In this document: in pieces, positions 1 to 64,000 of the stretch
How positions within the stretch are numbered: position 1 is the first letter of the stretch
How the letters are laid out: the number at the start of each line of letters is the position of its first letter
Source of the DNA: Synechococcus sp. A18-25c
GTDB taxonomy: Bacteria > Cyanobacteriota > Cyanobacteriia > PCC-6307 > Cyanobiaceae
Direction of reading: 5' to 3'
Assembly (NCBI RefSeq): GCF_014280035.1
Contig: NZ_CP047957.1
Span: 1,612,001-1,676,000, forward strand
Length of the DNA: 64,000 bases
The notes under the pieces: generated by a model
Database searches by the model: none
What the model was told of the DNA's origin: nothing
Seen by the model: only the letters and a program-made list of their open reading frames with translations
Program-made: the position numbers and the translations under genes

Positions 1-218
1 AGCACCAGCTGCAATCCCACGCTCAGCCGAAGATCATCAGGAACCCTGGCCATGGATTCCGCATCGGTGACGGGTTCTGCCAGAGGCGGAATGGGGTCTG
101 GTTCGCGCTCGAGCGGAGCAGCCAGCACGCCATTGGGCATCAGCAACGCCAAAGCGGCAAGCGCAGACAGCCCAACAGTTGAACGATGGCGGACAGACAT
201 CCTGATGCGATTGAACAT
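1..218 (-). CDS. secreted protein, N-terminal part only (runs off the left edge)
   Basis: A reading frame opens at an ATG at 218 on the minus strand and stays open to the window edge. A second in-frame ATG at 200 gives a cleaner signal peptide: basic start (SVRHRS), hydrophobic core (LSALAALALL) and a likely Ala-x-Ala cleavage near LAAP. The next residues are acidic and proline-rich (EREPDPIPPLAEPV), like a linker. Only about 70 residues are visible, so the family cannot be named. It lies 16 bases downstream of menB on the same strand and may be co-transcribed with it. Confidence 0.6.
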   Translation of the reverse strand, partial: MFNRIRMSVRHRSTVGLSALAALALLMPNGVLAAPLEREPDPIPPLAEPVTDAESMARVPDDLRLSVGLQLV

Positions 219-234
219 CCCAATCGTTGTCTAG

Positions 235-1110
235 CTACGGCAACCAGGGTGAGGACGAGAAGTCAGGATCCCGTTTTTCCAAGAAGGCATTGCGTCCCTC
301 CTGCCCCTCCTCCGTTCGGTAGAAGAGGTGCGTGGCTTGTCCTGCCAACTCTTGAAGGCCAGCCAGACCATCGGTCTCCGCATTGAAGGCGGCTTTCAGG
401 CAACGGATAGCCGTTGGACTGTGTTGCAGCACCTCTTTGGCCCAACGCACGCCTTCGGCTTCCAGCTCATCGAGTGGCACCACCGCATTCACAAGACCCA
501 TCTCCAGCGCTTGCTCGGCGCCATAGCGGCGGCAGAGAAACCAGATCTCCCGTGCTTTGCGTTGTCCGACGACCCGCGCCAGATACCCAGCTCCGAATCC
601 ACCATCGAAGCTGCCGACGCGCGGACCGGTCTGCCCAAACACGGCGTTGTCCGCCGCCAGGCTGAGATCACAGAGCAGGTGCAGCACCTGTCCACCGCCA
701 ATGGCATAGCCCGCCACCAATGCGATCACCACCTTGGGGAGGCTGCGGATCAATCGCTGCAGATCCAACACATTGAGGCGCGGCAGTCCCTGCTCATCGA
801 GGTAACCACCATCGCCGCGAACGCTTTGATCACCACCAGCGCAGAAGGCATAGCCGCCGTCTTCCGCGGGACCGACACCGGTCAGCAGCACCACCCCAAT
901 GCTGCTGTCATCGCGAATTCGCGTGAAGGCATCGCAAAGCTCGGCCACGGTGCGTGGTCGAAAGGCATTGCGTTTCTGGGGACGATTGATGGCCACACGG
1001 GCCATGCCTGGCGTGGCGCGGTCCAGCCGGATGTCTTCGTACTGAGTCCAGGGATGCCAGGTCACGCCCGGATCACCAGGAAGCACAGGGGATGAGACCG
1101 GATCAGCCAT
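235..1110 (-). CDS. menB: 1,4-dihydroxy-2-naphthoyl-CoA synthase (MenB)
   Basis: Crotonase-family enzyme that closes the second ring of the naphthoquinone, converting o-succinylbenzoyl-CoA to 1,4-dihydroxy-2-naphthoyl-CoA for phylloquinone, the photosystem I quinone. The 291-residue protein has the full MenB length. Visible motifs are [11 protein letters not shown] near residue 43, the oxyanion-hole segment [12 protein letters not shown], and the MenB block [16 protein letters not shown] followed by [14 protein letters not shown]. The C-terminus keeps the [14 protein letters not shown] pattern used for hexamer contacts in MenB. It lies 14 bases downstream of menD on the same strand, so the two are probably one operon. 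Identification is firm. Confidence 0.95.
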
Positions 1111-1124
1111 GACAAGGACGTCGA

Positions 1125-2900
1125 TCAGCCCTCTGTTGTACCCCCCCGCGCTGATGCGTTGATGAGCGCATCACGCCACTGGCGGCGAAGCTCGGCATCG
1201 TCAACGCGGTTGGTGCAGACCCGAAGCAACACGGTGCATTGCTGCGCCAGGCCCCACTCGAGGGCTGCAGGAAGATCCTCCAGACAGCTGATCTGTCTGC
1301 CTGTCACACCATGCGCTGCCGCCAGAGCCAGCGGATCGCAACGTTGGGGCATGGCAAACAGTCGATCGAATGCAGCCGGCGATGCTGCAGGAATGGGCAG
1401 CTGCCCAAAGATGCCGCCGCCACCGTTATCGATCAGCAACACCACCAGCGGCACCACCGATGCACTGGCCAGCAACCAACCGTTGCTGTCGTGCTGGAGG
1501 GCCAGATCTCCAGTGATCAAAAGGGTTGGGCCGAGAACGCTTGCCAGCCCAAGCGCCAGCGACAAAGTGCCATCAATGCCCGAGGCACCACGAAAGCTGT
1601 AACAGCGACGGGTGCCGATGTCGGCTGCGGCAAAAGCCTGCCAATCCCGCACCGGGCTACTCGCCGCAAGCATCACCGGCAGCCCCTCCGGCAGACAACC
1701 CGGCAGGGCCATCATCAAGGCAGGCTCGTTGATAGCGCCCGCTTCAGCCAGCAGCGATTGCAGTGTGGTGTGAACGCGATGATCGGCCTGCTGCCACCCG
1801 CGAAGCAGGTCAGCAGAGTGCTGGGGTGCAAAGCGGGCATCAGCGCGATTGGCCTTCCACCAGCGCCACAGCCCATGGCTGTCTTGATGGCTGAGTCCGA
1901 GTGGATCGAGGCAACGGGAGTCGCCCTCGGTAATCAGCCATTGCCCCGAACCCTGTTGGCGCAGCCAGGCCTCAAGCCGGCGGCTAGCTGGGAGAGGTCC
2001 AAGGCGCAGCACCTGCAGGGAATCGCATTCATGACTTAGGCCTGCGGGGAGCAGCAGGTCCCAGTGGCGAATCAGTCCGGAGAGCTGGTCAGGCACTGCG
2101 GCCAGCGGATCCGCCAGAAGCGGCCAGCCACTGCAGTCCACCAGCTCTTGCAATGCCTGCTGATACGCGGGCAGATCCGCAGCAAGTCCCCGCCATGGAC
2201 CCGCCACCACAACCCCTGGACGGGACCAGTCAGGAGCGCCCAAAACCGTAGGCCGCGAGTGGGTGTCGGCCGGGCGAGCCAAAGGCCCCTGGGGATCGCT
2301 TGGCATGGCGATCCCCAACCAGAGCTGTTGTTGCTGTTCTGCAGTTGGATGCAACGGCTCTTCGAACGGGAGATTGAGATGCACAGGACCTGGGGGCTGC
2401 AGCATTCGCTCCCAGGCCTGGGTTGTTAGGGAGCTCAGCTCCTCATCCGGCAGACCATGCAGACCATCGACGGGTCCGCTGGCCATCCAACGGCAGGCAC
2501 TGATGAGAAAGTCCTCCTGATTGACCGTCTGATTGGCGCCGCAGTTCTTGAGACGTCGCGGACGATCACCGGTCAAGAACAAAAGAGGAATGCTGGAACG
2601 GTCGGCCTCAACGGCTGCTGGCAGCAGGTTGGCCACTGCTGTGCCGGAGGTGGTGATCACCGCGACAGGTCGGCCAGCGGCCGCTGCCAAACCCAAGGCA
2701 TGAAACCCCGCCGAACGTTCATCAATGGCCGTCACCAGTTCCAGCAAGCCCCGCTCAGCCAATCCACCGGCCGCCAGGGCCAGCGATGCCGATCGGCTCC
2801 CAGGGCACAGCACCACCCGTTGCAGACCCAGCTGCTGGAGTTGCAACAGCAGCCGGATGGCTGCTCTCAGATTGTCGGTGGCGAGGCTCAGGCCAGACAT
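1125..2900 (-). CDS. menD: 2-succinyl-5-enolpyruvyl-6-hydroxy-3-cyclohexene-1-carboxylate synthase (MenD)
   Basis: Thiamine-diphosphate enzyme that joins isochorismate and 2-oxoglutarate, the first committed step of the phylloquinone/menaquinone branch. The 591-residue protein shows the MenD opening [15 protein letters not shown], the cofactor-activating glutamate in [13 protein letters not shown], the conserved [16 protein letters not shown] stretch and the NQTVNQEDF segment. The ThDP/Mg site is near the C-terminus: [16 protein letters not shown] followed by [13 protein letters not shown]. The start [10 protein letters not shown] precedes the first conserved helix directly. It is upstream of menB and divergent from lepB, with 56 bases between them that must carry both promoters. 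Confidence 0.95.
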
Positions 2901-2956
2901 CGGTGCTGATGCGATCCTCGATCAGGGACCACCACCTTGCCCAACCAGGTCAGTTG

Positions 2957-3529
2957 ATGAGCGATCAGTCCAAGCAAGCCAATCAACGCCGCGGTGGCTG
3001 GCGATCACTGCTGGTGTGGGTTCTGCTGGCCCTACTGCTCCGCTGGCAGGTCCTTGAACCACGCTGGATTCCCTCAGGCTCGATGCTGCCGACCCTGCAA
3101 CTGCAGGACCGAATCCTGGTGGAAAAACTGCGTCCACGGCTTGAGCGCCAGCGCCATCAGTCGTTACCGCTCAACAGCGTCGTGGTGTTCCGCGTCCCGG
3201 AACAGCTGGTGCAGGCGGGCTATGACCCGAACGCTGCCTTGATCAAACGCGTGGTGGGACGGCCGGGTGATCAGCTGGAGGTTAAGGAGGGGCAGCTCAT
3301 CAGGAACGGAAGCACCATTCAGGAACCATGGATCGCTGATCGGATGGATTACGCCATGGCTCCAGTTGAGGTGCCCCAAGGTGAGCTGTGGGTGATGGGT
3401 GACAACCGCAACGCCAGCCTGGATTCACATCTGTGGGGTCCACTGCCTGAAGACGATGTGATCGGCACAGCGATTTGGCGTTATTGGCCTCTCAGCCGGT
3501 TCGGTCCAATACGGTTCTCCCGACCGTGA
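2957..3529 (+). CDS. lepB: signal peptidase I
   Basis: Membrane-bound serine/lysine protease that removes signal peptides from exported proteins. The ATG at 2957 gives 190 residues, a normal length for cyanobacterial type I enzymes. One membrane helix (about residues 17-29, SLLVWVLLALLL) is followed by the catalytic serine in PSGSMLPTL, the catalytic lysine in ALIKRVVGRPGDQ, and the C-terminal box MGDNRNASLDSHLWGPLP. Longer in-frame starts exist but would overlap divergent menD and add nothing conserved. The next gene begins 41 bases downstream on the same strand. Confidence 0.93.
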   Translation: MSDQSKQANQRRGGWRSLLVWVLLALLLRWQVLEPRWIPSGSMLPTLQLQDRILVEKLRPRLERQRHQSLPLNSVVVFRVPEQLVQAGYDPNAALIKRVVGRPGDQLEVKEGQLIRNGSTIQEPWIADRMDYAMAPVEVPQGELWVMGDNRNASLDSHLWGPLPEDDVIGTAIWRYWPLSRFGPIRFSRP

Positions 3530-3570
3530 TCAACTGTGATGTTGAGCTCAGCTGCGATAAGGTCACTCAC

Positions 3571-3936
3571 ATGACGGAGAGCGGTGGGATGTTTAACCCT
3601 GAATTTTTGACCACCGACAACCAAGACGGCCAGCCAGTGAATGGCTTGGTTCAGTACCTCCAGGATCAGTCTCCTGATGTGCTGCAGCGGGTTGCCAAAT
3701 CTGCCAGCAACGACATCCAAGACATCATTCGCCACAACGTTCAGGGTTTGCTTGGCATGCTCCCCGGCGAACAGTTTGAAGTGAAGGTCACCGCCAATCG
3801 CGACAATCTGGCCAATATGCTGGCCTCAGCGATGATGACTGGTTACTTCCTTCGCCAGATGGAGCAGCGCAAAGAGCTGGAGGAAACCCTCTTCGGTGAC
3901 GACGACATGGTCATCGACGACGACATCAAGCTCTGA
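3571..3936 (+). CDS. DUF760 family protein
   Basis: Protein of 121 residues belonging to the cyanobacterial and plastid family DUF760, whose function is not firmly known. The core reads LVQYLQDQSPDVLQRVAKSA, then DIIRHNVQGLLGMLP and VTANRDNLANMLASAMMTGYFLRQMEQR, all typical of the family. The C-terminus is strongly acidic (GDDDMVIDDDI). The chosen ATG at 3571 opens with MTESGGMFNPEFL; an upstream extension to 3475 would overlap lepB. It ends 18 bases before the converging DUF4336 gene. Confidence 0.85.
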   Translation: MTESGGMFNPEFLTTDNQDGQPVNGLVQYLQDQSPDVLQRVAKSASNDIQDIIRHNVQGLLGMLPGEQFEVKVTANRDNLANMLASAMMTGYFLRQMEQRKELEETLFGDDDMVIDDDIKL

Positions 3937-3953
3937 ACCATCCCTGATGTCGG

Positions 3954-5138
3954 CTAGCGGGGATCTTGAGGAACCACACCGAGATCTAACAGGGTTTGAT
4001 CGATTCCCCCGAGGAATTCCCAGTTGCCATCGCTGGGTGCCCAGGTTCTGGACTCAATTTGTCGGCGAAGCTCAAACACTTCTTGAGGCCTGAACGCAAG
4101 CGGGGCTGAGTAGTGGGCTGGAACGAGCCAACGCAGATCAAGCTGTTGCTCGAGCTCCATCAGCCACTCCAACAGGGCCTCACGAGCGCGCGGCAACACA
4201 AGCCGTTCCAGCACTGGTGCCACCTGGAGTTTGGGGGTCTGATCACCGATCAGAGCGGCTGCAGCGTCCTGCCAGCCCTGTGTCCAGGCAAAGGGATACA
4301 GACCGAAGTGGGCTCGTGCTGAGCGCAATCCAGGCTTGAACGCCTGGCGAATCACCTCAACAAGACCTGGCACCTCGAGGGGTTCCGGCCGCAGATAAGA
4401 GGCAAACAACACCAAGCGTGCCCAGCCCCTTCGCCTGTTGGCCGGTGTGTCGTCAAACGGTTGATCACCGCGCTCACGGGCGTGAAACAGTAAGGGAGCT
4501 GGATCGGCATTAAACACAGCGGGAGGTTCGGCAGCGATGCCCACCAGGGCATCGGTCACCAGCAGGGCACCCGAAGGACGATGCAGACAGCTGATCTCCT
4601 GAAAGCGACCGACCCCAAGATCAAGTGGCCCAAGGGAGATCCAATGGCAGACGTCACTGTGGGGGACGCCATCGTCGAGCAATACCTTGGTGCGACGGGC
4701 GGGGACACCCAGCCATGACAGAGGCAGCTGCACCGGGAAACTCCACTGGCCTGGGCACACCCACACCTCCGCTTCCGGGAAGGCTCGGGCCAGGGGGCCA
4801 AGAGGAAGTTTGTGCTCCAACCCTGAAGCGGTGGGGAGCACGATCGTGCGCACCGGTCCGTGTTCAGCTTCCAGCGCAGCAATGCCGTCGCGAAGCTCCC
4901 CAGTCGGCGGCAATGGATTCACCAGCATCAAGCCACCAGGCACTTTCACGACCGTGAGACGAATCGGCACGGCGACGTAATACACCCCCTGAAGCTGCTC
5001 AAAACCCCAAACCTGGCCAGGGATCAGCTCTTGTACGTGCGTAGCACGCCGGCCGTAGGGATAGAGAGGCAGCAGCGGCCAGAAACCCCAGCGCTGATCC
5101 GCAGGATTCACACCAGCTCCAGCCACCACGCTCCCCAT
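3954..5138 (-). CDS. DUF4336 domain protein
   Basis: Member of the cyanobacterial/plant DUF4336 family, which resembles metallo-beta-lactamase folds but has no established reaction. Recognisable segments are WGFWPLLPLYPYGRR, VWGFEQLQGVYYVAVPIRLTVVK, TIVLPTASGLEHKLPLGPLARAFP and QWSFPVQLPLSWLG. The start is uncertain: an ATG at 5210 is possible, but the conserved domain begins near residue 18 of the version starting at 5138, so the shorter start is preferred. Its 5' end and upstream DNA (5068-5167) are copied almost exactly at 8329-8428, so the native promoter region has been duplicated. Confidence 0.8.
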   Translation of the reverse strand: MGSVVAGAGVNPADQRWGFWPLLPLYPYGRRATHVQELIPGQVWGFEQLQGVYYVAVPIRLTVVKVPGGLMLVNPLPPTGELRDGIAALEAEHGPVRTIVLPTASGLEHKLPLGPLARAFPEAEVWVCPGQWSFPVQLPLSWLGVPARRTKVLLDDGVPHSDVCHWISLGPLDLGVGRFQEISCLHRPSGALLVTDALVGIAAEPPAVFNADPAPLLFHARERGDQPFDDTPANRRRGWARLVLFASYLRPEPLEVPGLVEVIRQAFKPGLRSARAHFGLYPFAWTQGWQDAAAALIGDQTPKLQVAPVLERLVLPRAREALLEWLMELEQQLDLRWLVPAHYSAPLAFRPQEVFELRRQIESRTWAPSDGNWEFLGGIDQTLLDLGVVPQDPR

Positions 5139-5305
5139 CAATGCAGTGATTCTGCAGAGGAATGGATCAGGCCAGAGGCAAACCACTTCTTCAGCGCAAA
5201 ACAGAGCCATGGGCGCTCCTTGTTCGAAGCCTTGTTTTCAATCCCCCATCCGTCGGAGGCACCAGTGCCCTCTCCATCGTCACCGGCGCCATCTGGCTCA
5301 ATAAG

Positions 5306-6871
5306 TCAGAAGACGAATGTGGTTTTGATCAAGCCGCCCAACTGTTGAAAGCTGGAATCCCTGAGTGTGAGCTCACCCATGGGACGCGACAGATAGAACA
5401 GCGCTGGGGTGACGCTGATGTTGTCGCTCACCTGGAACTGGTACCACCACTCCCAGATGAACTGACCATCCGCAGGGGTGTCGCCACCACGAAGGTCAGT
5501 CGCAAAAACGGGCTGGCCCACGGCCATGCCGGCATTGCTCCCCGCCATAAACACATCGTTCCACTCCAGCCCCACCGTCCAAGACTGACTGCTGCTCACC
5601 TCACCGCTGCTGTCGGTGTCACTGCTGTTGAATCCCAAACCAACGCTCACCGCAGGAACCCAACCGCTCTCTTCCGGTGCCCAGGATCCACCCAGACCAA
5701 AGGCGTGGGTGACGCCACGGGGACTCAGCGACTCCTGCGTCAACAGAGTGGCATAGGCGATCAAGTCATGCCCGTTCTGGATCTGTGAGTAGATCGCGGC
5801 GATCGTCCAACCTTCGGCCTCCCAACCCAACTGAACCGTGCCGGTACCCGCCGCATTGTCAGTCGCGAAACCGCCATCGGGCGTGTCGCTGGCCGCCCCA
5901 TTGGCCGCGACGTAGTTAGCAGAAGCACTGAAGCCACTGGAATCAGACCACGAGATGCCTGCCCCTGCCCCCAGGTTCTTGTTGTAAGCGCCAGGTGCTC
6001 CATTGAGCGTCAGCACCTCGAGAATCGGATCACTGGGATACACGCTCGGCCAGATCGCGAGCATGTCTTCCTGCCCGACGTAGGGACCCGCAGTGATAGT
6101 GATGAACTCACCAATGGGGAAGGAATAGAAGAGCTTGTCGATCGCAAGTTGATTCGGTTGATCACCCTCCTGGAACGCGGTATCCAGGGTGGCCAAACCC
6201 GACGGCCCCCCACTGCCGAAGACGTTGTCGTCACCGTCGAAGTTGCCAGAACGCAGCACGGTGGTCAGCTGATCCTTGCCGGTGAAGGATGTCTCCAGCG
6301 CCAACTGCAGGTCGTAATTGAAAACTGTTCCGCCGAACTCGGCATTGCTGTCTGCGCGAAGCGGAGTCGCGGAACCCATGAAACGATTCGCTCCAACAAC
6401 AAAAGTCGCCAAGCCAGAGAGCTTGGTGGTGGTGGAGAACTGGGTGGCTTCCAGTTCGCCCACGCGGGCTTCCAAACCATCAACACGGCCCTTGATGATG
6501 GCGAGTTCCTTTTCGAACTCCTTCATCAGGCGCTTCAGCTCGTCGGTCACTTCGGTGACGCGGTCGAGACATGCGTTCAGCAGTGCGGCCGCTTCAAAGC
6601 GGGTCATCGCACGGTTGCCGCGGTAGGTGCCGTTGGGGTAGCCAGCGACGCAGCCGTAGCGCTCGATCAGGTTGCTCAGAGCCTGATGAGCCCAGTCCGT
6701 CGGATCAACGTCAGAGAACTGGGTGATGCTGGTGACCTGCTCGAGGCTGCCTGCTGAAGAGCTGGTGGCGTAGTCGGAAAGGCCGTCGATGTGCATCTCG
6801 GCGGCACTAGCGCCACTGGCGATCAGGCCAAGGGCGGCGGGAGCAACCAGTAGTTGCTTGAAAAGTTTCAT
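5306..6871 (-). CDS. SLH-domain outer membrane porin (Som/OprB type)
   Basis: Outer membrane channel of the cyanobacterial Som family. It has a signal peptide (LLVAPAALGLIASGASA), then an S-layer-homology domain at residues 50-105 (FSDVDPTDWAHQALSNLIERYGC ... MTRFEAAALLNACL) that binds peptidoglycan. A coiled coil (about 105-140, ELKRLMKEFEKELAIIKGRVDGLEARVGEL) comes before the carbohydrate-porin-like barrel. The last residue is phenylalanine (TTFVF), as expected for barrel insertion. At 521 residues the length is normal. Substrate is unknown; these porins usually pass small ions and nutrients. It is a single gene with its own leader. Confidence 0.92.
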   Translation of the reverse strand: MKLFKQLLVAPAALGLIASGASAAEMHIDGLSDYATSSSAGSLEQVTSITQFSDVDPTDWAHQALSNLIERYGCVAGYPNGTYRGNRAMTRFEAAALLNACLDRVTEVTDELKRLMKEFEKELAIIKGRVDGLEARVGELEATQFSTTTKLSGLATFVVGANRFMGSATPLRADSNAEFGGTVFNYDLQLALETSFTGKDQLTTVLRSGNFDGDDNVFGSGGPSGLATLDTAFQEGDQPNQLAIDKLFYSFPIGEFITITAGPYVGQEDMLAIWPSVYPSDPILEVLTLNGAPGAYNKNLGAGAGISWSDSSGFSASANYVAANGAASDTPDGGFATDNAAGTGTVQLGWEAEGWTIAAIYSQIQNGHDLIAYATLLTQESLSPRGVTHAFGLGGSWAPEESGWVPAVSVGLGFNSSDTDSSGEVSSSQSWTVGLEWNDVFMAGSNAGMAVGQPVFATDLRGGDTPADGQFIWEWWYQFQVSDNISVTPALFYLSRPMGELTLRDSSFQQLGGLIKTTFVF

Positions 6872-6885
6872 TTGTACGAATTAAA

Positions 6886-6912
6886 GAAACCCCAGAGGTG
6901 ATCTCTGAGGTC
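6886..6912 (-). terminator. terminator-like hairpin after hupE copy 1
   Basis: On the minus strand CCTCAGAG pairs with CTCTGGGG across a short loop and is followed by TTTCTTT. It lies 28 bases past the hupE stop and just before the porin start, so it probably ends the hupE transcript. The stem has one mismatch. Confidence 0.5.
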
Positions 6913-6939
6913 AGAAGCTGTGAAACGACCTGCTCGTGA

Positions 6940-7575
6940 TCAGTCGATCAGGGCAACCCAGGCAAAGGCCATGCCGATGCCCATCCAGATGCCGGCACCA
7001 AGGCGTTGCCCCTGGGCACCAATGCGCTCAAGCAGGGACTGAGACCCGCTGGTCACGACCAGCAGCAATGCGCCTTGCCCGATCAGCAAACCCAGGAAAT
7101 AGGTCGCCAGAGGGGTGGGTTCGGCACCCACAATCGTGCTGCCCAGCAGAAAACCGTGCAGGGTCACGAGCGGCAGCAACCAACTGGTGGGCGTCACGGT
7201 GAGAGCCATCAAACCCTCAACAACCAGGCTGAGAGACACCAGAGCTTCCGCCCAGGGAGCCACGGCATCCGGCAGGGGAATGAACTGCGACAAAACACTC
7301 CCGCCCAAGCCGGCGGCCAACAGAGGAATCACCCAAGTTCGGGGACGTTGCAGGCCGACGAAGGCGATGGCCAGTAGAAACAGCAGATGGTCAGGTCCCA
7401 ACAGGGGGTGACCAATGCCACTCAACAATCCCTGCAGGGCAGAAAGGTCTGTGCTGTCTCCCATGCCGAAGGGGTGATGGGCATGGGCCGGGCTGAACAG
7501 GGAAAGGGTGAGCAATCCCGCAGTGGAGGTCACACCAGCCCTGAGCATGGGGCTGGCTTTGGTCAAAGCGTTCAT
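6940..7575 (-). CDS. hupE: HupE/UreJ-family metal permease, copy 1
   Basis: Predicted cobalt or nickel permease of the HupE/UreJ family. The ATG at 7575 gives 211 residues with a signal-like first helix ending in HAHHPFGMGD, the His-rich family signature that also appears in GPDHLLFLLAIAF. Six or so further hydrophobic helices follow. It is close to identical in the core to the copy at 42602-43207. A cobalamin riboswitch sits directly upstream, so the likely metal is cobalt for B12 synthesis; this link is inference from the leader. Longer starts would run into the riboswitch and are rejected. Confidence 0.88.
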   Translation of the reverse strand: MNALTKASPMLRAGVTSTAGLLTLSLFSPAHAHHPFGMGDSTDLSALQGLLSGIGHPLLGPDHLLFLLAIAFVGLQRPRTWVIPLLAAGLGGSVLSQFIPLPDAVAPWAEALVSLSLVVEGLMALTVTPTSWLLPLVTLHGFLLGSTIVGAEPTPLATYFLGLLIGQGALLLVVTSGSQSLLERIGAQGQRLGAGIWMGIGMAFAWVALID

Positions 7576-7594
7576 ACGATCCGCGTCGTTTGGA

Positions 7595-7722
7595 ATCCTG
7601 GCGGGCGTTCTGACTGACATCGGTGGAGAGCCGACGCTTCACAGCTGCGGGACAGCGACGGATTCGCACCGTTCTTTCCCCGTTTCCTTCAGCAGCTGAT
7701 CCCCGCTGAAACCAGTCGTCTC
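7595..7722 (-). promoter_or_regulatory. cobalamin riboswitch (minus strand)
   Basis: Read on the minus strand, the leader contains GGGGAAAG, GGTGCGAATCC, the B12-box-like CTGTCCCGCAGCTGTGAAGC and the closing GTCAGAACGCCCGCC. These are the landmark elements of the cobalamin riboswitch, in the right order. It ends 20 bases before the hupE start, so it probably hides the ribosome site or stops transcription when B12 is plentiful. Confidence 0.9.
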
Positions 7723-7761
7723 ACACTACAGATCACTGCAGCGAGTGCTACCAACCAAAAG

Positions 7762-7796
7762 AAAAGCCCCTGAATGCTGAGCAATCATGGGCTTTT
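7762..7796. terminator. hairpin with A/T flanks, possible bidirectional terminator
   Basis: AAAAGCCC and GGGCTTTT form a perfect 8-base stem around a 19-base loop. It separates the hupE leader from the broken petJ remnant and could stop transcription from either side. No intact gene points at it from the right. Confidence 0.4.
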
Positions 7797-7836
7797 GTCG
7801 AGGACCTTATGCCCTGAAATTCTGAAGATCTAGCAA

Positions 7837-7976
7837 TCAGCTCCAGCCATTAATTGATTGGGATTCCATGTAAGCGGCAACATCAGCAATATCATCTGAG
7901 CCGAGCTTGCCCCCGAAAGCAGGCATGGCGTTTTTTGCCATTGGTCACCTGGCAAGCGATGGCCTCTTCGCGGTCT
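7837..7976 (-). pseudogene. petJ: cytochrome c6 (petJ) C-terminal remnant
   Basis: The minus strand encodes a peptide reading [14 protein letters not shown] then [14 protein letters not shown] and a stop, which is the C-terminal end of cytochrome c6, including the axial methionine in NAMPAF. Upstream, QVTNG is recovered only by shifting frame at a run of six A bases near 7931-7936; in the direct frame a TGA interrupts it. The haem-binding CxxCH part is absent. An intact petJ lies at 50336-50683 with a similar ending (YVEDQSLQGWS). This is therefore a decayed second copy. Confidence 0.75.
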
Positions 7977-8237
7977 TGATGGCTTTGGTCTTGAGGCTAA
8001 GTTACTGCTGCGAGTGGTTCGGAATTCAACGGAATCTGCACCCTTCTACGATTCACAAATTCGATTCCGCGGCATCACCAATGCAAGCTGAAGATTGCGG
8101 TTGATCGTTGCTGCCCATTGTCTCAACCACTGCCAGAGAAGGTTCGCAAAAGCTCAGGATGAGAAGTTGTTCGTGACGGCAGAGACCTTAGTTAAAGCAT
8201 CCGTCGCCTGGCCATGTGCAATCCCAAAAAAGGTCTC

Positions 8238-8428
8238 AGTTGCACACCATCCAGCCTAGTTGCACAACACTCCAGGGACAAATCGGGGACAAACCCCTTA
8301 AACCTGTTGCAATACCTAAGAGCTAAGTGGCAGCAGCGGCCAGAAACCCCAGCGCTGATCAGCAGGATTCACACCAGCTCCAGCCACCACGCTCCCCATC
8401 AATGCAGTGATTCTGCAGAGGAATGGAA
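8238..8428 (+). repeat. dispersed repeat copy R1, including a duplicated DUF4336 5' segment
   Basis: The left half (8238-8328) carries TTGCACACC, TTGCACAACA, GGGACAAATCGGGGACAAA and ends GCTAAGTGG. Related sequence recurs in the same orientation at 11504 and 14621. The right half (8329-8428) matches 5068-5167, the 5' end and upstream region of the DUF4336 gene, with one clear mismatch. No gene is present in 7977-8563 apart from this repeat. Confidence 0.8.
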
Positions 8429-8563
8429 CAGGCTAGGGTTAGGTCACAAACCACAGCGCTGCAAAGCACCACACAGCACAGCCTGAACGCAGCACGATCT
8501 CGGATCAAGCAATCCAGACGGATTAAGTCAAAACAATCTGTCGAGATGCAAAGCCATGGGATG

Positions 8564-9484
8564 TCAAGCCTCAACAGAGTTCTCCATGCTTCGTGCAAGG
8601 TCAACAAAGCCCGCGATGTAGTCGACAGATGCATCCACCTTGCGCATGCCCAAATGAATCTGCTTGCCAATGCCGCTCTGCCCTAGCCGGAGCACCGTAA
8701 GGCTCATCGAAGCGGCATAGCGTTCAGCGAGCCAACGGGGCAGTGCCGCAACGCCACGTGCGCAAGACACCATTTGCAAAATCATGTCAGTGGTTTCAAT
8801 CCGCTTATGAAGAGCTGGCAAGAACCCGGCTGGCGTAAAAAAGCTTCGGTAAATGTCCAGGCGCTCTAAGGGTACGGGGTAAGAAATCAAGATCTCAGAT
8901 TGCAAATCCTCGGGTGTCACCCAATCATTGGCAGACAAACGATGTTGATCTGACACTACCAAGACCTGCTCGTAATCAAACACTGGCTCAAACTGAAGCC
9001 CTGGCTTAAATACAGGATCAGGAGTAACGAGCATATCTATTTCATGATTTAGCAAAGCATCGAGACCACCAAATTGAAATTTTTGAATCACATCAATATC
9101 AACATCTGGATAAGCCCTTAAGTACGGATCTGTCACATTGAGCATCCACTGATAACAGGGATGACACTCCATTCCAACCCGCAATGTACCTCGAACACCA
9201 GCAGAAAATTGGCCAAGATGATCCTCTGCAAGCGATAACTGAGGCAAAACCCTCCCAGCCAAGGAGTGAAGATAACGACCTGTCTGAGTCAGACAGAGTT
9301 GCCGACCATCACGCACCCAAATCAACGCTCCAAGCTGCTTTTCCAGTTTCTTGATGGAATGACTCAGGGCTGACTGTGTTAATGAAAGGGCATCAGCAGC
9401 AGCAGTCAAAGAACCACGCCTTTCTACTTCAACAATGATCTGCAGATGCAACCTCTGGAGAACATGCTCATGAGCAGCATTCAT
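8564..9484 (-). CDS. LysR-family regulator, MetR-like, copy 1
   Basis: DNA-binding regulator of 306 residues. The helix-turn-helix is near residues 20-45 (GSLTAAADALSLTQSALSHSIKKLE). The effector domain contains VGMECHPCYQW, FDYEQVLVVSDQH, ISYPVPLERLDIYRSFF and TTDMILQMVSCARGVAALPRW, a pattern I associate with MetR, the homocysteine-sensing regulator of methionine synthesis. It is a close paralogue of the regulator at 61245-62168. Each is divergent from a homologous small gene across about 83 bases with conserved sequence. The target is probably that neighbour; an actual link to methionine is only inferred from similarity. Confidence 0.88.
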   Translation of the reverse strand: MNAAHEHVLQRLHLQIIVEVERRGSLTAAADALSLTQSALSHSIKKLEKQLGALIWVRDGRQLCLTQTGRYLHSLAGRVLPQLSLAEDHLGQFSAGVRGTLRVGMECHPCYQWMLNVTDPYLRAYPDVDIDVIQKFQFGGLDALLNHEIDMLVTPDPVFKPGLQFEPVFDYEQVLVVSDQHRLSANDWVTPEDLQSEILISYPVPLERLDIYRSFFTPAGFLPALHKRIETTDMILQMVSCARGVAALPRWLAERYAASMSLTVLRLGQSGIGKQIHLGMRKVDASVDYIAGFVDLARSMENSVEA

Positions 9485-9567
9485 GAATCAATGAAGAATA
9501 AACATTTTACTTTCAACGAATCGCAATAGACAATATTTATGCCTAGCGCAAACGCATTGCCTGTTGC
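9485..9567. promoter_or_regulatory. divergent control region, MetR-like copy 1
   Basis: This 83-base gap shares AATGAAGA and CATTTTACTTT with the corresponding gap at 62169-62250, at similar distance from the regulator start. Conservation of non-coding sequence between the two cassettes suggests a promoter or operator bound by the regulators. Confidence 0.6.
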
Positions 9568-10023
9568 ATGCCTTTGAACAGAAAAACCACCTGGCCAAAA
9601 CTTCCGAGCCTTCAGCTGCCAACAAAAGGGAGCATGGCAAGCTGGCTTAAGGAAAACAGCCTCTTGGTGGGGGCGTGGGCCTTGCAAGGGTTCCAGGAAC
9701 ATGGCCGAGGAATGGTCCGGATCCGTACTCTCACAATGGCAGAAGAAGCGGGTCCGTGGCCATGGAGCACTGAGGCATGCCTCGTTGAGCCGTCTTACGT
9801 CACAAGCGCAGAGGCTGAAAACTCCATCAGCAACTTGCCTTGCAAGCAAAGCAGGCTTCAAATCAAAAGAGCGCTTCAGACCTATAACCCTTCAGCAGAT
9901 GCCATGGCCTGGTTGGACGTTGCAAATGAACCGTTGGTGCTGCATCTCAAGGCCTTGAAAGTTGCCCCAGAGGAAGCCCTGCGACAACTGGCCCGCCGCC
10001 GCGATGAATTCGAACTCTCCTGA
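9568..10023 (+). CDS. conserved small protein paired with MetR-like regulator, copy 1
   Basis: I do not recognise this 151-residue family. It is clearly paralogous to 62251-62709: both open M-x-LNR, share LxxAWAxQGFQ, a GPWPWS motif near the middle, PSYxT or PSYLT, an (I)xxALQxYxP segment and end with ALxQLxRRxxEFxL. It is soluble by composition, with several tryptophans and no signal peptide. The shared N-terminus supports the start at 9568. It is divergent from the regulator and ends 10 bases before the desaturase start, so it is probably co-transcribed with it. It could be a cofactor-binding or regulatory partner; that is a guess. Confidence 0.75.
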   Translation: MPLNRKTTWPKLPSLQLPTKGSMASWLKENSLLVGAWALQGFQEHGRGMVRIRTLTMAEEAGPWPWSTEACLVEPSYVTSAEAENSISNLPCKQSRLQIKRALQTYNPSADAMAWLDVANEPLVLHLKALKVAPEEALRQLARRRDEFELS

Positions 10024-10033
10024 ACGACTCCCA

Positions 10034-11032
10034 ATGGAATCACCGTCTTATCAAGACTTCTGCCTGAAGCCCTTTACGACACGCAGCAATCGAAAAGCTC
10101 TCATTCAGATCAGTAATACTCTGATTCCCTATGGACTGTTGTGGTGGCTGATGCTTCAAGCCACAGAAATCTCCCTCTGGTTCACTCCACCTTTCCTAAT
10201 CATTCTCAGCCTTTTTTCACTGAGAAGTTTTTCATTAATGCATGATTGCGGCCATGGATCATTATTTGAGACCCCAAGACTGAATCGGATCTTTGGATTC
10301 CTTTTTGGCGTCATCAATGCAGTTCCGCAGCTGTCCTGGTCGATTGACCACGCTTATCATCACAAAACAAACGGAGACTGGGAACGCTATCGAGGGGTTG
10401 CTGATTTTTTGAGCCTGGACGAATTCCTAAATCTCAGCCGCAATGAGCAAAGGATCTACACGACAATCCACCACCCACTCATGGCACTACCGGGTGGCTT
10501 CTACTACTTAGCAATCAAACCTAGATTGGATCTATTGGTTGGCCTTGTCACCCCAAAGAATCGCATGTGGGGATCCAGGGAAGAATTCAACGATCTTTGC
10601 CTGAGCAACTTTTTTAGCTTGATTGGGGTGGTCTGCCTCGGATCGTGGATTGGCTTTGGATTATTTCTGAGCCTTTACAGCATTATCCTTTGCCTCACAG
10701 CTAGTAGCTTAATTTACGTTTTCTATGTACAACACATATTTGAAAATAGTTACGCTAATCCAAGCAAAGGCTGGAGCCCGATACGAGGGGCCTTAGAAGG
10801 CTCGAGTCTACTCATCCTCCCACCATTGCTGCAATGGTTCACAGCCAATATCGGCTTTCACAATATTCATCACCTTTGCGAAAGAATACCCAATTACAAC
10901 CTTAAAGCTTGCCATCAGCGCAATCAACACCTATTGATAAACGTACCAACATTGCGCCTAGAAAGCATGCTTGAATGTTCAAAATTTGTTTTATGGGATC
11001 CAAGCAATGCAAGCTTGACCACAATCCCATGA
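10034..11032 (+). CDS. membrane fatty acid desaturase
   Basis: Di-iron acyl-lipid desaturase of 332 residues. The three histidine clusters are present: HDCGH (after FSLM), HAYHH (in SIDHAYHHKTNG) and HNIHH (in GFHNIHHLCERIPNYNL). Hydrophobic spans flank them as in the DesA/DesB group. The IPNYNL-x-x-CH ending resembles delta-12/omega-3 types, but regiospecificity cannot be read here. Starts at 10004 or 10034 are both possible; 10034 avoids overlap with the upstream gene. The sequence is more AT-rich than its neighbours, especially in the second half, which suggests acquisition by transfer. Confidence 0.88.
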   Translation: MESPSYQDFCLKPFTTRSNRKALIQISNTLIPYGLLWWLMLQATEISLWFTPPFLIILSLFSLRSFSLMHDCGHGSLFETPRLNRIFGFLFGVINAVPQLSWSIDHAYHHKTNGDWERYRGVADFLSLDEFLNLSRNEQRIYTTIHHPLMALPGGFYYLAIKPRLDLLVGLVTPKNRMWGSREEFNDLCLSNFFSLIGVVCLGSWIGFGLFLSLYSIILCLTASSLIYVFYVQHIFENSYANPSKGWSPIRGALEGSSLLILPPLLQWFTANIGFHNIHHLCERIPNYNLKACHQRNQHLLINVPTLRLESMLECSKFVLWDPSNASLTTIP

Positions 11033-11231
11033 CAAATCAGTCGGACAATGGGTCCATCCAAACTACTAAATGTCATTAACAAAAATCTGACTATCTGATG
11101 CTTGATTGTGAGTATTGATTCAAGGCCAGTCGCAAATAAGAGAAACACCAGATTGATGAACTTTTTGAAACCTGCGCTTGTTTCATAGAATATCAATGTA
11201 ATCCGCTACGTCGTTGAAGTTTCATATTTGA
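11033..11231. other. gene-free AT-rich stretch
   Basis: About 200 bases between the desaturase stop and the phosphohydrolase remnant. I see no convincing reading frame, RNA gene or strong terminator in it. Confidence 0.5.
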
Positions 11232-11472
11232 GCCAAATGTCTGCTGTGTTCGCTGGATGAGACGTATTACGCGGGGCTATTTGATGCATCAAAACGCAGT
11301 TTCGCTGTGCAGGGTGGAGAACTGAGCCGTTCAGAAGCGATGCGTCTCTTGGAATTGGGGGATGAACAATGCCATGGCACTGCGGCGCTGGGACGACCGG
11401 GCCAAGGTTTATGGGGTTGAAGTGCCCGACTTGGATGCCTACAGGCAGGTGGTCTTGGACCATCTCCTGTAG
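11232..11472 (+). pseudogene. C-terminal remnant of a PhnZ-like HD-domain oxygenase
   Basis: One frame encodes DETYYAGLFDASKRSF, then QGGELSRSEAMRLLELGDEQ. A frame change near 11370 restores ALRRWDDRAKVYGVEVPDL and the ending YRQVVLDHLL followed by TAG. The QGG and LRRWDDxAKV features match the C-terminus of PhnZ/HD-phosphohydrolase-like proteins used in organophosphonate oxidation. The N-terminal HD metal site is missing and the frame is shifted, so this is dead. It lies between the desaturase and repeat copy R2. The family call rests on remembered motifs. Confidence 0.55.
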
Positions 11473-11503
11473 AGCAGGGTTCAAGCGAGGTCAGCTCCCT
11501 GGG

Positions 11504-11650
11504 AGTTGCACACCATCAAGTCCAGTTGCACAAAATTCCAGAGCAACTCAGGGACAAGCCCCTAAGACCTATTCCCGTAACTAGACGCTAAGCGGCAGCA
11601 GCGGCCACCAAGGCCAGCTTTGGTCCTCAGATTGGATGCCGCTCGCAGCC
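11504..11650 (+). repeat. dispersed repeat copy R2
   Basis: Begins AGTTGCACACCATC like R1, then CAGTTGCACAAAATTCCAG, CAGGGACAAGCCCC and GACGCTAAGCGGCAGCAGCGGCC. After that point it drifts from R1 and R3. Same orientation as both. It separates the PhnZ-like remnant from the propeller gene. Confidence 0.7.
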
Positions 11651-11869
11651 ACGCAATTCAGGTTCCGTATCCACGATTCTGCCTAGAGGCGGTGCGTGCG
11701 ACTGCCGGTTTGAACCCGCCCAGCAGCCAGTGGCATCGAACAGACCTCGAAAGCCAGAACCAAGTCTCAGCAGCCTCTTGACGCCTCTGAAGGAAACCGA
11801 GTGATGGCCTGATCAAATCGCGTTCGAATCGGACCACATGCCAGTCGCAGAAGTGCGGTGCCGCCTCGA

Positions 11870-11885
11870 TAATCGTTAACGATTA
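11870..11885. promoter_or_regulatory. 16-base perfect palindrome
   Basis: TAATCGTTAACGATTA reads the same on both strands. It is 150 bases upstream of the large propeller gene, in an otherwise gene-free stretch (11651-12034). It looks like an operator for a dimeric regulator; no regulator can be assigned. Confidence 0.45.
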
Positions 11886-12034
11886 AGACTGAACTTGCTT
11901 CTTACCTCACGAGCATCAGCAAGGCTGCTCCCTTGGTACAGGGGGTCGAATGCTGGCATCGAGGCATCTCCCTTTGAACCTGATCGCAGGCTTGATCTGG
12001 GGGATCAGGGCGCTCATCCGGCTGAGGCGTAGCG

Positions 12035-14548
12035 ATGTCATTCACCCAACTCGGCCCCGACATCGATGGAGAGGCTGGCGGCGATGAAAGCGGCCACAGG
12101 GTTTCTCTCTCTAGCGATGGCAGCGTCGTTGCCATCGCTGCCCCCTTCAACGATGGCAATGGCACAGATTCGGGCCATACGCGCATCTACCAGTGGGATT
12201 CAGCCTCCTCTTCCTGGAATCAACTCGGTAGCGATATCGATGGAGAAGCCGCTGGTGATCGAAGCGGCCATAGGAGGGGGGTTGCTCTCTCAAGCGACGG
12301 CAGCGTCGTTGCCATCGGTGCCCAGTTAAACGATGGCAATGGATCAGATTCGGGCCATACGCGCATCTACCAGTGGGATTCAGCCTCCTCTTCCTGGAAT
12401 CAACTCGGTAGCGATATCGATGGAGAAGCCGCTGGTGATTACAGCGGCGGCAGCGTTTCCCTCTCCAGCGATGGCAGCGTCGTTGCCATCGGTGCCGCCA
12501 ACAACGATGGCAATGGCACACGTTCGGGCCACACGCGCATCTACCAGTGGGATTCAGCCTCCTCCTCCTGGAATCAACTCGGTAGCGATATCGATGGAGA
12601 AGCCGCCTTCGATGGAAGCGGCGCCTGCGTTTCTCTCTCCAGCGATGGCAGCGTCGTTGCCATCGGTGCCCCCGACAACGATGGCAACAGGCATACAGGC
12701 TCAAATAAGGGCCATACGCGCATCTACCAGTGGGATTCAGCCTCTTCCTCCTGGAATCAACTCGGTAGCGATATCGATGGAGAAGCCGATGGTGATCGAA
12801 GCGGCCTAAGAGTTTCTCTCTCTAGCGATGGCAGCATCGTTGCCATTGGTGCCACACAAAACAATGCGAATGGCAGCCAATCAGGCCATACACGCATCTA
12901 CAAGTGGGATTCAGCCTCCTCTTCCTGGAATCAACTCGGTAGCGATATCGATGCAGAAGCCGCTGGTGATTACAGCGGCACCGTTTCTCTCTCCAGCGAT
13001 GGCAGCGTCGTTGCCATCGGTGCCCACCACAACGATGGCAATGGAACTAGTGCTGGCCATACACGCATCTACCAATGGGATTCAGCCTCCTCTTCCTGGA
13101 ATCAACTCGGTAGCGATATCGATGGAGAAGCCGCTGGTGACAACAGCGGCGTCAGCGTTTCCCTCTCCAGCGATGGCAGCGCCGTTGCTATCGGTGCCCC
13201 CCACAACCATGGGCTTGGACCTGGAACTGGTGTTCGTGCTGGCCACGTAAGAGTCTTCAGTCTCGACACCACTGCGCCCACCTTCTCCTCAGCTGCCACC
13301 AACAACAACGGCACCAAGATCATCCTCACTTACGACGAAACGCTCTCCTCAACAACAGCTTCCACCTCTGCCTTCACAGTCAGCTCCGGCGGGGTAGCCA
13401 ATGCCGTCACTGCGGTTGCGATCTCCGGCTCCACCGTTGAGCTCACTCTCACCAACACCATCAAAAAATCGGAGACCATCACTGTTGCCTATAGCGATCC
13501 CACAAGCTCCAACGATGCCAATGCGGTTCAAGACTCCAGCGGCAATGACGCCGCGACCCTGAGCGCTCAATCCGTCACCAACAACTCGACCGTTGCAGCG
13601 ATCTCGTCCTCTGGCGGCTCAACATCTAACAACGCCTCAACCTCCAATAACGACTCAAATCGCGAGACAGAATCCGGCAACACTCTTCTCCTCAACGACA
13701 ACAACTCTTTCTCCGTCACAACTGGTGCCAGCAACGGCCTCTGGCTCACTCTCAAGGTCCTCTCTGCCAGCACAAGCCTGCAGAACACCCTCATCCTCAT
13801 CGATCAGAACAACAACGTCCTCGGGTCAATCGGCGCCACTCAGTTCTCCAAAAACTGCGGGTCTCACGCCATCTTCATTCCAGAAGGATCGACCATTTCC
13901 TTCCAGCAATCCAGCAACAACCAGCCCATCAACAACTCACCACAACACACCATCACCCAGCAAAGTGATGGCTCCTACAAGCTGCACCTCAACGACAACA
14001 CACGCGATAGCGATCACGATGATCTGATCCTCGACATCAGCTATTCCTCCGCCTCTCCCGATCCCAGCGCCACTTCCATGGCCAGCAAGCAACAAAATAT
14101 CCACGACGCCATCCTTGATCTCTCCTCCATCCCCGCAGACGGTCAGACACTCCAGATCACTCTCAACAGCGACTGCGCTTTCATCAATCGCTTTGCACTC
14201 GTCAAGCTCAACCAGCAATCCTCTGGCGAGTTCACCGTTGGCGGGTACAACAACACAGCTGGTAAGGCCTTTGACCAGAACGTCTACGACAGCATCATCA
14301 ATCCTGGCGGCAGCATCATCACCGCAACAGGCCTTCAGCAGCAGACCTTTGAATGGTCTCTCTCTGCAACAGACGCTGGCTTCTATGCACCTGTTCTGAT
14401 CAATCCAGCAGGTGACATCCACACCTACGGCTCCTCTCACGTCAAAAATCTCGGTAGCAACCTCTTTGCCTTTGAGGACGACAGCCAGATCTCAAACCCC
14501 GACTACGACTTCAACGACCTCACCGCCAAGTTTCAAATCATCACCTGA
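12035..14548 (+). CDS. large seven-repeat propeller protein with SwmB-like and DUF4114 domains
   Basis: Predicted extracellular or surface protein of 837 residues. Residues 4-405 are seven nearly identical repeats of 57-61 residues (QLGSDIDGEA, VSLSSDGSVVAIGA, GHTRIYQWDSASSSW), enough for one closed seven-bladed propeller of the FG-GAP kind. Residues 410-510 (DTTAPTFSSAATNNNGTKI, VTAVAISGSTVELTL, ITVAYSDPT) match the SwmB-type repeat known from the Synechococcus motility protein. The C-terminus (FAFEDDSQISNPDYDFNDL) is DUF4114-like, with acidic residues suited to calcium. There is no signal peptide and no clear ribosome site; the ATG falls at the edge of repeat 1. Export may use a type I system, or the 5' end may be lost. 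Confidence 0.85.
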   Translation: MSFTQLGPDIDGEAGGDESGHRVSLSSDGSVVAIAAPFNDGNGTDSGHTRIYQWDSASSSWNQLGSDIDGEAAGDRSGHRRGVALSSDGSVVAIGAQLNDGNGSDSGHTRIYQWDSASSSWNQLGSDIDGEAAGDYSGGSVSLSSDGSVVAIGAANNDGNGTRSGHTRIYQWDSASSSWNQLGSDIDGEAAFDGSGACVSLSSDGSVVAIGAPDNDGNRHTGSNKGHTRIYQWDSASSSWNQLGSDIDGEADGDRSGLRVSLSSDGSIVAIGATQNNANGSQSGHTRIYKWDSASSSWNQLGSDIDAEAAGDYSGTVSLSSDGSVVAIGAHHNDGNGTSAGHTRIYQWDSASSSWNQLGSDIDGEAAGDNSGVSVSLSSDGSAVAIGAPHNHGLGPGTGVRAGHVRVFSLDTTAPTFSSAATNNNGTKIILTYDETLSSTTASTSAFTVSSGGVANAVTAVAISGSTVELTLTNTIKKSETITVAYSDPTSSNDANAVQDSSGNDAATLSAQSVTNNSTVAAISSSGGSTSNNASTSNNDSNRETESGNTLLLNDNNSFSVTTGASNGLWLTLKVLSASTSLQNTLILIDQNNNVLGSIGATQFSKNCGSHAIFIPEGSTISFQQSSNNQPINNSPQHTITQQSDGSYKLHLNDNTRDSDHDDLILDISYSSASPDPSATSMASKQQNIHDAILDLSSIPADGQTLQITLNSDCAFINRFALVKLNQQSSGEFTVGGYNNTAGKAFDQNVYDSIINPGGSIITATGLQQQTFEWSLSATDAGFYAPVLINPAGDIHTYGSSHVKNLGSNLFAFEDDSQISNPDYDFNDLTAKFQIIT
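12047..13245 (+). repeat. tandem DNA repeat, seven units of 171-183 bases
   Basis: The string CAACTCGGTAGCGATATCGA (or a near variant) starts at 12047, 12221, 12401, 12575, 12758, 12932 and 13103. Spacings are always multiples of three, so the frame is kept. Long blocks between units are identical at DNA level, which points to recent expansion or gene conversion within the gene. Confidence 0.9.
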
Positions 14549-14620
14549 ATTCCATCCGCTCAGAACCTCACAACAACTCCGCTCAAGGTTGAAAAACGGC
14601 ACTGGCACTCAATCACGCCC

Positions 14621-14733
14621 AGATGCACACACTTCCAGGGTCAACTCGGGGACAAGTCCCTCGGAACTGTTCCTGCAACAGGTAGCTAAGTGACAGCAGC
14701 GGCCAGAACCCCCAACGCTGGTCAGCAGGATTC
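14621..14733 (+). repeat. dispersed repeat copy R3
   Basis: Contains ATGCACAC, CTTCCAGGGTCAACTCGGGG, GACAAGTCCCT and GCTAAGTGACAGCAGCGGCC, then a diverged copy of the DUF4336-derived part (AACGCTGGTCAGCAGGATTC). Same orientation as R1 and R2. It lies between the 3' end of the propeller gene and the 3' end of the converging FAD oxidoreductase. Confidence 0.75.
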
Positions 14734-14754
14734 ACACCAACAGCACAAACAGGG

Positions 14755-16134
14755 TCATTCCCGACCGAACAACCTCGCGTAGTGGCGATACCAGTCGCTT
14801 TGAAAGCGGCATTCGGGGTCGTGCAACTGCTTCGCGTCGAGGAACTCTGAAAATCGCGGGTAGCACGTCTCGACCTGTTCTCTCGTCGCCCACGCGTGAT
14901 AAGTGAGATAAAAGCGCCCTCCGTGCTCAATCACCCGATCAATGATCCGGCGAAAATCGGCCTGGGCCTTCTTGATGCCCTCCGGCGTATGCATGACATG
15001 CAAATTGCAAACGATGCAAACGCTTCTCCGCGTCGCCCACGGAAGAAAGCTCTCCTCGTCGGGCTCAATGAATCGGATGGTTCCATAGGTCATGTCAACG
15101 CCATGGCAAATGAAGTCTTGACGCACCTCGCTCAAAAACGGAAGCAGTGAGTCCCGGTCGACGTACACCTCCGTGATCATCTCGGTCCCCTGATCGGTGG
15201 AGACCACAGCGTCATAGCCTTCAAAAACGTTTGAAAGCTGGTGGGCATCCGACCAGTAGACCTGCCCCGACGTACCTAAATAAAACTGCTTATACGTTGC
15301 AAAGGCCTTTTGCTTGTTCGTGCGCGCGAGTCGGTAGAGATCGGCCCAGTCGGACCCCGCCATGTGGCGAATCTCATCAGGAACAGGGGTGTCGTCGGGA
15401 ACTGGTCGGTAACACGAGAAAACTCCGGGATGAAACTCCTCGCCACCATGCAAGTCGATCGAGTACTGACAGTCGCCAAACATGCAACCCTCCTCGATCG
15501 CCGCATCGATCCGAGGCATGAGATCTCTGACTGCGATGACCTCCACCATCCTTTTCAGCTTGGAGCGAGGCACCAGTCGAATCGTGACCCGGGTCACCAC
15601 GCCGAAGAGTCCATAGCCGCCGATCGCGAGGGCAAAGAGCTCACGATTCTCGGTTCGACTGCACACTCTTAAACGCGCATCGGCGTCGATGATCCGGAAA
15701 GACTCGATGTCCGAAACGAAAGGCGGGAATCGCAGTCCCCGACCATGAATGTTGGAGGAGAGCGAGCCTGCAATGGAGACCTGATCAATTCCGGTCTGCT
15801 TCTGGCGCACCGCCCAGATCGTTTCACTCCCGTCCTGATTGGCGTGGAGGTAACCGATCAATTCCGGCCACATGATTCCACCCTCCACTTCGATCAGACC
15901 GTTCCGTCGATCGAATGCAACGATCCGATCCATTTCACGAAGATCGAGATGCACGGTTCCAGTCCCGAACTGCTGTCCACCCATCGAATGCCTGCCACCG
16001 GCCATGGAGATCGAATCGCCCGCCTCGGCCGCGGTCAGGATCGCCTTCCGAACCTCCTTCTCCGAACGTGGCGAAAGAACCGACTTCACGTAAGTGGGAT
16101 TCAGACGGGATTGAGCATCATTGACTTCAGGCAT
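14755..16134 (-). CDS. FAD-linked oxidoreductase (FAD_binding_4 / VAO type)
   Basis: Flavoprotein oxidase or dehydrogenase of the vanillyl-alcohol-oxidase fold, 459 residues. The FAD-binding part contains AGGRHSMGGQQFGTG, IEVEGGIMWPELIGYLH and SIAGSLSSNIHGRGL, then FALAIGGYGLFGVVTRVTIRL. The C-terminus (RFYLTYHAWATREQVETCYPRFSEFLDAKQ) resembles the sugar/alditol oxidase subgroup, but the substrate is not readable. The ATG at 16134 is chosen over 16170 because AGGAG lies 9 bases upstream. Neighbours are repeats on the 3' side and a gene-free stretch on the 5' side, so it looks like a single inserted gene. Confidence 0.82.
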   Translation of the reverse strand: MPEVNDAQSRLNPTYVKSVLSPRSEKEVRKAILTAAEAGDSISMAGGRHSMGGQQFGTGTVHLDLREMDRIVAFDRRNGLIEVEGGIMWPELIGYLHANQDGSETIWAVRQKQTGIDQVSIAGSLSSNIHGRGLRFPPFVSDIESFRIIDADARLRVCSRTENRELFALAIGGYGLFGVVTRVTIRLVPRSKLKRMVEVIAVRDLMPRIDAAIEEGCMFGDCQYSIDLHGGEEFHPGVFSCYRPVPDDTPVPDEIRHMAGSDWADLYRLARTNKQKAFATYKQFYLGTSGQVYWSDAHQLSNVFEGYDAVVSTDQGTEMITEVYVDRDSLLPFLSEVRQDFICHGVDMTYGTIRFIEPDEESFLPWATRRSVCIVCNLHVMHTPEGIKKAQADFRRIIDRVIEHGGRFYLTYHAWATREQVETCYPRFSEFLDAKQLHDPECRFQSDWYRHYARLFGRE

Positions 16135-16170
16135 CAAACAAAGCTCCTGCGGTTCTTCTCGTCGAGCCAT

Positions 16171-16542
16171 CGGAATTGCAAATTCCCATGAGCGACCTCA
16201 CCATCCCAGATCCGGAGCTAACCAGCACTCACCCAGCGTCACGCCATGGGGCACAAGCAACCGAGATAACCGAGGGATCACCACCGCACAACCACTGCAA
16301 TCAGCTACAACTGAGTGGCCGCAGTAGCCACAGACCCCAACAAGAAGACGGACAACATCGCCACAAAAGGATCCAAACGCTAAAGACAACCGGTTCAAAA
16401 ATATTTGCCTCAGGAATGACGAACTTGACGGAAAAAGCAAAGCACGTGAAGAATCGACGAAGATATTAATCAAAACGAAAAGATCTTAAAACGCAAGAGA
16501 TCGAATAATGTCAAAGAGATCATCTTTGCAGGCCTTGGCACC
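16171..16542. other. gene-free stretch with a possible degraded repeat copy
   Basis: No convincing gene. Around 16310-16345 the text GAGTGGCCGCAGTAGCCACAGACCCCAA loosely resembles the GCAGCAGCGGCCAGAAACCCC core of the R1-R3 repeats. The match is weak. The right end is AT-rich and must hold the promoter of the amine oxidase. Confidence 0.35.
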
Positions 16543-17958
16543 ATGGGGCTTCACAACAGCAGTCATGCGGCGTCTAACCACGAAGATGTGGATGTTGTGA
16601 TCGTGGGCGCAGGCCTCTCCGGACTGATTGCTGCTCGAGAACTCCACAAAAAGGGACAACGCGTTCACATTCTTGAGGCGAGGGCAACAACAGGTGGACG
16701 CATGATCCGCCAAACCACCAAAACCGGTGCCGTCATTGATCTTGGAGGCCAATGGGGAGGCGCCACCCATCACCGCTTTCAAGCCCTCGTCGATGAACTC
16801 AACATCAAGACCTTTCCCAGTTACTACGACGGCAAGGGCGTGCTGCTGTGGGATGGCAAGAGAGTCGAAGCCGACCTGGCCAAAGAACCCTCTAACAAGG
16901 TTCTGTTCTTTGAAGACGAACAGATTGGACAACCAGCGGACCAGATCACCAAGGCAAAGGCAGCGATGCAGGCGTTCCGTGCCATTGCAGCCTCCATCGA
17001 TCCTGACCGCCCATGGACTGCTCCCAATGCTGTGGAGCTGGACCGCACAACGATTCGCGCCTGGTGCGACAACAACAGTGAATCCCGCCTCAGCGATTTC
17101 GAACTGGAATGGCTCTCGGTCGTTGGTGGATCAGGCGGATTTGACCCCTGGGACGCATCGATCCTTCACCTGGCTTGGACGCAAGCGGTCGCCCCACAGG
17201 ACGAAGGGCCGGAAGCATGGCTCCTGAATGGAGCCGCCGGCCAAGTGGCCGAACGGCTAACCAACGAATTGAGACCCTTCATTCATCTGAACTCACCCGT
17301 CCATGGAATTGATCAGAACGCAGTGGGCGTGACCGTGCATGTCGGCGATGATCAACAAATTCAGGCGAAAAGTGCCATCGTCGCGATCCCACCACCACTG
17401 CGGAACAAGATCACCTTCAAGCCAGACCTTCCTGCTGAGATGCGCGCTTTCCTCCAGCGCAGTCCCATGGGTTCGATGATCAAGGTGTTCGCGATCTATC
17501 CATCGGCCTTCTGGCGAGGCCAAAACCTCAATGGGTTCGCTGTCGGCAACCTGAAAACACTGAAACTCACCGCCGACAGCTCGCTTCCCAGCGGCACTCC
17601 CGGGATCCTCGCTGCCTTCGTCACCGCCAGTGAAGCTGTGGCATTCCAGCAAATGACAGCAGCCAAGCAACGCCAGGCGGTTCTGGACGATCTTGTGGCC
17701 TATTGGGGACCTGAAGCCGGGTTACCCGAAGAACTCATCATCCATAACTGGAACCAGGAGGCATGGTCCACCGGAGCCTTCACCAGCTTCGTATCACCCG
17801 GCGCCTGGACCACCTACGGCCAGCAATGGCAGCAATCCCACGGCCGGGTGCATTGGGCCGGGACAGAAGCCTCGAGTCGGTGGCCCGGTTATTTCGAAGG
17901 AGCGATTGAGGCTGGTATTCAAGCGGCCAACAAGGCCACGCTCCATGTCAACCCTTAG
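16543..17958 (+). CDS. flavin-containing amine oxidase (monoamine oxidase family)
   Basis: FAD-dependent oxidase of 471 residues that would oxidise a primary amine or amino acid and release ammonia and hydrogen peroxide. Residues 19-60 hold the dinucleotide-binding motif VVIVGAGLSGLIAAREL and the ILEARATTGGRM hinge; GGQWGGATHHR follows. The C-terminal flavin contact GRVHWAGTEASSRWPGYFEGAIEAG is a monoamine-oxidase hallmark. There is no signal peptide. It lies upstream of another FAD oxidase on the same strand, 287 bases away. Substrate is unknown; the nearby keto-acid decarboxylase makes aromatic amine/amino-acid chemistry possible. Confidence 0.88.
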   Translation: MGLHNSSHAASNHEDVDVVIVGAGLSGLIAARELHKKGQRVHILEARATTGGRMIRQTTKTGAVIDLGGQWGGATHHRFQALVDELNIKTFPSYYDGKGVLLWDGKRVEADLAKEPSNKVLFFEDEQIGQPADQITKAKAAMQAFRAIAASIDPDRPWTAPNAVELDRTTIRAWCDNNSESRLSDFELEWLSVVGGSGGFDPWDASILHLAWTQAVAPQDEGPEAWLLNGAAGQVAERLTNELRPFIHLNSPVHGIDQNAVGVTVHVGDDQQIQAKSAIVAIPPPLRNKITFKPDLPAEMRAFLQRSPMGSMIKVFAIYPSAFWRGQNLNGFAVGNLKTLKLTADSSLPSGTPGILAAFVTASEAVAFQQMTAAKQRQAVLDDLVAYWGPEAGLPEELIIHNWNQEAWSTGAFTSFVSPGAWTTYGQQWQQSHGRVHWAGTEASSRWPGYFEGAIEAGIQAANKATLHVNP

Positions 17959-18245
17959 GAACGAAGGAAGCGTTGGAGGGAAATTCTGCTCATCAATGCA
18001 GAACCCTTGGGCCAAACCCGTGAAACCCAGGCCGCAAGCATAAATTGCCAACAGATCAGGTTGATGAAATCTGCAGTCGCGAACCATCAAGAACAGGAAT
18101 GGGGAAATAGACATTCCGAATACACAATTCTTACAACGATTGATCGTGAGCAACGTCGTCAAAACACAACAAAAAGGAAGTAAATCCAAATCTTTGTTCA
18201 ACGAGCAATCGCACTGCTAAGACGTTTAGAAACAGACCCTAAACA
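17959..18245. other. gene-free spacer between two FAD oxidases
   Basis: About 290 bases without a credible gene or clear terminator. The last 100 bases are AT-rich and probably contain the promoter of the DAO-family gene. Confidence 0.4.
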
Positions 18246-19535
18246 ATGAGCCACCGTTACGACGTCGTTGTTGTAGGAGCTGGAACCACAGGTGCTGCAG
18301 CGGCCTACCACTTAACCCAAGCCGGAGTCAGCAACATCCTGTGCCTTGACATGGGCACCCCTGGGTTGGGCCGCACAGAGGCCAGAAAAGTAGCCAATGG
18401 CACACCACTGACGCAGCCTGACGAAGATACATTTGTTCCGCACTACAGCGGGACGAGGGTTTTCGAGGGAGGGCAGAATGGACCGAGGACAATCAAGATG
18501 ATTGTCACGCTGCCGCCCTACGAAATGTTGGATGGTATTGCCGACTTGTTTGGTTGGGACGGTGTAAAGACCTACCTTGATCTTGCCCAGCACGGCTTAA
18601 AATTAGAACTGGATTTAGCAAGAAAACTTTTGCCAAATCCAGACCAACAAGTCAAACAAAATGGATCGTTAATGGTCTGCGAGGCAGATCGATCTGAACG
18701 ACTCCGGCAGGAATTCAATTTTCTTCAGAGTCTGGGTTGTCCTTGTGAATGGTGGGACGAAGAACGCGTGATCGCGGCCCATGGGGCATCCGCCGGCTAT
18801 GTCGCAGGAATCTGGTTCCCGCAGGATGCACGCATTGACTCTGTATCTTTCGCAAAATCCCTGTTGGATGCTGCATTAAAAACCGGTTCCCTCACATTGA
18901 GGGATCAATGCTCACCGGTTGTTGACATACAAAACGATGACTCGCGGTCGCATGCAGTTATCAAACTTGAAGATGGTGAATGCTTGGAAGCAAAACAAGT
19001 GATCGTCGCCACTGGTGGAATGTTCTTTGACAAACAACTTGCAGGCATCCTCACACCTCGCTACAGTTATCTGGCGGCATTACCTCACATCGATCCCGGA
19101 CCATTGGGTGGGATGGATGCACCAGATTCTGCCAACTTTTTCACACTTGGCTTTACTCACGATTGGTGCGTAGAAAACAACTTTGTTCGCATTAGTGGCG
19201 AAGATCACTACAGCGGTCTCAAGAGCCCCCGCGCAAAACAACGGTGTGGGCGTCTGGCTCAATGGGGTTGGACCAAATACCCTTATCTGGAATTTGGCGC
19301 AGACTATCCAGCGACCTACGGCATTTACTCAGAAACCCCTGATTTCATGCCCCTGATTGGCAAAACAGATCCCGAGAGCTGCGTTTGCTACATGGTCGGA
19401 TGCAATGCCTGGGGGCAAGCTTCGCTCTCTGCAGCTGCTGCCCTTGCAGCTCCACTCTTGGGTTATCGAGACATGTCCGAAGCAGAGCAGCGCACCGCCG
19501 ATCTCTTCTCAATCCGTCGTTTCTCAGCCCGTTAA
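18246..19535 (+). CDS. DAO-family FAD-dependent oxidoreductase
   Basis: Flavoprotein of 429 residues in the D-amino-acid-oxidase/sarcosine-oxidase superfamily. The N-terminus has VVVVGAGTTGAAAAYHLTQAG and the acidic ribose contact LCLDMG. A mid segment (AGYVAGIWFPQDARIDSVSFAKSLLDAA) and QVIVATGGMFF are typical of DAO enzymes, and YSETPDFMPLIGKT is the conserved C-terminal loop. It lacks a signal peptide. The likely reaction is oxidation of an amine or amino acid with release of peroxide; the substrate is not readable. Base composition is mixed, with AT-rich stretches unlike the flanking housekeeping genes. Confidence 0.8.
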   Translation: MSHRYDVVVVGAGTTGAAAAYHLTQAGVSNILCLDMGTPGLGRTEARKVANGTPLTQPDEDTFVPHYSGTRVFEGGQNGPRTIKMIVTLPPYEMLDGIADLFGWDGVKTYLDLAQHGLKLELDLARKLLPNPDQQVKQNGSLMVCEADRSERLRQEFNFLQSLGCPCEWWDEERVIAAHGASAGYVAGIWFPQDARIDSVSFAKSLLDAALKTGSLTLRDQCSPVVDIQNDDSRSHAVIKLEDGECLEAKQVIVATGGMFFDKQLAGILTPRYSYLAALPHIDPGPLGGMDAPDSANFFTLGFTHDWCVENNFVRISGEDHYSGLKSPRAKQRCGRLAQWGWTKYPYLEFGADYPATYGIYSETPDFMPLIGKTDPESCVCYMVGCNAWGQASLSAAAALAAPLLGYRDMSEAEQRTADLFSIRRFSAR

Positions 19536-19632
19536 TGGCCAAGGCCTCTGGCGGCTCTGACACTGCGTTCGACAACTCCACTGCACGCCATCGCAGTTTC
19601 GCCGTGTTGAGCGGAGCGTTGATGGGCAGTCA

Positions 19633-21231
19633 TCAGAAAAGCAGCTGTTCATGGCTGAAACCCGTTGGATCCCACCAACCCAAATCAGCCGAGCGATACG
19701 CAACCACATTGAACATGCCGCGCACATGGTGATAGGCGATATGGCAGTGAAAGGCCCAAACTCCTGGGTTATTGGCGTCAAAGGCAATGCGACATGAACC
19801 ACCTTTTGGCACCATCACAGTGTCACGCAGAGCACCGGACAAAGGCTCACCATTCAACTCAAGAATCTGAAATTCATGGCCATGCAGATGCATCGGATGG
19901 CCCATCGGCGTGGGATTGGTAATCACCATCTCCACCCGTTGACCTCGTTCAACCCAGTACGGATCTCGGTAGGGATAAAAACGATCGTTCAACCCCCAGG
20001 TGTACTTGGGAGCAGGGCCAGTTAATGCAATAGAAATCGTGTTATCCGCAGACCGTAATGCAAGAGGCTTTTGTGCGCGAAGTTTCTTGTCCTGCGTGAA
20101 ATCAAGAGCACCGGTCCACTGATCCGTTTGCGGCGCCAGATCAGGCAGGCCCAGCGATGGATTGCTGCGCAGCACCACACCACAGCGCAGATTGCTGCGT
20201 TCTCCCAAAGCCAGGAGAGGAAACACCCCTGGGGTCTCGGGCATGGTCACCCGCAGTGTCAACCGCTGGGCTAGAGCGAGTTGAAAAACCGAGCCGTTGA
20301 TTGGCTCCACTGGGTTGGCATCAGTCCGGAGGAGCTCACCCTCGAGTTCGCCCAAGTCGAGGAAATAGTTCATGAAGGCGCCACCTGCAATCCAGCGGAT
20401 GGCAACGGTTTCGCCAGGTTCAACGTCAATGATTTCAGGATCGTCGAGGCTGCGCTCATTGGCCAGAAGCGCGTCGTAAATCACATCGGGGGCCATCATC
20501 AGGACCCCTTGCTCTCGTGTCCAACAGAAGCGTTGACGCTTCTCATCCCACTGCTGCATCAACAGTGGTCGGGAGTCTTTCCAGTTGAAGGTGGCCAGGC
20601 TTTTGGCCATGGCTGTAGCGCCACCGCGCTCACCATCAACAACGTTTTGGAGAACTTGGTTGGCGGGAGTGAAGCTGAAGTCTCTGAGCATCACCGTGAT
20701 CGTTCGATCAGCCCATTGCTCCTGCTCTTCGTCAAGGATGACAAACGGCTCAGCCACGTAGCTCTGGGTTTGGAGGCCGTAGTGCGAGTGCATCCAGAAG
20801 GTGCCGTTTTGCACCAGCGGGTAGTGGATGCGTTGGCGTTCCCCTGGAGGAATCGGTGGTTGCGTGACGAAGGGCACTCCATCCATGGCATTGGGAAGAA
20901 TCAACCCATGCCAGTGCACTGTTGTCGGAACAGATAATCGGTTGATCAGTTCGAGATTGATCCCTTGCTCTTGTGACGTGGTGTACCCCCGCTGGCCGTT
21001 CCTCTGGCGAATGCAACCACGCACGACTGACCGCCCCAGAACCGTCAATGGTGCGGATGTGACTTCAAGAACAACGGTCTCGGCATTGCGCGGCCGCTGA
21101 AACGTCGGCTGACTGATGAACCGTTCCCAGGCGGACTGAGCCTTCGCACGCGTTGTCTGGAAAAGCTCCAGACTGGCAGTGCCAAACACACTGGCCAGAA
21201 CACCCAATTGCAAAAACGAGCGACGAAGCAT
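19633..21231 (-). CDS. multicopper oxidase, Tat-exported
   Basis: Laccase-like oxidase of 532 residues. The N-terminus MLRRSFLQLGVLAS is a twin-arginine signal. All copper ligand groups are visible: HWHG (in TTVHWHGLILP), HSHYG, HPMHLHGHEF, and the C-terminal HCHIAYHHVRGM with the type 1 cysteine and axial methionine. Such enzymes oxidise Cu(I), Fe(II), Mn(II) or phenolics with reduction of oxygen to water. It points the same way as the ABC, FtsX and propeller genes upstream, with a 247-base gap (21232-21478) that includes AATCATGATT near its start. It may supply copper tolerance or an oxidase step for that cluster. Confidence 0.92.
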   Translation of the reverse strand: MLRRSFLQLGVLASVFGTASLELFQTTRAKAQSAWERFISQPTFQRPRNAETVVLEVTSAPLTVLGRSVVRGCIRQRNGQRGYTTSQEQGINLELINRLSVPTTVHWHGLILPNAMDGVPFVTQPPIPPGERQRIHYPLVQNGTFWMHSHYGLQTQSYVAEPFVILDEEQEQWADRTITVMLRDFSFTPANQVLQNVVDGERGGATAMAKSLATFNWKDSRPLLMQQWDEKRQRFCWTREQGVLMMAPDVIYDALLANERSLDDPEIIDVEPGETVAIRWIAGGAFMNYFLDLGELEGELLRTDANPVEPINGSVFQLALAQRLTLRVTMPETPGVFPLLALGERSNLRCGVVLRSNPSLGLPDLAPQTDQWTGALDFTQDKKLRAQKPLALRSADNTISIALTGPAPKYTWGLNDRFYPYRDPYWVERGQRVEMVITNPTPMGHPMHLHGHEFQILELNGEPLSGALRDTVMVPKGGSCRIAFDANNPGVWAFHCHIAYHHVRGMFNVVAYRSADLGWWDPTGFSHEQLLF

Positions 21232-21478
21232 TCATCCAACGGCGGTTTCTTATTTCATAATCATGATTGTTGCTGGATCCACTTTGGCATCGAACTCTTT
21301 TTATCATTGACCCAACCAAGCAATGCTTTACCGACACAATCAAAACAGCTTGATTCAAAACAAGATGCGATCAGAAAATGATCTTTATTTCGATCAATAG
21401 TCTTAGAAATTAGAGGCCAAGGATCATTACCACCCAAAAGCAGCAATTCACTGGAAACACTGAACACCCAACCGCTGG

Positions 21479-22822
21479 TTAGTGAGGAGGCATCGGAATG
21501 AACAGTGGGGGATCTCCAGGAAAGTTGTTCTGAGCCAGTTTCTCGGCATCCAGGTAGATGGGCAGCAGATACACGAAGAATGAGTCCCGCCGCTCTACGG
21601 GATTGTGTTCAGGATCAGGACCATCGGCGATGGCATAGGTGACGTCAACGCGAACATGCATGTAGCCCGGAACCAATTCCGTGAAGCGCTCTGGCAGCTC
21701 GCGCAGTTCAAACTGCAAGGTTTCAGGCCGACGCAGTGGCACCACTCCAAGACTGGCGTCACTCCAGGTGGCTGCAAAAGGATTCCATCGATTCCCCTGC
21801 TGGACGTAGATCTGCACGTCTAAGGGCAGCAGATAGAGCGACTGCAAAACGTCCAGGTTCTCCACGGCGATCGTGCCCCGGTAGCCAATGGATCCCATTC
21901 GTTCCATGCTGGTCAGTTCAGCGGAGAGACCACTGAAAGCCAAACGCTGAATTTGATTGCCAGCTTGGCGAGCCACCTCCTTCCGGTGCTGAATGGAACG
22001 CGTTGCCAAACCGGCGGCTCCCGTCAGGGCCATGGCAACGGTGACGCCTCCCAGCAGCAGACGCCGCCGTTGCGGGTCGGCAACATCCTCGTGTGATGGA
22101 TCGCCTTGCGTGGCTGCTCTGGCGGGCGAGGACACAAAGGTTCTGCCAGGCTCACGCAGAACCCCTTGATCCAAGATCAACATGCGATCGCAGCGCTCTG
22201 CCAAAGCCTGGTTGTGAGTGACCATCACCAGTGCCGTGCCGGCGCTGGTGCATTGCTCCTGCAAGCAGCGAAACACGTCTTCTTGGCTGGCATCATCCAG
22301 GTTGCTGGTGGGTTCATCGGCAAGCAACAACTGCGGTCGACCCATCAAGCCACGAACAACGATGGCCCGTCGCTGCTCGCCTCCGGAAAGCTGAGAGGCC
22401 AGGGTGTCGCGGCGATGCTCAAGGCCCACGGCCTTCAACCTTTCCAGGGCCAAAGCCTCAAGGTCTGATAGCCCGCGCGCCCCAGCCAGCTGGGCCGGAA
22501 GCATGAGATTTTCAAGCGTGGTGAAGGCCGGCAAGAGACTGGTGAATTGGCTGACAAACCCGATGGGACCTCGCCTTAATCGACAGCGTTCCGCTGTCGT
22601 CAGGCTCCAGAGTTCACAGGGTTGATCCATGTGCAGCATCACCGTTCCCGATTGCGGACGGCACAGTCCCGCCAGCATGGCCACAAGCGTGGACTTGCCT
22701 GAGCCTGATCGACCGAGCACCGCCACCGACTCGCAGGAGGCGACACGAATGCTGGCATCGAGCACACCAACGTTGTCGTAACGCCGCCGCAGACCGCTAG
22801 CCTCCAAAACAAACTCACCCAT
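21479..22822 (-). CDS. ABC ATPase fused to a membrane-anchored extracytoplasmic domain
   Basis: Residues 1-225 are a LolD/MacB-type ATPase: Walker A GRSGSGKST, Q-loop FVSQFTSLLP, signature QLSGGEQRRA, Walker B LLLADEPTSNLD and switch histidine VMVTHNQ. A short linker leads to a hydrophobic helix (about 255-275, LLLGGVTVAMALTGAAG). About 165 residues follow that look extracytoplasmic and all-beta (VQIYVQQGNRWNPF, GYMHVRVDVTYAIADGP, FFVYLLPIYLDAEKL). This combination is unusual for an ABC ATPase. The ATG at 22822 is preferred because it overlaps the FtsX stop by 8 bases, a translational-coupling arrangement. It ends 247 bases before the oxidase start. Confidence 0.85.
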   Translation of the reverse strand: MGEFVLEASGLRRRYDNVGVLDASIRVASCESVAVLGRSGSGKSTLVAMLAGLCRPQSGTVMLHMDQPCELWSLTTAERCRLRRGPIGFVSQFTSLLPAFTTLENLMLPAQLAGARGLSDLEALALERLKAVGLEHRRDTLASQLSGGEQRRAIVVRGLMGRPQLLLADEPTSNLDDASQEDVFRCLQEQCTSAGTALVMVTHNQALAERCDRMLILDQGVLREPGRTFVSSPARAATQGDPSHEDVADPQRRRLLLGGVTVAMALTGAAGLATRSIQHRKEVARQAGNQIQRLAFSGLSAELTSMERMGSIGYRGTIAVENLDVLQSLYLLPLDVQIYVQQGNRWNPFAATWSDASLGVVPLRRPETLQFELRELPERFTELVPGYMHVRVDVTYAIADGPDPEHNPVERRDSFFVYLLPIYLDAEKLAQNNFPGDPPLFIPMPPH

Positions 22823-24026
22823 CGCTCTGCACCAACCGCAGCGGATCGGCACCCATCAACACCAACGCCGACAGCGCCGAGGCGATGGTCCCAACCACGG
22901 CGATCAAGAGCCAGATCACAAGCCCACAGCGAATCAATTGCTCCGTGGAGTATTGAGGCAACGCAAGACCAGCGTCGAGCAGGCGCAGAGCAAGCAGTTG
23001 ATCCAGTGGCTGACGCAAGAGCGATGCGAGCCCGAGGCCCAGCCCACTACCCGCTGCGCAAAGCAAGCTGGTCTCAGCGGTAAGCAAACCAATCAACTGC
23101 TGAGGGGTGGCACCAAGACTGAGCAACAACCCCAGCTCCTGTCGCCGTTCAGCGGCGATGCCAAAGGTGTAGAGGCTGATCAACAGCAGAACGCTGATCA
23201 GCAAAGGGACACTGAACGCACTCACGAGCTGAAGACTCAACCGTCCCCCTTGGCGCACCATCGCCAGCAGCGTCCGCCCTCCTGTCACCGTGGCATCAGG
23301 GAGATGAGCTAAGAGGCTGAAACGCAATCGCTCAACCGTGAACTCCGCGGGCGCCTGCACCAGCAGACCATTGATGCCAAGGGTGTCCGGATCACCACTC
23401 GGAATCAGGTTGTTGAGATCGCTGAGTGTGAAGAACAGGCCGTGCTCGTGGGAGGGAACACCGCTTGCAGCCAAGTGGCCGTAGATCTGGAACGTCCGGC
23501 CCTCTAGGCGTAGTCGATCACCAAGACGCCCCCGCAGTCGGTGGCCGAGAATGACCTGGCCATCTTGGAAATCGATCCCACGCTGCTCATCCAGCCAAGG
23601 CTGCACCGTGCTGTCGTGCTCAGGATCAATGCCGTAGAGAGGGATGTTGGCTCCATGAGACAGGCCCATGCTGGTGGCGAACTGGGCGTCGCCTCGTACA
23701 GCGCGTTGAGGGCTCACCAGGATCGACTGCGGCAGTTGCGATGCGGCCTCCAACACCTCCGCTGGCAACGCAGCAGTGTCAGGTTCAACAGCCAACAGTG
23801 CTTGCGTGAGATTGACCTTGGCCGTGCGATCGACCACCAAGAAGTCAGCGCCAAGGCGCTCAAAGCCAAGCTCCATGGAGTGCTCCAATCCCCCTAAATC
23901 GAGCACGCTGAGAAAACCCATGGCCGCCACAAGTCCGACCGCCGTGATCAACAGCATCGATCGAACAAGGCGGCGGCTGATGTTGCGAAGAACCAGTCGT
24001 GCGAAAAACACCCGTGCGACGTTCAC
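22815..24026 (-). CDS. FtsX-like ABC permease
   Basis: Membrane subunit of a MacB/LolCE-type ABC system, 403 residues. One N-terminal helix (about 21-42, SMLLITAVGLVAAMGFLSVL), a large extracytoplasmic domain (about 45-255) and three C-terminal helices give the FtsX topology. The FtsX signature ERRQELGLLLSLGATPQQ links the second and third helices, and ADPLRLVQSDG is the usual ending. Its ATG overlaps the stop of the propeller gene (ATGA) and its stop overlaps the start of the fused ATPase, so the three are translated as a unit. Such permeases work mechanically on periplasmic partners rather than importing solutes. Confidence 0.88.
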   Translation of the reverse strand: MNVARVFFARLVLRNISRRLVRSMLLITAVGLVAAMGFLSVLDLGGLEHSMELGFERLGADFLVVDRTAKVNLTQALLAVEPDTAALPAEVLEAASQLPQSILVSPQRAVRGDAQFATSMGLSHGANIPLYGIDPEHDSTVQPWLDEQRGIDFQDGQVILGHRLRGRLGDRLRLEGRTFQIYGHLAASGVPSHEHGLFFTLSDLNNLIPSGDPDTLGINGLLVQAPAEFTVERLRFSLLAHLPDATVTGGRTLLAMVRQGGRLSLQLVSAFSVPLLISVLLLISLYTFGIAAERRQELGLLLSLGATPQQLIGLLTAETSLLCAAGSGLGLGLASLLRQPLDQLLALRLLDAGLALPQYSTEQLIRCGLVIWLLIAVVGTIASALSALVLMGADPLRLVQSDG

Positions 24027-25693
24027 ATGGCGCAGGAGCGGGAGAAGGGCAGCTGATTCACGCTGGTCGGAACCAGAGTGAGGTCGTGATGCCCCCCGGG
24101 GTTGGGAATGAAGCCCACAGGCTCATCCTTCTCCACATCCAAAACAAACACCCCTGAGGCGTAGCGCTGGAAACCACCCACAGCGACGAGGAGAAACTTT
24201 CCGTCTGGTGTCACCGTGCAGGACTGCATGTCTTGGGTGATGTTTTGCAGTTCTTTGATCGGAGTCCATGTGGTGGTGTCCACCACCATGATTCCACTGC
24301 GGCCGGGTGCAGGATTCAGAACCACCAGGTACATCTTCTTGCTATCCGGAGTGAACGCCATATGGAAGGGGCTGGGGTAGCGCTTACCCCAAGTGGGATC
24401 AATGATCTGTTTGATCTTTGTCCATTGCGTCGGATCTGGATCTGAGCTGTCAAAAATACCGACACTGTTCTCAAGCCCGTTATTCATCATCACGAGATGA
24501 TTGCCATCAGGCGAGAAGCCAAGCTCATGACCTGGGGAATAGACCTTGTCGATCACCACCTGCCACGTGTCTTCGTCAATCTGTTCAACGGGGTAGGTAT
24601 CTGGAGACGCGCTCGGGAAGGCGCAGTAGGCCACAGGCATCATCCCGTTCTCCACGTCGTGAATCACGCAACCACCAAGCATTCGAATGATCTCGGCCCC
24701 CCATTTCCCACTGGGATGCCACACAAATGCATCGGCGCCTGTGAGTGCACGCACATTTGGGCCAGGGATTTTCCCTTCTGGCACAAACAGTTCACCCATG
24801 GGAACCATTTCCCAGTTGATCTTGATCCCTTTCGTGCCACGAAGATCAAATTGATCCGTCAAAGGATTGGGTTTAATACGTTGAATCTTGAGAACACCAC
24901 CACCACTCCAGCAATCAGCCAGATCTGGGGAGCTGCCCTCCCAGTCATAACGAAAGGCTTGAAGAACTTTCGTTGAAGCGCGATCAAACCAAGCAAAAAT
25001 ATCCTTCTGACCATCCGAGATGCAGTAGCTCTTGGCATCGGAGGGCCGAATGGTAGTGTGCACTCCCAAACCAAGGCCAGTGGTCTCAGAAATATTCTCC
25101 TCCAACTCCATCACGTCGCCGTTGAAGCGAACGCGATACATATTGAACCCTGGAGGTGGGTCGGTCACCGAGGTGGGCATCCCGTAAATCAGGGAGTTCA
25201 TGCCGCCCTGGCAACTGTTGATGAACTCAAACTCCTGATAAGGGTTCTTGCTTGGGAAAGCCTGAATATGGTGGCTAATGGGGTTGTAATCGCCATAGTT
25301 CCAATACCAGAGCGATGCCAGAGCACGGCCAGTGCCAAGATCCAAAAGATTGACACCTCCGCCCATCTTCTGCGGCATCACAAGAATGCGATTACCCAGG
25401 TCGTAACCATTCAGATTGAACTTAAGGTCGCTGATGTTGACGATTTCACGCTCAACCTTGAGACCCTTAGGTGTGATGTAGTCCTTCGGACGTTCCGTGA
25501 CGCGCACCCCCTGATCGGGGACGAGCTTGTGACCATCGCCGGTCGTAGCACCACTGCCAGTCGCCGTCGCCGAAGACGCCGCATCAGCAGGTTTTGCTAC
25601 CCCTGTCGTTAGCAGTCCAAGCATTGAGAAGGCTCCGAGCTGAAGGCTCTGGCGCCGGCTCATACCGGTTGACTGCTGCTCGGACTCCGTCAT
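24023..25693 (-). CDS. Tat-exported beta-propeller, N2O-reductase/thiocyanate-dehydrogenase-like
   Basis: Exported protein of 556 residues with a twin-arginine signal (SRRQSLQLGAFSMLGLL). The rest is propeller-like, with blades such as HELGFSPDGNHLVMMNN, FHMAFTPDSKKMYLVVLN and SCTVTPDGKFLLVAV. Histidines occur at H141-H142 (SHHIQAF), H212 (GVHTTI), H389 (GHELGF), H444 (PFHMAF) and H535-H536 (GGHHDLTL). That order resembles the copper-site histidines of N2O reductase and of thiocyanate dehydrogenase; the C-terminal CuA cupredoxin domain is absent. It is the first gene of an overlapping unit with FtsX and the ABC ATPase. The enzyme assignment is inference; a non-catalytic propeller remains possible. 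Confidence 0.7.
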   Translation of the reverse strand: MTESEQQSTGMSRRQSLQLGAFSMLGLLTTGVAKPADAASSATATGSGATTGDGHKLVPDQGVRVTERPKDYITPKGLKVEREIVNISDLKFNLNGYDLGNRILVMPQKMGGGVNLLDLGTGRALASLWYWNYGDYNPISHHIQAFPSKNPYQEFEFINSCQGGMNSLIYGMPTSVTDPPPGFNMYRVRFNGDVMELEENISETTGLGLGVHTTIRPSDAKSYCISDGQKDIFAWFDRASTKVLQAFRYDWEGSSPDLADCWSGGGVLKIQRIKPNPLTDQFDLRGTKGIKINWEMVPMGELFVPEGKIPGPNVRALTGADAFVWHPSGKWGAEIIRMLGGCVIHDVENGMMPVAYCAFPSASPDTYPVEQIDEDTWQVVIDKVYSPGHELGFSPDGNHLVMMNNGLENSVGIFDSSDPDPTQWTKIKQIIDPTWGKRYPSPFHMAFTPDSKKMYLVVLNPAPGRSGIMVVDTTTWTPIKELQNITQDMQSCTVTPDGKFLLVAVGGFQRYASGVFVLDVEKDEPVGFIPNPGGHHDLTLVPTSVNQLPFSRSCAM

Positions 25694-25714
25694 GGCCTGG
25701 ATGAATCAAAACGG

Positions 25715-25733
25715 CGTTGGCTTGACACCAACG
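25715..25733. promoter_or_regulatory. leader hairpin of the propeller gene
   Basis: CGTTGG and CCAACG pair around a 7-base loop, 22 bases upstream of the propeller ATG, in the 5' leader. No T tract follows. It may affect translation or mark an operator. Confidence 0.35.
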
Positions 25734-26036
25734 TTTCAAACCTATTGAGCCCCTAAAAAAGCGTCAGTGAGTAGGAATGCCCTTCTAGCCCCAGCAGCTT
25801 CTTCCACAAGGCATCGACTTGAAAAGCACCAGAACAAGTGGCTTCTGGCCGTCACGGCAGACCAACGCTGATCGATGCTCTCGTCGTCCGGCACGCGATT
25901 GGAGACAGGACACACTGAGGGGGGCAAAACACGTCCGCCGTGTCAAAACCAGTGCGTCGTGACTGCATCGAGCTGGCCGATGGCTCGATCAGGCGGCCAG
26001 CCTCAGAATCAACACATGGTTGTTCAAAAAGGCCAC

Positions 26037-27734
26037 ATGAAGCCTTCGGTGGTGGCTTATGCCCTGGATCGTCTCGCTGACCTCGGCATCGGTCACGTGT
26101 TTGGAGTGCCAGGTGACTACTCCTTTCCCATCAACGATGCCGTGGAAGTGCACTCCCGGTTGAGCTGGGTGCCATCTGCGAATGAGCTGAACGCGGCTTA
26201 CGCAGCTGATGGTTACGCCCGGCGCCGGGGAGCGGCCATGGTCTGCACCACCTATGGAGTGGGTGAACTCAGTGCACTGAATGGCCTGATGGGTGCCATG
26301 GCAGAGCGACTACCCGTGTTTCATCTAGTCGGAACACCAAGCCTGAGGATTGTGCGCCAAGGACTGATCTGCCATCACACCCTCGGCGATCATGTTTATG
26401 ACCGTTTCGAAGCCATTTCTGCCTCCGCCAGTTGCGTCAGTGCAAGGCTCACCCCCGACAATGTTGTCGTCGAATTGGAGCGCGTGATCGACAAGGCTCT
26501 GGAGGAATCCAGGCCGGCTTATCTCACCTTTCCAATGGATCTCGCCCTAATGCCAATCACGGGGACGCCAATTCAAGGCTCTCCTCTTGGGGCGATTCAT
26601 CAACACGCCAGTGTGGAAGCAGAACTCGAAGCAGTCCTCGATCTCCTCGAAAAGCGAATCGCTTCAGCATCAAGGCCAGTGGTGCTGCCAACCATCACCT
26701 TGAAGCGCTTCGGACTGGTGAAGGCCTTCGAACACTTTCTCAATGCGTCGGGGTTGGCCTATGCAACAACGCCCATGGACAAGGGACTGCTCAACGAGGA
26801 GCACCCTGCATTCCTAGGGATGTACAACGGTGGTCGGTCAACACCCGCAGCCTTGCGCAGCGTGGTGGAAGACGCCGATTTGGTGATCGACTTCGGCGGC
26901 TTGGTTCTGGAGGATCTGAACACAGGGCTCTGGAGTGGATCACTCGATCCCAAGACAATCATTGCCTTGCATGCCGACTGGGTCCAAGCCGGTGATCAAG
27001 TGTTCACAAGCGTCAGCATCAGTGATGTGCTGGCGGGAATCACCAAGCGCTTGGAGACTTCATCAACACAACACTCTTTGTGGGGTGACCATCGCCCCGT
27101 CCAGCCTGAGCCGATCCTGCCCCTTGAGGGGGAGCAGCATCACCCCTCCGATTCAGCGAGCTTTTACCCCCGCTTGCAGCGATTTCTTCGGTCCAACGAC
27201 ATCTTGGTGTCCGATACAGGCACGTGCCTCCTGAAACTAAATGCCCTGCGACTACCAGCAAACGTCGTGATGGAAAGTCAAACCCTCTGGTCGTCAATTG
27301 GATGGGGAACACCAGCAGCTTTGGGATGCGCTTTAGCAGAACCAAAGCGACGCGTCGTGCTGGTCACCGGTGATGGAGCACACCAACTCACGGTGCAGGA
27401 GATCGGCGTCATGGGTTTCACGCACATCAACCCTGTGGTGATTGTGCTCAACAACGGTCTCTACGGGGTGGAGGCTTTGATCAGTGAGACCGGGCATGCC
27501 TACAACACGTTGCCACCTTGGCGTTATGCAGACATTCCTGCAGCACTGGGATGCCAAGGATGGTGGTGCGGTAGGGCTGCAACCGTCGCTGAACTGGAGC
27601 AATCATTGGCCGCCATCAATGAATTGCAAGGAGCTGCCTACCTCGAAGTGCTGATTCCTGCCGAAGAAAGTCAACCCCTGGCTGACGAGGTGATCGAAAT
27701 CATGCATCAAACCACCACACCCGATGGGGCATGA
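26037..27734 (+). CDS. thiamine-diphosphate 2-keto acid decarboxylase (indolepyruvate/pyruvate decarboxylase type)
   Basis: Cytosolic enzyme of 565 residues that would decarboxylate a 2-keto acid to an aldehyde. It has the cofactor-activating glutamate in NELNAAYAADGYAR, the paired catalytic histidines in CHHTLGDH, and the ThDP/Mg motif GDGAHQLTVQEIG with NNGLYGVE 28 residues on. The HH pair separates it from acetolactate synthases. Substrate (pyruvate, phenylpyruvate, indolepyruvate or branched) cannot be read. Starts at 25875, 26016 and 26037 are possible; 26037 has an AAAAGG upstream and begins right at the family N-terminus (VVAYALDRLADLGI). It is divergent from the propeller operon. Confidence 0.88.
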   Translation: MKPSVVAYALDRLADLGIGHVFGVPGDYSFPINDAVEVHSRLSWVPSANELNAAYAADGYARRRGAAMVCTTYGVGELSALNGLMGAMAERLPVFHLVGTPSLRIVRQGLICHHTLGDHVYDRFEAISASASCVSARLTPDNVVVELERVIDKALEESRPAYLTFPMDLALMPITGTPIQGSPLGAIHQHASVEAELEAVLDLLEKRIASASRPVVLPTITLKRFGLVKAFEHFLNASGLAYATTPMDKGLLNEEHPAFLGMYNGGRSTPAALRSVVEDADLVIDFGGLVLEDLNTGLWSGSLDPKTIIALHADWVQAGDQVFTSVSISDVLAGITKRLETSSTQHSLWGDHRPVQPEPILPLEGEQHHPSDSASFYPRLQRFLRSNDILVSDTGTCLLKLNALRLPANVVMESQTLWSSIGWGTPAALGCALAEPKRRVVLVTGDGAHQLTVQEIGVMGFTHINPVVIVLNNGLYGVEALISETGHAYNTLPPWRYADIPAALGCQGWWCGRAATVAELEQSLAAINELQGAAYLEVLIPAEESQPLADEVIEIMHQTTTPDGA

Positions 27735-28075
27735 CCGGCAGCAACAGTCACACGGGTCTTCACTTGCCTTTCAAAATTGATCGAAAACGGTGAAGCGTGA
27801 AAGGACTGGCTTGATTGGCCTTCCACACATCGATCCATAAAAAATATTGATTGGATTGATTACATTTTTACGGGTGAAAGAGCAACAACATCAGAACCCC
27901 ATGGCTAAAAAAACGATTCAAACAACAGCTGACATCGGCCAAATGAAACCCTAGACTCCAGACGAAGTCTTAAAAATCTCAATCAAGCAGACAATTCAAC
28001 AAAATTCCTAAAGCCAAGAAAGAAATTGCAAGACAACCTTTTAAACGTGTTTTTGGAGAAATAAATTGAAGACTA
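27735..28075. other. gene-free AT-rich stretch
   Basis: About 340 bases between converging genes. I see no reading frame, RNA gene or clear terminator. Confidence 0.5.
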
Positions 28076-30232
28076 TTATTTTTGAATTTCAACCGAAGTC
28101 GGGAAAGGAATTTCAATCTGACGGTCCTCGAAAGCTTGAAGAATTCCCTCCTTCATTCTGGAAATCGAGTCAAAGAATGATCCAGCATCCTCGTGCATCG
28201 AATCAACCATAAAAGAAAAATCAAGACTGTAGTCAGACAATGTTGATAATCTGCATGCACCCAATTTTAATTGTGAATCTGATTCAACAACATCGCGAAT
28301 GATGCTGGGTATTTCCCTTCGCTTATCACTTGGAGTGTCATAAGCAATACTCACAGAATGTTTGAAATTATTGACAACAGCAATAATCGTTTTGATCTGA
28401 GCGATTAAATCTTGCTGGAGCTGGAGATAATCCTTCCAATTATCAGATGAAGCCTTGGCAAAGACAGTCAGTGCTGCACCACTGCTCCCCGCTTCACTAA
28501 AACTCACGACTGGCGAATCAAGACGACTACTGTTTTGGATCAAATCTTGAGTGCGCTCTACAATGGCATTGAGCTGACCAACTCCCAAACCACTGGGGAG
28601 ATCCATCTTCAATTCAATGCCCTGACTAATCGAGTGCTCAGAAAGTCCAGAATTCTGCTTCCGATCTGAAAAGTTTTTGATAATTTCATCTTCAACTTTG
28701 TTGTTCGGAATCGTGATTCGTCCAGACAATGTAATCATGTCAATCGATCGCAATCCGATCCTGGAAACAAAACCCATTTCATTACCAATTTTGCAAAACT
28801 CACCAACTCGAACAGGACGGTCAGACTGAATGGCAATTCCTGCAAATAAATTACCAAGTAGACGCGATCCGCCCAAACCTACCGCCAATCCTGGTACAGC
28901 CGAGAACGCGATGACTGCATTAGGTGGCATGCCCAGCCTTAACATTAGCTGATAAAGCAAAATCACAGCACCAATGGCTCCAAAAAATCGCGAAAAGGGA
29001 AGGATTAGATTACGCAAACGACGCTTTTCCAATTCTGATTGACTCCCTCTGAAGCGCATCACCCAAACTGCGCTCGAACCAGCCATTGCCTCAAAAAACA
29101 ACACAATGGCAACGCCAAACGAAATGTATGTAACCACATCAAAAAATGAGTTGGAATTTTGTAATGCTTCTCCAGTAAAATTGATTCGATTTGCCACGAT
29201 GGTTTTTGCAATCATCGATAGCGGACCAATTGGAAGGGCAAGATAAAAGCGTCTCCAAGAAAGTTCAATTTGACGGTTGGCAAATCGATTCAAAAGATTG
29301 CCAGAGCTATCAACATTCAACCTGTAAGTGTTCAAAAGCTTGAAAAGACAAGCCATCACAAGCGGTAAATAAATTAACGCAAGCAGAATCGCCATCAAAT
29401 ATTGAAGAAGACTTTGCTCTCCGAAGGGGATTTGCAAGAAGAGCTTTATATCTTCCGGCAAGCTCACATACCACTTTGGAGGAACAAGATATCCCGGAGA
29501 GTAGGAGAAATCTTGGTAAATCCTTGGCGATGCAAGGGGGTTTTCGGAAATAATTTCATCAGCAGTCGTATCGCCATATGTTTGCCTGACAAATGCATAC
29601 ATTCTATTAATATTTTCGAGCGTTTCTTGTGAGAAGAAATAATCCTGGTTTCCATTATCGTTCTTGACTGAACGCGTCAATGTGATTGCAGTCCCAGGGA
29701 TGGTCCAATCCGTTTGGTTCTTATTATTAGGGATATCAATTGGTTCTCTTGAGTGAGTAAATGCATAGTCAAGAATTTCTTTCAGCTTCAATACGGATTC
29801 TTCCAGTGTGTCCTTTCGAATACTCTCAGGGATGGATGAATCATCCATTGTTCTCTTCGCAACTCTGAAGAGCACTTCAGCTTCTTTGATCTCCTCACGA
29901 ACACTCTCACTCCAGAGCATCCCTGGACTTTCATCTGCTTTTTGACCGACGTCTCGAATAATTTCACCAACCCGCGCCATTACGGCATAAAAACGCAAAA
30001 GTGTCTGCTGAGGAGTAAACCCTGTGACCTTACCGAGATAGGACTGATCCCAGTTTGAGTCATAGATTTCAAGCTGGTCATAAAACGGTTGTTCCTCAAG
30101 TGGAATGATGGTTTTTTCTTCTCCTAAACCGAGCGCAATCAACGTCTCGGCAGAGTGGGCATAGGAGAATGATGTCAAACCAATCAAAAGACCCAGAGCA
30201 ATACCCCAAAAAAAGCGCAGAGATTTTTTCAT
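28076..30232 (-). CDS. large MscS-family mechanosensitive channel
   Basis: Protein of 718 residues, much longer than the minimal channel. A signal peptide (FWGIALGLLIGLTSFSYAHS) is followed by about 250 extracytoplasmic residues, partly coiled, then about five membrane helices. The pore-lining helix with small residues is AVIAFSAVPGLAVGLGGSRLLGNLFAG, and the MscS beta domain follows (QSDRPVRVGEFCKIGNEMGFVSRIGLRSIDMITLSGRITIPN). Closest in layout to the large YnaI/plant MSL-type members. Expected role is relief of osmotic shock. The gene is AT-rich relative to the window and stands alone with gene-free flanks. Confidence 0.9.
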   Translation of the reverse strand: MKKSLRFFWGIALGLLIGLTSFSYAHSAETLIALGLGEEKTIIPLEEQPFYDQLEIYDSNWDQSYLGKVTGFTPQQTLLRFYAVMARVGEIIRDVGQKADESPGMLWSESVREEIKEAEVLFRVAKRTMDDSSIPESIRKDTLEESVLKLKEILDYAFTHSREPIDIPNNKNQTDWTIPGTAITLTRSVKNDNGNQDYFFSQETLENINRMYAFVRQTYGDTTADEIISENPLASPRIYQDFSYSPGYLVPPKWYVSLPEDIKLFLQIPFGEQSLLQYLMAILLALIYLPLVMACLFKLLNTYRLNVDSSGNLLNRFANRQIELSWRRFYLALPIGPLSMIAKTIVANRINFTGEALQNSNSFFDVVTYISFGVAIVLFFEAMAGSSAVWVMRFRGSQSELEKRRLRNLILPFSRFFGAIGAVILLYQLMLRLGMPPNAVIAFSAVPGLAVGLGGSRLLGNLFAGIAIQSDRPVRVGEFCKIGNEMGFVSRIGLRSIDMITLSGRITIPNNKVEDEIIKNFSDRKQNSGLSEHSISQGIELKMDLPSGLGVGQLNAIVERTQDLIQNSSRLDSPVVSFSEAGSSGAALTVFAKASSDNWKDYLQLQQDLIAQIKTIIAVVNNFKHSVSIAYDTPSDKRREIPSIIRDVVESDSQLKLGACRLSTLSDYSLDFSFMVDSMHEDAGSFFDSISRMKEGILQAFEDRQIEIPFPTSVEIQK

Positions 30233-30697
30233 GGTACGACTTTTTCTCGTATGCCAAATATAGGCGAAAAGACCAAAACTGACCAGTTCTACAAACGTCT
30301 ACGCATCCTTGTCAACAAGCATTAAACGTTGAAACCAATTGAGATCAAACCAGGAATTGGATGCAAATCTTTGCGCACCGCACAACACCTGAACCGAAAT
30401 CAGTGCATAAAAAAGTCGCATGATTCATTAACATACTGCTTAAGTTGTTACGACGTTGGTCCAGGTTTGCCTCAAGGGCTCTCGCTTGGCCAAGGGAAAG
30501 TTATCTGCGGCAAACCCAATCGAGCCCGCAATTTATAATGACATCAATCGGCATAAAAATTGTTCCAAAAGTGACTCCAAGCGGTCACTGAATCGATTTA
30601 AAAGAATTGGTTTCACGCACCTTTTGTGGCAAAACTGAAATCCAGCTCAACAACAGTGCCATAAGTCAACACAAGCCGCTAAAAATAAGATTAAAAC
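30233..30697. other. gene-free stretch upstream of the channel gene
   Basis: About 465 bases. Short frames exist (for example 30329-30538), but their composition is not protein-like. No RNA gene or terminator is obvious. It must hold the channel promoter near 30240-30300. Confidence 0.4.
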
Positions 30698-30967
30698 TTA
30701 GTCCTGATCAAGATCCTCATCAGAAACATAAAAGGGTTCACTGGTGCCAGGCTCATCATTGCCCAGCACTAATGCTTTGAGTGAGTCATCACTTTCAAAA
30801 ATAAACAGGCTTTCCTCATCGGGATGAATTCCCTTCATCTCCGGATGATCGTTAACGAGCCGATCCAAACGGCGGCGTTCTTTCCACCACCCGGATGCTT
30901 TTTCCGAGAGGTGAATCAAAAGAGCGAGATTCACCAGCACCAGAGCAAAAAACTCCATTGCCTGCAT
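30698..30967 (-). CDS. small membrane-anchored acidic protein
   Basis: The ATG at 30967 gives 89 residues: an N-terminal membrane helix (AMEFFALVLVNLALLIHL), a basic patch (WWKERRRLDRLVN), and an acidic C-terminus (GTSEPFYVSDEDLDQD). I do not recognise the family. It is divergent from the CobW-like gene, and the Zur-type box at 31084 lies in the gap, so it might share that control. The longer start at 31042 would run toward the box and adds unconvincing sequence. Confidence 0.65.
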   Translation of the reverse strand: MQAMEFFALVLVNLALLIHLSEKASGWWKERRRLDRLVNDHPEMKGIHPDEESLFIFESDDSLKALVLGNDEPGTSEPFYVSDEDLDQD

Positions 30968-31082
30968 CAGAGGGCACCCGACGTACGACGACCATAGCGA
31001 GGGTCGCAGCCCCAGCCTGTGCCCAATGCTGCCAGAGTCCATTGCGGCAGGAGTGGACGGCCAGGCATCCAGCAGGCCATTA

Positions 31083-31097
31083 TGAGAATGATTCTCG
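31083..31097. promoter_or_regulatory. Fur/Zur-type box upstream of the CobW-like operon
   Basis: GAGAATGATTCTC (31084-31096) is a perfect 6-1-6 dyad, 22 bases before the ATG of the CobW-like gene. It matches the cyanobacterial Zur/Fur pattern and resembles the boxes in front of znuA at 45710-45746. Zinc control is likely given the downstream gene family. Confidence 0.8.
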
Positions 31098-31118
31098 CTC
31101 CCAGGTCAAGGTTGTTCT

Positions 31119-31904
31119 ATGGGTCAGGTGTGCCTGGTCTCAGGGCCTCCCGGATGCGGCAAAACCACATGGGTGCTGGAAACCTTGAGACAGCATCAGG
31201 GGTCATGCGCTTTCCTGCGTCTGGAAGGAGATCGTTCTGAGGGGCTGGAACAAGGTGTCGATGGCGGGATCGATCCGGCTTGGCTCAAGGATCAGATCCC
31301 TGAACTGATTTCGCTCCAGCCCTCAGAATCAGGTGAAGAGCTTCATCGTGAAGCCCAACTCACCTTGATTGAGGTTCAACAGTTTCGCGTTCCAGAAACG
31401 CTGGGCCTTGATGGCTACGGGGCCAGCGTCCGTGAGCGACTCGATGCACTCCGCCTGAAACCGGATCAGACCTTGCACTTTGGCCGAGATTCGGTGTTGC
31501 CGACTCACGACACTCTGGAGTTCAACAAACTTGAGGCCTGGCACATCAACCTCCAGCGCAGCGTTTGGGATCCCAACAGCCTCAGCAGTTTCTGGTTTGA
31601 ACTCGTCAATGGGGCCTACGGCGATGTGTATCGCGCCAAAGGCTTGATGAATCTCCCAGATGGTCGCGCGTTTTTGTGCAACTGGATGGTCAGTCAACAG
31701 GAGTCACAGTTTCTGCCCTTAGACGGCATCGCTCCAGACTCCGAACGGCCGGATCGACCCTCTGCCTTGGTCGTCCAAGGCAAAGCGCTTGAACCACGCG
31801 GAATCCAAGCCACGATTGACGACTGTTTGCTGAGCGACGACGTGATGGCTCTGCAGCAACGCCACCGCCAAGAACAAATTCCCGCATCCTCAACCCAAAG
31901 CTGA
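31119..31904 (+). CDS. CobW/COG0523-like GTPase, divergent and short
   Basis: P-loop protein of 261 residues. The Walker A is SGPPGCGKTTWVLETL at residues 8-24 and the C-terminal part (FWFELVNGAYGDVYRAKGLMNLPDGRAFL) matches the CobW C-terminal domain. COG0523 proteins are metal-delivery GTPases. This one is shorter than the usual 320-400 residues and lacks the CxCC motif normally found after switch I, so metal handling may differ. It is directly behind a Zur-type box and heads an operon: the phosphoesterase-like gene starts 6 bases after its stop. A role in zinc allocation under limitation is inferred from box and family. Confidence 0.78.
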   Translation: MGQVCLVSGPPGCGKTTWVLETLRQHQGSCAFLRLEGDRSEGLEQGVDGGIDPAWLKDQIPELISLQPSESGEELHREAQLTLIEVQQFRVPETLGLDGYGASVRERLDALRLKPDQTLHFGRDSVLPTHDTLEFNKLEAWHINLQRSVWDPNSLSSFWFELVNGAYGDVYRAKGLMNLPDGRAFLCNWMVSQQESQFLPLDGIAPDSERPDRPSALVVQGKALEPRGIQATIDDCLLSDDVMALQQRHRQEQIPASSTQS

Positions 31905-31910
31905 TTCACC

Positions 31911-32729
31911 ATGAACCATGCAGTGATCTCCTGTTTACACGCCAACCTGGCGGCCGTTGAGGCGGTGCTCGAGGACATTGATTCTCAAGGAATTGACACG
32001 ATTACCTGCCTGGGCGATCTGGTGGGCTATGGGCCACAACCCAACGAAGTGGTGGAGCTTGTGAGAGAGCGGGGGATTGCCTCCTGCCAAGGCTGCTGGG
32101 ACGAAGACATCATCGATGGTTTAAATGCCTGCGAATGCAGCTATCCCTCCCAGTTGGCCGAACGCCGCGGCCACCGTGCGCATCATTGGACAGCCGCAAC
32201 CCTGACGGAATCCAACAGGGCTTTTCTGGCTGAACTGCCCATGACGCTGCGCAGAGGGTCATCGCTGTTTGTTCATGGCAGTCCCAACAGCCAGCACGAA
32301 TACCTACTGCCTGACATGAATGCTTTCGCCGCACTGGAACGTGTCGAAACAGCCGGGGCAGAAACCCTGTTTTGCGGGCATACCCATCAGCCCTACGTGA
32401 GAGAGCTCAGTGGCGGCAGCATCCGCGTGAGGGTTCAACAAGGCAATCAGATCCAACCGGCCATGGAACAAGAGCTCTCGTTGCCGATGCGCCGCATCGT
32501 CAACGCAGGATCCGTCGGTGAACCACGCCATGGCAGCACCAAAGCCACCTATGTCGTTCACAACGACGCCACAGGAGAGGTAGACATCCGTGAAGTGGCG
32601 TACGACGTCGACAAAACTTGCCGCGCGATTGTGGAAGCAGGACTTCCCGAGGTTTTTGCCTGGAGGCTCAGCCACGGCTTCGAGTACGCCGAACGAGCCG
32701 ACGATGCCAGCCACGTGTGTGAGCGCTAA
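31911..32729 (+). CDS. calcineurin-like phosphoesterase fold protein with Cys in place of metal ligands
   Basis: Protein of 272 residues with the YfcE-like fold: LGDLVGYGPQPNEVVELV (metal motif II), LFVHGSPNSQHEY (IV), FCGHTHQPYVREL (V) and VNAGSVGEPRHG. Two motifs are altered: the usual SDxHGN reads SCLHAN, and GNHD reads GCWD, so an Asp and an Asn ligand are both replaced by Cys and the catalytic His by Trp. It may bind metal differently or be non-catalytic. It follows the CobW-like gene by 6 bases and overlaps the next gene (TAATG). Under the same Zur-type box, it is probably part of a zinc response. Confidence 0.8.
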   Translation: MNHAVISCLHANLAAVEAVLEDIDSQGIDTITCLGDLVGYGPQPNEVVELVRERGIASCQGCWDEDIIDGLNACECSYPSQLAERRGHRAHHWTAATLTESNRAFLAELPMTLRRGSSLFVHGSPNSQHEYLLPDMNAFAALERVETAGAETLFCGHTHQPYVRELSGGSIRVRVQQGNQIQPAMEQELSLPMRRIVNAGSVGEPRHGSTKATYVVHNDATGEVDIREVAYDVDKTCRAIVEAGLPEVFAWRLSHGFEYAERADDASHVCER

Positions 32730-33439
32730 TGGAACGCTGGGCACTGGTGAGTGGTTTGAACGGAGACCTTGATCTCTATGAGCGAATCCAACGTGATCTC
32801 AAACGTCAGCGTGACGTTGCCAGCTTGTTTGTGTTGGGTGACCTGGTGGGAGCTTGCACCTCTTGCAATGCCCTACTGGATCGGTTGAGGCGACCCAAGC
32901 CAGGTGATCTCACACCGGACTGCGTTTATGGCTGGAGAGACGACCAGTTGTTGGCTGAATGCGGGTACCGCGGTGAGCGCAAGGCCGATGCTCTGAGACA
33001 AAACGAGGGGGAGGCATCACTCGCCAACTTGTTGGCAGCCGTGGATCCCGACCATCTCGGTTGGCTGGCATCGCTGCAATTCGGATTCATCGAACTCGAC
33101 TGTGCGCTCATCCACGGCAGCTCAGCCGATGTTGCTGATCGCCTAACGGAGACCACTTCCCCGCTGATCCTGATGGATCGGCTTACACGCCTCGACGTCA
33201 ACCGTCTTTTTACGGCCCGCAGCGGTCGCCAATTCCGGCTGGAACTGACCGGCGGCGAGATTCGCTCCAAAGTGACCGATCACAGCGGTGAGCACCAGGC
33301 CGCACAGGCCGTGCCGAAGCGCAGCGTGATCGGCATCGGTGAAGGCGATCACTACACCCTCTACGACCCAGCCACGGATCACCTGACGTTCCTCGATCTC
33401 AGCAAGAGTCGCGGTCAACGCAAACGAGGGTTTGGTTAA
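32729..33439 (+). CDS. degenerate calcineurin-like protein, paralogue of the upstream gene
   Basis: Protein of 236 residues that aligns in outline with its neighbour. Only some motifs survive: FVLGDLVGACTSC (II) and ALIHGSSADV (IV). The SDxHGN position reads SGLNGD, the GNHD position reads GWRD, and the GHTH position reads TARSG, so most metal ligands are lost. It cannot be a standard phosphoesterase. Translation is coupled to the upstream gene by the TAATG overlap, which suggests the two products act together, perhaps as a heteromer. It ends the CobW operon. Confidence 0.72.
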   Translation: MERWALVSGLNGDLDLYERIQRDLKRQRDVASLFVLGDLVGACTSCNALLDRLRRPKPGDLTPDCVYGWRDDQLLAECGYRGERKADALRQNEGEASLANLLAAVDPDHLGWLASLQFGFIELDCALIHGSSADVADRLTETTSPLILMDRLTRLDVNRLFTARSGRQFRLELTGGEIRSKVTDHSGEHQAAQAVPKRSVIGIGEGDHYTLYDPATDHLTFLDLSKSRGQRKRGFG

Positions 33440-33512
33440 GCCAAACTCGAAGAACAGCCAACGGCTCAAGCGTCACTCCAAGGAGCCATGCTGAGTTTTC
33501 ATCCCCTGCCCT

Positions 33513-33767
33513 ATGGACACCAGGACGCAGCCATCGACAGCGCGAGTCAACACACAGACCAGTGTGTATTCGCTGCTGGCTGCTCTTAGCTGCTTCAGTC
33601 TGATCTCAATTGCCATCCTGCTGATTCCCCAGGCGGTGAAAACCCACCGTTACAACCGGTGTGTGAACGTCCAAATCGACATGCGGGCGGCCATCAATCC
33701 CCAGGGTCAGCGCAGCCCAGGCAAAATGAATTATCTGAAAGCCGTCGAACACTGCGAAGGCTTGTAG
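33513..33767 (+). CDS. small membrane protein
   Basis: Protein of 84 residues with one central hydrophobic helix (SLLAALSCFSLISIAILLIPQA) and a polar C-terminus containing two cysteines (RCVNVQIDMRAAINPQGQR, VEHCEGL). The segment after the helix, with a YNRCVN motif, recurs in several picocyanobacterial small proteins as far as I recall. Function unknown. It is followed 17 bases later by the DUF3721-like gene on the same strand. Confidence 0.65.
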   Translation: MDTRTQPSTARVNTQTSVYSLLAALSCFSLISIAILLIPQAVKTHRYNRCVNVQIDMRAAINPQGQRSPGKMNYLKAVEHCEGL

Positions 33768-33784
33768 ATCACGGAGTCGAGATC

Positions 33785-33994
33785 ATGGCTTTCTGCACAC
33801 TGGTCGTCTCGCTAATCGTCCTGCTTTTAAGCAGCTCTCCAGGCCAGACCCATGGCAGAGGCATGTATGCCACGCAAGTCGAAGCTCAACAGAGAGCTGA
33901 TCAGCTGGGGTGCAGCACCACGCATCAAAACAACAACCGCTGGATGCCCTGTGCCAATGAACAGGAGCTGCACCAGCAGCTACGGAAGCAATGA
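33785..33994 (+). CDS. DUF3721-like small secreted protein
   Basis: The ATG at 33785 gives 69 residues: a hydrophobic signal (FCTLVVSLIVLLLSSSPG) followed by GMYATQVEAQQRADQLGC and RWMPCANE. The pattern M(Y/F)-x-T-x-x-E-A-x-x-x-A-x-x-x-x-C ... WMPC is that of DUF3721, also seen at 50902-51168. The two cysteines may form a disulphide. Function is unknown. Its stop overlaps the next start (ATGA), indicating coupling. Confidence 0.7.
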   Translation: MAFCTLVVSLIVLLLSSSPGQTHGRGMYATQVEAQQRADQLGCSTTHQNNNRWMPCANEQELHQQLRKQ

Positions 33995-34263
33995 AACCAA
34001 GAGCAGCCTCTCAACGACAAGCACGACGGCTGCATCGCTGGCTTGTTCCGATCGCAGCCTTACCGCTCTTGATCACCGCTAGCACGGGATCCCTCTACAG
34101 CCTGTTGTTAGAGCAGGGGGTTGACGCTTTCTGGTTACTGAAGCTGCACACGGGCCGGTTCGGTTGGATCAATCTCCAACCGGTGTATCCCATCCTGCTT
34201 GGAGCCCTCACCATCGTGGTGACTGCGTCAGGCCTCGCCATGTTGTTAAAGCCGCAGCGTTGA
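33991..34263 (+). CDS. small PepSY-associated-like membrane protein
   Basis: Protein of 90 residues with two membrane helices (WLVPIAALPLLITASTGSLYSLL and VYPILLGALTIVVTASGLAMLL). The opening RRLHRWLVPIAALPLLITASTG and the loop LKLHTGRFGW match the PepSY-associated transmembrane fold, which is found in iron and redox membrane proteins. It begins with an ATGA overlap on the DUF3721-like gene. Role unknown. Confidence 0.68.
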   Translation: MKPRAASQRQARRLHRWLVPIAALPLLITASTGSLYSLLLEQGVDAFWLLKLHTGRFGWINLQPVYPILLGALTIVVTASGLAMLLKPQR

Positions 34264-34284
34264 CGTTGCATTGCGGCTTCGATC

Positions 34285-34818
34285 TCAGTAGCGATCAAAC
34301 ACCGACAGGTTGCCGTCAAGGGCGATGGCCATGACGTCAAAACGCTCGGTCTCCACTCCCTGCATCTCCATCCCTGGAGAGCCCATGGGCATGCCTGGAA
34401 CCGAGAGCCCTCGAATCTCAGGACGCTCAGTCAACAACCGTTGAATCGAAGCGACGGGCACGTGTCCCTCAATGACGTAGCCCTCAACCAGAGCCGTATG
34501 ACAGGACGCCACATCAGGAGCGATGCCTTGCTGCTCTTTGACACCATCCATGGCTTCCGTCACCTGGTCATCGATGCGGAACCCAGCTGCTGCAAGGTGC
34601 TCACCCCACTGGGTGCAGCAACCGCAGCTGGCTGAGCGATACACCGTGATTTCTGGACCGTCGGCATGCATCGTGTTGGGCATGGATACCGGTCCACCGC
34701 TGGTGCCATGCGCCATAACGGGCGGGGTGGACCAAAGACACGTGGACAGCAACAACGCTCCAACCCTGCCAACAGCTTGAGGAAACGACAAAGAGGTCAA
34801 GGAACGGTGCGCAGTCAT
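34285..34818 (-). CDS. DUF411 metal-binding protein
   Basis: Secreted or periplasmic DUF411 protein, 177 residues from the ATG at 34818. After a signal-like helix (VGALLLSTCLWSTPPVMAHG) it shows the signature VYRSASCGCCTQWGEHLAAAGF, then MDGVKEQQGIAPDVASCHTALVEGYVIEGHVP, with conserved Cys and His suited to copper or other soft metals. A Met-rich part (PGMPMGSPGMEMQGVE) near the C-terminus adds possible Cu(I) ligands. DUF411 genes often sit in copper or heavy-metal resistance clusters. The longer start at 34839 is possible. Confidence 0.88.
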   Translation of the reverse strand: MTAHRSLTSLSFPQAVGRVGALLLSTCLWSTPPVMAHGTSGGPVSMPNTMHADGPEITVYRSASCGCCTQWGEHLAAAGFRIDDQVTEAMDGVKEQQGIAPDVASCHTALVEGYVIEGHVPVASIQRLLTERPEIRGLSVPGMPMGSPGMEMQGVETERFDVMAIALDGNLSVFDRY

Positions 34819-34969
34819 GGACGCAGAAAACAGGGCCAATGTGCTTCACCATTGAAGCGAATTGATCCAATCAACAGACCACACTCAGCATGGTGGCCAT
34901 CCCTCTACAGCGCCAACACACCATTCATTGACAGGGTGTGGTCCAATTTCCCTGGTATCGCTTCATGTC

Positions 34970-35251
34970 ATGACGGAAACGACGGTTTTGGACTTCAAGC
35001 TCAGCACAACGTTTGAGAGCTATCGCACCCACATGCATGCGCCAGAGCAGCAAGCCATGTTCAAGGCGATGGGGGTCTCGATCTTCTACATCGGCGTCAG
35101 CCATGACGACCCAACCCGAGCAACCGTGATGTTTCAAGGCCCGGAAAACGTGCTCTACGACATCTTCATGGCGCCTGACACCAAACCTGTCGTCGAAGCA
35201 TCAGGCCATGTGTATGACGGCACCGTCATCACCCGCTGGCTGGCTGAGTAG
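34970..35251 (+). CDS. DUF3764 family protein
   Basis: Small soluble protein of 93 residues, recognisable as DUF3764 by TTFESYRTHMHAPEQQAMFKAMGV, YIGVSHDDPTRATVMFQGPENVLYDIF and HVYDGTVITRWL. The fold is probably a ferredoxin-like dimeric alpha/beta barrel, as in small stress or monooxygenase proteins. Function is not established. The start MTETTVLDFKL is right before the domain. Confidence 0.78.
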   Translation: MTETTVLDFKLSTTFESYRTHMHAPEQQAMFKAMGVSIFYIGVSHDDPTRATVMFQGPENVLYDIFMAPDTKPVVEASGHVYDGTVITRWLAE

Positions 35252-35363
35252 GAAACACAAACGGGCGGCAACGCCTGATCCAACGATTGAGTCATGGTTG
35301 GTCATGGGTGGGCGCTTGGCTAAGCCAGAGATTGGGATTTAAATACAGCCACGACACGGACGG

Positions 35364-35390
35364 CGCCCCTGGGAAGAGGGGCGTTTTTTT
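35364..35390 (+). terminator. rho-independent terminator
   Basis: CGCCCCT pairs with AGGGGCG around a 6-base loop and is followed by seven or eight T bases. It ends the DUF3764 transcript about 110 bases past the stop and insulates the phosphatase gene. Confidence 0.9.
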
Positions 35391-35472
35391 TGCGAGATCT
35401 CTGCTGATTCACTGGGATGAGTCGGCAATGCAGCAAGGCATTGCTACTGAGAACACAGTGAAGTGCCAGAGC

Positions 35473-36324
35473 ATGGCTTTACCCCGCATTGTCAGCAGCA
35501 TCCTTGCCATTGCCGCAACCATCACCCTCTGGGGAGGTGCCGCTGCAGCAGAGTCAGCACAATATTGCGAATCCAACGTTGGTTCTCCCGACAATCCCAA
35601 GGAGTGGAAACACGGGCTGCTGGAGGGATATCTGCCTGCGAGCTCACTGCCGAATTCGCTTGAACTGCTGCCAGCTCCACCTCAATCCGGCTCCGCTGCC
35701 AACGCGCTGGATGTCGTAGAGGCTGAAGCCACGTTTCCGTTGCGAGGCACGCCGCGCTGGGACTTAGCTGCACGCGATGCCGACCTGCATTTCCCCGCTG
35801 CGGCTTCCATTTATTCCTGCGCTTTGGGCCTTCCCATCTCCAAAGAGGAAACACCGCGTCTTTACACCTTGCTCCACCGCATGCTCACCGATGCGGGTCT
35901 AGCCACTTATCAAGCGAAAAATCACTATCAACGAGCTCGACCGTTCACGATCAACAACCAGCCCATTTGCACCCCTGAGGATGAACAGGGCCTCAGAAAT
36001 GACGGGTCTTATCCATCAGGCCACACCGCAGCCGGCTGGGCTTGGGCTTTGGTGCTCAGTGAAATAACACCCGAACGTCGTGATCAATTGTTGGCACGCG
36101 GACTCGAATACGGCAGAAGTCGCAGCATCTGCAACGTGCATTGGTTCAGTGACATACAAGCCGGCCAGACCATTGGTTCGGCCGCCGTGGCACAACTCCA
36201 TACCGATCCTATTTTCAGAGCCGATGTCCGCGCGGCAGCTTTAGAAGTGAAGACGTTGCGAGACCAAGGCAAGACGCCCGATGGCACCTATTGCTCCCTT
36301 GAGATCGAAGCGTTGAAGCAATAA
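35473..36324 (+). CDS. class A acid phosphatase (PAP2 superfamily, PhoN-like)
   Basis: Periplasmic phosphatase of 283 residues from the ATG at 35473. A signal peptide (VSSILAIAATITLWGGAAAA) comes first. The active-site signature of the vanadium-haloperoxidase/acid-phosphatase superfamily is complete: KNHYQRARPF, YPSGHTAAGWAWAL and SRSICNVHWFSDIQAG (K-x6-RP, PSGH, SR-x5-H-x3-D). It would release phosphate from organic esters outside the cytoplasm. The long upstream frame to 35287 crosses the terminator and is rejected. Confidence 0.9.
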   Translation: MALPRIVSSILAIAATITLWGGAAAAESAQYCESNVGSPDNPKEWKHGLLEGYLPASSLPNSLELLPAPPQSGSAANALDVVEAEATFPLRGTPRWDLAARDADLHFPAAASIYSCALGLPISKEETPRLYTLLHRMLTDAGLATYQAKNHYQRARPFTINNQPICTPEDEQGLRNDGSYPSGHTAAGWAWALVLSEITPERRDQLLARGLEYGRSRSICNVHWFSDIQAGQTIGSAAVAQLHTDPIFRADVRAAALEVKTLRDQGKTPDGTYCSLEIEALKQ

Positions 36325-36538
36325 AAGGGCATTGATAAAGAGGAACTGAAGCTTCAATCTGAGCATTTGCATCCACATGAACCAGTGCCATGACAAGGCT
36401 CCTGATTGGGATGCCCCGTTGCACAGGCATCCGAGCAGAAGTGTTGACCATCGCGCACAACAGCCGTCGAGGGCTCGACTTCACAAACGCACTTCGAACA
36501 AGCACAACACAAGGCGGTGGACATCATTCATTATCCCA
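36325..36538. other. gene-free spacer after the phosphatase
   Basis: About 215 bases. Overlapping short frames are present, but none looks like a protein. No strong terminator is visible. Confidence 0.35.
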
Positions 36539-36679
36539 ATGGAAATCAATTATCACCCTCTTGTCGCCCTTGCAAAGACACAACAAAGAATCAAACCAAG
36601 CACCGAGATTCATTCTTTATTGATCCAAAGCTTGGAAACCCTCAAAAAATGGCACAGCCAAAACTCGCCACGAGAATGA
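36539..36679 (+). CDS. very small protein (46 residues)
   Basis: A 46-residue frame from the ATG at 36539 reads MEINYHPLVALAKTQQRIK, then helical sequence (HSLLIQSLETLKKWHSQN). Composition is that of a soluble helical peptide. The stop falls inside the Zur-type box at 36672-36684. It is too short for confident calling, and no family is recognised. Confidence 0.35.
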   Translation: MEINYHPLVALAKTQQRIKPSTEIHSLLIQSLETLKKWHSQNSPRE

Positions 36680-36685
36680 TTCTCA
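36671..36685. promoter_or_regulatory. Fur/Zur-type box
   Basis: GAGAATGATTCTC (36672-36684), identical in sequence to the box at 31084-31096. It is 40 bases upstream of the ATG at 36725 and is the only regulatory dyad nearby, so it probably controls that gene. Confidence 0.8.
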
Positions 36686-36724
36686 TTCCTTTGTGAAACT
36701 CATCACCTGATCTACATTGGCCGA

Positions 36725-37393
36725 ATGAAAGGATTTGGCCGCAAGATTGAGATTGCCTGGCACTACACAACGGCCACTCGATTACTTTCTTTGATCAAAA
36801 CACGCGCACTCCAACCGTTTTGCATCGGCCTGGATCCGCGAACACAACCGGTGGTCTGGTTCACCAGAGCAGAGTTCTATGAACCGATGGCCTATCCCAG
36901 CTGGGCTGATGCCAATGGCATCCGTCGAACCATGGCCTCTGAGAAAGAAATTGCCGACCGATCCAACGGCCTTTTGCGCGTGGGCGTCGCCACCGATGAT
37001 GCCTGCATGAAACCGCTGCGTCAGTGGCAAGAGCAACGTGACCCCGGGGCGAAAACCGCCATGGATGCAATGTTGACTGCCGCTCGAGACCTGGGATCAG
37101 ATCCTGACCAAAACTGGCTGGTGAGTTTCAAACCAGTCAGCCAGAAACGCTGGCTTCACCTTCAAATTGCTTTTCCTGAAGATGTGGATGAGCAAGGTGT
37201 CAAAACTTGGAGCGAGTGGGACCTTAGGGCGCCTTACACCAAAGAACTGCTGAAACTGGATGCAGAACAGCGCGCTTCCAACGCCTGTGATGAAGGTGAA
37301 TCCTGCCTTTGCTGCGAACCGAACCAGGCTTGGCAGAACAGCAACCCATGGATGCAAAACCTGGACGACATGATCAACGGAAGAGCGGAGTGA
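36725..37393 (+). CDS. unknown protein under a Zur-type box, with a C-terminal CxCC motif
   Basis: Soluble protein of 222 residues. I do not recognise the family. The N-terminus IAWHYTTATRLLSLIKTRALQP and VVWFTRAEFYEPMA recall the HYT...I...G-I...VWFS pattern of small phage and ADP-ribosyltransferase-like proteins, but this is only a resemblance. Near the C-terminus is CDEGESCLCCEPNQAW, a four-cysteine group that could bind zinc or another thiophilic metal. The Zur-type box 40 bases upstream suggests induction under metal limitation. No obvious operon partner downstream on the same strand. Confidence 0.72.
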   Translation: MKGFGRKIEIAWHYTTATRLLSLIKTRALQPFCIGLDPRTQPVVWFTRAEFYEPMAYPSWADANGIRRTMASEKEIADRSNGLLRVGVATDDACMKPLRQWQEQRDPGAKTAMDAMLTAARDLGSDPDQNWLVSFKPVSQKRWLHLQIAFPEDVDEQGVKTWSEWDLRAPYTKELLKLDAEQRASNACDEGESCLCCEPNQAWQNSNPWMQNLDDMINGRAE

Positions 37394-37415
37394 GCCTTCC
37401 GTGATCAGGCAACGA

Positions 37416-37658
37416 TCATTGAGAGCGTTCACGCAGCACCGACGCATGAAAGTTCCAAACGTCTTGGTCTTCATGCCAGAGCTCCCAGGCCATCTCCGTT
37501 CCATCCCGCAAAACCAAACGTCCTCCAAAGCCCGCAGGAGAAGGTTGGTAGAGGTCGACCATGTCCGAAACAGGATCGCCATCGCGCGTCAGCAGCGATG
37601 CCACACGCTTACCGAGACGCCCGGATAAGTCCTGCCGAAGCTCATCAATGCCCATCAA
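37416..37658 (-). CDS. conserved small protein (downstream of a coupled pair)
   Basis: Soluble protein of 80 residues: IDELRQDLSGRLGKRVASLL, then a beta-rich part ending WELWHEDQDVWNFHASVLRER. No recognised domain. Its ATG overlaps the stop of the upstream gene (ATGA at 37655-37658), so the two are co-translated and may form a complex. Confidence 0.62.
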   Translation of the reverse strand: MMGIDELRQDLSGRLGKRVASLLTRDGDPVSDMVDLYQPSPAGFGGRLVLRDGTEMAWELWHEDQDVWNFHASVLRERSQ

Positions 37659-37981
37659 GCAGGCGCAGAGAAATCGAGCACCAAATCGCCTAGCTCATCC
37701 CGACGAATCACGTACCCAAAACCGTCCAAGGATCCGCGCCAAACCCCAGAACCACCATCCGCCTCAGTGCAAACACTGTCTTGGACACGATGGTCGAACA
37801 GCACGCCAAAGCAATGGGCTGCCACGTTCGCGGACTGCGCTTCATCCATCTCATCCAGCTCATGGGCTTCAACGGAACAACCCTCCAACAACTCGGCGTC
37901 AATCACATTGCCCATCCCCACATCAGCAACAAGGGCTTGGAGTCCAGCGAGGCTTTCGGCGTCCAATTCAACAGACAACAA
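37655..37981 (-). CDS. conserved small acidic protein (first of a coupled pair)
   Basis: Acidic soluble protein of 108 residues (LDAESLAGLQALVADVGMG, ELDEMDEAQSANVAAHCFGVLFDHR). No family recognised. Its 3' end overlaps the start of the 80-residue protein downstream. The pair is convergent with the Zur-boxed gene. A longer frame on the other strand covers this region, but its Pro/Arg/His-rich composition marks it as a shadow. Confidence 0.62.
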   Translation of the reverse strand: MLSVELDAESLAGLQALVADVGMGNVIDAELLEGCSVEAHELDEMDEAQSANVAAHCFGVLFDHRVQDSVCTEADGGSGVWRGSLDGFGYVIRRDELGDLVLDFSAPA

Positions 37982-38092
37982 AGTGCCTGAATCCTAGTGG
38001 GAGTCAAGGATATCCAGCCAAAGCCACGGTCGTTTTGGCTGCCGAAACACCCCGAAGAGCCTTGATCAGAACTCACCTTCAAACCGTTGATC

Positions 38093-38116
38093 GGTCATTC
38101 GGTCATTCGGTCATTC
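38093..38116. repeat. short tandem repeat, three units of 8 bases
   Basis: GGTCATTC occurs three times in a row in the gap upstream of the OsmC gene. It may be prone to slippage and could alter promoter spacing. Confidence 0.8.
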
Positions 38117-38174
38117 GATTCGTGAAGCGTGACGAGCATCCAGGAGAAAGAATGAGGCCAGCAGCAAACTGTCG

Positions 38175-38576
38175 ATGGCCACCGTGTCCTGCCGCTACAC
38201 CGGCAACCTTCACTGCGAAGCCATTCACACGGCATCGGGAGCTCAGCTGAGCACTGACGCCCCGGTCGACAACCAAGGACTTGGCGAGCAGTTTTCTCCA
38301 ACCGATCTGTTGGCCACCGCACTGGCCACATGCATCCTCACGATCATGGGCATCACAGCGAAAAGCAGGGGATGGTCGATTGAGGGAAGCCGGGCCGAGG
38401 TTGAGAAACGCATGACCCAGGACGGTCCGCGCCGCGTTGAAAGCCTGACGGTGCATCTGACGCTTCCCTCCGAACTCAACAGCGAACAACGCCTGTTACT
38501 GCAGCGGGTAGCCGCCCAATGCCCGGTCAAACGCAGCTTGGATCCACAGATTGAAATCAATCTGAACTGGAACTAA
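38175..38576 (+). CDS. OsmC-family peroxidase-like protein
   Basis: Thiol-dependent peroxide-handling protein of the OsmC/YhfA group, 133 residues. The two conserved cysteines are in TALATCILTIMG and VAAQCPVKRSL, and the family glutamine/Pro region is FSPTDLLATALATC. Members reduce organic hydroperoxides or modify sulphur compounds; the YhfA-like subgroup is less well characterised. The start MATVSCRYTGNLHC begins at the first strand. It converges on rsmE, with a short tandem repeat between them. Confidence 0.85.
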   Translation: MATVSCRYTGNLHCEAIHTASGAQLSTDAPVDNQGLGEQFSPTDLLATALATCILTIMGITAKSRGWSIEGSRAEVEKRMTQDGPRRVESLTVHLTLPSELNSEQRLLLQRVAAQCPVKRSLDPQIEINLNWN

Positions 38577-38593
38577 CGGCAAACCTCGCAGAG

Positions 38594-38628
38594 GCAGCTG
38601 TTCATCAAGCAGCTGTTCATCAGGCAGC
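38594..38628. repeat. imperfect tandem repeat between osmC and rsmE
   Basis: GCAGCTGTTCATCA occurs twice directly, with a third partial unit (GGCAGCC) at the rsmE stop codon. It looks like a local duplication that extended the intergenic region. Confidence 0.7.
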
Positions 38629-39339
38629 CACTAACCCTTGCGCCAGAGCCGATGGAACCGCTGTATCCACACTGAGAATCCGTTCTCCGAGATGCGCGCG
38701 TTGGGCACCCATGGCGCAAGCCAGGTCGATCTCGAACGGGACAAAACCTCCCTCTGGTCCGATCATCACAAGGGCTGCTCCTGGCGGTGTTTGGCTCAAC
38801 GCCAGAGACGCACCATGATCAGCGAGCCAGCAGGGTCGACCAGCACAAATCAAGGGCAACTGATCCTCAACAAAAGGGCGAAAGCGCTGGTGACAATGCA
38901 CCTCTGGCCGAATCGTGTCACGCGATCGCTCCAGTCCTGCCATCAGTGCGTCTTCGAGCTTGTGGTCAGCAAGCAAGGGACTCTGCCAATAACTCTTATC
39001 GACGCGGGCACTGTTGATCAGATGCAAATGCCCCACGCCGAACTCCGCAACGGTGCGCAGGATGCGTCGCAGCATTTTGGGACGGGGCAAGGCCAACACC
39101 ACATCAAAGCGATGCCGCAAGGGAGGTGGATCAGAGAGCTGCACCGAAAGCACAACACCTGACGCATTGATGGCTTGAACCTGAGCACAGCCTTGGTTCC
39201 CCCCCACCAAGCCAACACGCAAAGCATCCCCAACCTGGGCGCGAAGCACGCCTCGGATATGGTCCGCACGCCGATCACTCAGACACACCAACTGATCACC
39301 GGTCCAGGCATCATCGGCGCGGAGCAAGATGAGATTCAT
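38620..39339 (-). CDS. rsmE: 16S rRNA m3U1498 methyltransferase
   Basis: SPOUT-family enzyme that methylates U1498 of 16S rRNA, 239 residues from the ATG at 39339. The N-terminal PUA-like part reads QLVCLSDRRADHIRGVLRAQVGDALRVGLVGG. The SAM-binding trefoil knot is at the C-terminus: MIGPEGGFVPFEIDLA and HLGERILSVDTAVPSALAQGL. The start at 39339 is preferred over 39363, which would overlap the upstream gene more. It is 7 bases downstream of the amidase-like gene on the same strand. Confidence 0.93.
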   Translation of the reverse strand: MNLILLRADDAWTGDQLVCLSDRRADHIRGVLRAQVGDALRVGLVGGNQGCAQVQAINASGVVLSVQLSDPPPLRHRFDVVLALPRPKMLRRILRTVAEFGVGHLHLINSARVDKSYWQSPLLADHKLEDALMAGLERSRDTIRPEVHCHQRFRPFVEDQLPLICAGRPCWLADHGASLALSQTPPGAALVMIGPEGGFVPFEIDLACAMGAQRAHLGERILSVDTAVPSALAQGLVAA

Positions 39340-39346
39340 ACCGATG

Positions 39347-40174
39347 TCAACGACAAGCTGCATTGATGGAAGCTGAAGCGGTGCAGTTGGCCTTCAGCGA
39401 TGCTCCTTGCTCAAGCCCCTGACGCAAAGCAAACACAACCCGTTTGGCAATGCGATTGAGCGTGGCATCTCTTTGGTTTGGATCACGCAGTGTCTGCTCC
39501 AGGGAACCCTCAAGCAGGCCGATTTCCAGCATGGAGACACCGCGACGAGGAGCCCCGAGCATGCCTCGATAGTCGTAGGGGTAGGCACCGAACTCTTTGG
39601 CTAAGGCTTCATCCATCACCGAAAAACCAAAGGCAACTGCAGGGATCACCCCCGGTCCAATGCCGTAGGGCGCATAAGCGTCGTAGTGGATCTCAAGTGC
39701 ATATCCACCTTTCGATGCATGGTCATATCCCACCGACCAGTTGGTGCGGGGATCCTCTGCATTGCGAATCGTGCGAACACCCGGGTCGTAAAAGGTGATC
39801 TCCAGTCCTTGGCGGGTGCCCTCTGCCACCACAGCTTTTGCCGTCAGCAGGTTCCAATACAACTCATCGGTGATGCCTCTTTGCATCGGGGCTGCACCAC
39901 CAACACCAACAGCCTGACCTGGAGTTCCGGAGCCATGCATGCGCTGAGAATCCGCATGTCCGGCAAGCACAAGAATCGGGACACCTTGCTTCGGCATCCG
40001 ATCGCCGCTCCAGTTTTTGCCTCGGCCGGGAATGCGTGGCACCGGTGGCAGCTGAGGAACCAACCGCTGTTCGCTGGCGGGTTTCATGCTGTCGAGCAAC
40101 TCCAAGAGACCAGCCGCTGAGACAGGCATGGCCACGAGCACGACGAGCCCAAACAACAGGCCAATGCGTTGCAT
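39347..40174 (-). CDS. secreted N-acetylmuramoyl-L-alanine amidase-like protein
   Basis: Exported protein of 275 residues from the ATG at 40174, with a signal peptide (IGLLFGLVVLVAMPVSAAG). The catalytic part resembles zinc-dependent Amidase_3: LVLAGHADSQRMHGSG (first His), GITDELYWNLLTAKAVVAEG (Glu), YALEIHYDAYAP (second His) and VSMLEIGLLEGSLEQ (Glu). Sequence around the first His deviates from the usual DPGHGG. Expected role is peptidoglycan remodelling. The longer start at 40420 would include sequence antisense to the next gene and is rejected. Confidence 0.72.
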   Translation of the reverse strand: MQRIGLLFGLVVLVAMPVSAAGLLELLDSMKPASEQRLVPQLPPVPRIPGRGKNWSGDRMPKQGVPILVLAGHADSQRMHGSGTPGQAVGVGGAAPMQRGITDELYWNLLTAKAVVAEGTRQGLEITFYDPGVRTIRNAEDPRTNWSVGYDHASKGGYALEIHYDAYAPYGIGPGVIPAVAFGFSVMDEALAKEFGAYPYDYRGMLGAPRRGVSMLEIGLLEGSLEQTLRDPNQRDATLNRIAKRVVFALRQGLEQGASLKANCTASASINAACR

Positions 40175-40295
40175 GAGAATCGAGATGCGTGATCCATCGT
40201 GCCTGGAAGCAACCCGTCCGTCACCCTGGTCGCACGCCACAGCTAAGCCAAGGCCAACCCTTGCTAAGCAGAAAGAAACGACAACCCAACACGCC

Positions 40296-40490
40296 ATGGC
40301 CGAGACCATCAGCTTGCTCACCGCTTGGCGCTGGCCCGCTGCCGTGATCCTCTCAACTCTGGTGGCCAGCAGAGCCGTGATTGCGGTGGCACGTTGTGGA
40401 ATCCGCGTTGAAATTTTCACGCGTCAACCAATCCTGGTTGGCACCGGACGCGCTCCCCTAAGAGCTGAAGTCGGGAAAGTGCGGATTTAG
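40296..40490 (+). CDS. small membrane protein (64 residues)
   Basis: From the ATG at 40296, 64 residues with one hydrophobic helix (WPAAVILSTLVASRAVIAVARCG) followed by a basic beta-like tail (IRVEIFTRQPILVGTGRAPL). No family recognised. It is divergent from the amidase-like gene across about 120 bases. Confidence 0.55.
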   Translation: MAETISLLTAWRWPAAVILSTLVASRAVIAVARCGIRVEIFTRQPILVGTGRAPLRAEVGKVRI

Positions 40491-40569
40491 CTCTCGTCTA
40501 ACGCACGGACGGACCTTTCAGGTGAGCTCAAGGGCAGGCCGCCACACCCTCAGCAACAGCCGACCAGGA

Positions 40570-40662
40570 TCAGCCCCGACCGCACTTGCACTGTCCGCCT
40601 TTCCACTTCGAGCACTTGGACTTTTTGCACCCTTTCTTCTTTTGGGGCTCGGATACCGGCAC
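40570..40662 (-). CDS. Lys/Cys-rich 30-residue peptide, possible metal-binding
   Basis: A GTG-initiated frame gives MPVSEPQKKKG followed by CKKSKCSKWKGGQCKCGRG and a TGA. Four cysteines in 14 residues (C-x3-C-x7-C-x-C) with many lysines suggest a small metallothionein-like or nucleic-acid-binding peptide. An in-frame stop lies just upstream, so it cannot be longer. Too small to be certain; the opposite strand has an open frame of poor composition. Confidence 0.4.
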   Translation of the reverse strand: MPVSEPQKKKGCKKSKCSKWKGGQCKCGRG

Positions 40663-40857
40663 GTCTCGCCTTACTGCGAATGCGTCTCATTCTACAGCGC
40701 TAATCCCAGAGAAACGACAAGCCAACAGGGAATTCGAGCACCAACGAAACATTTGATACCAGGCAAAGTCTGCCCTGTAGCAGCCACTCGGCCGCCCCTG
40801 CGATCAGGCCAACAGACACCAGACCGACACCGCCATCGGCGAACAGCATCCCGCCGA

Positions 40858-41115
40858 TCAGCTGAGCGAACAACGCATCGGGCCCCAGGCACGACGAGCC
40901 ACTTCAGCCAGGAATGCCACAGACATCGGATCCAAGCTCGTGTGTTGTTGGATCCCTGCGACAGATCGCTGCAGCTCTCCGACCCTCACGGCTAGGGCAC
41001 GCTGCTCAGCCCTAAGACGGTCAACAAGACAGTGGCTCAGGGCATGGCCGCACTGATGCTCAATCTGAAGATGGCGACGGCGACACTGATCAAGGTCACG
41101 GCAAAGCGAAACCAT
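40858..41115 (-). CDS. conserved small helical protein
   Basis: From the ATG at 41115, 85 residues rich in Arg, His, Cys and Leu (SLCRDLDQCRRRHLQIEHQC, ALSHCLVDRLRAEQRALAVRVGELQRSV). The second half looks like a coiled coil, with a C-terminal FLAEVARRAWG. Four cysteines and several histidines could bind metal. No family recognised. It is 32 bases downstream of the Crp-family regulator on the same strand and may be co-transcribed. Confidence 0.55.
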   Translation of the reverse strand: MVSLCRDLDQCRRRHLQIEHQCGHALSHCLVDRLRAEQRALAVRVGELQRSVAGIQQHTSLDPMSVAFLAEVARRAWGPMRCSLS

Positions 41116-41147
41116 CAAATTTGCACCGCCTGATCGATCAATCGACA

Positions 41148-41753
41148 TCAGAGGTGCGAGAACGGAGCCGAATTGATCATGTCGACCGAGAAATTCATGG
41201 CGAACTCACCGCCCGAACAATTCATTTCATCGAGATTTCGCCACTTCGACACCTGACGAGTTGTGGTCACTCGCGTCGCACCGATGAGTTCTCCAAGACG
41301 GTCATGGGTGAGACGAAATGGCAGCTGGAAGCAATCACTGCAGCGCTTTCCCAGCCGATTGACCAACAGAGCAAAGAGTGCATGAAGACGCTTTTCGGCC
41401 TGGCCATAGTGACGAATGCGCAGCAGCTGAAGCGTCCACTCATTCACAGCGTCCATCCCGACCTCTTCGTCGGAAGCAGACCTGCGAGCAAGACGCAGAT
41501 CCGTCAAAGCCTCCACACAGATGCCCTCACTACAGAGACGATCGGTACGCAGCCGGTCTCCAGCCTGAAGAAACGCCAAGGTCATGCCCTCGGTGTCCTC
41601 GCAGGGGCAGTACACCCGACAGAACCCCTCATGAATTTCAAGAATGCTGCCCTGTCCCGCCGATGCCGGATCAATCAGCACGGTCTGATGCCGCGGCATG
41701 GTCATTAATGCCACGGGGGCATCAGGCAGAAATCGGTAAGCCGAGAGGGTCAT
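41148..41753 (-). CDS. Crp/Fnr-family transcription regulator
   Basis: Regulator of 201 residues from the ATG at 41753. The N-terminal half is a cyclic-nucleotide-binding-like barrel (GSILEIHEGFCRVYCPCEDTEGMTLAFLQAGDRL). The C-terminal winged helix shows LTHDRLGELIGATRVTTTRQVSKWR, a clear recognition helix. It lacks the canonical cAMP-binding RxS motif, so the signal is unknown. The barrel has two cysteines close together (YCPC) that might sense metal or redox state. A pair of inverted TGAGAATCG sites lies 22-76 bases upstream of its start. Confidence 0.85.
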   Translation of the reverse strand: MTLSAYRFLPDAPVALMTMPRHQTVLIDPASAGQGSILEIHEGFCRVYCPCEDTEGMTLAFLQAGDRLRTDRLCSEGICVEALTDLRLARRSASDEEVGMDAVNEWTLQLLRIRHYGQAEKRLHALFALLVNRLGKRCSDCFQLPFRLTHDRLGELIGATRVTTTRQVSKWRNLDEMNCSGGEFAMNFSVDMINSAPFSHL

Positions 41754-41774
41754 GGATGGCAGGCATCCTGCTAT

Positions 41775-41829
41775 TGAGAATCGAGTGCAACTATAGAGGG
41801 AAAACGCGACTTGCTGCAAGCGATTCTCA
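41775..41829. promoter_or_regulatory. widely spaced inverted repeat TGAGAATCG/CGATTCTCA
   Basis: TGAGAATCG (41775-41783) is matched by its exact reverse complement CGATTCTCA (41821-41829), 37 bases apart. Each half resembles a Fur/Zur half-site. Both lie upstream of the Crp-family gene. It could be two weak metal-regulator sites or a looped operator. Confidence 0.5.
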
Positions 41830-41978
41830 GCAGCAGTATCAATAAGCGTGCAGACCTGTGCCTGGGAGGGCCGTCAAACGCCTGGTCGGACCTGGGGCAA
41901 AAATCTCCAAATGCAAGTCTTCAACGGGGATGCAAGCGATCAAACCCTTGTGACTGCACGGTCACACCCGATCCACTC

Positions 41979-42242
41979 TCAACCTTTCAAGGTCAGAGAA
42001 TCGAAACGCTCCGCACACGCTTCACAAGTGCTTGAGCCTCCAAAGCCCCGATCAATGCCCGACCAAAGAGTGCTGCTCCACCATTGATTCTCAACAGCGA
42101 CCAGGCCATAGCAACAGGAGCGATCGTCATGACCCAAGAAACACCAGCTCTGCAAATCATGCGTCAGCCCGCCATAGAAGGGGCCATGAGCTGATCGAAT
42201 CAGGCCATCCAACAGACTCCAAAACCATTTGAAATGGTGCAA
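41979..42242 (-). CDS. small unknown protein rich in Trp and Cys
   Basis: Protein of 87 residues with protein-like composition: FKWFWSLLDGLIRSAHGPFYGGLTH, SWCFLGHDDRSCCYGLVAVENQWW, then GGSSTCEACAERFDSL. Trp, Gly and paired cysteines suggest a compact fold, perhaps metal-binding. No family recognised. It is on the minus strand, upstream of the Crp regulator by about 150 bases and divergent from the B12-controlled hupE. Confidence 0.55.
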   Translation of the reverse strand: MHHFKWFWSLLDGLIRSAHGPFYGGLTHDLQSWCFLGHDDRSCCYGLVAVENQWWSSTLWSGIDRGFGGSSTCEACAERFDSLTLKG

Positions 42243-42419
42243 ACAGGATTGTCAGCAGTGAAAGAATCTATAAAAACTCATCGATCAACATTTCAACGCC
42301 AAATTCTATTCATCTCTTGAGCCAGAAATAAAGAATCCTGGGAAATCAAGGCTGCAATGAAGACAGCCAGCAATCGTGATGAAAGTGAAAATTAGAGTGC
42401 ACACCCAAGCCATCGTGCT

Positions 42420-42565
42420 ACAAAGGTGTGTCTGGTTTCAGCGGGGATCAGCCGCTGATGGAAACGGGGAAAGCGCGGTGAAAATCCGTCACTGTCCCGC
42501 AGCTGTAAAGCTCCCCCACAGGTGGAGAAAGTCAGAACGCCCGCCAGGAATACAACCCGACGAGG
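42420..42565 (+). promoter_or_regulatory. cobalamin riboswitch (plus strand)
   Basis: The leader has AAAGGTGTGTCTGGTTTCAG, ACGGGGAAAGCGCGGTGAAAA, the B12 box CTGTCCCGCAGCTGTAAAGC and the closing AGTCAGAACGCCCGCC. All landmark parts of the class are in order. It is 37 bases upstream of hupE copy 2. Confidence 0.95.
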
Positions 42566-42601
42566 ATCGACTTGCTCTCTTTGCATACACCCAGGCCCTT
42601 G

Positions 42602-43207
42602 ATGAAGGCCAGCGCCATCGCACTCCCTGTTGTGCTGGCTGCATCACTCGCCGCTCCCGCAAGCGCTCATCACCCCTTCGGCATGGGTGACAGTGCCAAC
42701 CTCTCGGCTTGGCAAGGGCTGCTGAGCGGCATTGGTCATCCCCTGCTGGGCCCAGACCACCTGCTGTTTCTGCTGGCCATTGCCTTCATTGGCCTGAAGC
42801 GCCCTCTGGCCTGGGTGCTGCCCCTCCTCGCCGTGGGCCTATTCGGCAGTGTGCTCTCGCAATTCATTCCCCTTCCTGATGCCATCGCACCCTGGGCAGA
42901 AGCCCTGGTGTCCCTGAGTCTTGCCGCGGAGGGCCTGATTGCACTGACGGTGCTTTCCGCAGCATGGCTGCTGCCGCTGATTGCCATGCACGGCTTCCTG
43001 CTTGGCAGCACGATTGTGGGGGCCGAAGCCACACCCCTCACCACGTATTTCCTCGGACTTCTTCTTGGTCAGGGCGCTCTGCTGCTTCTGGTCACCGTTT
43101 GGTCGAAGGGGCTCATTGAGCGCTTGGGGGTCCAAGGTCAACGCCTTGGCGCAGGCATCTGGATTGGAATTGGCTTGGCGTTTTCCTGGGTTGCTCTCGT
43201 CGACTGA
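42602..43207 (+). CDS. hupE: HupE/UreJ-family metal permease, copy 2
   Basis: Permease of 201 residues, paralogue of 6940-7575. The ATG at 42602 gives a signal-like helix (AIALPVVLAASLAAPASAHH) then HPFGMGD and GPDHLLFLLAIAFIGL, with further hydrophobic helices rich in Leu/Gly. As in copy 1, a cobalamin riboswitch sits in the leader, so cobalt supply for B12 is the likely role; nickel cannot be excluded. A strong terminator follows 39 bases past the stop, so the unit is monocistronic. Confidence 0.9.
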   Translation: MKASAIALPVVLAASLAAPASAHHPFGMGDSANLSAWQGLLSGIGHPLLGPDHLLFLLAIAFIGLKRPLAWVLPLLAVGLFGSVLSQFIPLPDAIAPWAEALVSLSLAAEGLIALTVLSAAWLLPLIAMHGFLLGSTIVGAEATPLTTYFLGLLLGQGALLLLVTVWSKGLIERLGVQGQRLGAGIWIGIGLAFSWVALVD

Positions 43208-43245
43208 CGATCAACAACATCCAACGGGTCGGAGAACACTCAAGA

Positions 43246-43277
43246 GTCCTGCCAACGGGTGTTGGCAGGACCTTTTT
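43246..43277 (+). terminator. rho-independent terminator of hupE copy 2
   Basis: GTCCTGCCAAC and GTTGGCAGGAC form a perfect 11-base stem with a 4-base loop, followed by CTTTTTT. Confidence 0.95.
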
Positions 43278-43504
43278 TGCGACCGACGCGCCTTCCAAAT
43301 AATTCGAATCGTCGGCCATTGGCCAACGCCTCTGTTGCTTGAAGAGCAAAGGCATCCGTCATGCCACTTCCTGGGTGGCCCCTGAACAATGAATGCTGAA
43401 CACTTGCATCCACACACCAGGGCTAGAAGCATTCAAAAAGCAACCCTTAAAACCGAGTCAGACAGAGCAGACAAAATCCTTCCAGAAACCTAACAAACAT
43501 CCAC

Positions 43505-43544
43505 AAAAAACCTCGATCAGCCCCATGAAGAGGTCAATCGAGGT
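43505..43544 (-). terminator. terminator of the His-rich outer-membrane-like gene
   Basis: On the minus strand ACCTCGAT and ATCGAGGT pair around a 19-base loop and are followed by TTTTTT. It lies 75 bases past the stop of the gene at 43620. The rest of 43278-43504 is gene-free. Confidence 0.85.
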
Positions 43545-43619
43545 CGCATCTCCTTAAGCAGTTGAGTGACTTAAAAGGTCACGGGCAACTTAATCACCGA
43601 ATCCAAAACATGGCAACAA

Positions 43620-44774
43620 TCAGAATGCGATCGTGACGCCTGTTCCTACGTGGTGCTGGAAGCCAACGCCCCATCCGGATCCACCCTCAGTGCTATAAAC
43701 GGGCTCCCAATGGGCGAAGAGAACCACATTTTCAGCCACTGGATATTCCAACTCAATCTCACCACCCCAGTCCGTGCGCTGAGACAATCCTGAATAATCA
43801 CCGGGGATGTAAAAGCGAGGACCACCGGACAGGGTGATGTTCAGAAGGTCAATATTGAAGCCAAAACCAGGCCATAGGTCGGTGTAGTTGCCGATGTAGG
43901 TGCCATCCGATTCCCAACCCGTGCGGTTTTCAACGGAGACGAAAACACCGTCAATCACATCCTGCAGTCCATCACCCAAAGCGAAATTCACATCGCCATC
44001 GCCAAAGGCGTAGACCACCTTGGCACCCACCTCATTTTTCAGACCGGTGCCAAAATCTTCGCCTTCGCCAGTGACGTAGTAAGGCATCCAGGCGAGCGAT
44101 AACTCCAATCGTTCGTTGGGTTGATAACGGGCTTGGAGATACCCCTTGATGTCCGTGCGACGGAACGGAGCCCCGGATCCATGGCCATGGCCTGCATGAC
44201 CCGCGTGGTCGTCATGGCCTTCATGGCCTTCGTCATGATCCTCGTGATCATCATGCGCTTCCGCATGATCTTCATGCTCGTCGTGATCGTCATGGCCTTC
44301 ATGATCGCCATGTTCTTCCGCATGGTCTTCATGATCTTCGTGATCATCCGCATGATCCTCATGCTCCTCGTGATCATCGTGGCCTTCGTGATCACCGCTG
44401 CCTTCGTGAGCATCGTGATCACCGGATTCCACATGCACACGGCCATAGAAATGTTCAGCCTCTCCCCACACAAGCGCAGGCCCGAGAGACGCTTCAATAG
44501 CGAAACTCCCCTCATTGGGAAGCCCCCACTCCAACACCACACCGAATTGTCCGTCGATGCCGTAATGCTCAGGATGCCCCTCGAGATTGTTCTCAAAACC
44601 TCCATGCCCCTCAATGGTGATCACAGGGATGGCACGAAACTCTCCGGGGGGCAAAGGCTCTTCGCCGCCGGCGGACCCATGGGCACGAACCTGCTGGAGA
44701 GCTGAGTCTCCGGCTGCAAGCAACGCCAGAAAAGAGACTACTTTCAGCAACTTGAACTTGAAGCTGTTCATCAC
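43620..44774 (-). CDS. His/Asp-rich outer-membrane-like protein, zinc-linked
   Basis: Exported protein of 384 residues. After a signal peptide (VVSFLALLAAGDSALQQVRAHG) come beta-strand segments, then at about residues 115-205 a low-complexity stretch of His, Asp, Glu and Gly (HEDHAEEHGDHEGHDD type) with about 25 histidines. The rest is barrel-like (YLQARYQPNERLELSLAWMPYY, NVVLFAHWEPVYS) and ends in phenylalanine (TIAF). It starts 41 bases after znuA on the same strand, so it is probably in the Zur-controlled znuA transcript. A role as zinc-collecting outer membrane protein or porin is inferred from the His stretch and context. Confidence 0.8.
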   Translation of the reverse strand: MMNSFKFKLLKVVSFLALLAAGDSALQQVRAHGSAGGEEPLPPGEFRAIPVITIEGHGGFENNLEGHPEHYGIDGQFGVVLEWGLPNEGSFAIEASLGPALVWGEAEHFYGRVHVESGDHDAHEGSGDHEGHDDHEEHEDHADDHEDHEDHAEEHGDHEGHDDHDEHEDHAEAHDDHEDHDEGHEGHDDHAGHAGHGHGSGAPFRRTDIKGYLQARYQPNERLELSLAWMPYYVTGEGEDFGTGLKNEVGAKVVYAFGDGDVNFALGDGLQDVIDGVFVSVENRTGWESDGTYIGNYTDLWPGFGFNIDLLNITLSGGPRFYIPGDYSGLSQRTDWGGEIELEYPVAENVVLFAHWEPVYSTEGGSGWGVGFQHHVGTGVTIAF

Positions 44775-44815
44775 AAAAGACGGGGAGAATTGATGGGTTT
44801 AAAAGTGCTCTTCAG

Positions 44816-45709
44816 TCAGCGAATCGCGGACCAACGCTGTTGAAGCTGCGCGGCAGCTTGCTGGTCACAGCGGCCTCCCTGGGCCACCACAAAGGTGCAG
44901 ACATTGCTGGTTGCCGTTTGGATCAGGCTTTTGCCGGGGGCCAGGCCGTCAGCCACCAACGCTGTGCTCGCCAAGGGAATGCCGCTGGCACGACTGATGC
45001 GCCGCATGGTTTTCGAAGGAGGCAGGGATTCCGGAAAAATCACCTTGGTTCCCGAAGCTTTGATCGCTTTGCTGATGTCGTTCAAGCTGGAGGGGCGCAT
45101 GCGCCCACCTGTGGCGTACTCATCGATCACTGGCAGCTCACGAATGCCATAGCGGTTCGAAAGAAACGAATAGGCACGGTGCCCCGTGACCAGAACCCTC
45201 TGGGGCTCGGGAACCGTTGCGACCTGTTGGGCCGTCCAACTCCCCAGAGAGTTCAACACCCCAGCCATGGCCGTACGCCGCTGGTTGATCGCAGCAAATT
45301 GCTGGTCGCTGAACAAGGGCTTGAACTTGAGCACGCTGACGTTGGCCATCGCCGCGACATTGGCCGGGTCGTGCCACAGATGGGGATCGTTTTGAGGATT
45401 GCTGGGCAGAGCGATCTCACCCAACGACACCACGGGACCACCCGCTTTGACGCCTTTCAGTGCCGGCGTGAGGCCATAACCATTGAGCAGCACCAGATTG
45501 GCTTTCCCCAGGTTGGTGCGGTCTGCAGGACGCAAGGCCAGGGTGTGGGGATCTGCTCCAGCTGGGATCAAGCAGATCACCTTGGCGTCGTTCGCCACCA
45601 ACTTCTTGGTGAGATCGCAAAGGATGCCATCCGCGGCAACGATGGTGGGGGTGGAGGTCGCCGCTGCCAGCAGCACCCCCGCCGCTGAGGGAATGAGCGC
45701 GACAGACAT
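44816..45709 (-). CDS. znuA: zinc ABC transporter substrate-binding protein
   Basis: Periplasmic zinc receptor of the cluster A-I family, 297 residues. Metal-ligand regions are PAGADPHTLALRP, NDPHLWHDPANVAAM and VLVTGHRAYSFLSNRYG, with a C-terminal acidic ligand expected in FPESLPPSK. It lacks the His-rich loop usual in ZnuA; the neighbouring outer-membrane-like protein has one instead. The start at 45709 (MSVALIPSAAG) is chosen because the longer frame to 45748 would translate through two Zur-type boxes. It is 55 bases downstream of znuB and has its own boxes. Confidence 0.9.
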   Translation of the reverse strand: MSVALIPSAAGVLLAAATSTPTIVAADGILCDLTKKLVANDAKVICLIPAGADPHTLALRPADRTNLGKANLVLLNGYGLTPALKGVKAGGPVVSLGEIALPSNPQNDPHLWHDPANVAAMANVSVLKFKPLFSDQQFAAINQRRTAMAGVLNSLGSWTAQQVATVPEPQRVLVTGHRAYSFLSNRYGIRELPVIDEYATGGRMRPSSLNDISKAIKASGTKVIFPESLPPSKTMRRISRASGIPLASTALVADGLAPGKSLIQTATSNVCTFVVAQGGRCDQQAAAQLQQRWSAIR

Positions 45710-45747
45710 GAGAATGATTTTCACTCCTGAAATGATAATCATTCTCA
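45709..45747. promoter_or_regulatory. two Zur-type boxes in front of znuA
   Basis: TGATAATCATTCTCA (45733-45747) is a near-perfect 7-1-7 dyad of the Zur type. A second, weaker site reads GAGAATGATTTTC (45710-45722). Together they cover the region just upstream of the znuA ATG. Tandem sites suggest tight zinc repression. Confidence 0.88.
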
Positions 45748-45764
45748 CGTCGCCGTCCAGCGAA

Positions 45765-46553
45765 TTATGAATTCGCTGGCCTGAGGCGCGGAAGGCTGAG
45801 CAGCAGCATGCAAACCACGCCGATCAGAGGCCCTGGAGGCAAATTCAGCGGCACAGCCAACAAAAAACCAACGGCGCTCAACGCCAATCCCACCAACGCC
45901 GACTGCACCATCGCGGCCCGCAGACTGCTCACCCTCGAGAGTCCTGGCAACACTGGGGCACACAACAGACCGATCACGAGAATCACGCCCACGGCGGCCA
46001 TGGCGCTGACAATCACCATGGAGGTCACCAGCGCCTGCACCAACTGCAGGGTCTTCACCGGCAAACCAACTGCAACAGCTCCGTCAGGATCCACTCCAAC
46101 AAACACCAGCTGGGAGTAACGGGTGATCAGCAGCAGCAACAACGCCGCCGCAGCCACCAACACCCGCGTCAAGTCATACCAATCGACGATCAGCAGATCA
46201 CCAAACAGCAGAGCTTCAAGATCAAGGCGCAGGTCCAGCACTGGGATCAACAGCACCCCAAGACCCAAGAAACCGGCAAGCACGGTGTTGATCACAGCTT
46301 CCTGTCCAGCCGGTTGCGATCGCTGCAAGCGCTCAGACATCAAGGACCCCAACAAACCACTGATCACTCCGCCAATGGCAGGGTCAATTCCCATCGCAAC
46401 AGCGACCGCAACACCAGGCAGAACAGCGTGAGAAATCAAATTGGCCTGCAGCACGCGCCGCTGCGTGACCAACAAGGTGCCGGTGACGGGACACACAATC
46501 CCCACAAGCAAGGCCATCAGCAACGGGATCAGCCAGAGATCAAGCGCAGTCAT
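45765..46553 (-). CDS. znuB: zinc ABC transporter permease
   Basis: Polytopic membrane subunit of the ABC-3 family, 262 residues from the ATG at 46553. The helices include WLIPLLMALLVGIVCPVTGTLLV and the conserved cytoplasmic loop ISHAVLPGVAVAVAMGIDPAIGG, where the coupling helix meets ZnuC. The pattern VVSAMAAVGVILVIGLLCAPV is typical near the C-terminus. The start MTALDLW overlaps znuC by 14 bases; a longer frame to 46634 lies inside znuC. Partner of the ATPase upstream and the receptor downstream. Confidence 0.92.
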   Translation of the reverse strand: MTALDLWLIPLLMALLVGIVCPVTGTLLVTQRRVLQANLISHAVLPGVAVAVAMGIDPAIGGVISGLLGSLMSERLQRSQPAGQEAVINTVLAGFLGLGVLLIPVLDLRLDLEALLFGDLLIVDWYDLTRVLVAAAALLLLLITRYSQLVFVGVDPDGAVAVGLPVKTLQLVQALVTSMVIVSAMAAVGVILVIGLLCAPVLPGLSRVSSLRAAMVQSALVGLALSAVGFLLAVPLNLPPGPLIGVVCMLLLSLPRLRPANS

Positions 46554-47247
46554 GGCATTGCGCTCCTGGATTGATCTGCTGGCCCAGCAACTGGCGCACT
46601 TGTCCAGGGGGTCCATCGGCCAGCACACGGCCATCCAGAACGATCACCCGGTCGTAGTGATCCAAGGCCGTGCCCCAGTCATGACTGCTGACAAGGAGGG
46701 TATGCCCCGCATCGGCAAGCTGACGCATGAGTGAGAGCAACTGATCGCGCGTTGGCGGATCAATGGCCGCACAGGGTTCATCCAACAGCAGCACACGCGA
46801 GGGCTGCACGAGCGTCCTTGCAAGAAGGGCCCGTTGCTGCTGGCCTCCAGAAAGTGCATCCAAACGTCGGCCGGCCAAAGCCCCCAGACCGACCCGTTGC
46901 AACGCCGCATCACGATCGCAACACCCAAACGATCGACGCGACATCGCTCCTAACGCCACGAACTCCCGGACGGAGATGGGAAACGACCAATCGATCCGAC
47001 CGCGCTGAGGCATCAACACCACCCGATCGCGGCACCCCTGAATCGGCATCCCATCACAGGCAACCTGTCCAGCAGTCGGGGTGAGACGTCCTTGCAGCAA
47101 GTGCAGCAACGTGGACTTCCCGGCCCCATTGGCACCAACCAGCGCAGTCAGCGTGCCGCTTTGAAGCGTGAGCGATACATCATCAAGAACGGTGCGCTCG
47201 CCGTAGGCCACGGTGAGGCCCTGCGCAACAAGGGGGTCAACCCCCAT
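46540..47247 (-). CDS. znuC: zinc ABC transporter ATP-binding protein
   Basis: ATPase of 235 residues. Walker A is GANGAGKST, the Q-loop region is VVLMPQRGRIDW, the signature is LSGGQQQRALLA, Walker B is VLLLDEPCAAIDP and the switch histidine is in LLVSSHDW. The GRIDW segment after the Q-loop is typical of the ABC-3 metal family. It heads a znuC-znuB pair, and a Zur-type box lies directly upstream of its ATG. Confidence 0.92.
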   Translation of the reverse strand: MGVDPLVAQGLTVAYGERTVLDDVSLTLQSGTLTALVGANGAGKSTLLHLLQGRLTPTAGQVACDGMPIQGCRDRVVLMPQRGRIDWSFPISVREFVALGAMSRRSFGCCDRDAALQRVGLGALAGRRLDALSGGQQQRALLARTLVQPSRVLLLDEPCAAIDPPTRDQLLSLMRQLADAGHTLLVSSHDWGTALDHYDRVIVLDGRVLADGPPGQVRQLLGQQINPGAQCHDCA

Positions 47248-47251
47248 AGGA

Positions 47252-47268
47252 AATGAGAACGATTCCCG
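47252..47268. promoter_or_regulatory. imperfect Zur-type box upstream of znuC
   Basis: TGAGAACGATTCCCGCTCA resembles the boxes near znuA but with mismatches in the right arm. It lies 5 bases upstream of the znuC start, in the 27-base gap after the preceding gene. Confidence 0.6.
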
Positions 47269-47274
47269 CTCAAC

Positions 47275-48660
47275 CTATCGAGAGGGGGAGAAAACGTCAG
47301 TCAAGGCTCCGCCAGCCGGCAACCAACGCGCCAGTACAGCCGGCTTATTGATCACCTCAAGCTCAAGGGAGTCGGCATCGAACAAAGCCACCCGGCCTTC
47401 GGCGGAATCCGACTGTTTCACCACCGTGAGCAAACGGTTGCTCACTGGGTCGTAATCCAGTTCAGCCCCTGACGTCAGCCGCCATCCCCCCAGAGAAACA
47501 CTGTTGAGTTGCTTGCCCTCGCTGTCCAGCAGCAGCAACCGATCGTCTGTGCTGCGGCCCGCTTCTCTGAGCACCACCCAAAGCCGGTCCCCTGCGGTGT
47601 TGCAGGCCGCAGCCATCACACCCGCCTCGCCCAACCACACTTCACGCGGTGGTCGGGCTGGAATCACCAGTTCAATGGATCGCCTGTAATCCGGCCAGTG
47701 ACGGATCAACAGCGCTCGCCCGGAACCAGAGCAGAACGCTTTCAACTCGCGGCGTCCAGGCAAGGACTGTCGGGTGGATGGCGCATCGCGAGCATCGAGC
47801 GACAACAGTTCCAAGCCGTCGTACGACGGCATCACCAAACCACCACCATCGGGAAGCAAGCGCAAAGCACCACTGGGCTCAAGATCCAAAACACGCATCT
47901 TTTGCTCTGCCGATTGAATCCAGACGCGATCACTGCCGGGATCAAAGCCCCCCAATTGCACCAGCAGATCGCCGCGCTGATTGCTGCTGAGATGAGCAAA
48001 CAACAACGCTCCCGATGCACCGGATTCGAGTTCTTCAAGGGCTCCCAGCTGCGGATCCTCCAGCCCGTTCCGCCTGGCGCTTAAGGCACGTTGATTCAAC
48101 GCGCGAACTAGCACGCGTTGGCGAGCCTCCATGTCGTCACTGACCAAGGCAACACCAGCACCGTTGCCGAGCGGTTCAATCTGAAGGATGGTCTCTTGCG
48201 CAGGGGCCAGGGCCTGCCACTGCCCGTCTCGCAATTGCATTTGCAAGCTTTCACCGTCCTCCGAAGGCACCACAGCAAGGAGATGCGGTCGGGGGTCCCA
48301 CCAGAGTTGCTGGGGCGGCAACGCCAGTTGCCTGAGGTCCCGGCCCAGCACGTTCAAACGCAAGGGACTCTGCAGCGCCTGCCCAGGAGCGACGAGCAGC
48401 CTCAGCCGGTCCTGCACGCCAAACCAGCGGTGAGCGACATCAGGGAGCAACCCACTCTGAGCAACAGACTCCGGATCCATCGGCCGGCTGAACACCACGT
48501 CCAAAGCTGCCGCTCCAGATCGAATGGGCTGAATGGCCACCGACTGCACGCGAGGCGGTCGTCGCAACAGAACTTGCTGTTGCACAACAGCCAGTGCGGA
48601 AAGAGCGGCAAGACACCCCAGCAGGAGACGAATCGGCGCTAGCGGGCGCGGTGACGTCAT
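47275..48660 (-). CDS. membrane-anchored propeller-like protein next to the zinc transporter
   Basis: Protein of 461 residues with an N-terminal anchor (IRLLLGCLAALSALAVVQQQ). Residues 40-100 look like an SbsA-type Ig domain (AALDVVFSRPMDPESVAQ). The remainder has repeating short beta motifs (GGLVMPSYDGLELLSLDARD, RLWVVLREAGRSTDDRLLLLD, NRLLTVVKQSDSAEGRVALFDAD) as in propellers. No family is recognised. Its start overlaps the stop of the TIGR03943 gene by 4 bases, and it ends 27 bases before znuC, so it belongs to the DUF318/TIGR03943 operon. A role in metal handling is inferred from position only. Confidence 0.75.
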   Translation of the reverse strand: MTSPRPLAPIRLLLGCLAALSALAVVQQQVLLRRPPRVQSVAIQPIRSGAAALDVVFSRPMDPESVAQSGLLPDVAHRWFGVQDRLRLLVAPGQALQSPLRLNVLGRDLRQLALPPQQLWWDPRPHLLAVVPSEDGESLQMQLRDGQWQALAPAQETILQIEPLGNGAGVALVSDDMEARQRVLVRALNQRALSARRNGLEDPQLGALEELESGASGALLFAHLSSNQRGDLLVQLGGFDPGSDRVWIQSAEQKMRVLDLEPSGALRLLPDGGGLVMPSYDGLELLSLDARDAPSTRQSLPGRRELKAFCSGSGRALLIRHWPDYRRSIELVIPARPPREVWLGEAGVMAAACNTAGDRLWVVLREAGRSTDDRLLLLDSEGKQLNSVSLGGWRLTSGAELDYDPVSNRLLTVVKQSDSAEGRVALFDADSLELEVINKPAVLARWLPAGGALTDVFSPSR

Positions 48661-49358
48661 GGCTCGAGCGGCCTCTCTGGACGTGGAATCGCCTGGATGC
48701 TGTTGGGCTTGACCACATTCACAGGAACGCCATCCAGCTCCTGCACGATCAAGCTTCCTTCAATCGCAAGCCACTGATCCGCTTCAAAGTTGGCCTCCTC
48801 AGGCCAGAGGATGGGCATTCCAGCCGGTGTGGCATCCGCGAGGCAGCAACGCACCGTCAGGCGAGCCAATTGGGGAGGTTCACCAGGACGCTCCAACACA
48901 AAGCCACTGATGCGCACCGGGGCGCCAGCATGCAGTTCCGGATCCGGCTGGCTGCGCAGCAATCGCACCCACTCCGTCAGCGTTCGCTGTTCAGGCGGAA
49001 GGAAAAAGCTGAGTTGAGGTGCCTCCGGAAGACTGTCGGGACGGCTAGCCGCCAGGTCGCTGAAGGATGGGGCAGGAGGCATCACCAGAATCGCAACAGC
49101 CACCAAAGCCGAGAACAACCAGGCCCTAGGTGCCACAACGTCGCGTTGTCTGGTAGCCCAGCGCAACTGCACGAAGGCCAGCGCCAGCAACACCCCGCCG
49201 GCAAAGCCAACGATGGGATGAAAGGCCACATTCAGGAGAAGATCCAGTCGCCCGGAGAGGGTGCTCCACAACAGCACCCAGCCCCAAAGACCCACCACCA
49301 AAACCGGGAGCAGGGGAGAACGCAGGAATCGCGGCTGTCGTGTCATCGGAGCCATCAA
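48657..49358 (-). CDS. TIGR03943 family (YcgQ-like) membrane protein
   Basis: Membrane protein of 233 residues. Two or three helices are at the N-terminus (LPVLVVGLWGWVLLWSTL, VGFAGGVLLALAFVQLRW, LFSALVAVAILVMPP), followed by a soluble part with APVRISGFVLERPGEPPQLARLTVRCCLADATPAG, the TIGR03943 signature with paired cysteines. Members nearly always accompany a DUF318 permease, as here (4 bases apart). The pair is often found near metal-regulated genes. Biochemical role unknown. Confidence 0.85.
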   Translation of the reverse strand: MMAPMTRQPRFLRSPLLPVLVVGLWGWVLLWSTLSGRLDLLLNVAFHPIVGFAGGVLLALAFVQLRWATRQRDVVAPRAWLFSALVAVAILVMPPAPSFSDLAASRPDSLPEAPQLSFFLPPEQRTLTEWVRLLRSQPDPELHAGAPVRISGFVLERPGEPPQLARLTVRCCLADATPAGMPILWPEEANFEADQWLAIEGSLIVQELDGVPVNVVKPNSIQAIPRPERPLEP

Positions 49359-49362
49359 GACA

Positions 49363-50322
49363 TCACAGCTGAAGGAGATTCACCCACTGACCGATCAACA
49401 GCACCATCAGCGATGCCGATGCCGCGGCGATCGCAATGGCTCGCGGCGTCAGCAACACCGTGAACAAGCCAGCGAGCTTGAGATCCACCACAGGCCCCAG
49501 CAGCAGGAAGGCCAACAGAGCGCCGGGGGTGACCTGGGCGGCAAACCCAAGCGCCAGGAAGGCATCGACGCTCGAGCAAACCGACACCACCAAGGCCAGG
49601 AGCATCAGCGCAATCACCGACAACGTCGGTGCACTCCCAAGGGCCAGCAGCCAATTTCGCGGCAGCCAGGTCTGAACCAACGCAGCCAAGGCACTCCCTA
49701 ACACCAGCAAGGTAAGGAGGCTGAGAAATTCTTTGGTGCTGTGCTGAACCAGAACGCGGGGACTGACGCCTGCAGTGTCGTCGCGTTGCTCTGGCGACAC
49801 ATACGCGGACCCCAACACCCCACCACGGCGCTCGAGCAGACCGACGGTGGACAGGGGCTGACTCATGCGGCGCTCCTCCAGCAAGGCCGTTTCAAGCAGC
49901 TTGGCTTCGGGCAGCAAGCCCAGGAGTGCACTTAAGAACAGCGCAATTAAAAAGGCGCCAGCGGGTCGCGCCCACAACAGCCAAGTCTTGTCAGGGAAGG
50001 CAGCCCAGGTGCTGGCCAAAACAATCGGGTTGAGGACAGGCGCCGCAAACAAAAATCCAAATCCGGTGCCCAGTGGAGCACCACTGGCCAGAAGACGTCG
50101 TGCCACGGGAACATTGCCGCATTCACAGGCCGGCAACGCGAAACCCAAAAGCGCACCCACCAGTGGAGCGAGCAAGGGATGGCGTGGGAGGCGACGCACC
50201 CAGGTCGACTGGGGGACAAGCCAGCGGGCCAGCCCAGCAATGGTCACCCCCAGCAGCAAGAAGGGAAGCGCCTCAATCAGCAGGCCTTGAAAAATGGCCC
50301 ATCCGGTGGCTAGACGCGTCAT
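49363..50322 (-). CDS. DUF318 (YraQ/UPF0718) permease
   Basis: Polytopic membrane protein of 319 residues. Signature segments are LPLVGALLGFALPACECGNVPVARRLL (with the CECGN motif), GTGFGFLFAAPVLNPIVLAST, and near the end VVSVCSSVDAFLALGFAAQVTPGALLAFLLLGPVVDLKL. The cytoplasmic loop in the middle is charged. Family members act as permeases of unknown solute and are sometimes under metal-responsive control. It heads a tight operon with TIGR03943 and the propeller-like gene just upstream of znuCB. Confidence 0.88.
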   Translation of the reverse strand: MTRLATGWAIFQGLLIEALPFLLLGVTIAGLARWLVPQSTWVRRLPRHPLLAPLVGALLGFALPACECGNVPVARRLLASGAPLGTGFGFLFAAPVLNPIVLASTWAAFPDKTWLLWARPAGAFLIALFLSALLGLLPEAKLLETALLEERRMSQPLSTVGLLERRGGVLGSAYVSPEQRDDTAGVSPRVLVQHSTKEFLSLLTLLVLGSALAALVQTWLPRNWLLALGSAPTLSVIALMLLALVVSVCSSVDAFLALGFAAQVTPGALLAFLLLGPVVDLKLAGLFTVLLTPRAIAIAAASASLMVLLIGQWVNLLQL

Positions 50323-50335
50323 GCAAGCCGAAGGA

Positions 50336-50683
50336 TCAGCTCCAACCCTGCAGGGACTGATCTTCTACGTAGGCAGCAACGTCTTCGATTTCCTTCTCGC
50401 TCAGAATGTCAAGGAAGGCGGGCATCGCGTTGCGTCCGTAAGTCACCTGAGCAACGATCGCGGATTCATGACCCTTCAGGTAGTTGGGTAGGTAGGCCTG
50501 GAGGTCATCTTGGCGGAGGGACCGTTCGCTCTTCAGCACATTGGCGCCCCCCGCATGGCAGGCAGCGCAGTTGAGGTTGAACAGTTGACTACCACGGGTG
50601 AGATCAGCAGCCATCACCTGAACCGGAGACCAAAGGCTGATCAGAAGAGCGAGAGCAAGCGAGAGCAGGCTGCGCATGGCCAT
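50336..50683 (-). CDS. petJ: cytochrome c6
   Basis: Lumenal electron carrier between cytochrome b6f and photosystem I, an alternative to plastocyanin. From the ATG at 50683 there are 115 residues: signal peptide (MRSLLSLALALLISLWSPVQVMAA), haem motif LNCAACHAGG (CxxCH), and the axial methionine region YGRNAMPAFLDILSEKEIEDVAAYV. The ending QSLQGW is the family C-terminus. Starts at 50689 and 50677 are equally possible. The long frame to 50884 crosses a terminator and is rejected. It lies 13 bases upstream of the DUF318 permease on the opposite reading neighbour side (same strand, downstream). Confidence 0.9.
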   Translation of the reverse strand: MAMRSLLSLALALLISLWSPVQVMAADLTRGSQLFNLNCAACHAGGANVLKSERSLRQDDLQAYLPNYLKGHESAIVAQVTYGRNAMPAFLDILSEKEIEDVAAYVEDQSLQGWS

Positions 50684-50827
50684 CGACATCGGTGTCCCGA
50701 TTATTGGCCGAACCCTCCTTGCGCTCCAGCCATCGTCACCAACGTTGCACAAACAGCCAGCTAGAGGCGTGTCTTCTGGCCACCAGTCAGCCACTAAGGC
50801 GCGGTCTTGAAGCTTGATACAACAAAA

Positions 50828-50862
50828 AACCTCAATCCCTGTGCAGTCCAGGAATTGAGGCC
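50828..50862 (-). terminator. terminator after the DUF3721 gene
   Basis: On the minus strand CCTCAAT and ATTGAGG pair around a 17-base loop, followed by TTTTTTG. It lies 40 bases past the stop at 50902. Confidence 0.85.
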
Positions 50863-50901
50863 GATTGGTGACGCTGTCGAACAAGTGTTGACGTCAGCGA
50901 T

Positions 50902-51168
50902 TCAGTGCTCAGCGCAAGGCATCCACATGTCTCCCATCGGGTGGGCGCCTTCGCAATCGAAGTTGACAGCAGCAGCTTCGGCTGCAGAACGCGTGGGGAA
51001 CATCGTTTTCTGACCCTGGGCTGTAGCAGAGGGATCCACAGTCAAGAGAGTTCCAGTGTGGTCGTCACCAGTGACGTGGTGGGCGCTCACCGACTGTGCT
51101 CCCACAAGGGTGAAAGCAGCCGCAACGGCCAAGGAGCCCCGGATGATGGCACGGTTGGACAGGAGCAT
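50902..51168 (-). CDS. DUF3721 secreted small protein
   Basis: From the ATG at 51168, 88 residues: a signal peptide (IIRGSLAVAAAFTLVGAQSVSA), then a linker with HHVTGDDHTG, and the DUF3721 core MFPTRSAAEAAAVNFDCEGAH with GDMWMPCAEH at the end. The two cysteines and the WMPC ending are diagnostic. Function is unknown. A weaker member of the same family is at 33785-33994. A terminator follows, so it is transcribed alone. Confidence 0.85.
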   Translation of the reverse strand: MLLSNRAIIRGSLAVAAAFTLVGAQSVSAHHVTGDDHTGTLLTVDPSATAQGQKTMFPTRSAAEAAAVNFDCEGAHPMGDMWMPCAEH

Positions 51169-51239
51169 CAGGCTGATCAACGAGGGGGTGATGCAACCAT
51201 TGTCCACCATGGCAGCGGCCTTCGACGACTGCGATGGAC

Positions 51240-51824
51240 TCAGCGGGCGTCGAACGGTGCAGATGAATGGTGCAGCACGATCTCAAGCTGACCATCGCGG
51301 TCGCGGAGATAGGTCAGTGTTTTCTCGACCAGCGCGCTTTGTCCATTGGAATCCGTCAGCCTGAATAGGCCCATGGTGTTCGCCGTGTTGCCCATGAGTT
51401 GGACCACATAGTTCTCCACTTGGCAGTCCACCCAATGCCGATAGGTGGCAAATCCTTGGTTGTCCCCAAAAAGGGGAATGGATTCATCAGGACCAATGAA
51501 ATACGCCATTGCTCCTTCCCGTGTGGTGCGAAACGTTTCAGGGCCTGTTGTGTAGGTGGGTTTGAACGCGACAGGGCCAATGTCAAAGGCATAGGCCGTA
51601 TCGATCACAGCCGCCGCCTCAACCTTCGCCGCCTTCACACCACCGGTCTGATAGGCCGCGCTGATGGTGAGCAGAGCATCACACCAACCCTGCTGAGCCT
51701 GCTCAACCTCGCTCTGAGTGATGTTTGTGTTGAAAAATTGAACGTGATCTGTCTCCGCTGTGACTGGTGCTGCAAACAAAGACGCCATGGTGATGACGCT
51801 GCCAATCCAAAAGGAACGAACCAT
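51240..51824 (-). CDS. secreted NTF2/SnoaL-like protein
   Basis: Exported protein of 194 residues with a signal peptide (SFWIGSVITMASLFAAPVTA). The mature part (VEQAQQGWCDALLTISAAYQTGG, AAAVIDTAYAFDIGPVAFKPT, MGLFRLTDSNGQSALVEKTLTYLRDRDGQLEIVLHHSSAPF) fits the SnoaL/CaMKII-association fold, in which the C-terminal HHSS strand is typical. Cyanobacterial members are sometimes annotated as phosphoribosyl-AMP cyclohydrolase, which I consider wrong for this sequence. Role unknown. Confidence 0.75.
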   Translation of the reverse strand: MVRSFWIGSVITMASLFAAPVTAETDHVQFFNTNITQSEVEQAQQGWCDALLTISAAYQTGGVKAAKVEAAAVIDTAYAFDIGPVAFKPTYTTGPETFRTTREGAMAYFIGPDESIPLFGDNQGFATYRHWVDCQVENYVVQLMGNTANTMGLFRLTDSNGQSALVEKTLTYLRDRDGQLEIVLHHSSAPFDAR

Positions 51825-51896
51825 CTGATGTTGAGAGCGAGGATGCGGTAAATCGTGGTTAGCAACAGTTCACTCAAGGGGCAACAGACGGGGCAC

Positions 51897-52730
51897 TCAT
51901 GGTGAGGAGCGACGCAAAATTCCATGCTGAGGAGCCAGCAGAAACGCCAATAAAAACAGCCCAGTTTGCACCAGCACAATGCAACCAGCTGTCGAACTAT
52001 CGGTCCAATAGCTCACATACACACCAATCAAACTGGACAAAACACTGCTGCCGATGGCGAGCCAGGTCATCCGATCAAAGCGATCCGTGAGCAGGTAAGC
52101 CGTCGCGCCTGGAGTCACCAGCATGGCCACCACCAGAATGATGCCTACGGTCTGCAAACCAGCCACGGCAGCAAGGGACAGCACGGACAGCAAGAGGTAG
52201 TGAAGAAAACCTGTGTTGATCCCGATCGAGCGTGCGTGGGTGGGATCGAAACAGAACAGCAAGAGGTCTCGCCGGAAAAGCAACAACATCGCCACGACGG
52301 CGGAGCAGATCCACCAGGTCTGACTGATGTCTGCCGCTGAGATGCCCAACACGTTTCCGAACAGCACGTGGGTGAGATCAATGTTGCTGCGGGTCTTGGA
52401 GACCAACACCAACCCCAGCGCGAAAAAGCCTGTGAAGACCAGGCCGATCACGGTGTCTTCCTTGATCCGCGATTTCTGCTTCACAAAACCGATGGTTGCC
52501 ACCGAACCGACACCGAACACGAAGGCACCGAGGGAAAACGGCAAGCCGAGGGCATAAGCCAGCACAACCCCTGGCAGCACGGCATGGGAGACCGCATCTC
52601 CCATCAGGGCCCAACCCTTGAGGGTCATGTAACAGGAGAGCAATCCACAGACGCCACCCACCAGCGCGCTGATCAGCAGCGCACGAACCATGAAGTCATG
52701 GCGCAGCGGTTCCAGCAGCAACTCCAGCAA
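51897..52730 (-). CDS. mntB: manganese (cluster ABC-3) transporter permease
   Basis: Permease of 277 residues. The conserved cytoplasmic loop is MTLKGWALMGDAVSHAVLPGVVLAYALGLPF, followed by FGVGSVATIGFVKQKSRIKEDTVIGLVF, typical of the Mn/Fe subgroup (SitC/MntB). Several further helices follow, with VGIILVVAMLVTPGATAYLL as the last family landmark. It is the third gene of mntC-mntA-mntB, 89 bases after mntA. A start at 52691 (MVRALLIS) is also possible. Manganese is favoured over zinc because of the receptor sequence. Confidence 0.88.
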   Translation of the reverse strand: MLELLLEPLRHDFMVRALLISALVGGVCGLLSCYMTLKGWALMGDAVSHAVLPGVVLAYALGLPFSLGAFVFGVGSVATIGFVKQKSRIKEDTVIGLVFTGFFALGLVLVSKTRSNIDLTHVLFGNVLGISAADISQTWWICSAVVAMLLLFRRDLLLFCFDPTHARSIGINTGFLHYLLLSVLSLAAVAGLQTVGIILVVAMLVTPGATAYLLTDRFDRMTWLAIGSSVLSSLIGVYVSYWTDSSTAGCIVLVQTGLFLLAFLLAPQHGILRRSSP

Positions 52731-52819
52731 GTCCGAGATCTCAGCTCACCGCCATTGTCCCAGCAGCTTGCACAAAGCAGCGGCAGCGACCACGTGTGAT
52801 CACACAACTGATCTTCAGT

Positions 52820-53566
52820 TCACTGCGGATGCCCTTGCAACAGATCAGGAGGAACACCACCGAACGCCAGCGACAGATTCTCAGGAGTGAACACCTCAGA
52901 TGTCTCTCCGTAGGCCAAAACCGTCTTATTGATCAGCACAACGAGATCGCAGAAATCACGCACGTGACTGAGGTCATGGGTGGAGATCAACATCGAGCAA
53001 CCTTGACTGCGGAGTTGCAAAAAAAGCTCTGCCATCAGCTTTTCAGTGCGGACGTCCACGCCATTGAAAGGTTCATCCAGCAACAACACCGAAGCACGCT
53101 GGGCAATGGCTCGGGCGAGGAAAGCGCGTTTGCGTTGTCCACCGGAGAGTGCCGCCAGAGGTCGATCGCGCAACTCGAGCAGATCAACGCGCTCAAGAGC
53201 GGCACGAACGGCGATCCGATCCGACTGCCGCGGGATTCGCAGGCAGTTCATACCGCCATAGCGACCCATCATCACCACATCCCAGACGGAGACGGGGAAA
53301 TCACAGTCGATCCCCTCGCTTTGGGGCACATAGGCAACCGCTTGCTCCCGTTGCGCTGCCGCCACCTTGGCCCCATTGATGCGAATCCGTCCTCGGGATG
53401 GACGCACAAAACCGGTAAGGGCCTTGAACAATGTCGATTTCCCGGCGCCATTCATGCCAACCAACCCACAGATGCAACCAGCAGGAAGGGTCAGGGAGGC
53501 GTCGTAAAGCGCAACGGTGCCGTTGTAGTCAACGCAAACCTGCTCTGCTGCGATCCGGATCGTCAT
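52820..53566 (-). CDS. mntA: manganese ABC transporter ATP-binding protein
   Basis: ATPase of 248 residues. Walker A GMNGAGKST, Q-loop VAYVPQSEGIDCDFP, signature LSGGQRKRAFLA, Walker B VLLLDEPFNGVD and switch LISTHDLSHV are all present. The VPQSEGIDWxFP-like segment is characteristic of MntA/SitB ATPases. The start overlaps the mntC stop by 4 bases (ATGA), so translation is coupled. Paralogue of znuC at 46540. Confidence 0.9.
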   Translation of the reverse strand: MTIRIAAEQVCVDYNGTVALYDASLTLPAGCICGLVGMNGAGKSTLFKALTGFVRPSRGRIRINGAKVAAAQREQAVAYVPQSEGIDCDFPVSVWDVVMMGRYGGMNCLRIPRQSDRIAVRAALERVDLLELRDRPLAALSGGQRKRAFLARAIAQRASVLLLDEPFNGVDVRTEKLMAELFLQLRSQGCSMLISTHDLSHVRDFCDLVVLINKTVLAYGETSEVFTPENLSLAFGGVPPDLLQGHPQ

Positions 53567-54513
53567 GGGGTTGGATCGGCGGGGGAGCCAAGACCAGCTC
53601 GAATGAGTTTCACATTGTGGCGATGCAGATCGAGGAGGGTGGGGGCTGGACCGTTGTCATCTGACAAGGAATCGACAAAGAAACTGCCACCAAAGCGGCT
53701 TCCGGCTGCTCGAGCAACTTCACGTTGCGGCTGATCGCTCACTGTGGTTTCGCAGAACACCGCTGGCACCTGATCCTGTCTAACGCGATTAATCAGTCTG
53801 GCCATCCGGCGTGGCGTGATTTGGCTTTCCGCATTGACGGGCCAGAGATAGGCCTCTTGCAGACCGTAATCGCGCGCGAGGTAGCTCAGAGCACCCTCGC
53901 AGCTGACCAGCAACCGTTGGCCTTCAGGCAAGGTTGCCAAGCTCTGGCGCAACTCCTCATCCAGCTTTCGCAGGCTGGCCTTGTAGGCCTCAGCGTTGCT
54001 CTGATACGCCTCACTGCCCTCAGGATCCAATTCAGAAAAGGCCAGCACAAGCTGATCGACGTAGTGCTGGGCCGTCTTGGGCGACATCCAGGCATGGGGG
54101 TTGGGGCGCCCCGCGTAAGCGTCCTCCTCGATCAAGAGAGGCTGTAGTCCATTGGTCAGCGTCACGGTCGGAACCTGGCCGGCAGCAGCTGTAAAACGCT
54201 TGGCCCAGAGTTCCAACCCCAACCCGTTCTCAACGATCAGGTCAGCGCCCAATGCCCGCTCGATGTCACTGGGAGTGAATTCATATCCATGAATCTCAGC
54301 ACCAGGCTTTGTGATCGACTCCACCTGCAGGCGGTCGCCAGCAACATTGCTCGCCATGTCGGCAAGAATGGTGAAGGTGGTTAAAACCTTTGGGCGAGCA
54401 TCCGTTGTGGCGCCACGCTCCATCGAGGACAAACGGCTCGGCCCAGAACAGGCCATCAGCAGCGCCAGCAATCCAACAGCAAGTGTGGGAAGGGGCATGT
54501 GACGCGTCGCCAA
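53563..54513 (-). CDS. mntC: manganese-binding lipoprotein of an ABC transporter
   Basis: Solute receptor of 316 residues. The N-terminus is a lipoprotein signal with lipobox LLMACSG. Metal-ligand segments typical of MntC/PsaA are EIHGYEFTPSDI, RPNPHAWMSP, LVSCEGALSYLARDYGL and SFFVDSLSDDNGPAPT. The EIHGYEFTP sequence, in place of a zinc-type loop, favours manganese. Cyanobacteria need manganese for photosystem II. It is the first gene of the operon. No Zur-type box is seen upstream, in contrast to the znu genes. Confidence 0.9.
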   Translation of the reverse strand: MATRHMPLPTLAVGLLALLMACSGPSRLSSMERGATTDARPKVLTTFTILADMASNVAGDRLQVESITKPGAEIHGYEFTPSDIERALGADLIVENGLGLELWAKRFTAAAGQVPTVTLTNGLQPLLIEEDAYAGRPNPHAWMSPKTAQHYVDQLVLAFSELDPEGSEAYQSNAEAYKASLRKLDEELRQSLATLPEGQRLLVSCEGALSYLARDYGLQEAYLWPVNAESQITPRRMARLINRVRQDQVPAVFCETTVSDQPQREVARAAGSRFGGSFFVDSLSDDNGPAPTLLDLHRHNVKLIRAGLGSPADPTP

Positions 54514-54968
54514 ACAGTGGTGCTCCTTGGTGATTGATCAGAGAACACTAGGGAACGAACCTCGGGCTTCAGAACAGAGACCGAGATCCCATCAATCGAC
54601 CGTCATACCTTGGCCGCACCATCTGCCAATCCAACAACGGGCTGCACACCAGCCATCGATCACGTACTTGGCCCAGACTTCAAACCACTTCGTGTCCGAA
54701 GTTTTGATTGTGTTGGTTCATCACTTCACCAACACAATCATGGATCGTCAGCTGAAATTAATATTGAAGCAATAAACAACACATTGAATGAAAGAGTGAA
54801 CCATTGAGATCATGAGCACAATGAGAATGTAGGCAGTTCGTGTACCTGGCAAAGCAGTATCAAACTCGCAAACACATCCTCAAACGATCATTGATTCACC
54901 TTGGGTCAAGAAGAACTCAGTGTTTCCATTGACCTCGACCAAGCCAGCATGCAGTGTTCAAAAAATCC
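54514..54968. other. gene-free region upstream of mntC with an inverted repeat
   Basis: About 455 bases. I see no credible gene. The notable element is the 13-base inverted repeat at 54705-54740. The promoter of mntC must lie in the left part. Confidence 0.4.
54705..54740. repeat. perfect 13-base inverted repeat
   Basis: TGATTGTGTTGGT and ACCAACACAATCA pair exactly around a 10-base spacer. No T tract follows, so it is not an ordinary terminator. It is about 190 bases upstream of mntC. Confidence 0.85.
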
Positions 54969-55100
54969 TTAAAGACCGGGATTATTCATTCGGCGACCCA
55001 CAACCGTGAGAGCCATGATTAAGAGCACGAGCGCCACAACACCCTGACCGTCCACGCGCTCCAAGCCAGAAAGAACAAGCAGAAGACCAGGAAGCGACAT
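54969..55100 (-). CDS. very small membrane protein (43 residues)
   Basis: The frame from the ATG at 55100 reads MSLPGLLLVLSGLERVDGQG, then a hydrophobic helix (VVALVLLIMALTVVGRRM) and ends NNPGL. The composition is that of the small one-helix proteins common in picocyanobacteria. No family recognised. It is on the same strand as mntC, far upstream. Confidence 0.55.
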   Translation of the reverse strand: MSLPGLLLVLSGLERVDGQGVVALVLLIMALTVVGRRMNNPGL

Positions 55101-55199
55101 GGAGACCCGCCTTAACCCTCAAATCTCATTCAATGTCGGCGCTGCCGGGAACAACTTGAAAACTGCATAGGCCCTTCACAGCTCTTCACTGGCTGGCCG

Positions 55200-55390
55200 T
55201 TGCTGATTGCCAAACGTGACGCAAGACCTCTAGGGCCAGCAGGCCAAGCGTCCAACACCAACTGGCACAGTGACAGTTGGCTCGCGATGGTTCCTCTGTG
55301 AGGAACCGGGTGGGCGGCATCGTCGAAACAAGGCAAGACGGCCGCTGACACACCCCAACCACCCCTGCCTTCGGCGGGGCATTTTTCTCG
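55200..55390 (+). ncRNA. candidate structured non-coding RNA
   Basis: Four perfect or near-perfect hairpins follow one another: GGCC/GGCC (55234-55245), CCAACTG/CAGTTGG (55258-55280), GGTTCCTC/GAGGAACC (55289-55307) and a GC-rich terminator-like stem CCCC-TGCC/GGC-GGGG followed by ATTTTT (55362-55386). No gene with good composition covers the stretch. The order and the terminal stem suggest a plus-strand transcript. It does not match tmRNA, RNase P, SRP or tRNA landmarks. Confidence 0.4.
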
Positions 55391-55633
55391 CAAAATCGGA
55401 AAATGACAGTTTCAAAGCGGCACACGCTAAATCTAGTGTGACGCAGGGCATCGACCAAGCATCTTGCTCGCCGAAACGCGACACCATGCCCTCCTACACA
55501 CCGCCAGAGACACCAAATCTGGGGCTTGCGCGAACCCGCACACCAGACCTATTGATGGTGTGGTGAGCAGAGCGCACTTTGCAGTGTCCTGCTGACGCTT
55601 TTGGGCCGGGTGATGGGAGCTTCGGCACGAGTG
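55391..55633. other. gene-free stretch between RNA candidate and DUF2256
   Basis: No convincing gene. A 26-residue frame at 55487-55567 and a hairpin (CACACCA/TGGTGTG near 55540) are present. Because a terminator with a T tract follows at 55634 in plus orientation, a short plus-strand transcript may exist here. Confidence 0.3.
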
Positions 55634-55667
55634 TTCAAACCTTCGATCGACGATCGGAGGTTTTTTT
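55634..55667 (+). terminator. plus-strand terminator overlapping the DUF2256 3' end
   Basis: AAACCTTCGATC and GATCGGAGGTTT pair with one wobble around a 3-base loop, followed by TTTTT. It overlaps the last codons of the minus-strand DUF2256 gene. It would stop a plus-strand transcript from the stretch to its left. Confidence 0.7.
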
Positions 55668-55790
55668 ATGGCGCCTGCACCGCTCTGAGCAGTAGCGGAC
55701 TTCGTCCCAAACGTCCTTCCACTTCTTGCGCCATTGAAAGGGTCGACCGCAGACAGGGCAAATTTTGGTGGGGCGATCACTTGGACGCAT
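55635..55790 (-). CDS. DUF2256 zinc-ribbon-like protein
   Basis: From the ATG at 55790, 51 residues. The sequence [33 protein letters not shown] is the DUF2256 signature with two CxxC-type pairs that would hold one zinc ion. Members are small basic proteins sometimes found next to cryptochrome/photolyase-like genes; no such neighbour is here. The frame continues upstream to 55859, but the added residues are not conserved-looking. Confidence 0.88.
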
Positions 55791-56047
55791 CCAGAGCGAA
55801 GCGACGGGAATGGGCCTCCATGATGAACAGCCTTGGCAGGCAAAGGAGGCATCCTCCAAAGCGATGCCAGAAGCATCAGAACATCAAACCTGCTCCAATT
55901 TCACACGCAAACCAATACATCCCTCCTCACAGACACAAGCAACCATTTTTATTAAGAAAAAATAAATACTTATTTGCGAAACAAGAAGCGAGTGCTCCAA
56001 AACCATGACCGTGTCATAAGTTCCACACAATCAGCGTCGAGGTGAGA

Positions 56048-56275
56048 ATGGCAATCCATCAGTCAGCACCAGCCTGCTTTATGCATTGGAGCGTTCAACG
56101 CGTCACCAAACACCTCTACTCCGTTTCAGCGACCACCAACGGAAAGGAATACACCCACGTCGGCAATTATCGATCTGTTGAGGATGCCAACCGTGCGGGA
56201 CGCCGCTATGTGTCTGCCCTGGCGCACGGGATTGAAAATCAATCCCATCAGGCATCCCAGGCCCTGGCGTCATAA
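56048..56275 (+). CDS. small conserved protein
   Basis: From the ATG at 56048, 75 residues: FMHWSVQRVTKHLYSVSATTNGKEY, HVGNYRSVEDANRAGRRYVSALAHG. The central part looks like a short beta hairpin followed by a helix. A GTG at 56042 and an ATG at 56081 are alternative starts. No recognised domain. Confidence 0.5.
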   Translation: MAIHQSAPACFMHWSVQRVTKHLYSVSATTNGKEYTHVGNYRSVEDANRAGRRYVSALAHGIENQSHQASQALAS

Positions 56276-56493
56276 CAAACCACGACGCTTGCCAAGCAAA
56301 GATCTGTCTTGACGCCATGTGGACAGTGTTCAGGATCAACTGAACAACTCAAACAGGAGCACCAAAACAGGCACAGTTCACGGTTCAGCCGCTTAAGTGA
56401 GAAGTTCCTCAAAAAGCGACTTAACCGTGCGATTTGCAACAAATTGTTTGCTTTCTGCCGATACCTTGCAGTCACTCCCTCATGGAGATCGAC

Positions 56494-56691
56494 ATGAACG
56501 GCAGCATCCAGCTCACAGTTGAGCAGCGCTTTCAGATCGAACAATTCAATCGCACCCTGGAAACAACGACTGACCCCGATCAATTGCGTCAGTTGGCCCG
56601 GCAGCTCATGACGGCGTGGCAAACGCAAAAGGCAGCCACCAGTTGGGTGATGCGGCAGGGCATGCCGCCGATCAGCGGCACTGACAGCTAA
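56494..56691 (+). CDS. NblA-like small protein
   Basis: Protein of 65 residues from the ATG at 56494, with GGAG 6 bases upstream. The sequence QLTVEQRFQIEQFNRTLET, then DQLRQLARQLMTAWQTQKAATSWVM, is two helices in the pattern of NblA/Ycf18, the adaptor for phycobilisome breakdown under nutrient stress (LSLEQ-F-IR-F ... QLMxxxxxxx). The match is in layout rather than identity. An in-frame ATG at 56482 is possible. The gene stands alone. Confidence 0.5.
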   Translation: MNGSIQLTVEQRFQIEQFNRTLETTTDPDQLRQLARQLMTAWQTQKAATSWVMRQGMPPISGTDS

Positions 56692-56824
56692 CCCGCCAGC
56701 CGTCGGCACAGGCCAACGAACACGGGCCTCCTAAACTCCATCTTTTTGCCAACAAGCGATTGCGATGGAAAGGGCCCGGATGTGTAGTCATGGACACTAG
56801 GGTCTAAGGAACTTCGTGCCCGGA

Positions 56825-56983
56825 ATGGTTGAGCTGTATCTCAACGCCAAGCTTCACAGCAGCATCACCGTCGACGCTTATCGCTCTGTTTTGATGCTTC
56901 AGAACCTTGACGACCAAGATCTCAAGCTCAGATCGGACCTGCTGCGCCAGGTCGACAATGGATCCATCAGACTGATCGGGTGA
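56825..56983 (+). CDS. small protein (52 residues)
   Basis: From the ATG at 56825 the frame reads MVELYLNAKLHSSITVDAYR, SVLMLQNLDDQDLKLRSDLL and ends NGSIRLIG. A GTG at 56816 is in frame. Composition is that of a soluble helical protein. The opposite strand has a 130-residue frame (56804-57196), but its Ser/Arg/Pro-rich composition is less protein-like, so the plus-strand peptide is favoured. Confidence 0.5.
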   Translation: MVELYLNAKLHSSITVDAYRSVLMLQNLDDQDLKLRSDLLRQVDNGSIRLIG

Positions 56984-57237
56984 GCCTTCCAGGTCGTTGT
57001 TTGAACCCACCGACCCACGCTTTTGGAAAGCCATCCTCGGACTGGTGTCTCTCTTGGTTGGATGCTCTTTGGCATGGCTCATGCTCCATGCCTGAACCGG
57101 GATGCAAAAGCCATGAAGACTCATCCAGCTGTTACGGCTAGCTGAAGAGTCTTCGCTCGCGGTCTGTGTCACCACACGCACGAGCGAACTAATCATGAAC
57201 GCAGGAAGAGCATTTGGTGTCGGACGTTACATTGTTT

Positions 57238-57600
57238 TCAAATCCAGGACTGAATCAGCATCCAGAGACACGTCGCGATCGCCAAACCGACTCCAACCGT
57301 CAGCACCCCCAACACCACTGCACTTCCACCAGCGACCCACAGCAACCGACCAAAGGTTTTCGGAAACAGCAGATGCAGAGTGATTCCAAAGGCGAGTGGC
57401 CATAACGGCGGTATCACCACACAAACAATGGCTAACGCCACCAGCTTGAGCCGATGTTGGTCCTGTTGTTGCTTGTCAGTGAGCGCCTGCTGCTCAGCGC
57501 GTTGCCGTTCCAGACGTTCATCATCGCTGAGCCAACGGCCAAGGTCCTGGGCCTGAGCCAAGTCCTGTTCCAGTTGGTCTTGTGGAGTGGGATCCACCAT
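57238..57600 (-). CDS. small membrane protein with coiled N-terminus
   Basis: From the ATG at 57600, 120 residues. The first half is charged and helical (QDQLEQDLAQAQDLGRWLSDDERLERQRAEQQALTDKQ kind), the second half has two hydrophobic helices (LVALAIVCVVIPPLWPLAFGI, LLWVAGGSAVVLGVLTVGVG). No family recognised. It lies 13 bases downstream of another small membrane gene on the same strand (or overlaps it by 23 bases if a start at 57636 is used). Confidence 0.65.
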   Translation of the reverse strand: MVDPTPQDQLEQDLAQAQDLGRWLSDDERLERQRAEQQALTDKQQQDQHRLKLVALAIVCVVIPPLWPLAFGITLHLLFPKTFGRLLWVAGGSAVVLGVLTVGVGLAIATCLWMLIQSWI

Positions 57601-57613
57601 CAGGCCATCGTAT

Positions 57614-57817
57614 TCAGTGCGGGTTGGTTGCATCACGCTTTCTCCAAGAACGCTCTAACGATTGGCGTGCCTGCTCAGGGTTCAGCGCTGCTGGCCGTTG
57701 CTGGCTACGCAAACGCGCACGAAACGGTCCTGTGATTCTCCAGAAGCGCAGCGCACTGGCTAGAGCCACCACCAGCCAAGCCAGAAGAATCCACCGTGGA
57801 TCATGCCAATGCATCAA
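57614..57817 (-). CDS. small membrane protein
   Basis: Protein of 67 residues: one N-terminal helix (WILLAWLVVALASALRFW) and a strongly basic tail (FRARLRSQQRPAALNP, ERSWRKRDATNPH). No family recognised. First of a two-gene unit with the 120-residue membrane protein downstream. Confidence 0.6.
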   Translation of the reverse strand: MMHWHDPRWILLAWLVVALASALRFWRITGPFRARLRSQQRPAALNPEQARQSLERSWRKRDATNPH

Positions 57818-58146
57818 GGAGCTTTCCTGTTGTTAGGAGCGAGTGCTGAACGATCACCACAGGCGAGTTCCCGAGAACGCAACTGAACGGTGCTTTTGAT
57901 TGTTCACACGGGTATCTTCACAGAATTCACCGTCAGGTGACAATTTTGCAAGCAATCCAGAACCGCGTCATGCCGATCAAACCATTGGCAGTCGCGCGCC
58001 GTGAAGCAACGCACTGACCAAGGCTCAGTTCAATGACACAAAGGCACACCAGGATGTCGCCTAAGGAAACAATTCAATCCAGACAAATCACTTTCGACGT
58101 CTTGCCGTGAATCAATTAGAGTTGAGTGGTCAATGAAGATGAACCC
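57818..58146. other. gene-free stretch
   Basis: About 330 bases between the small membrane pair and the lipoprotein-like gene. Nothing beyond very short frames is visible; promoters of the divergent units are expected here. Confidence 0.4.
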
Positions 58147-58305
58147 ATGTTCTGGCGAATCTCATCTGCAGTCATCTTGTCCGTGACTGTCGCAGGGTGC
58201 AATATCGATGTCGACAACCTCGAAAACTGCACTGACAAGGATGGGAAGCCTTTGCCAGAATGGGTCTGCAGAAAAAATACAGCCCCTGTCGAGGAAGAAA
58301 AGTGA
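58147..58305 (+). CDS. small lipoprotein (52 residues)
   Basis: The frame starts MFWRISSAVILSVTVAGC, a short lipoprotein signal with lipobox VAGC, followed by NIDVDNLENCTDKDGKPLP, EWVCRKNTAP and an acidic end. Two further cysteines could pair. A DxDxDG-like loop (DKDGKPLP) might bind calcium. No family recognised. Confidence 0.55.
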   Translation: MFWRISSAVILSVTVAGCNIDVDNLENCTDKDGKPLPEWVCRKNTAPVEEEK

Positions 58306-58481
58306 TTGAAACAATGAGCCAAGGTTCATTGACAATTTAATCATCAAGTCAATCATCATTTTCAAGCGCCACGTAGGTTCGAGCTAATCCGAAAGACTGT
58401 CAAAAAGTCGTCTTCATCGAGGGCCCCAGCGAATCGTGAACCGACGCTTGATCAGAACCAACACATCAACTCTTTCAATCC

Positions 58482-58616
58482 ATGAAATATCTGTTTGTTT
58501 TGATTTTCTTGTTCTCCATTGCGGTGATCGGTGCTTTTCTTGCCGGCCAAGAAGAAACACCCACAGAAAACCTTGAGAATGTGAAAATCAAAACAGAGCA
58601 TTTGAAGCTCACTTGA
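58482..58616 (+). CDS. very small single-helix protein (44 residues)
   Basis: From the ATG at 58482: MKYLFVLIFLFSIAVIGAFL, a membrane helix or signal, then AGQEETPTENLENVKIKTEH and LKLT. No family recognised; one of several tiny membrane proteins in this part of the window. Confidence 0.5.
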   Translation: MKYLFVLIFLFSIAVIGAFLAGQEETPTENLENVKIKTEHLKLT

Positions 58617-58762
58617 CTTGTAGTCTATATCTTCAATCATGCGTGCAAATGTGGTTCAAAGTGCCGGGTCTGTACCATCATGATTAATCACAGGCAAACA
58701 CCACACTGGCATATTCTTAAGCTCTTCAGAGCTGCGAAGAGAAACATGATTGACCCATCTGA

Positions 58763-59911
58763 ATGATGATTTTGAGCCAGCAGATCCACAACCGGGTTGT
58801 GTTCATCTGTCGTGATGACGAAAGCGCCTGGAGACCAAGCGGCGCGCATGGCGAGGCGATTGGTTCCTACATCACCAGCATCGATCCAATCACCAAGAAA
58901 CTTCGCTGCGAACGCTCACATGACAATTGCTTGAACAGCTTCAGCCATCGCAACGAAGGCCGATTGATTGAAGTGTCCAGCGAGGGAAGAGGCGTGATCG
59001 CCATCGAGACCCTCATACCTCCAGAAAGCACACTGGCGGTGGTGCGTCTGGTGACCTCAAATCACGAGCTTGATGTTCACCTCGTGGAAGGGGTGAATGT
59101 GGAGGATCTGAGGGCTTACAACTGGAGTTTGGAGGGCAAGGAACGCTTTCAGTTGTACCGCTGCCCCGAACCTCCACCACAATGGCGCAGCACTCCAGAG
59201 GAGTGGCGCAGCAGTCCGACCTACCAAGCGCATCAGCAACACTTTGCTCAGAAGCTGGAGGAGGAGTTCGCTGCGGCGATCCAGGCTTTATCCATCCACA
59301 TCAGCGCAGACGCTCAAAAAGCGTTTGACACCCTTATCACGACGGCTTGCCGCGACAATCCCGGCTGGTTCTGGGACATCCGCAAAGCCGCAGCTGTTTA
59401 TGCCCTAACGGGCACATTCAGCAAAGATGCCCTCACTCGAATGGTGTATCTGGTGCAGGAGGTCATTGATCCTGAGTCCCTGCCGTTCAAGCTCACACCC
59501 CAGCAGACCATCAAAGCCTTATTCGATCACTGCAAACACGCAGCAGGAACACTCAGCGACGCAGAGATCTGGGAGACACAAACCCGCTGTGATCTGCTGT
59601 CCACCCACGAGCTCATGCGCATCGTGCAGATCAAAGCAAAGCACAAACCGTTTTTCTACCGATGGTTGTGGCGAATGAATGGCAAGCCCGATCCCGTTCT
59701 GATCGAAAACCCAGATCTCTACGAGCTCTTCCGTGAAGAGATCATCGGCGATCGCGACAGAGTGATGGCAGCATTTGGAATCAACGGTGCGCTCGAGGTT
59801 GACTATCGAGATCAGGTCATCAACTCAATGATGAGAGATGACGGTTGGATCCTGGAAGAAACCGACCGGTTTGAAGAAGAGGAGCAACGTCGGAATCGCA
59901 ACATCAACTAA
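58763..59911 (+). CDS. unknown soluble protein (382 residues)
   Basis: I do not recognise the family. The first third looks beta-rich (RVVFICRDDESAWRPSG, STLAVVRLVTSNHELDVHLVEG). A charged helical middle (AHQQHFAQKLEEEFAAAIQALSIHIS) leads to a helical last third (RDNPGWFWDIRKAAAVYALTG, LLSTHELMRIVQIKAKHKPFFYRWLWRMNG, EIIGDRDRVMAAFGINGALEVDYRDQVI). There is no signal peptide or membrane helix. It stands alone, with the small genes around it on both strands. Starts at 58763 and 58766 are equivalent. Confidence 0.75.
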   Translation: MMILSQQIHNRVVFICRDDESAWRPSGAHGEAIGSYITSIDPITKKLRCERSHDNCLNSFSHRNEGRLIEVSSEGRGVIAIETLIPPESTLAVVRLVTSNHELDVHLVEGVNVEDLRAYNWSLEGKERFQLYRCPEPPPQWRSTPEEWRSSPTYQAHQQHFAQKLEEEFAAAIQALSIHISADAQKAFDTLITTACRDNPGWFWDIRKAAAVYALTGTFSKDALTRMVYLVQEVIDPESLPFKLTPQQTIKALFDHCKHAAGTLSDAEIWETQTRCDLLSTHELMRIVQIKAKHKPFFYRWLWRMNGKPDPVLIENPDLYELFREEIIGDRDRVMAAFGINGALEVDYRDQVINSMMRDDGWILEETDRFEEEEQRRNRNIN

Positions 59912-59977
59912 TGCAACATCACGGATTGCGCCTAGTTTGAAGCTCCAATCGTTTTGCGGCTGAGAGCCTGTGACGTC

Positions 59978-60076
59978 ATGGATGGTCGTGTGCTTCTGAG
60001 TGTGATCGGAGCGTTGCTGCTTGCTGCAGCGGCCTACGAATACATGCTGCTTCAAGGTCTGGCGTCGGCTGCCTGA
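59978..60076 (+). CDS. 32-residue single-helix protein
   Basis: The frame MDGRVLLSVIGALLLAAAAY EYMLLQGLASAA is one membrane helix with short ends, ending in TGA. It lies between the 382-residue gene and a converging secreted protein. Size makes it uncertain. Confidence 0.45.
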   Translation: MDGRVLLSVIGALLLAAAAYEYMLLQGLASAA

Positions 60077-60083
60077 AGAATGA

Positions 60084-60485
60084 TCAGGAGGTCTCTGTAT
60101 CGCAGATGTACTGAATGATGGACGATCGCCTCTGGCGGAAATCGGGGTGGTCCGGATCCTCCACCTGCCACCACCAACGTCCATCGGTGTAACTGGGAAC
60201 CCCCGCATTGTTCGTGCGCGGCAACTGAAGCGTGACACCGCGCCAAGTCAACAGAATCAAATCACCTGGCGAGGTGCCATCACTGATGTTGGGAATCGGT
60301 TCTGTTGTGGTTCCGATCGCATCGCGGCCCAAATGAACCACTTCCGCGGTGAGTCGATCACCATCACAGATCCATGCCGCCCCCGCGGGCTCAGCCTCGC
60401 AAGCCAGCAAAAGCGGAATCAACAGCAGCAGTGTCAGCACCCCCCGAGAGAACCGATTCAACAGCTCTTGAACACGCTGATCCAC
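60084..60485 (-). CDS. secreted small protein
   Basis: Exported protein of 133 residues. The N-terminus (RGVLTLLLLIPLLLACEAEPAG) is a signal peptide, possibly lipoprotein-like with LLLAC. The mature part contains AAWICDGDRLTAEVVHLGRDAIG, ILLTWRGVTLQLPRTNNAG and YTDGRWWWQVEDPDHPDFRQR, ending with a second cysteine in YICDTE. A MliC-like lysozyme-inhibitor fold is possible (small beta barrel, WW and disulphide), but I am not sure. Confidence 0.65.
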   Translation of the reverse strand: MDQRVQELLNRFSRGVLTLLLLIPLLLACEAEPAGAAWICDGDRLTAEVVHLGRDAIGTTTEPIPNISDGTSPGDLILLTWRGVTLQLPRTNNAGVPSYTDGRWWWQVEDPDHPDFRQRRSSIIQYICDTETS

Positions 60486-60543
60486 AGGAGAACGCTGGAA
60501 ACGTCAGAGTGACAGCGTCGCACTTCTGCGCAACACCGCCCCC

Positions 60544-60783
60544 ATGCTTCCACCACTCATTCCGTTCTGTCCGATCAGTGCCGCCAAAATCGCAGGCCTG
60601 AAAGCCACCGTGCTGCTTCTGCTGGTGATGCTGATGAAGTCGAAATTGCTACGGGTGAAAATGTCATTGCTGGGCTCCTTCCTAGGGCTGATCATGCTGA
60701 CGGGCTTTTTGGTGAGCACCGGTCTGCTGACTCTGGTGGCCGGCGGTGCCGTGGCTTACGCGGCAAGCCAGAAAAGCGCATGA
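60544..60783 (+). CDS. small membrane protein
   Basis: Protein of 79 residues with two hydrophobic helices (AAKIAGLKATVLLLLVMLM, LLGSFLGLIMLTGFLVSTGLLTLVAGGAVAYAA). No family recognised. Its stop overlaps the start of the next gene (ATGA at 60780-60783), so the two are co-translated. Confidence 0.65.
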   Translation: MLPPLIPFCPISAAKIAGLKATVLLLLVMLMKSKLLRVKMSLLGSFLGLIMLTGFLVSTGLLTLVAGGAVAYAASQKSA

Positions 60784-61103
60784 CGCCGTCCGCACCTGAG
60801 TCGTCGTCCAAACCAACCAACGCGCAGATCCTGGCGGCGTCCGCCGGCTGGGTGGCCGTAGTCTTGAACGTGATCCCTAGTCTTGGTGCTGGTTATCTGT
60901 ACCAGCGACGTTGGAAGCCCTATTGGATCACCTCCGTGCTTGCCACCACCTGGTTTCTTGCAGGAGCCGTCCTCGGCCAAAACGCAGCACCAGATTTTGA
61001 GATTCGCAACCAATGGGTCGGACTGCTCGGCTTGATCGCTCTGGCTGGGGTCACTGCGGCTGAGGCCGGTCTAGCCGTGAAACGCGTGCGAGATGCCAAC
61101 TGA
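60780..61103 (+). CDS. small membrane protein
   Basis: Protein of 107 residues. The part QILAASAGWVAVVLNVIPSLGAGYLYQRRWKPYWI and the two further helices (VLATTWFLAGAVLG, WVGLLGLIALAGVTAAEAGLAV) resemble short TM2-like proteins with a YxYQRRW-type turn. Coupled to the upstream gene by ATGA overlap. Role unknown. The following 61104-61244 has no gene. Confidence 0.68.
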   Translation: MTPSAPESSSKPTNAQILAASAGWVAVVLNVIPSLGAGYLYQRRWKPYWITSVLATTWFLAGAVLGQNAAPDFEIRNQWVGLLGLIALAGVTAAEAGLAVKRVRDAN

Positions 61104-61244
61104 AACCTGAGCTCAGTTCACAAACTTGGCGGATACCCCAGCGACAGGCGGAACACGCAGCGACCAAGGCTGGGCCTTCGGGCTTCGAGGGTCTTCATGG
61201 CGGGGACGCCACCCTCTGCCGCTGAACGTCCGCTCGCGTTGCGG

Positions 61245-62168
61245 TTAATCGGTCGACAACGCCGATCTCGACGTTTGTGCCTCGCGCACGAAACCAGCGA
61301 TGTAGTCACATCGCAGAGATTCATCTCGGAGACCCAGATGGATCTGCTTTGCAATACCGTCCTCACCCAAACGAAGCACCACCAAATCCATCGATTCCGC
61401 GTAACCCTCAGCCAGCCAGCGCGGCAAGGCCGTTACACCCCGACCACAAGCCACCATCTGCAAGATCATGTCCGTTGTTTCAACACGCTTGTGGCAAGCC
61501 GGAGCGAGCCCAGCAGGCGTGAAAAAAGATCGATAGATATCAAGTCTTTCCAAACTGACGGGGTAAGAAAACAAGACCTCGTCTTTCAAGTCTTGTGGCT
61601 TCACCCATGACTGCGATGTCAAAGGATGATTGGCACACACCACAAGAACTTGTTCATAGTCAAAAACAGGTTCAAAACGGAGACCCTTCTTCAAAACAGG
61701 ATCGGGCGTTACAAGCACATCAATTTCATAATTAATCAGTGCATCTAAGCCGCCAAACTGGAATTTCTGAATAACATCAATATCCACATCTGAATAGGAA
61801 CGCAAATAGGGCTCAGTCACCCTCAGAAGCCACTGATAACAAGGGTGACATTCCATACCCACTCGCAAGGTCCCGCGAACACCAGTCGCAAATTGCGTTA
61901 GATGCATTTCCGCAACAGAGAGCTGAGGCAGAATTCGCTCACCTAACGACAACAGATAACGACCTGCTGAAGTGAGATGCAAGCGCCGGCCATCTCGCAC
62001 CCAAATCGTCAGGCCAAGCTGTTTCTCAAGTTTTTTGATCGAGTGACTGAGCGCCGACTGCGTCAACGACAAAGCGTCAGCCGCAGCGGTCAATGATCCC
62101 TGCCGCTCAACTTCAACAATGATTTGAAGGTGCACCCTTTGCAGGGCATGCTCATGAGCGACGTTCAT
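61245..62168 (-). CDS. LysR-family regulator, MetR-like, copy 2
   Basis: Regulator of 307 residues, close paralogue of 8564-9484. The helix-turn-helix is GSLTAAADALSLTQSALSHSIKKLEKQLG-like in both, and VGMECHPCYQW, FDYEQVLVVCANH, FSYPVSLERLDIYRSFF and TTDMILQMVACGRGVTALPRW follow. These segments recall MetR, whose co-inducer is homocysteine. It is divergent from a small gene that is itself a paralogue of 9568-10023. The two cassettes probably arose by duplication and may have different effectors or targets. Confidence 0.9.
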   Translation of the reverse strand: MNVAHEHALQRVHLQIIVEVERQGSLTAAADALSLTQSALSHSIKKLEKQLGLTIWVRDGRRLHLTSAGRYLLSLGERILPQLSVAEMHLTQFATGVRGTLRVGMECHPCYQWLLRVTEPYLRSYSDVDIDVIQKFQFGGLDALINYEIDVLVTPDPVLKKGLRFEPVFDYEQVLVVCANHPLTSQSWVKPQDLKDEVLFSYPVSLERLDIYRSFFTPAGLAPACHKRVETTDMILQMVACGRGVTALPRWLAEGYAESMDLVVLRLGEDGIAKQIHLGLRDESLRCDYIAGFVREAQTSRSALSTD

Positions 62169-62250
62169 CGATCAATGAAGATTGCACATTTTACTTTTCA
62201 AACCTCAGCCTACAAACTGCTAACAACTCGCTCAGCTTGCATTCAGCACC
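62169..62250. promoter_or_regulatory. divergent control region, MetR-like copy 2
   Basis: Shares ATCAATGAAGA and CATTTTACTTT with the gap at 9485-9567. These blocks sit next to the regulator start and are the best candidates for its binding site. Confidence 0.6.
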
Positions 62251-62709
62251 ATGACGCTGAACAGGTTTCCAAATCCAACGCTCACCGCTCGCCGACAACC
62301 GACGCTTGACCGCGAATCCCGGTGGTTTCAAGAGCATCGACAACTTCTTGAGGCTTGGGCGTGGCAAGGGTTTCAATCCCAAGGGGCAGGGTTGGTTGTC
62401 GTTCGTGCAACCACAAGCCAGTCTGGGCCCTGGCCTTGGAGCGATGAGCCCAGTCAACTCCGCCCTTCTTATCTCACCGGTTCCGATGCTGAAGCAGCGC
62501 TGGGCTGCCTCGGAGACGACGCCAGCAAAACGAGAATTACACAGGCTCTGCAGTCCTACGATCCCAACCGCGAAGCCATTGCCATGGTGTTATTCGGCCA
62601 ACGGCCCATGGTTGTGCAACTCATGCCAAGCCATCGACACCCCCAGGAGGCGTTGAATCAACTGGAGCGACGTCAGCAAGAGTTCCTACTGCTCGACACC
62701 AACGCTTAG
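62251..62709 (+). CDS. conserved small protein paired with MetR-like regulator, copy 2
   Basis: Protein of 152 residues, paralogue of 9568-10023: MTLNRFPNPTL start, WFQEHRQLLEAWAWQGFQSQG, the GPWPWS motif, PSYLTGSDAE, ITQALQSYDPNREAIAMV and ALNQLERRQQEFLLL. Trp is frequent. No known domain recognised and no signal peptide. It is divergent from its regulator and ends 2 bases before the next gene, so both are co-transcribed. In copy 1 the downstream gene is a desaturase instead, so the small protein is tied to the regulator rather than to a fixed pathway. Confidence 0.78.
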   Translation: MTLNRFPNPTLTARRQPTLDRESRWFQEHRQLLEAWAWQGFQSQGAGLVVVRATTSQSGPWPWSDEPSQLRPSYLTGSDAEAALGCLGDDASKTRITQALQSYDPNREAIAMVLFGQRPMVVQLMPSHRHPQEALNQLERRQQEFLLLDTNA

Positions 62710-62711
62710 CC

Positions 62712-62912
62712 ATGCCAAAGCATGACGTCAGCGATCAGACCATCGAATGTGAGATCTGCAGAACTGCAGGACCGTTGCACTACCGAGTTCGAACGCGCCT
62801 GCTGAAGACATGGAGGTTGGTCTGCCCTACATGCTGGCCGACGCTGAAGTCACAGCCGGATTATCAATACGGTGGCACCCGTAAAGCCAACCGGCGAAGC
62901 CGCAGGCGCTGA
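62712..62912 (+). CDS. small zinc-ribbon-like protein
   Basis: Basic protein of 66 residues with two CxxC pairs, CEIC (residues 13-16) and CPTC (38-41), in IECEICRTAGPLHYRV and LVCPTCWPTL. This is a classic single-zinc ribbon. The C-terminus is Arg/Lys-rich (RKANRRSRRR), which suggests nucleic-acid contact. It directly follows the MetR-linked small gene. Family not recognised. Confidence 0.65.
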   Translation: MPKHDVSDQTIECEICRTAGPLHYRVRTRLLKTWRLVCPTCWPTLKSQPDYQYGGTRKANRRSRRR

Positions 62913-62916
62913 AGCT

Positions 62917-63201
62917 TTAATGCACCTCAACACCCCTGCCACGGTAGAAAGCAAACCGCTCACGGATCTTCTCAGCATCCGGCTTCGGTGCGTCATAGCT
63001 CCAAACCACATTGCTGATCTCTTGACCGTCCACAACCACATCCCAGTAGCGGGCCTCTCCTTTCCAACCACAAACGGTGGTGTGCGTTGACGCGCGAAAA
63101 AAATCCGTACGCATGGCCTCGCGAGGAAAATACGGATTGCCATCCACGATCACGATGTCATCGCTCTCGGCAAGAACCGTTCCGTTGAAAATCGCCTGCA
63201 T
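62917..63201 (-). CDS. DUF427 family protein
   Basis: Soluble protein of 94 residues from the ATG at 63201. Family landmarks are AIFNGTVLAESDDIVIVDGNPYFP, CGWKGEARYWDVVVDGQEISNVVWSY and the ending AEKIRERFAFYRG. DUF427 proteins have a small beta fold of unknown function. The longer start at 63285 is not supported by conservation. It converges on the zinc-ribbon gene. Confidence 0.88.
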   Translation of the reverse strand: MQAIFNGTVLAESDDIVIVDGNPYFPREAMRTDFFRASTHTTVCGWKGEARYWDVVVDGQEISNVVWSYDAPKPDAEKIRERFAFYRGRGVEVH

Positions 63202-63309
63202 CATGCCTGTCAGAACTCGAATGATTGTGACGCAGGCATGTCCACTTTCAAACCATGAGCTCGACGGATCGAGGGCATCACCCATTTCGCGAGAGCTTGG
63301 ACAAACGAA

Positions 63310-63555
63310 TCAGCCGGCTTTGAGATAAATCTTTCGACCTTTGGAGTCGACTTTGTAGCGACCACCACGCGGACCGATGTGAATGACCTCGGACGGCGAA
63401 GCAGCAGGCTGGCTTGGTGCTTCAGGCTCAGGCTCCTCAGAGCTGTTTTGAGAGGGTGCAGGCACATTTTGCTCAAGAGGATGAGCACGCAAATTTGGAG
63501 CAGCTTTGTAGATATTGAGTCCGAACCTTCGATACAGGAAGTCAGCAATTCGCAT
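63310..63555 (-). CDS. PBCV-basic-adaptor-like small protein
   Basis: Protein of 81 residues from the ATG at 63555. The N-terminal helix (IADFLYRRFGLNIYKAAP) is followed by a Pro/Glu/Ser-rich linker and a C-terminal motif GPRGGRYKVDSKGRKIYL. That ending is the PBCV-specific basic adaptor domain known from chlorella viruses and scattered bacteria. How a cyanobacterium uses it is unknown. It is divergent from sodC. Confidence 0.75.
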   Translation of the reverse strand: MRIADFLYRRFGLNIYKAAPNLRAHPLEQNVPAPSQNSSEEPEPEAPSQPAASPSEVIHIGPRGGRYKVDSKGRKIYLKAG

Positions 63556-63727
63556 GACCGATCGTGAAACCATCAAACCCATTCTCCGGGGATGTCAAGG
63601 ACAACGTTGTGTTCAGCCGAAGGACAAAGGCTCTCTTAAGGCGTTGCGGGAGCGATGCATCTCCATCGCTCAGCGTCCACAGCCACGCGCATGCCACCTC
63701 AGAATGATTGAAGTCAACCAGCACCAC

Positions 63728-64000
63728 ATGCATCGACTGGTCACCCTGCTTTCGTTGTGCTGCCTTTTGCTGTGGCCTGGAACCGCCATGGCAAACAACA
63801 TCACGATCACGATGAACAGCATCAGTGATCAAGGCATCGGTGAGTCGATCGGAACCGTCAAGGCAGAGGACGGTCCCGACGGCTTGGTCATCAGACCCTC
63901 CGTTCAAGGGTTGCCTGAGGGCGAGCATGGTTTTCACCTTCATGAGGGTGAATCATGCGAAATCGCCCAGAATGGTGAAGGGATTGCTGTTGCAGGCCTC
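63728..64000 (+). CDS. sodC: Cu/Zn superoxide dismutase, N-terminal part
   Basis: Periplasmic enzyme that converts superoxide to hydrogen peroxide and oxygen. The ATG at 63728 starts a signal peptide (LVTLLSLCCLLLWPGTAMA), then beta strands ISDQGIGESIGTVKAEDGPDG and the copper-ligand motif HGFHLHEGESCE. The frame runs off the right edge after 91 codons, so the remaining ligands and the disulphide partner are not visible. An in-frame ATG at 63554 also exists, but it would put 58 unlikely residues before the signal peptide. Confidence 0.9.
   Translation, partial: MHRLVTLLSLCCLLLWPGTAMANNITITMNSISDQGIGESIGTVKAEDGPDGLVIRPSVQGLPEGEHGFHLHEGESCEIAQNGEGIAVAGL

Follow-up and report, generated by a model that had tools for sequence, protein, structure and literature searches.

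Gene content of the locus

Which reaction does the Tat-exported propeller protein encoded at this Synechococcus sp. A18-25c locus carry out, and do the genes next to it serve it? The window analysed here is the whole stretch of DNA, 64,000 nucleotides long. The initial annotation described four minus-strand genes: a Tat-signal propeller, an FtsX permease and an ABC ATPase with overlapping ends, followed by a complete multicopper oxidase. All four are present as described (Table 1), including the twin-arginine motif in the propeller translation and the three Cu-oxidase domains of the oxidase. The propeller and FtsX genes share 4 bases. ATG 22822 is the probable start of the ATPase, judged from the start context by direct reading, and gives an 8-base overlap with FtsX.

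Table 1. Features of the propeller locus (positions in the window)
Feature	Position	Strand	Evidence or remark
Propeller, TcDH-like, Gln-type, Tat signal (556 aa)	24023..25693	-	phmmer; Z 57.7 in superposition on 8q9x
N-terminal region (residues ~1-39) bearing the twin-arginine motif SRRQSLQLG	25577..25693	-	Read from translation
CAG codon, Gln490 (aligned with TcDH His482)	24224..24226	-	
FtsX/MacB-type ABC permease (403 aa)	22815..24026	-	Pfam FtsX 3.9e-10, MacB_PCD 6.1e-6
Whole ABC ATPase ORF	21479-22852	-	Pfam ABC_tran E 3.5e-26
ABC ATPase domain, LolD/MacB-like	22118..22822	-	ABC_tran 3.5e-26; domain border chosen by us
ATPase-fused C-terminal part, membrane helix and Ig-like domain	21479..22117	-	Alignment; model pLDDT 85.4
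MPPH C-terminal tail	21482..21493	-	
Multicopper oxidase, neighbour, not core	19633..21231	-	Pfam Cu-oxidase_3, Cu-oxidase, Cu-oxidase_2

Family and fold of the propeller

In a phmmer search the propeller matched nine thiocyanate dehydrogenase (TcDH) sequences of the PDB with E values of 5.1e-136 to 2.5e-129, and its identity to two TcDHs is 44 to 46%. The predicted fold superposed on TcDH 8Q9X with an rmsd of 1.9 over 462 residues, and Z scores to the TcDH structures were 55.5 to 57.7. The likeness to TcDH of Thioalkalivibrio paradoxus (5F75/6UWE) and Pelomicrobium methylotrophicum (8Q9X) extends over the whole propeller and includes the Tat signal; the earlier guess at the TcDH family was thus borne out by both sequence and fold. 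The nearest named relatives are from Synechococcus CS-1325 and Cyanobium.

The same annotation drew a parallel to N2O reductase (NosZ), and one alternative is a CuZ-type enzyme of that kind with NosDFY-like ABC maturation. NosZ has its site assembled by the ABC system NosDFY. The window protein shares the propeller fold with NosZ (Z 27.8, 17% identity) and scored 17.2 bits with the clade III (lactonase-type) L-NosZ profile, a weak match given the cut-off of 700, but the TcDH structures score twice as high and no CuA domain was matched in the propeller with Pfam or NCBIfam, as the annotation had noted. In addition, the permease is of the FtsX/MacB type and NosY belongs to a different type. The NosZ reading was rejected on the structure and profile scores, and we give it a very small probability; what stands of the proposed relation is distant kinship of fold.

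A glutamine in place of an active-site histidine

PMC9456337 describes the TcDH site as an unusual three-copper site, and the Fig 4 legend of PMC6504805 lists 13 active-site residues. By alignment, 12 of the 13 are kept in the window propeller. Its His141, 142, 212, 389, 444 and 536 correspond to TcDH His135, 136, 206, 381, 437 and 528; the numbers are shifted by +6 to +8, in agreement with the ligand spacing given in the initial annotation. The thirteenth residue, TcDH His482, is Gln490. In the alignment of 49 homologues (rows), the residue at TcDH position 482 is Gln in 43/43 rows of the window's subfamily and His in 6/6 rows of the TcDH branch. Thirteen positions (the 12 kept residues and Tyr164) are identical in all 49 rows; 482 is the one that varies.

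Further changes accompany the glutamine. The Gln rows carry a one-residue insertion at 484, six positions ahead of Gln490, and at nine positions all 43 of them share a residue that is absent from the His rows; Met296, Met299, Glu390 and Gln490 are among these, and others could be missed by this filter. The two invariant methionines come shortly after Glu295 and may lie close to the copper site, and residues beside other ligands are also altered. Among engineered TcDHs, 6SJI (His482Gln) and 8YU5/8YU6 (H447Q) have this exchange at the corresponding residue; in contrast, the window protein is natural, its Gln is fixed in the subfamily, and it carries the further changes. No published activity of the engineered variants was found among the literature matches listed; the tp Gln variant of TcDH is said to be impaired. 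The sister branch has fixed Gln with the other listed residues kept, so the role of His482 could be studied with natural enzymes.

Two alternatives bear on this position. One is a non-catalytic copper-binding propeller (a store, sensor or scaffold) that has lost its catalytic histidine, which would account for a listed residue missing in every row of the subfamily. Against it, the other active-site residues, including Lys103, Glu288 and Arg544, are invariant in 49/49 rows from three phyla, which would be unusual for a dead enzyme, and the neighbouring cassette is also kept; we regard it as quite unlikely. The other is a working TcDH in which Gln490 serves the third copper, thiocyanate is converted to cyanate and sulphur, and a cyanase frees ammonium for nitrogen nutrition. 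All other listed residues are in place for it, and glutamine is a possible metal ligand, so that Gln490 need not abolish thiocyanate oxidation, but His482 is gone throughout the branch by the very change that was engineered in 6SJI and 8YU5/8YU6. Thiocyanate, suggested as a substrate in the initial annotation, is weakened by the fixed Gln together with the altered residues beside other ligands; judged from sequence, it would be a possible substrate but is not favoured. With one active-site His replaced by Gln across a sister group, a different chemistry may well apply.

Distribution of the Gln-type subfamily

The Gln and His sets are separated by a branch with 100/100 support (tree of 49 rows). 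Trait-free trees were built with 18 and 16 of the 49 rows, and with columns 470–490 removed the split was supported at 100/99 (18 of 49 rows). The window propeller lies across the 100/100 branch from the biochemically characterised TcDH in a tree that is unrooted and has no usable outgroup. On this sequence evidence it is a member of a sister subfamily of TcDH and not a strain quirk.

The Gln-type hosts are cyanobacteria, Reyranella and other alphaproteobacteria, and one Nitrospirota. The 43 Gln rows amount to 42 distinct ones, since L034 and L081 have the same sequence and probably come from one genome; L034/L098 and L036/L078 are probable duplicates in the 49-locus set, and two broken pieces from one MAG (L037, L038) were excluded from the 49-row counts. 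The His branch is small (six rows, four of them from one phylum sample). Homologues were collected initially with patterns based on peptides of the window protein (one pattern contained the Gln) and in later scans with a profile built on 14 Gln rows and 2 His rows. Two scans of viral contigs found no relative, and plasmid relatives were confined to two Methylocella tundrae records. Within the genus, 3 of the 31 genomes surveyed carry the propeller.

A conserved FtsX/ATPase/Ig-like cassette

Co-occurrence of the FtsX and ATPase genes with the propeller was confirmed as a conserved pair, with an FtsX match in 37/39 loci. A third element had been overlooked in the earlier note. The LolD profile matched the ATPase at 4.8e-52, yet under its cut-off, and the ATPase gene has an extra C-terminal part of 212 residues. 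This part is an Ig-like protein with a membrane anchor, fused to the ATPase in cyanobacteria and separate in Methylocella and Reyranella. Among the 49 loci examined, a protein ending in MPPH was found in 42/42 loci having the Ig-like domain. In a 244-genome sample of the window's phylum the Ig-like domain was detected in the window's own genome only. A search for structural relatives of the domain gave middling matches (best Z 9.0) and no clear one, and the best-conserved FtsX columns showed no clear copper motif by eye. The cassette occurs in cyanobacteria, alphaproteobacteria and the distant G609 locus; the contig of the Nitrospirota Gln-type locus (L036/L078) shows none of the three partners, FtsX, ATPase or Ig-like protein.

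In the TcDH branch an FtsX relative follows in 4/4 loci, and in two of the four, whose sequence extends further, two permease/ATPase pairs are visible along with two Ig-like proteins. The permease and ATPase genes of L094 were located by direct tblastn. The thiocyanate-induced Thioalkalivibrio operon likewise has two permease/ATPase pairs downstream of TcDH and an anchored periplasmic protein (PMC5744179). The window locus is similar in its adjacent permease/ATPase genes and anchored protein, but it has one pair only and, as in other cyanobacteria, the Ig-like protein is fused to the ATPase. MacB/LolCDE-type ABC systems also combine an FtsX permease with a LolD-like ATPase; the window cassette differs from them in the anchored Ig-like MPPH domain on the ATPase and in its genetic tie to the propeller. 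Assembly of the TcDH copper site remains to be determined (PMC5744179). The Ig-like C-terminal part is a candidate copper chaperone, and the MPPH-tailed partner offers a concrete candidate for the assembly of such copper sites.

Multicopper oxidase and cyanase

The multicopper oxidase has the copper motifs HWHG, HSHY and HPMHLHGH. The initial annotation placed it in a copper cluster with the propeller, but it does not travel with it: matches were found in 11/31 genus genomes (one of them short and interrupted by stops) and in 2/3 of those bearing the propeller. It was ruled out as a core member of the unit and is considered a loose neighbour.

A cyanase is found in the window's own genome, in all three propeller-bearing genomes of the genus and in 13/18 Gln-type host genomes, as a working TcDH feeding nitrogen nutrition would have it. 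The gene is uninformative as evidence, however, because 27/31 genus genomes have it anyway, and it was not found in CS-1325, Aljojuca 7A6 and the TMED88 MAG (G412–G414), whose genomes are in many contigs and may be incomplete. Nor was a sulphur-handling gene seen in the window cassette with Pfam. A working thiocyanate dehydrogenase is considered rather unlikely.

Proposed function

We favour, at about even odds (probability about 0.5), a copper enzyme that is exported by the Tat route, has an altered copper site and is matured by machinery dedicated to it, in a sister subfamily within the TcDH superfamily; copper binding, catalysis, substrate and the role of the cassette are what we infer from the comparisons above. 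The earlier idea of a copper enzyme with its own maturation machinery is retained in this form, minus the multicopper oxidase. The propeller would be a periplasmic copper oxidoreductase whose copper site is rebuilt by the Gln at 482, the insertion and the altered ligand neighbours, and it would probably carry out a two-electron oxidation of some small molecule containing sulphur or nitrogen, either instead of thiocyanate or in addition to it. The cassette would most likely load copper or mature the propeller site, with the ATPase driving FtsX and the Met/His residues of the MPPH tail holding or delivering copper.

More tentatively, the locus could represent an overlooked and widespread enzyme subfamily with a Gln/Met copper centre and its own reaction (in picocyanobacteria, Reyranella, methanotrophs and Nitrospirota), together with a new copper-insertion machine made of a MacB-like motor and an MPPH-tailed Ig-like deliverer. 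Gln-type relatives may already be displayed in PMC6504805, which aligns "various homologs" of >30% identity, unnamed in the excerpted text. Among the literature matches listed, no paper deals with TcDH-like genes in Synechococcus, Reyranella or Methylocella. The findings suggest that picocyanobacteria and methanotroph relatives have a copper chemistry in the periplasm of which the same matches hold no description.

No tRNA marking an island was found within the window. A SomB-type iron-uptake porin, cyanobacterial in character, is encoded in the same window and, together with the nearest named relatives of the propeller, points to a cyanobacterial origin.

Gene organization and family of the propeller protein

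The host genome is a single contig of 2.51 Mb (completeness 99.95%). The propeller and permease genes overlap by 4 bases and the permease and ATPase genes by 8 bases, provided that the ATPase begins at its ATG; the three genes therefore look translationally coupled. A twin-arginine motif close to the propeller N-terminus was read directly from the translation. Judged by the propeller gene, the host's closest named relatives, Synechococcus CS-1325 and Cyanobium Aljojuca 7A6, point to a Synechococcus-like cyanobacterium.

Features in the window and in homologous loci (L-numbers)
Feature	Location	Coordinates	Strand
Propeller	window	24023-25693	minus
FtsX/MacB-type permease	window	22815-24026	minus
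ABC ATPase	window	21479 to about 22822	minus
Multicopper oxidase	window	19633-21231	minus
MscS-type channel	window	28076-30232	
Repeat protein	window	12035-14548	
J-domain/Pam16-like	L013 (Reyranella)	8790-9512	
J-domain/Pam16-like	L002	10743-11477	
J-domain/Pam16-like	L027	8961-9635	
Small protein, 103 residues	L074 (genome G609)	9020-9331	
Small protein, 108 residues	L013 (Reyranella)	8444-8770	
Permease with His-rich loop	L074 (genome G609)	7668-9131	
TauD-family dioxygenase	L009	14311-15186	

No Pfam model matched the propeller at or above cut-off. A PDB sequence search returned nine strong matches, which are thiocyanate dehydrogenases (TcDH; E 5.1e-136 to 2.5e-129). The AlphaFold2 model, with 21 rows as input, averages pLDDT 77; confidence is low up to residue 90 and high through most of the core. 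The 12 solved structures that superpose best on it all come from TcDH (Z 55.5-57.7, rmsd 1.8-2.1, 460-464 residues); non-TcDH propellers follow from Z 32.5 down, with N2O reductase at Z 27.8. The TcDH-like family guessed in the initial annotation was right, because the strong PDB sequence matches and the top 12 structures are all TcDH, and membership in the TcDH superfamily is as good as certain.

A natural His-to-Gln substitution and two branches

PMC6504805 names 13 TcDH active-site residues. By alignment to that list, 12 are kept in the propeller (Lys109, His141, His142, Gln162, His212, Glu295, Asp321, His389, His444, His536, Asp537 and Arg552), and the 13th, TcDH His482, is replaced by Gln490. 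The same substitution has been engineered in both characterised TcDHs (PDB entry titles 6SJI; 8YU5/8YU6). The propeller is likely to be something other than a standard TcDH.

Homologues were collected from a genome-contig scan (38 loci), one Methylocella tundrae plasmid and the strong matches of wider searches. The propeller occurs in 3/31 genomes of the window's own genus and in 1/386 sampled from its phylum. Thirteen of 398 Pseudomonadota genomes match, strongly in two only, one being the centre genome; with the centre genome counted, matches number 3/385 in the class of G609 (source of the distant Gln-type locus L074) and 5/245 in the phylum of a MAG titled Nitrospirota. The propeller of locus L003, on a contig filed under 'bacterium TMED88', shares 95% identity with that of the window, and its neighbours share 75-82% with window genes; the contig probably comes from Synechococcus and was misassigned to this MAG in binning.

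In the 49-row alignment (two broken pieces left out), the His482 position is Gln in 43 rows and His in six, and no variation occurs at 13 further positions (the 12 listed and Tyr164). Of the His rows, two are the characterised TcDHs and four are Nitrospirota-sample proteins. The Gln and His sets split with 100/100 support in the 49-row tree and with 100/99 in an 18-row tree lacking columns 470-490; the split persists in a quick tree without bootstrap that omitted these columns and two distant Gln rows. At nine positions or more, the 43 Gln rows all carry one residue that never occurs there in the His rows (Asn159, Met296, Met299, Gly319, Glu390, Leu459, Ser466, Gln490 and Arg510), and an extra residue at 484, six positions before Gln490, is common to the Gln rows. 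Several of the nine adjoin the active-site residues Glu295, His389 and Asp321 in sequence and may lie near the copper or contact it. The source-MAG titles of two Gln-type loci, L016 and L025, contain SCN18 and SCNpilot, which we take to denote thiocyanate bioreactors.

The permease/ATPase cassette

The initial annotation had proposed that the FtsX and ATPase genes may serve the propeller, and their co-occurrence is borne out. Among 39 loci searched with the window proteins, FtsX was matched in 37, the ATPase in 36 and its C-terminal Ig-like domain in 35; several contigs end early. The Ig-like domain is joined to the ATPase in cyanobacteria, a single reading frame matches both in the G609 locus, and in Methylocella and Reyranella the domain is a separate protein. 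A Pfam scan of 18 members found no family, only scattered weak matches (window copy: one match, E 0.24, below cut-off). The domain model has a long N-terminal helix and an Ig-like sandwich (pLDDT 85.4), and structure search with it found no clear relative (best Z 9.0). Forty-two of 44 Ig-like-domain proteins end in MPPH, 41 of these in PMPPH. Among 49 loci examined, each of the 42 having the domain encodes at least one MPPH-ending protein; the other seven comprise five that break off early or contain a fragment, and one Nitrospirota contig that is represented twice.

In all four His-type loci of the Nitrospirota sample the propeller is followed by FtsX. Two permease/ATPase pairs are present in L093 and L095, along with two Ig-like proteins of which one ends in MPPH; the L094 and L096 contigs stop before the point where these would show. 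This layout resembles the thiocyanate-induced operon of Thioalkalivibrio, described in PMC5744179 and PMC5328954 as two permease/ATPase pairs with two hypothetical proteins. Machinery of this kind thus occurs with superfamily members in both the Gln and the His branch, as would be expected if it helps to build the copper site, a role we infer for it; the exception is the Nitrospirota Gln-type locus, on whose contig no partner was found. It is plausible that the propeller is a copper enzyme whose chemistry has been altered and that an ABC-driven cassette loads its copper. The G609 permease has a His-rich loop, HHHHHMGAEC, taken to be periplasmic.

Neighbouring genes and cyanase

The multicopper oxidase, placed in the cluster by the initial annotation, was rejected as a cassette part: it is matched in 11/31 genomes of the genus, and G402 has a propeller 97% identical to the window's yet lacks the oxidase. 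In G390 it lies near the propeller locus. An indolepyruvate-decarboxylase-like gene and FAD oxidases border the island in only some cyanobacterial loci and do not belong to the unit.

Cyanase is present in the window's own genome, and PMC9361551 reports that marine picocyanobacteria commonly have cyanate hydratase. Since it occurs in 27/31 genomes of the genus and in 13/18 Gln-type hosts tested versus 0/4 His-type hosts, its distribution is neither for nor against a thiocyanate-cyanate route.

In 8/11 loci compared, the propeller gene adjoins a gene whose product is membrane-anchored and matches J-domain/Pam16 weakly (under the Pfam cut-offs); the orientation of this gene differs between Methylocella and Reyranella. 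TauD-family dioxygenase genes are close to the cassette in 6/11 (L009 and five more; one scanned), which may be chance. Two small proteins, between propeller and permease in L074 and upstream of the propeller in L013, are alike by eye and matched no Pfam family. In the window, the MscS-type channel gene was perhaps acquired recently, given its G+C of 42.4% versus 55.6% for the window, and a protein of 837 residues is made of WNQLGSDIDGEAAGD-type repeats.
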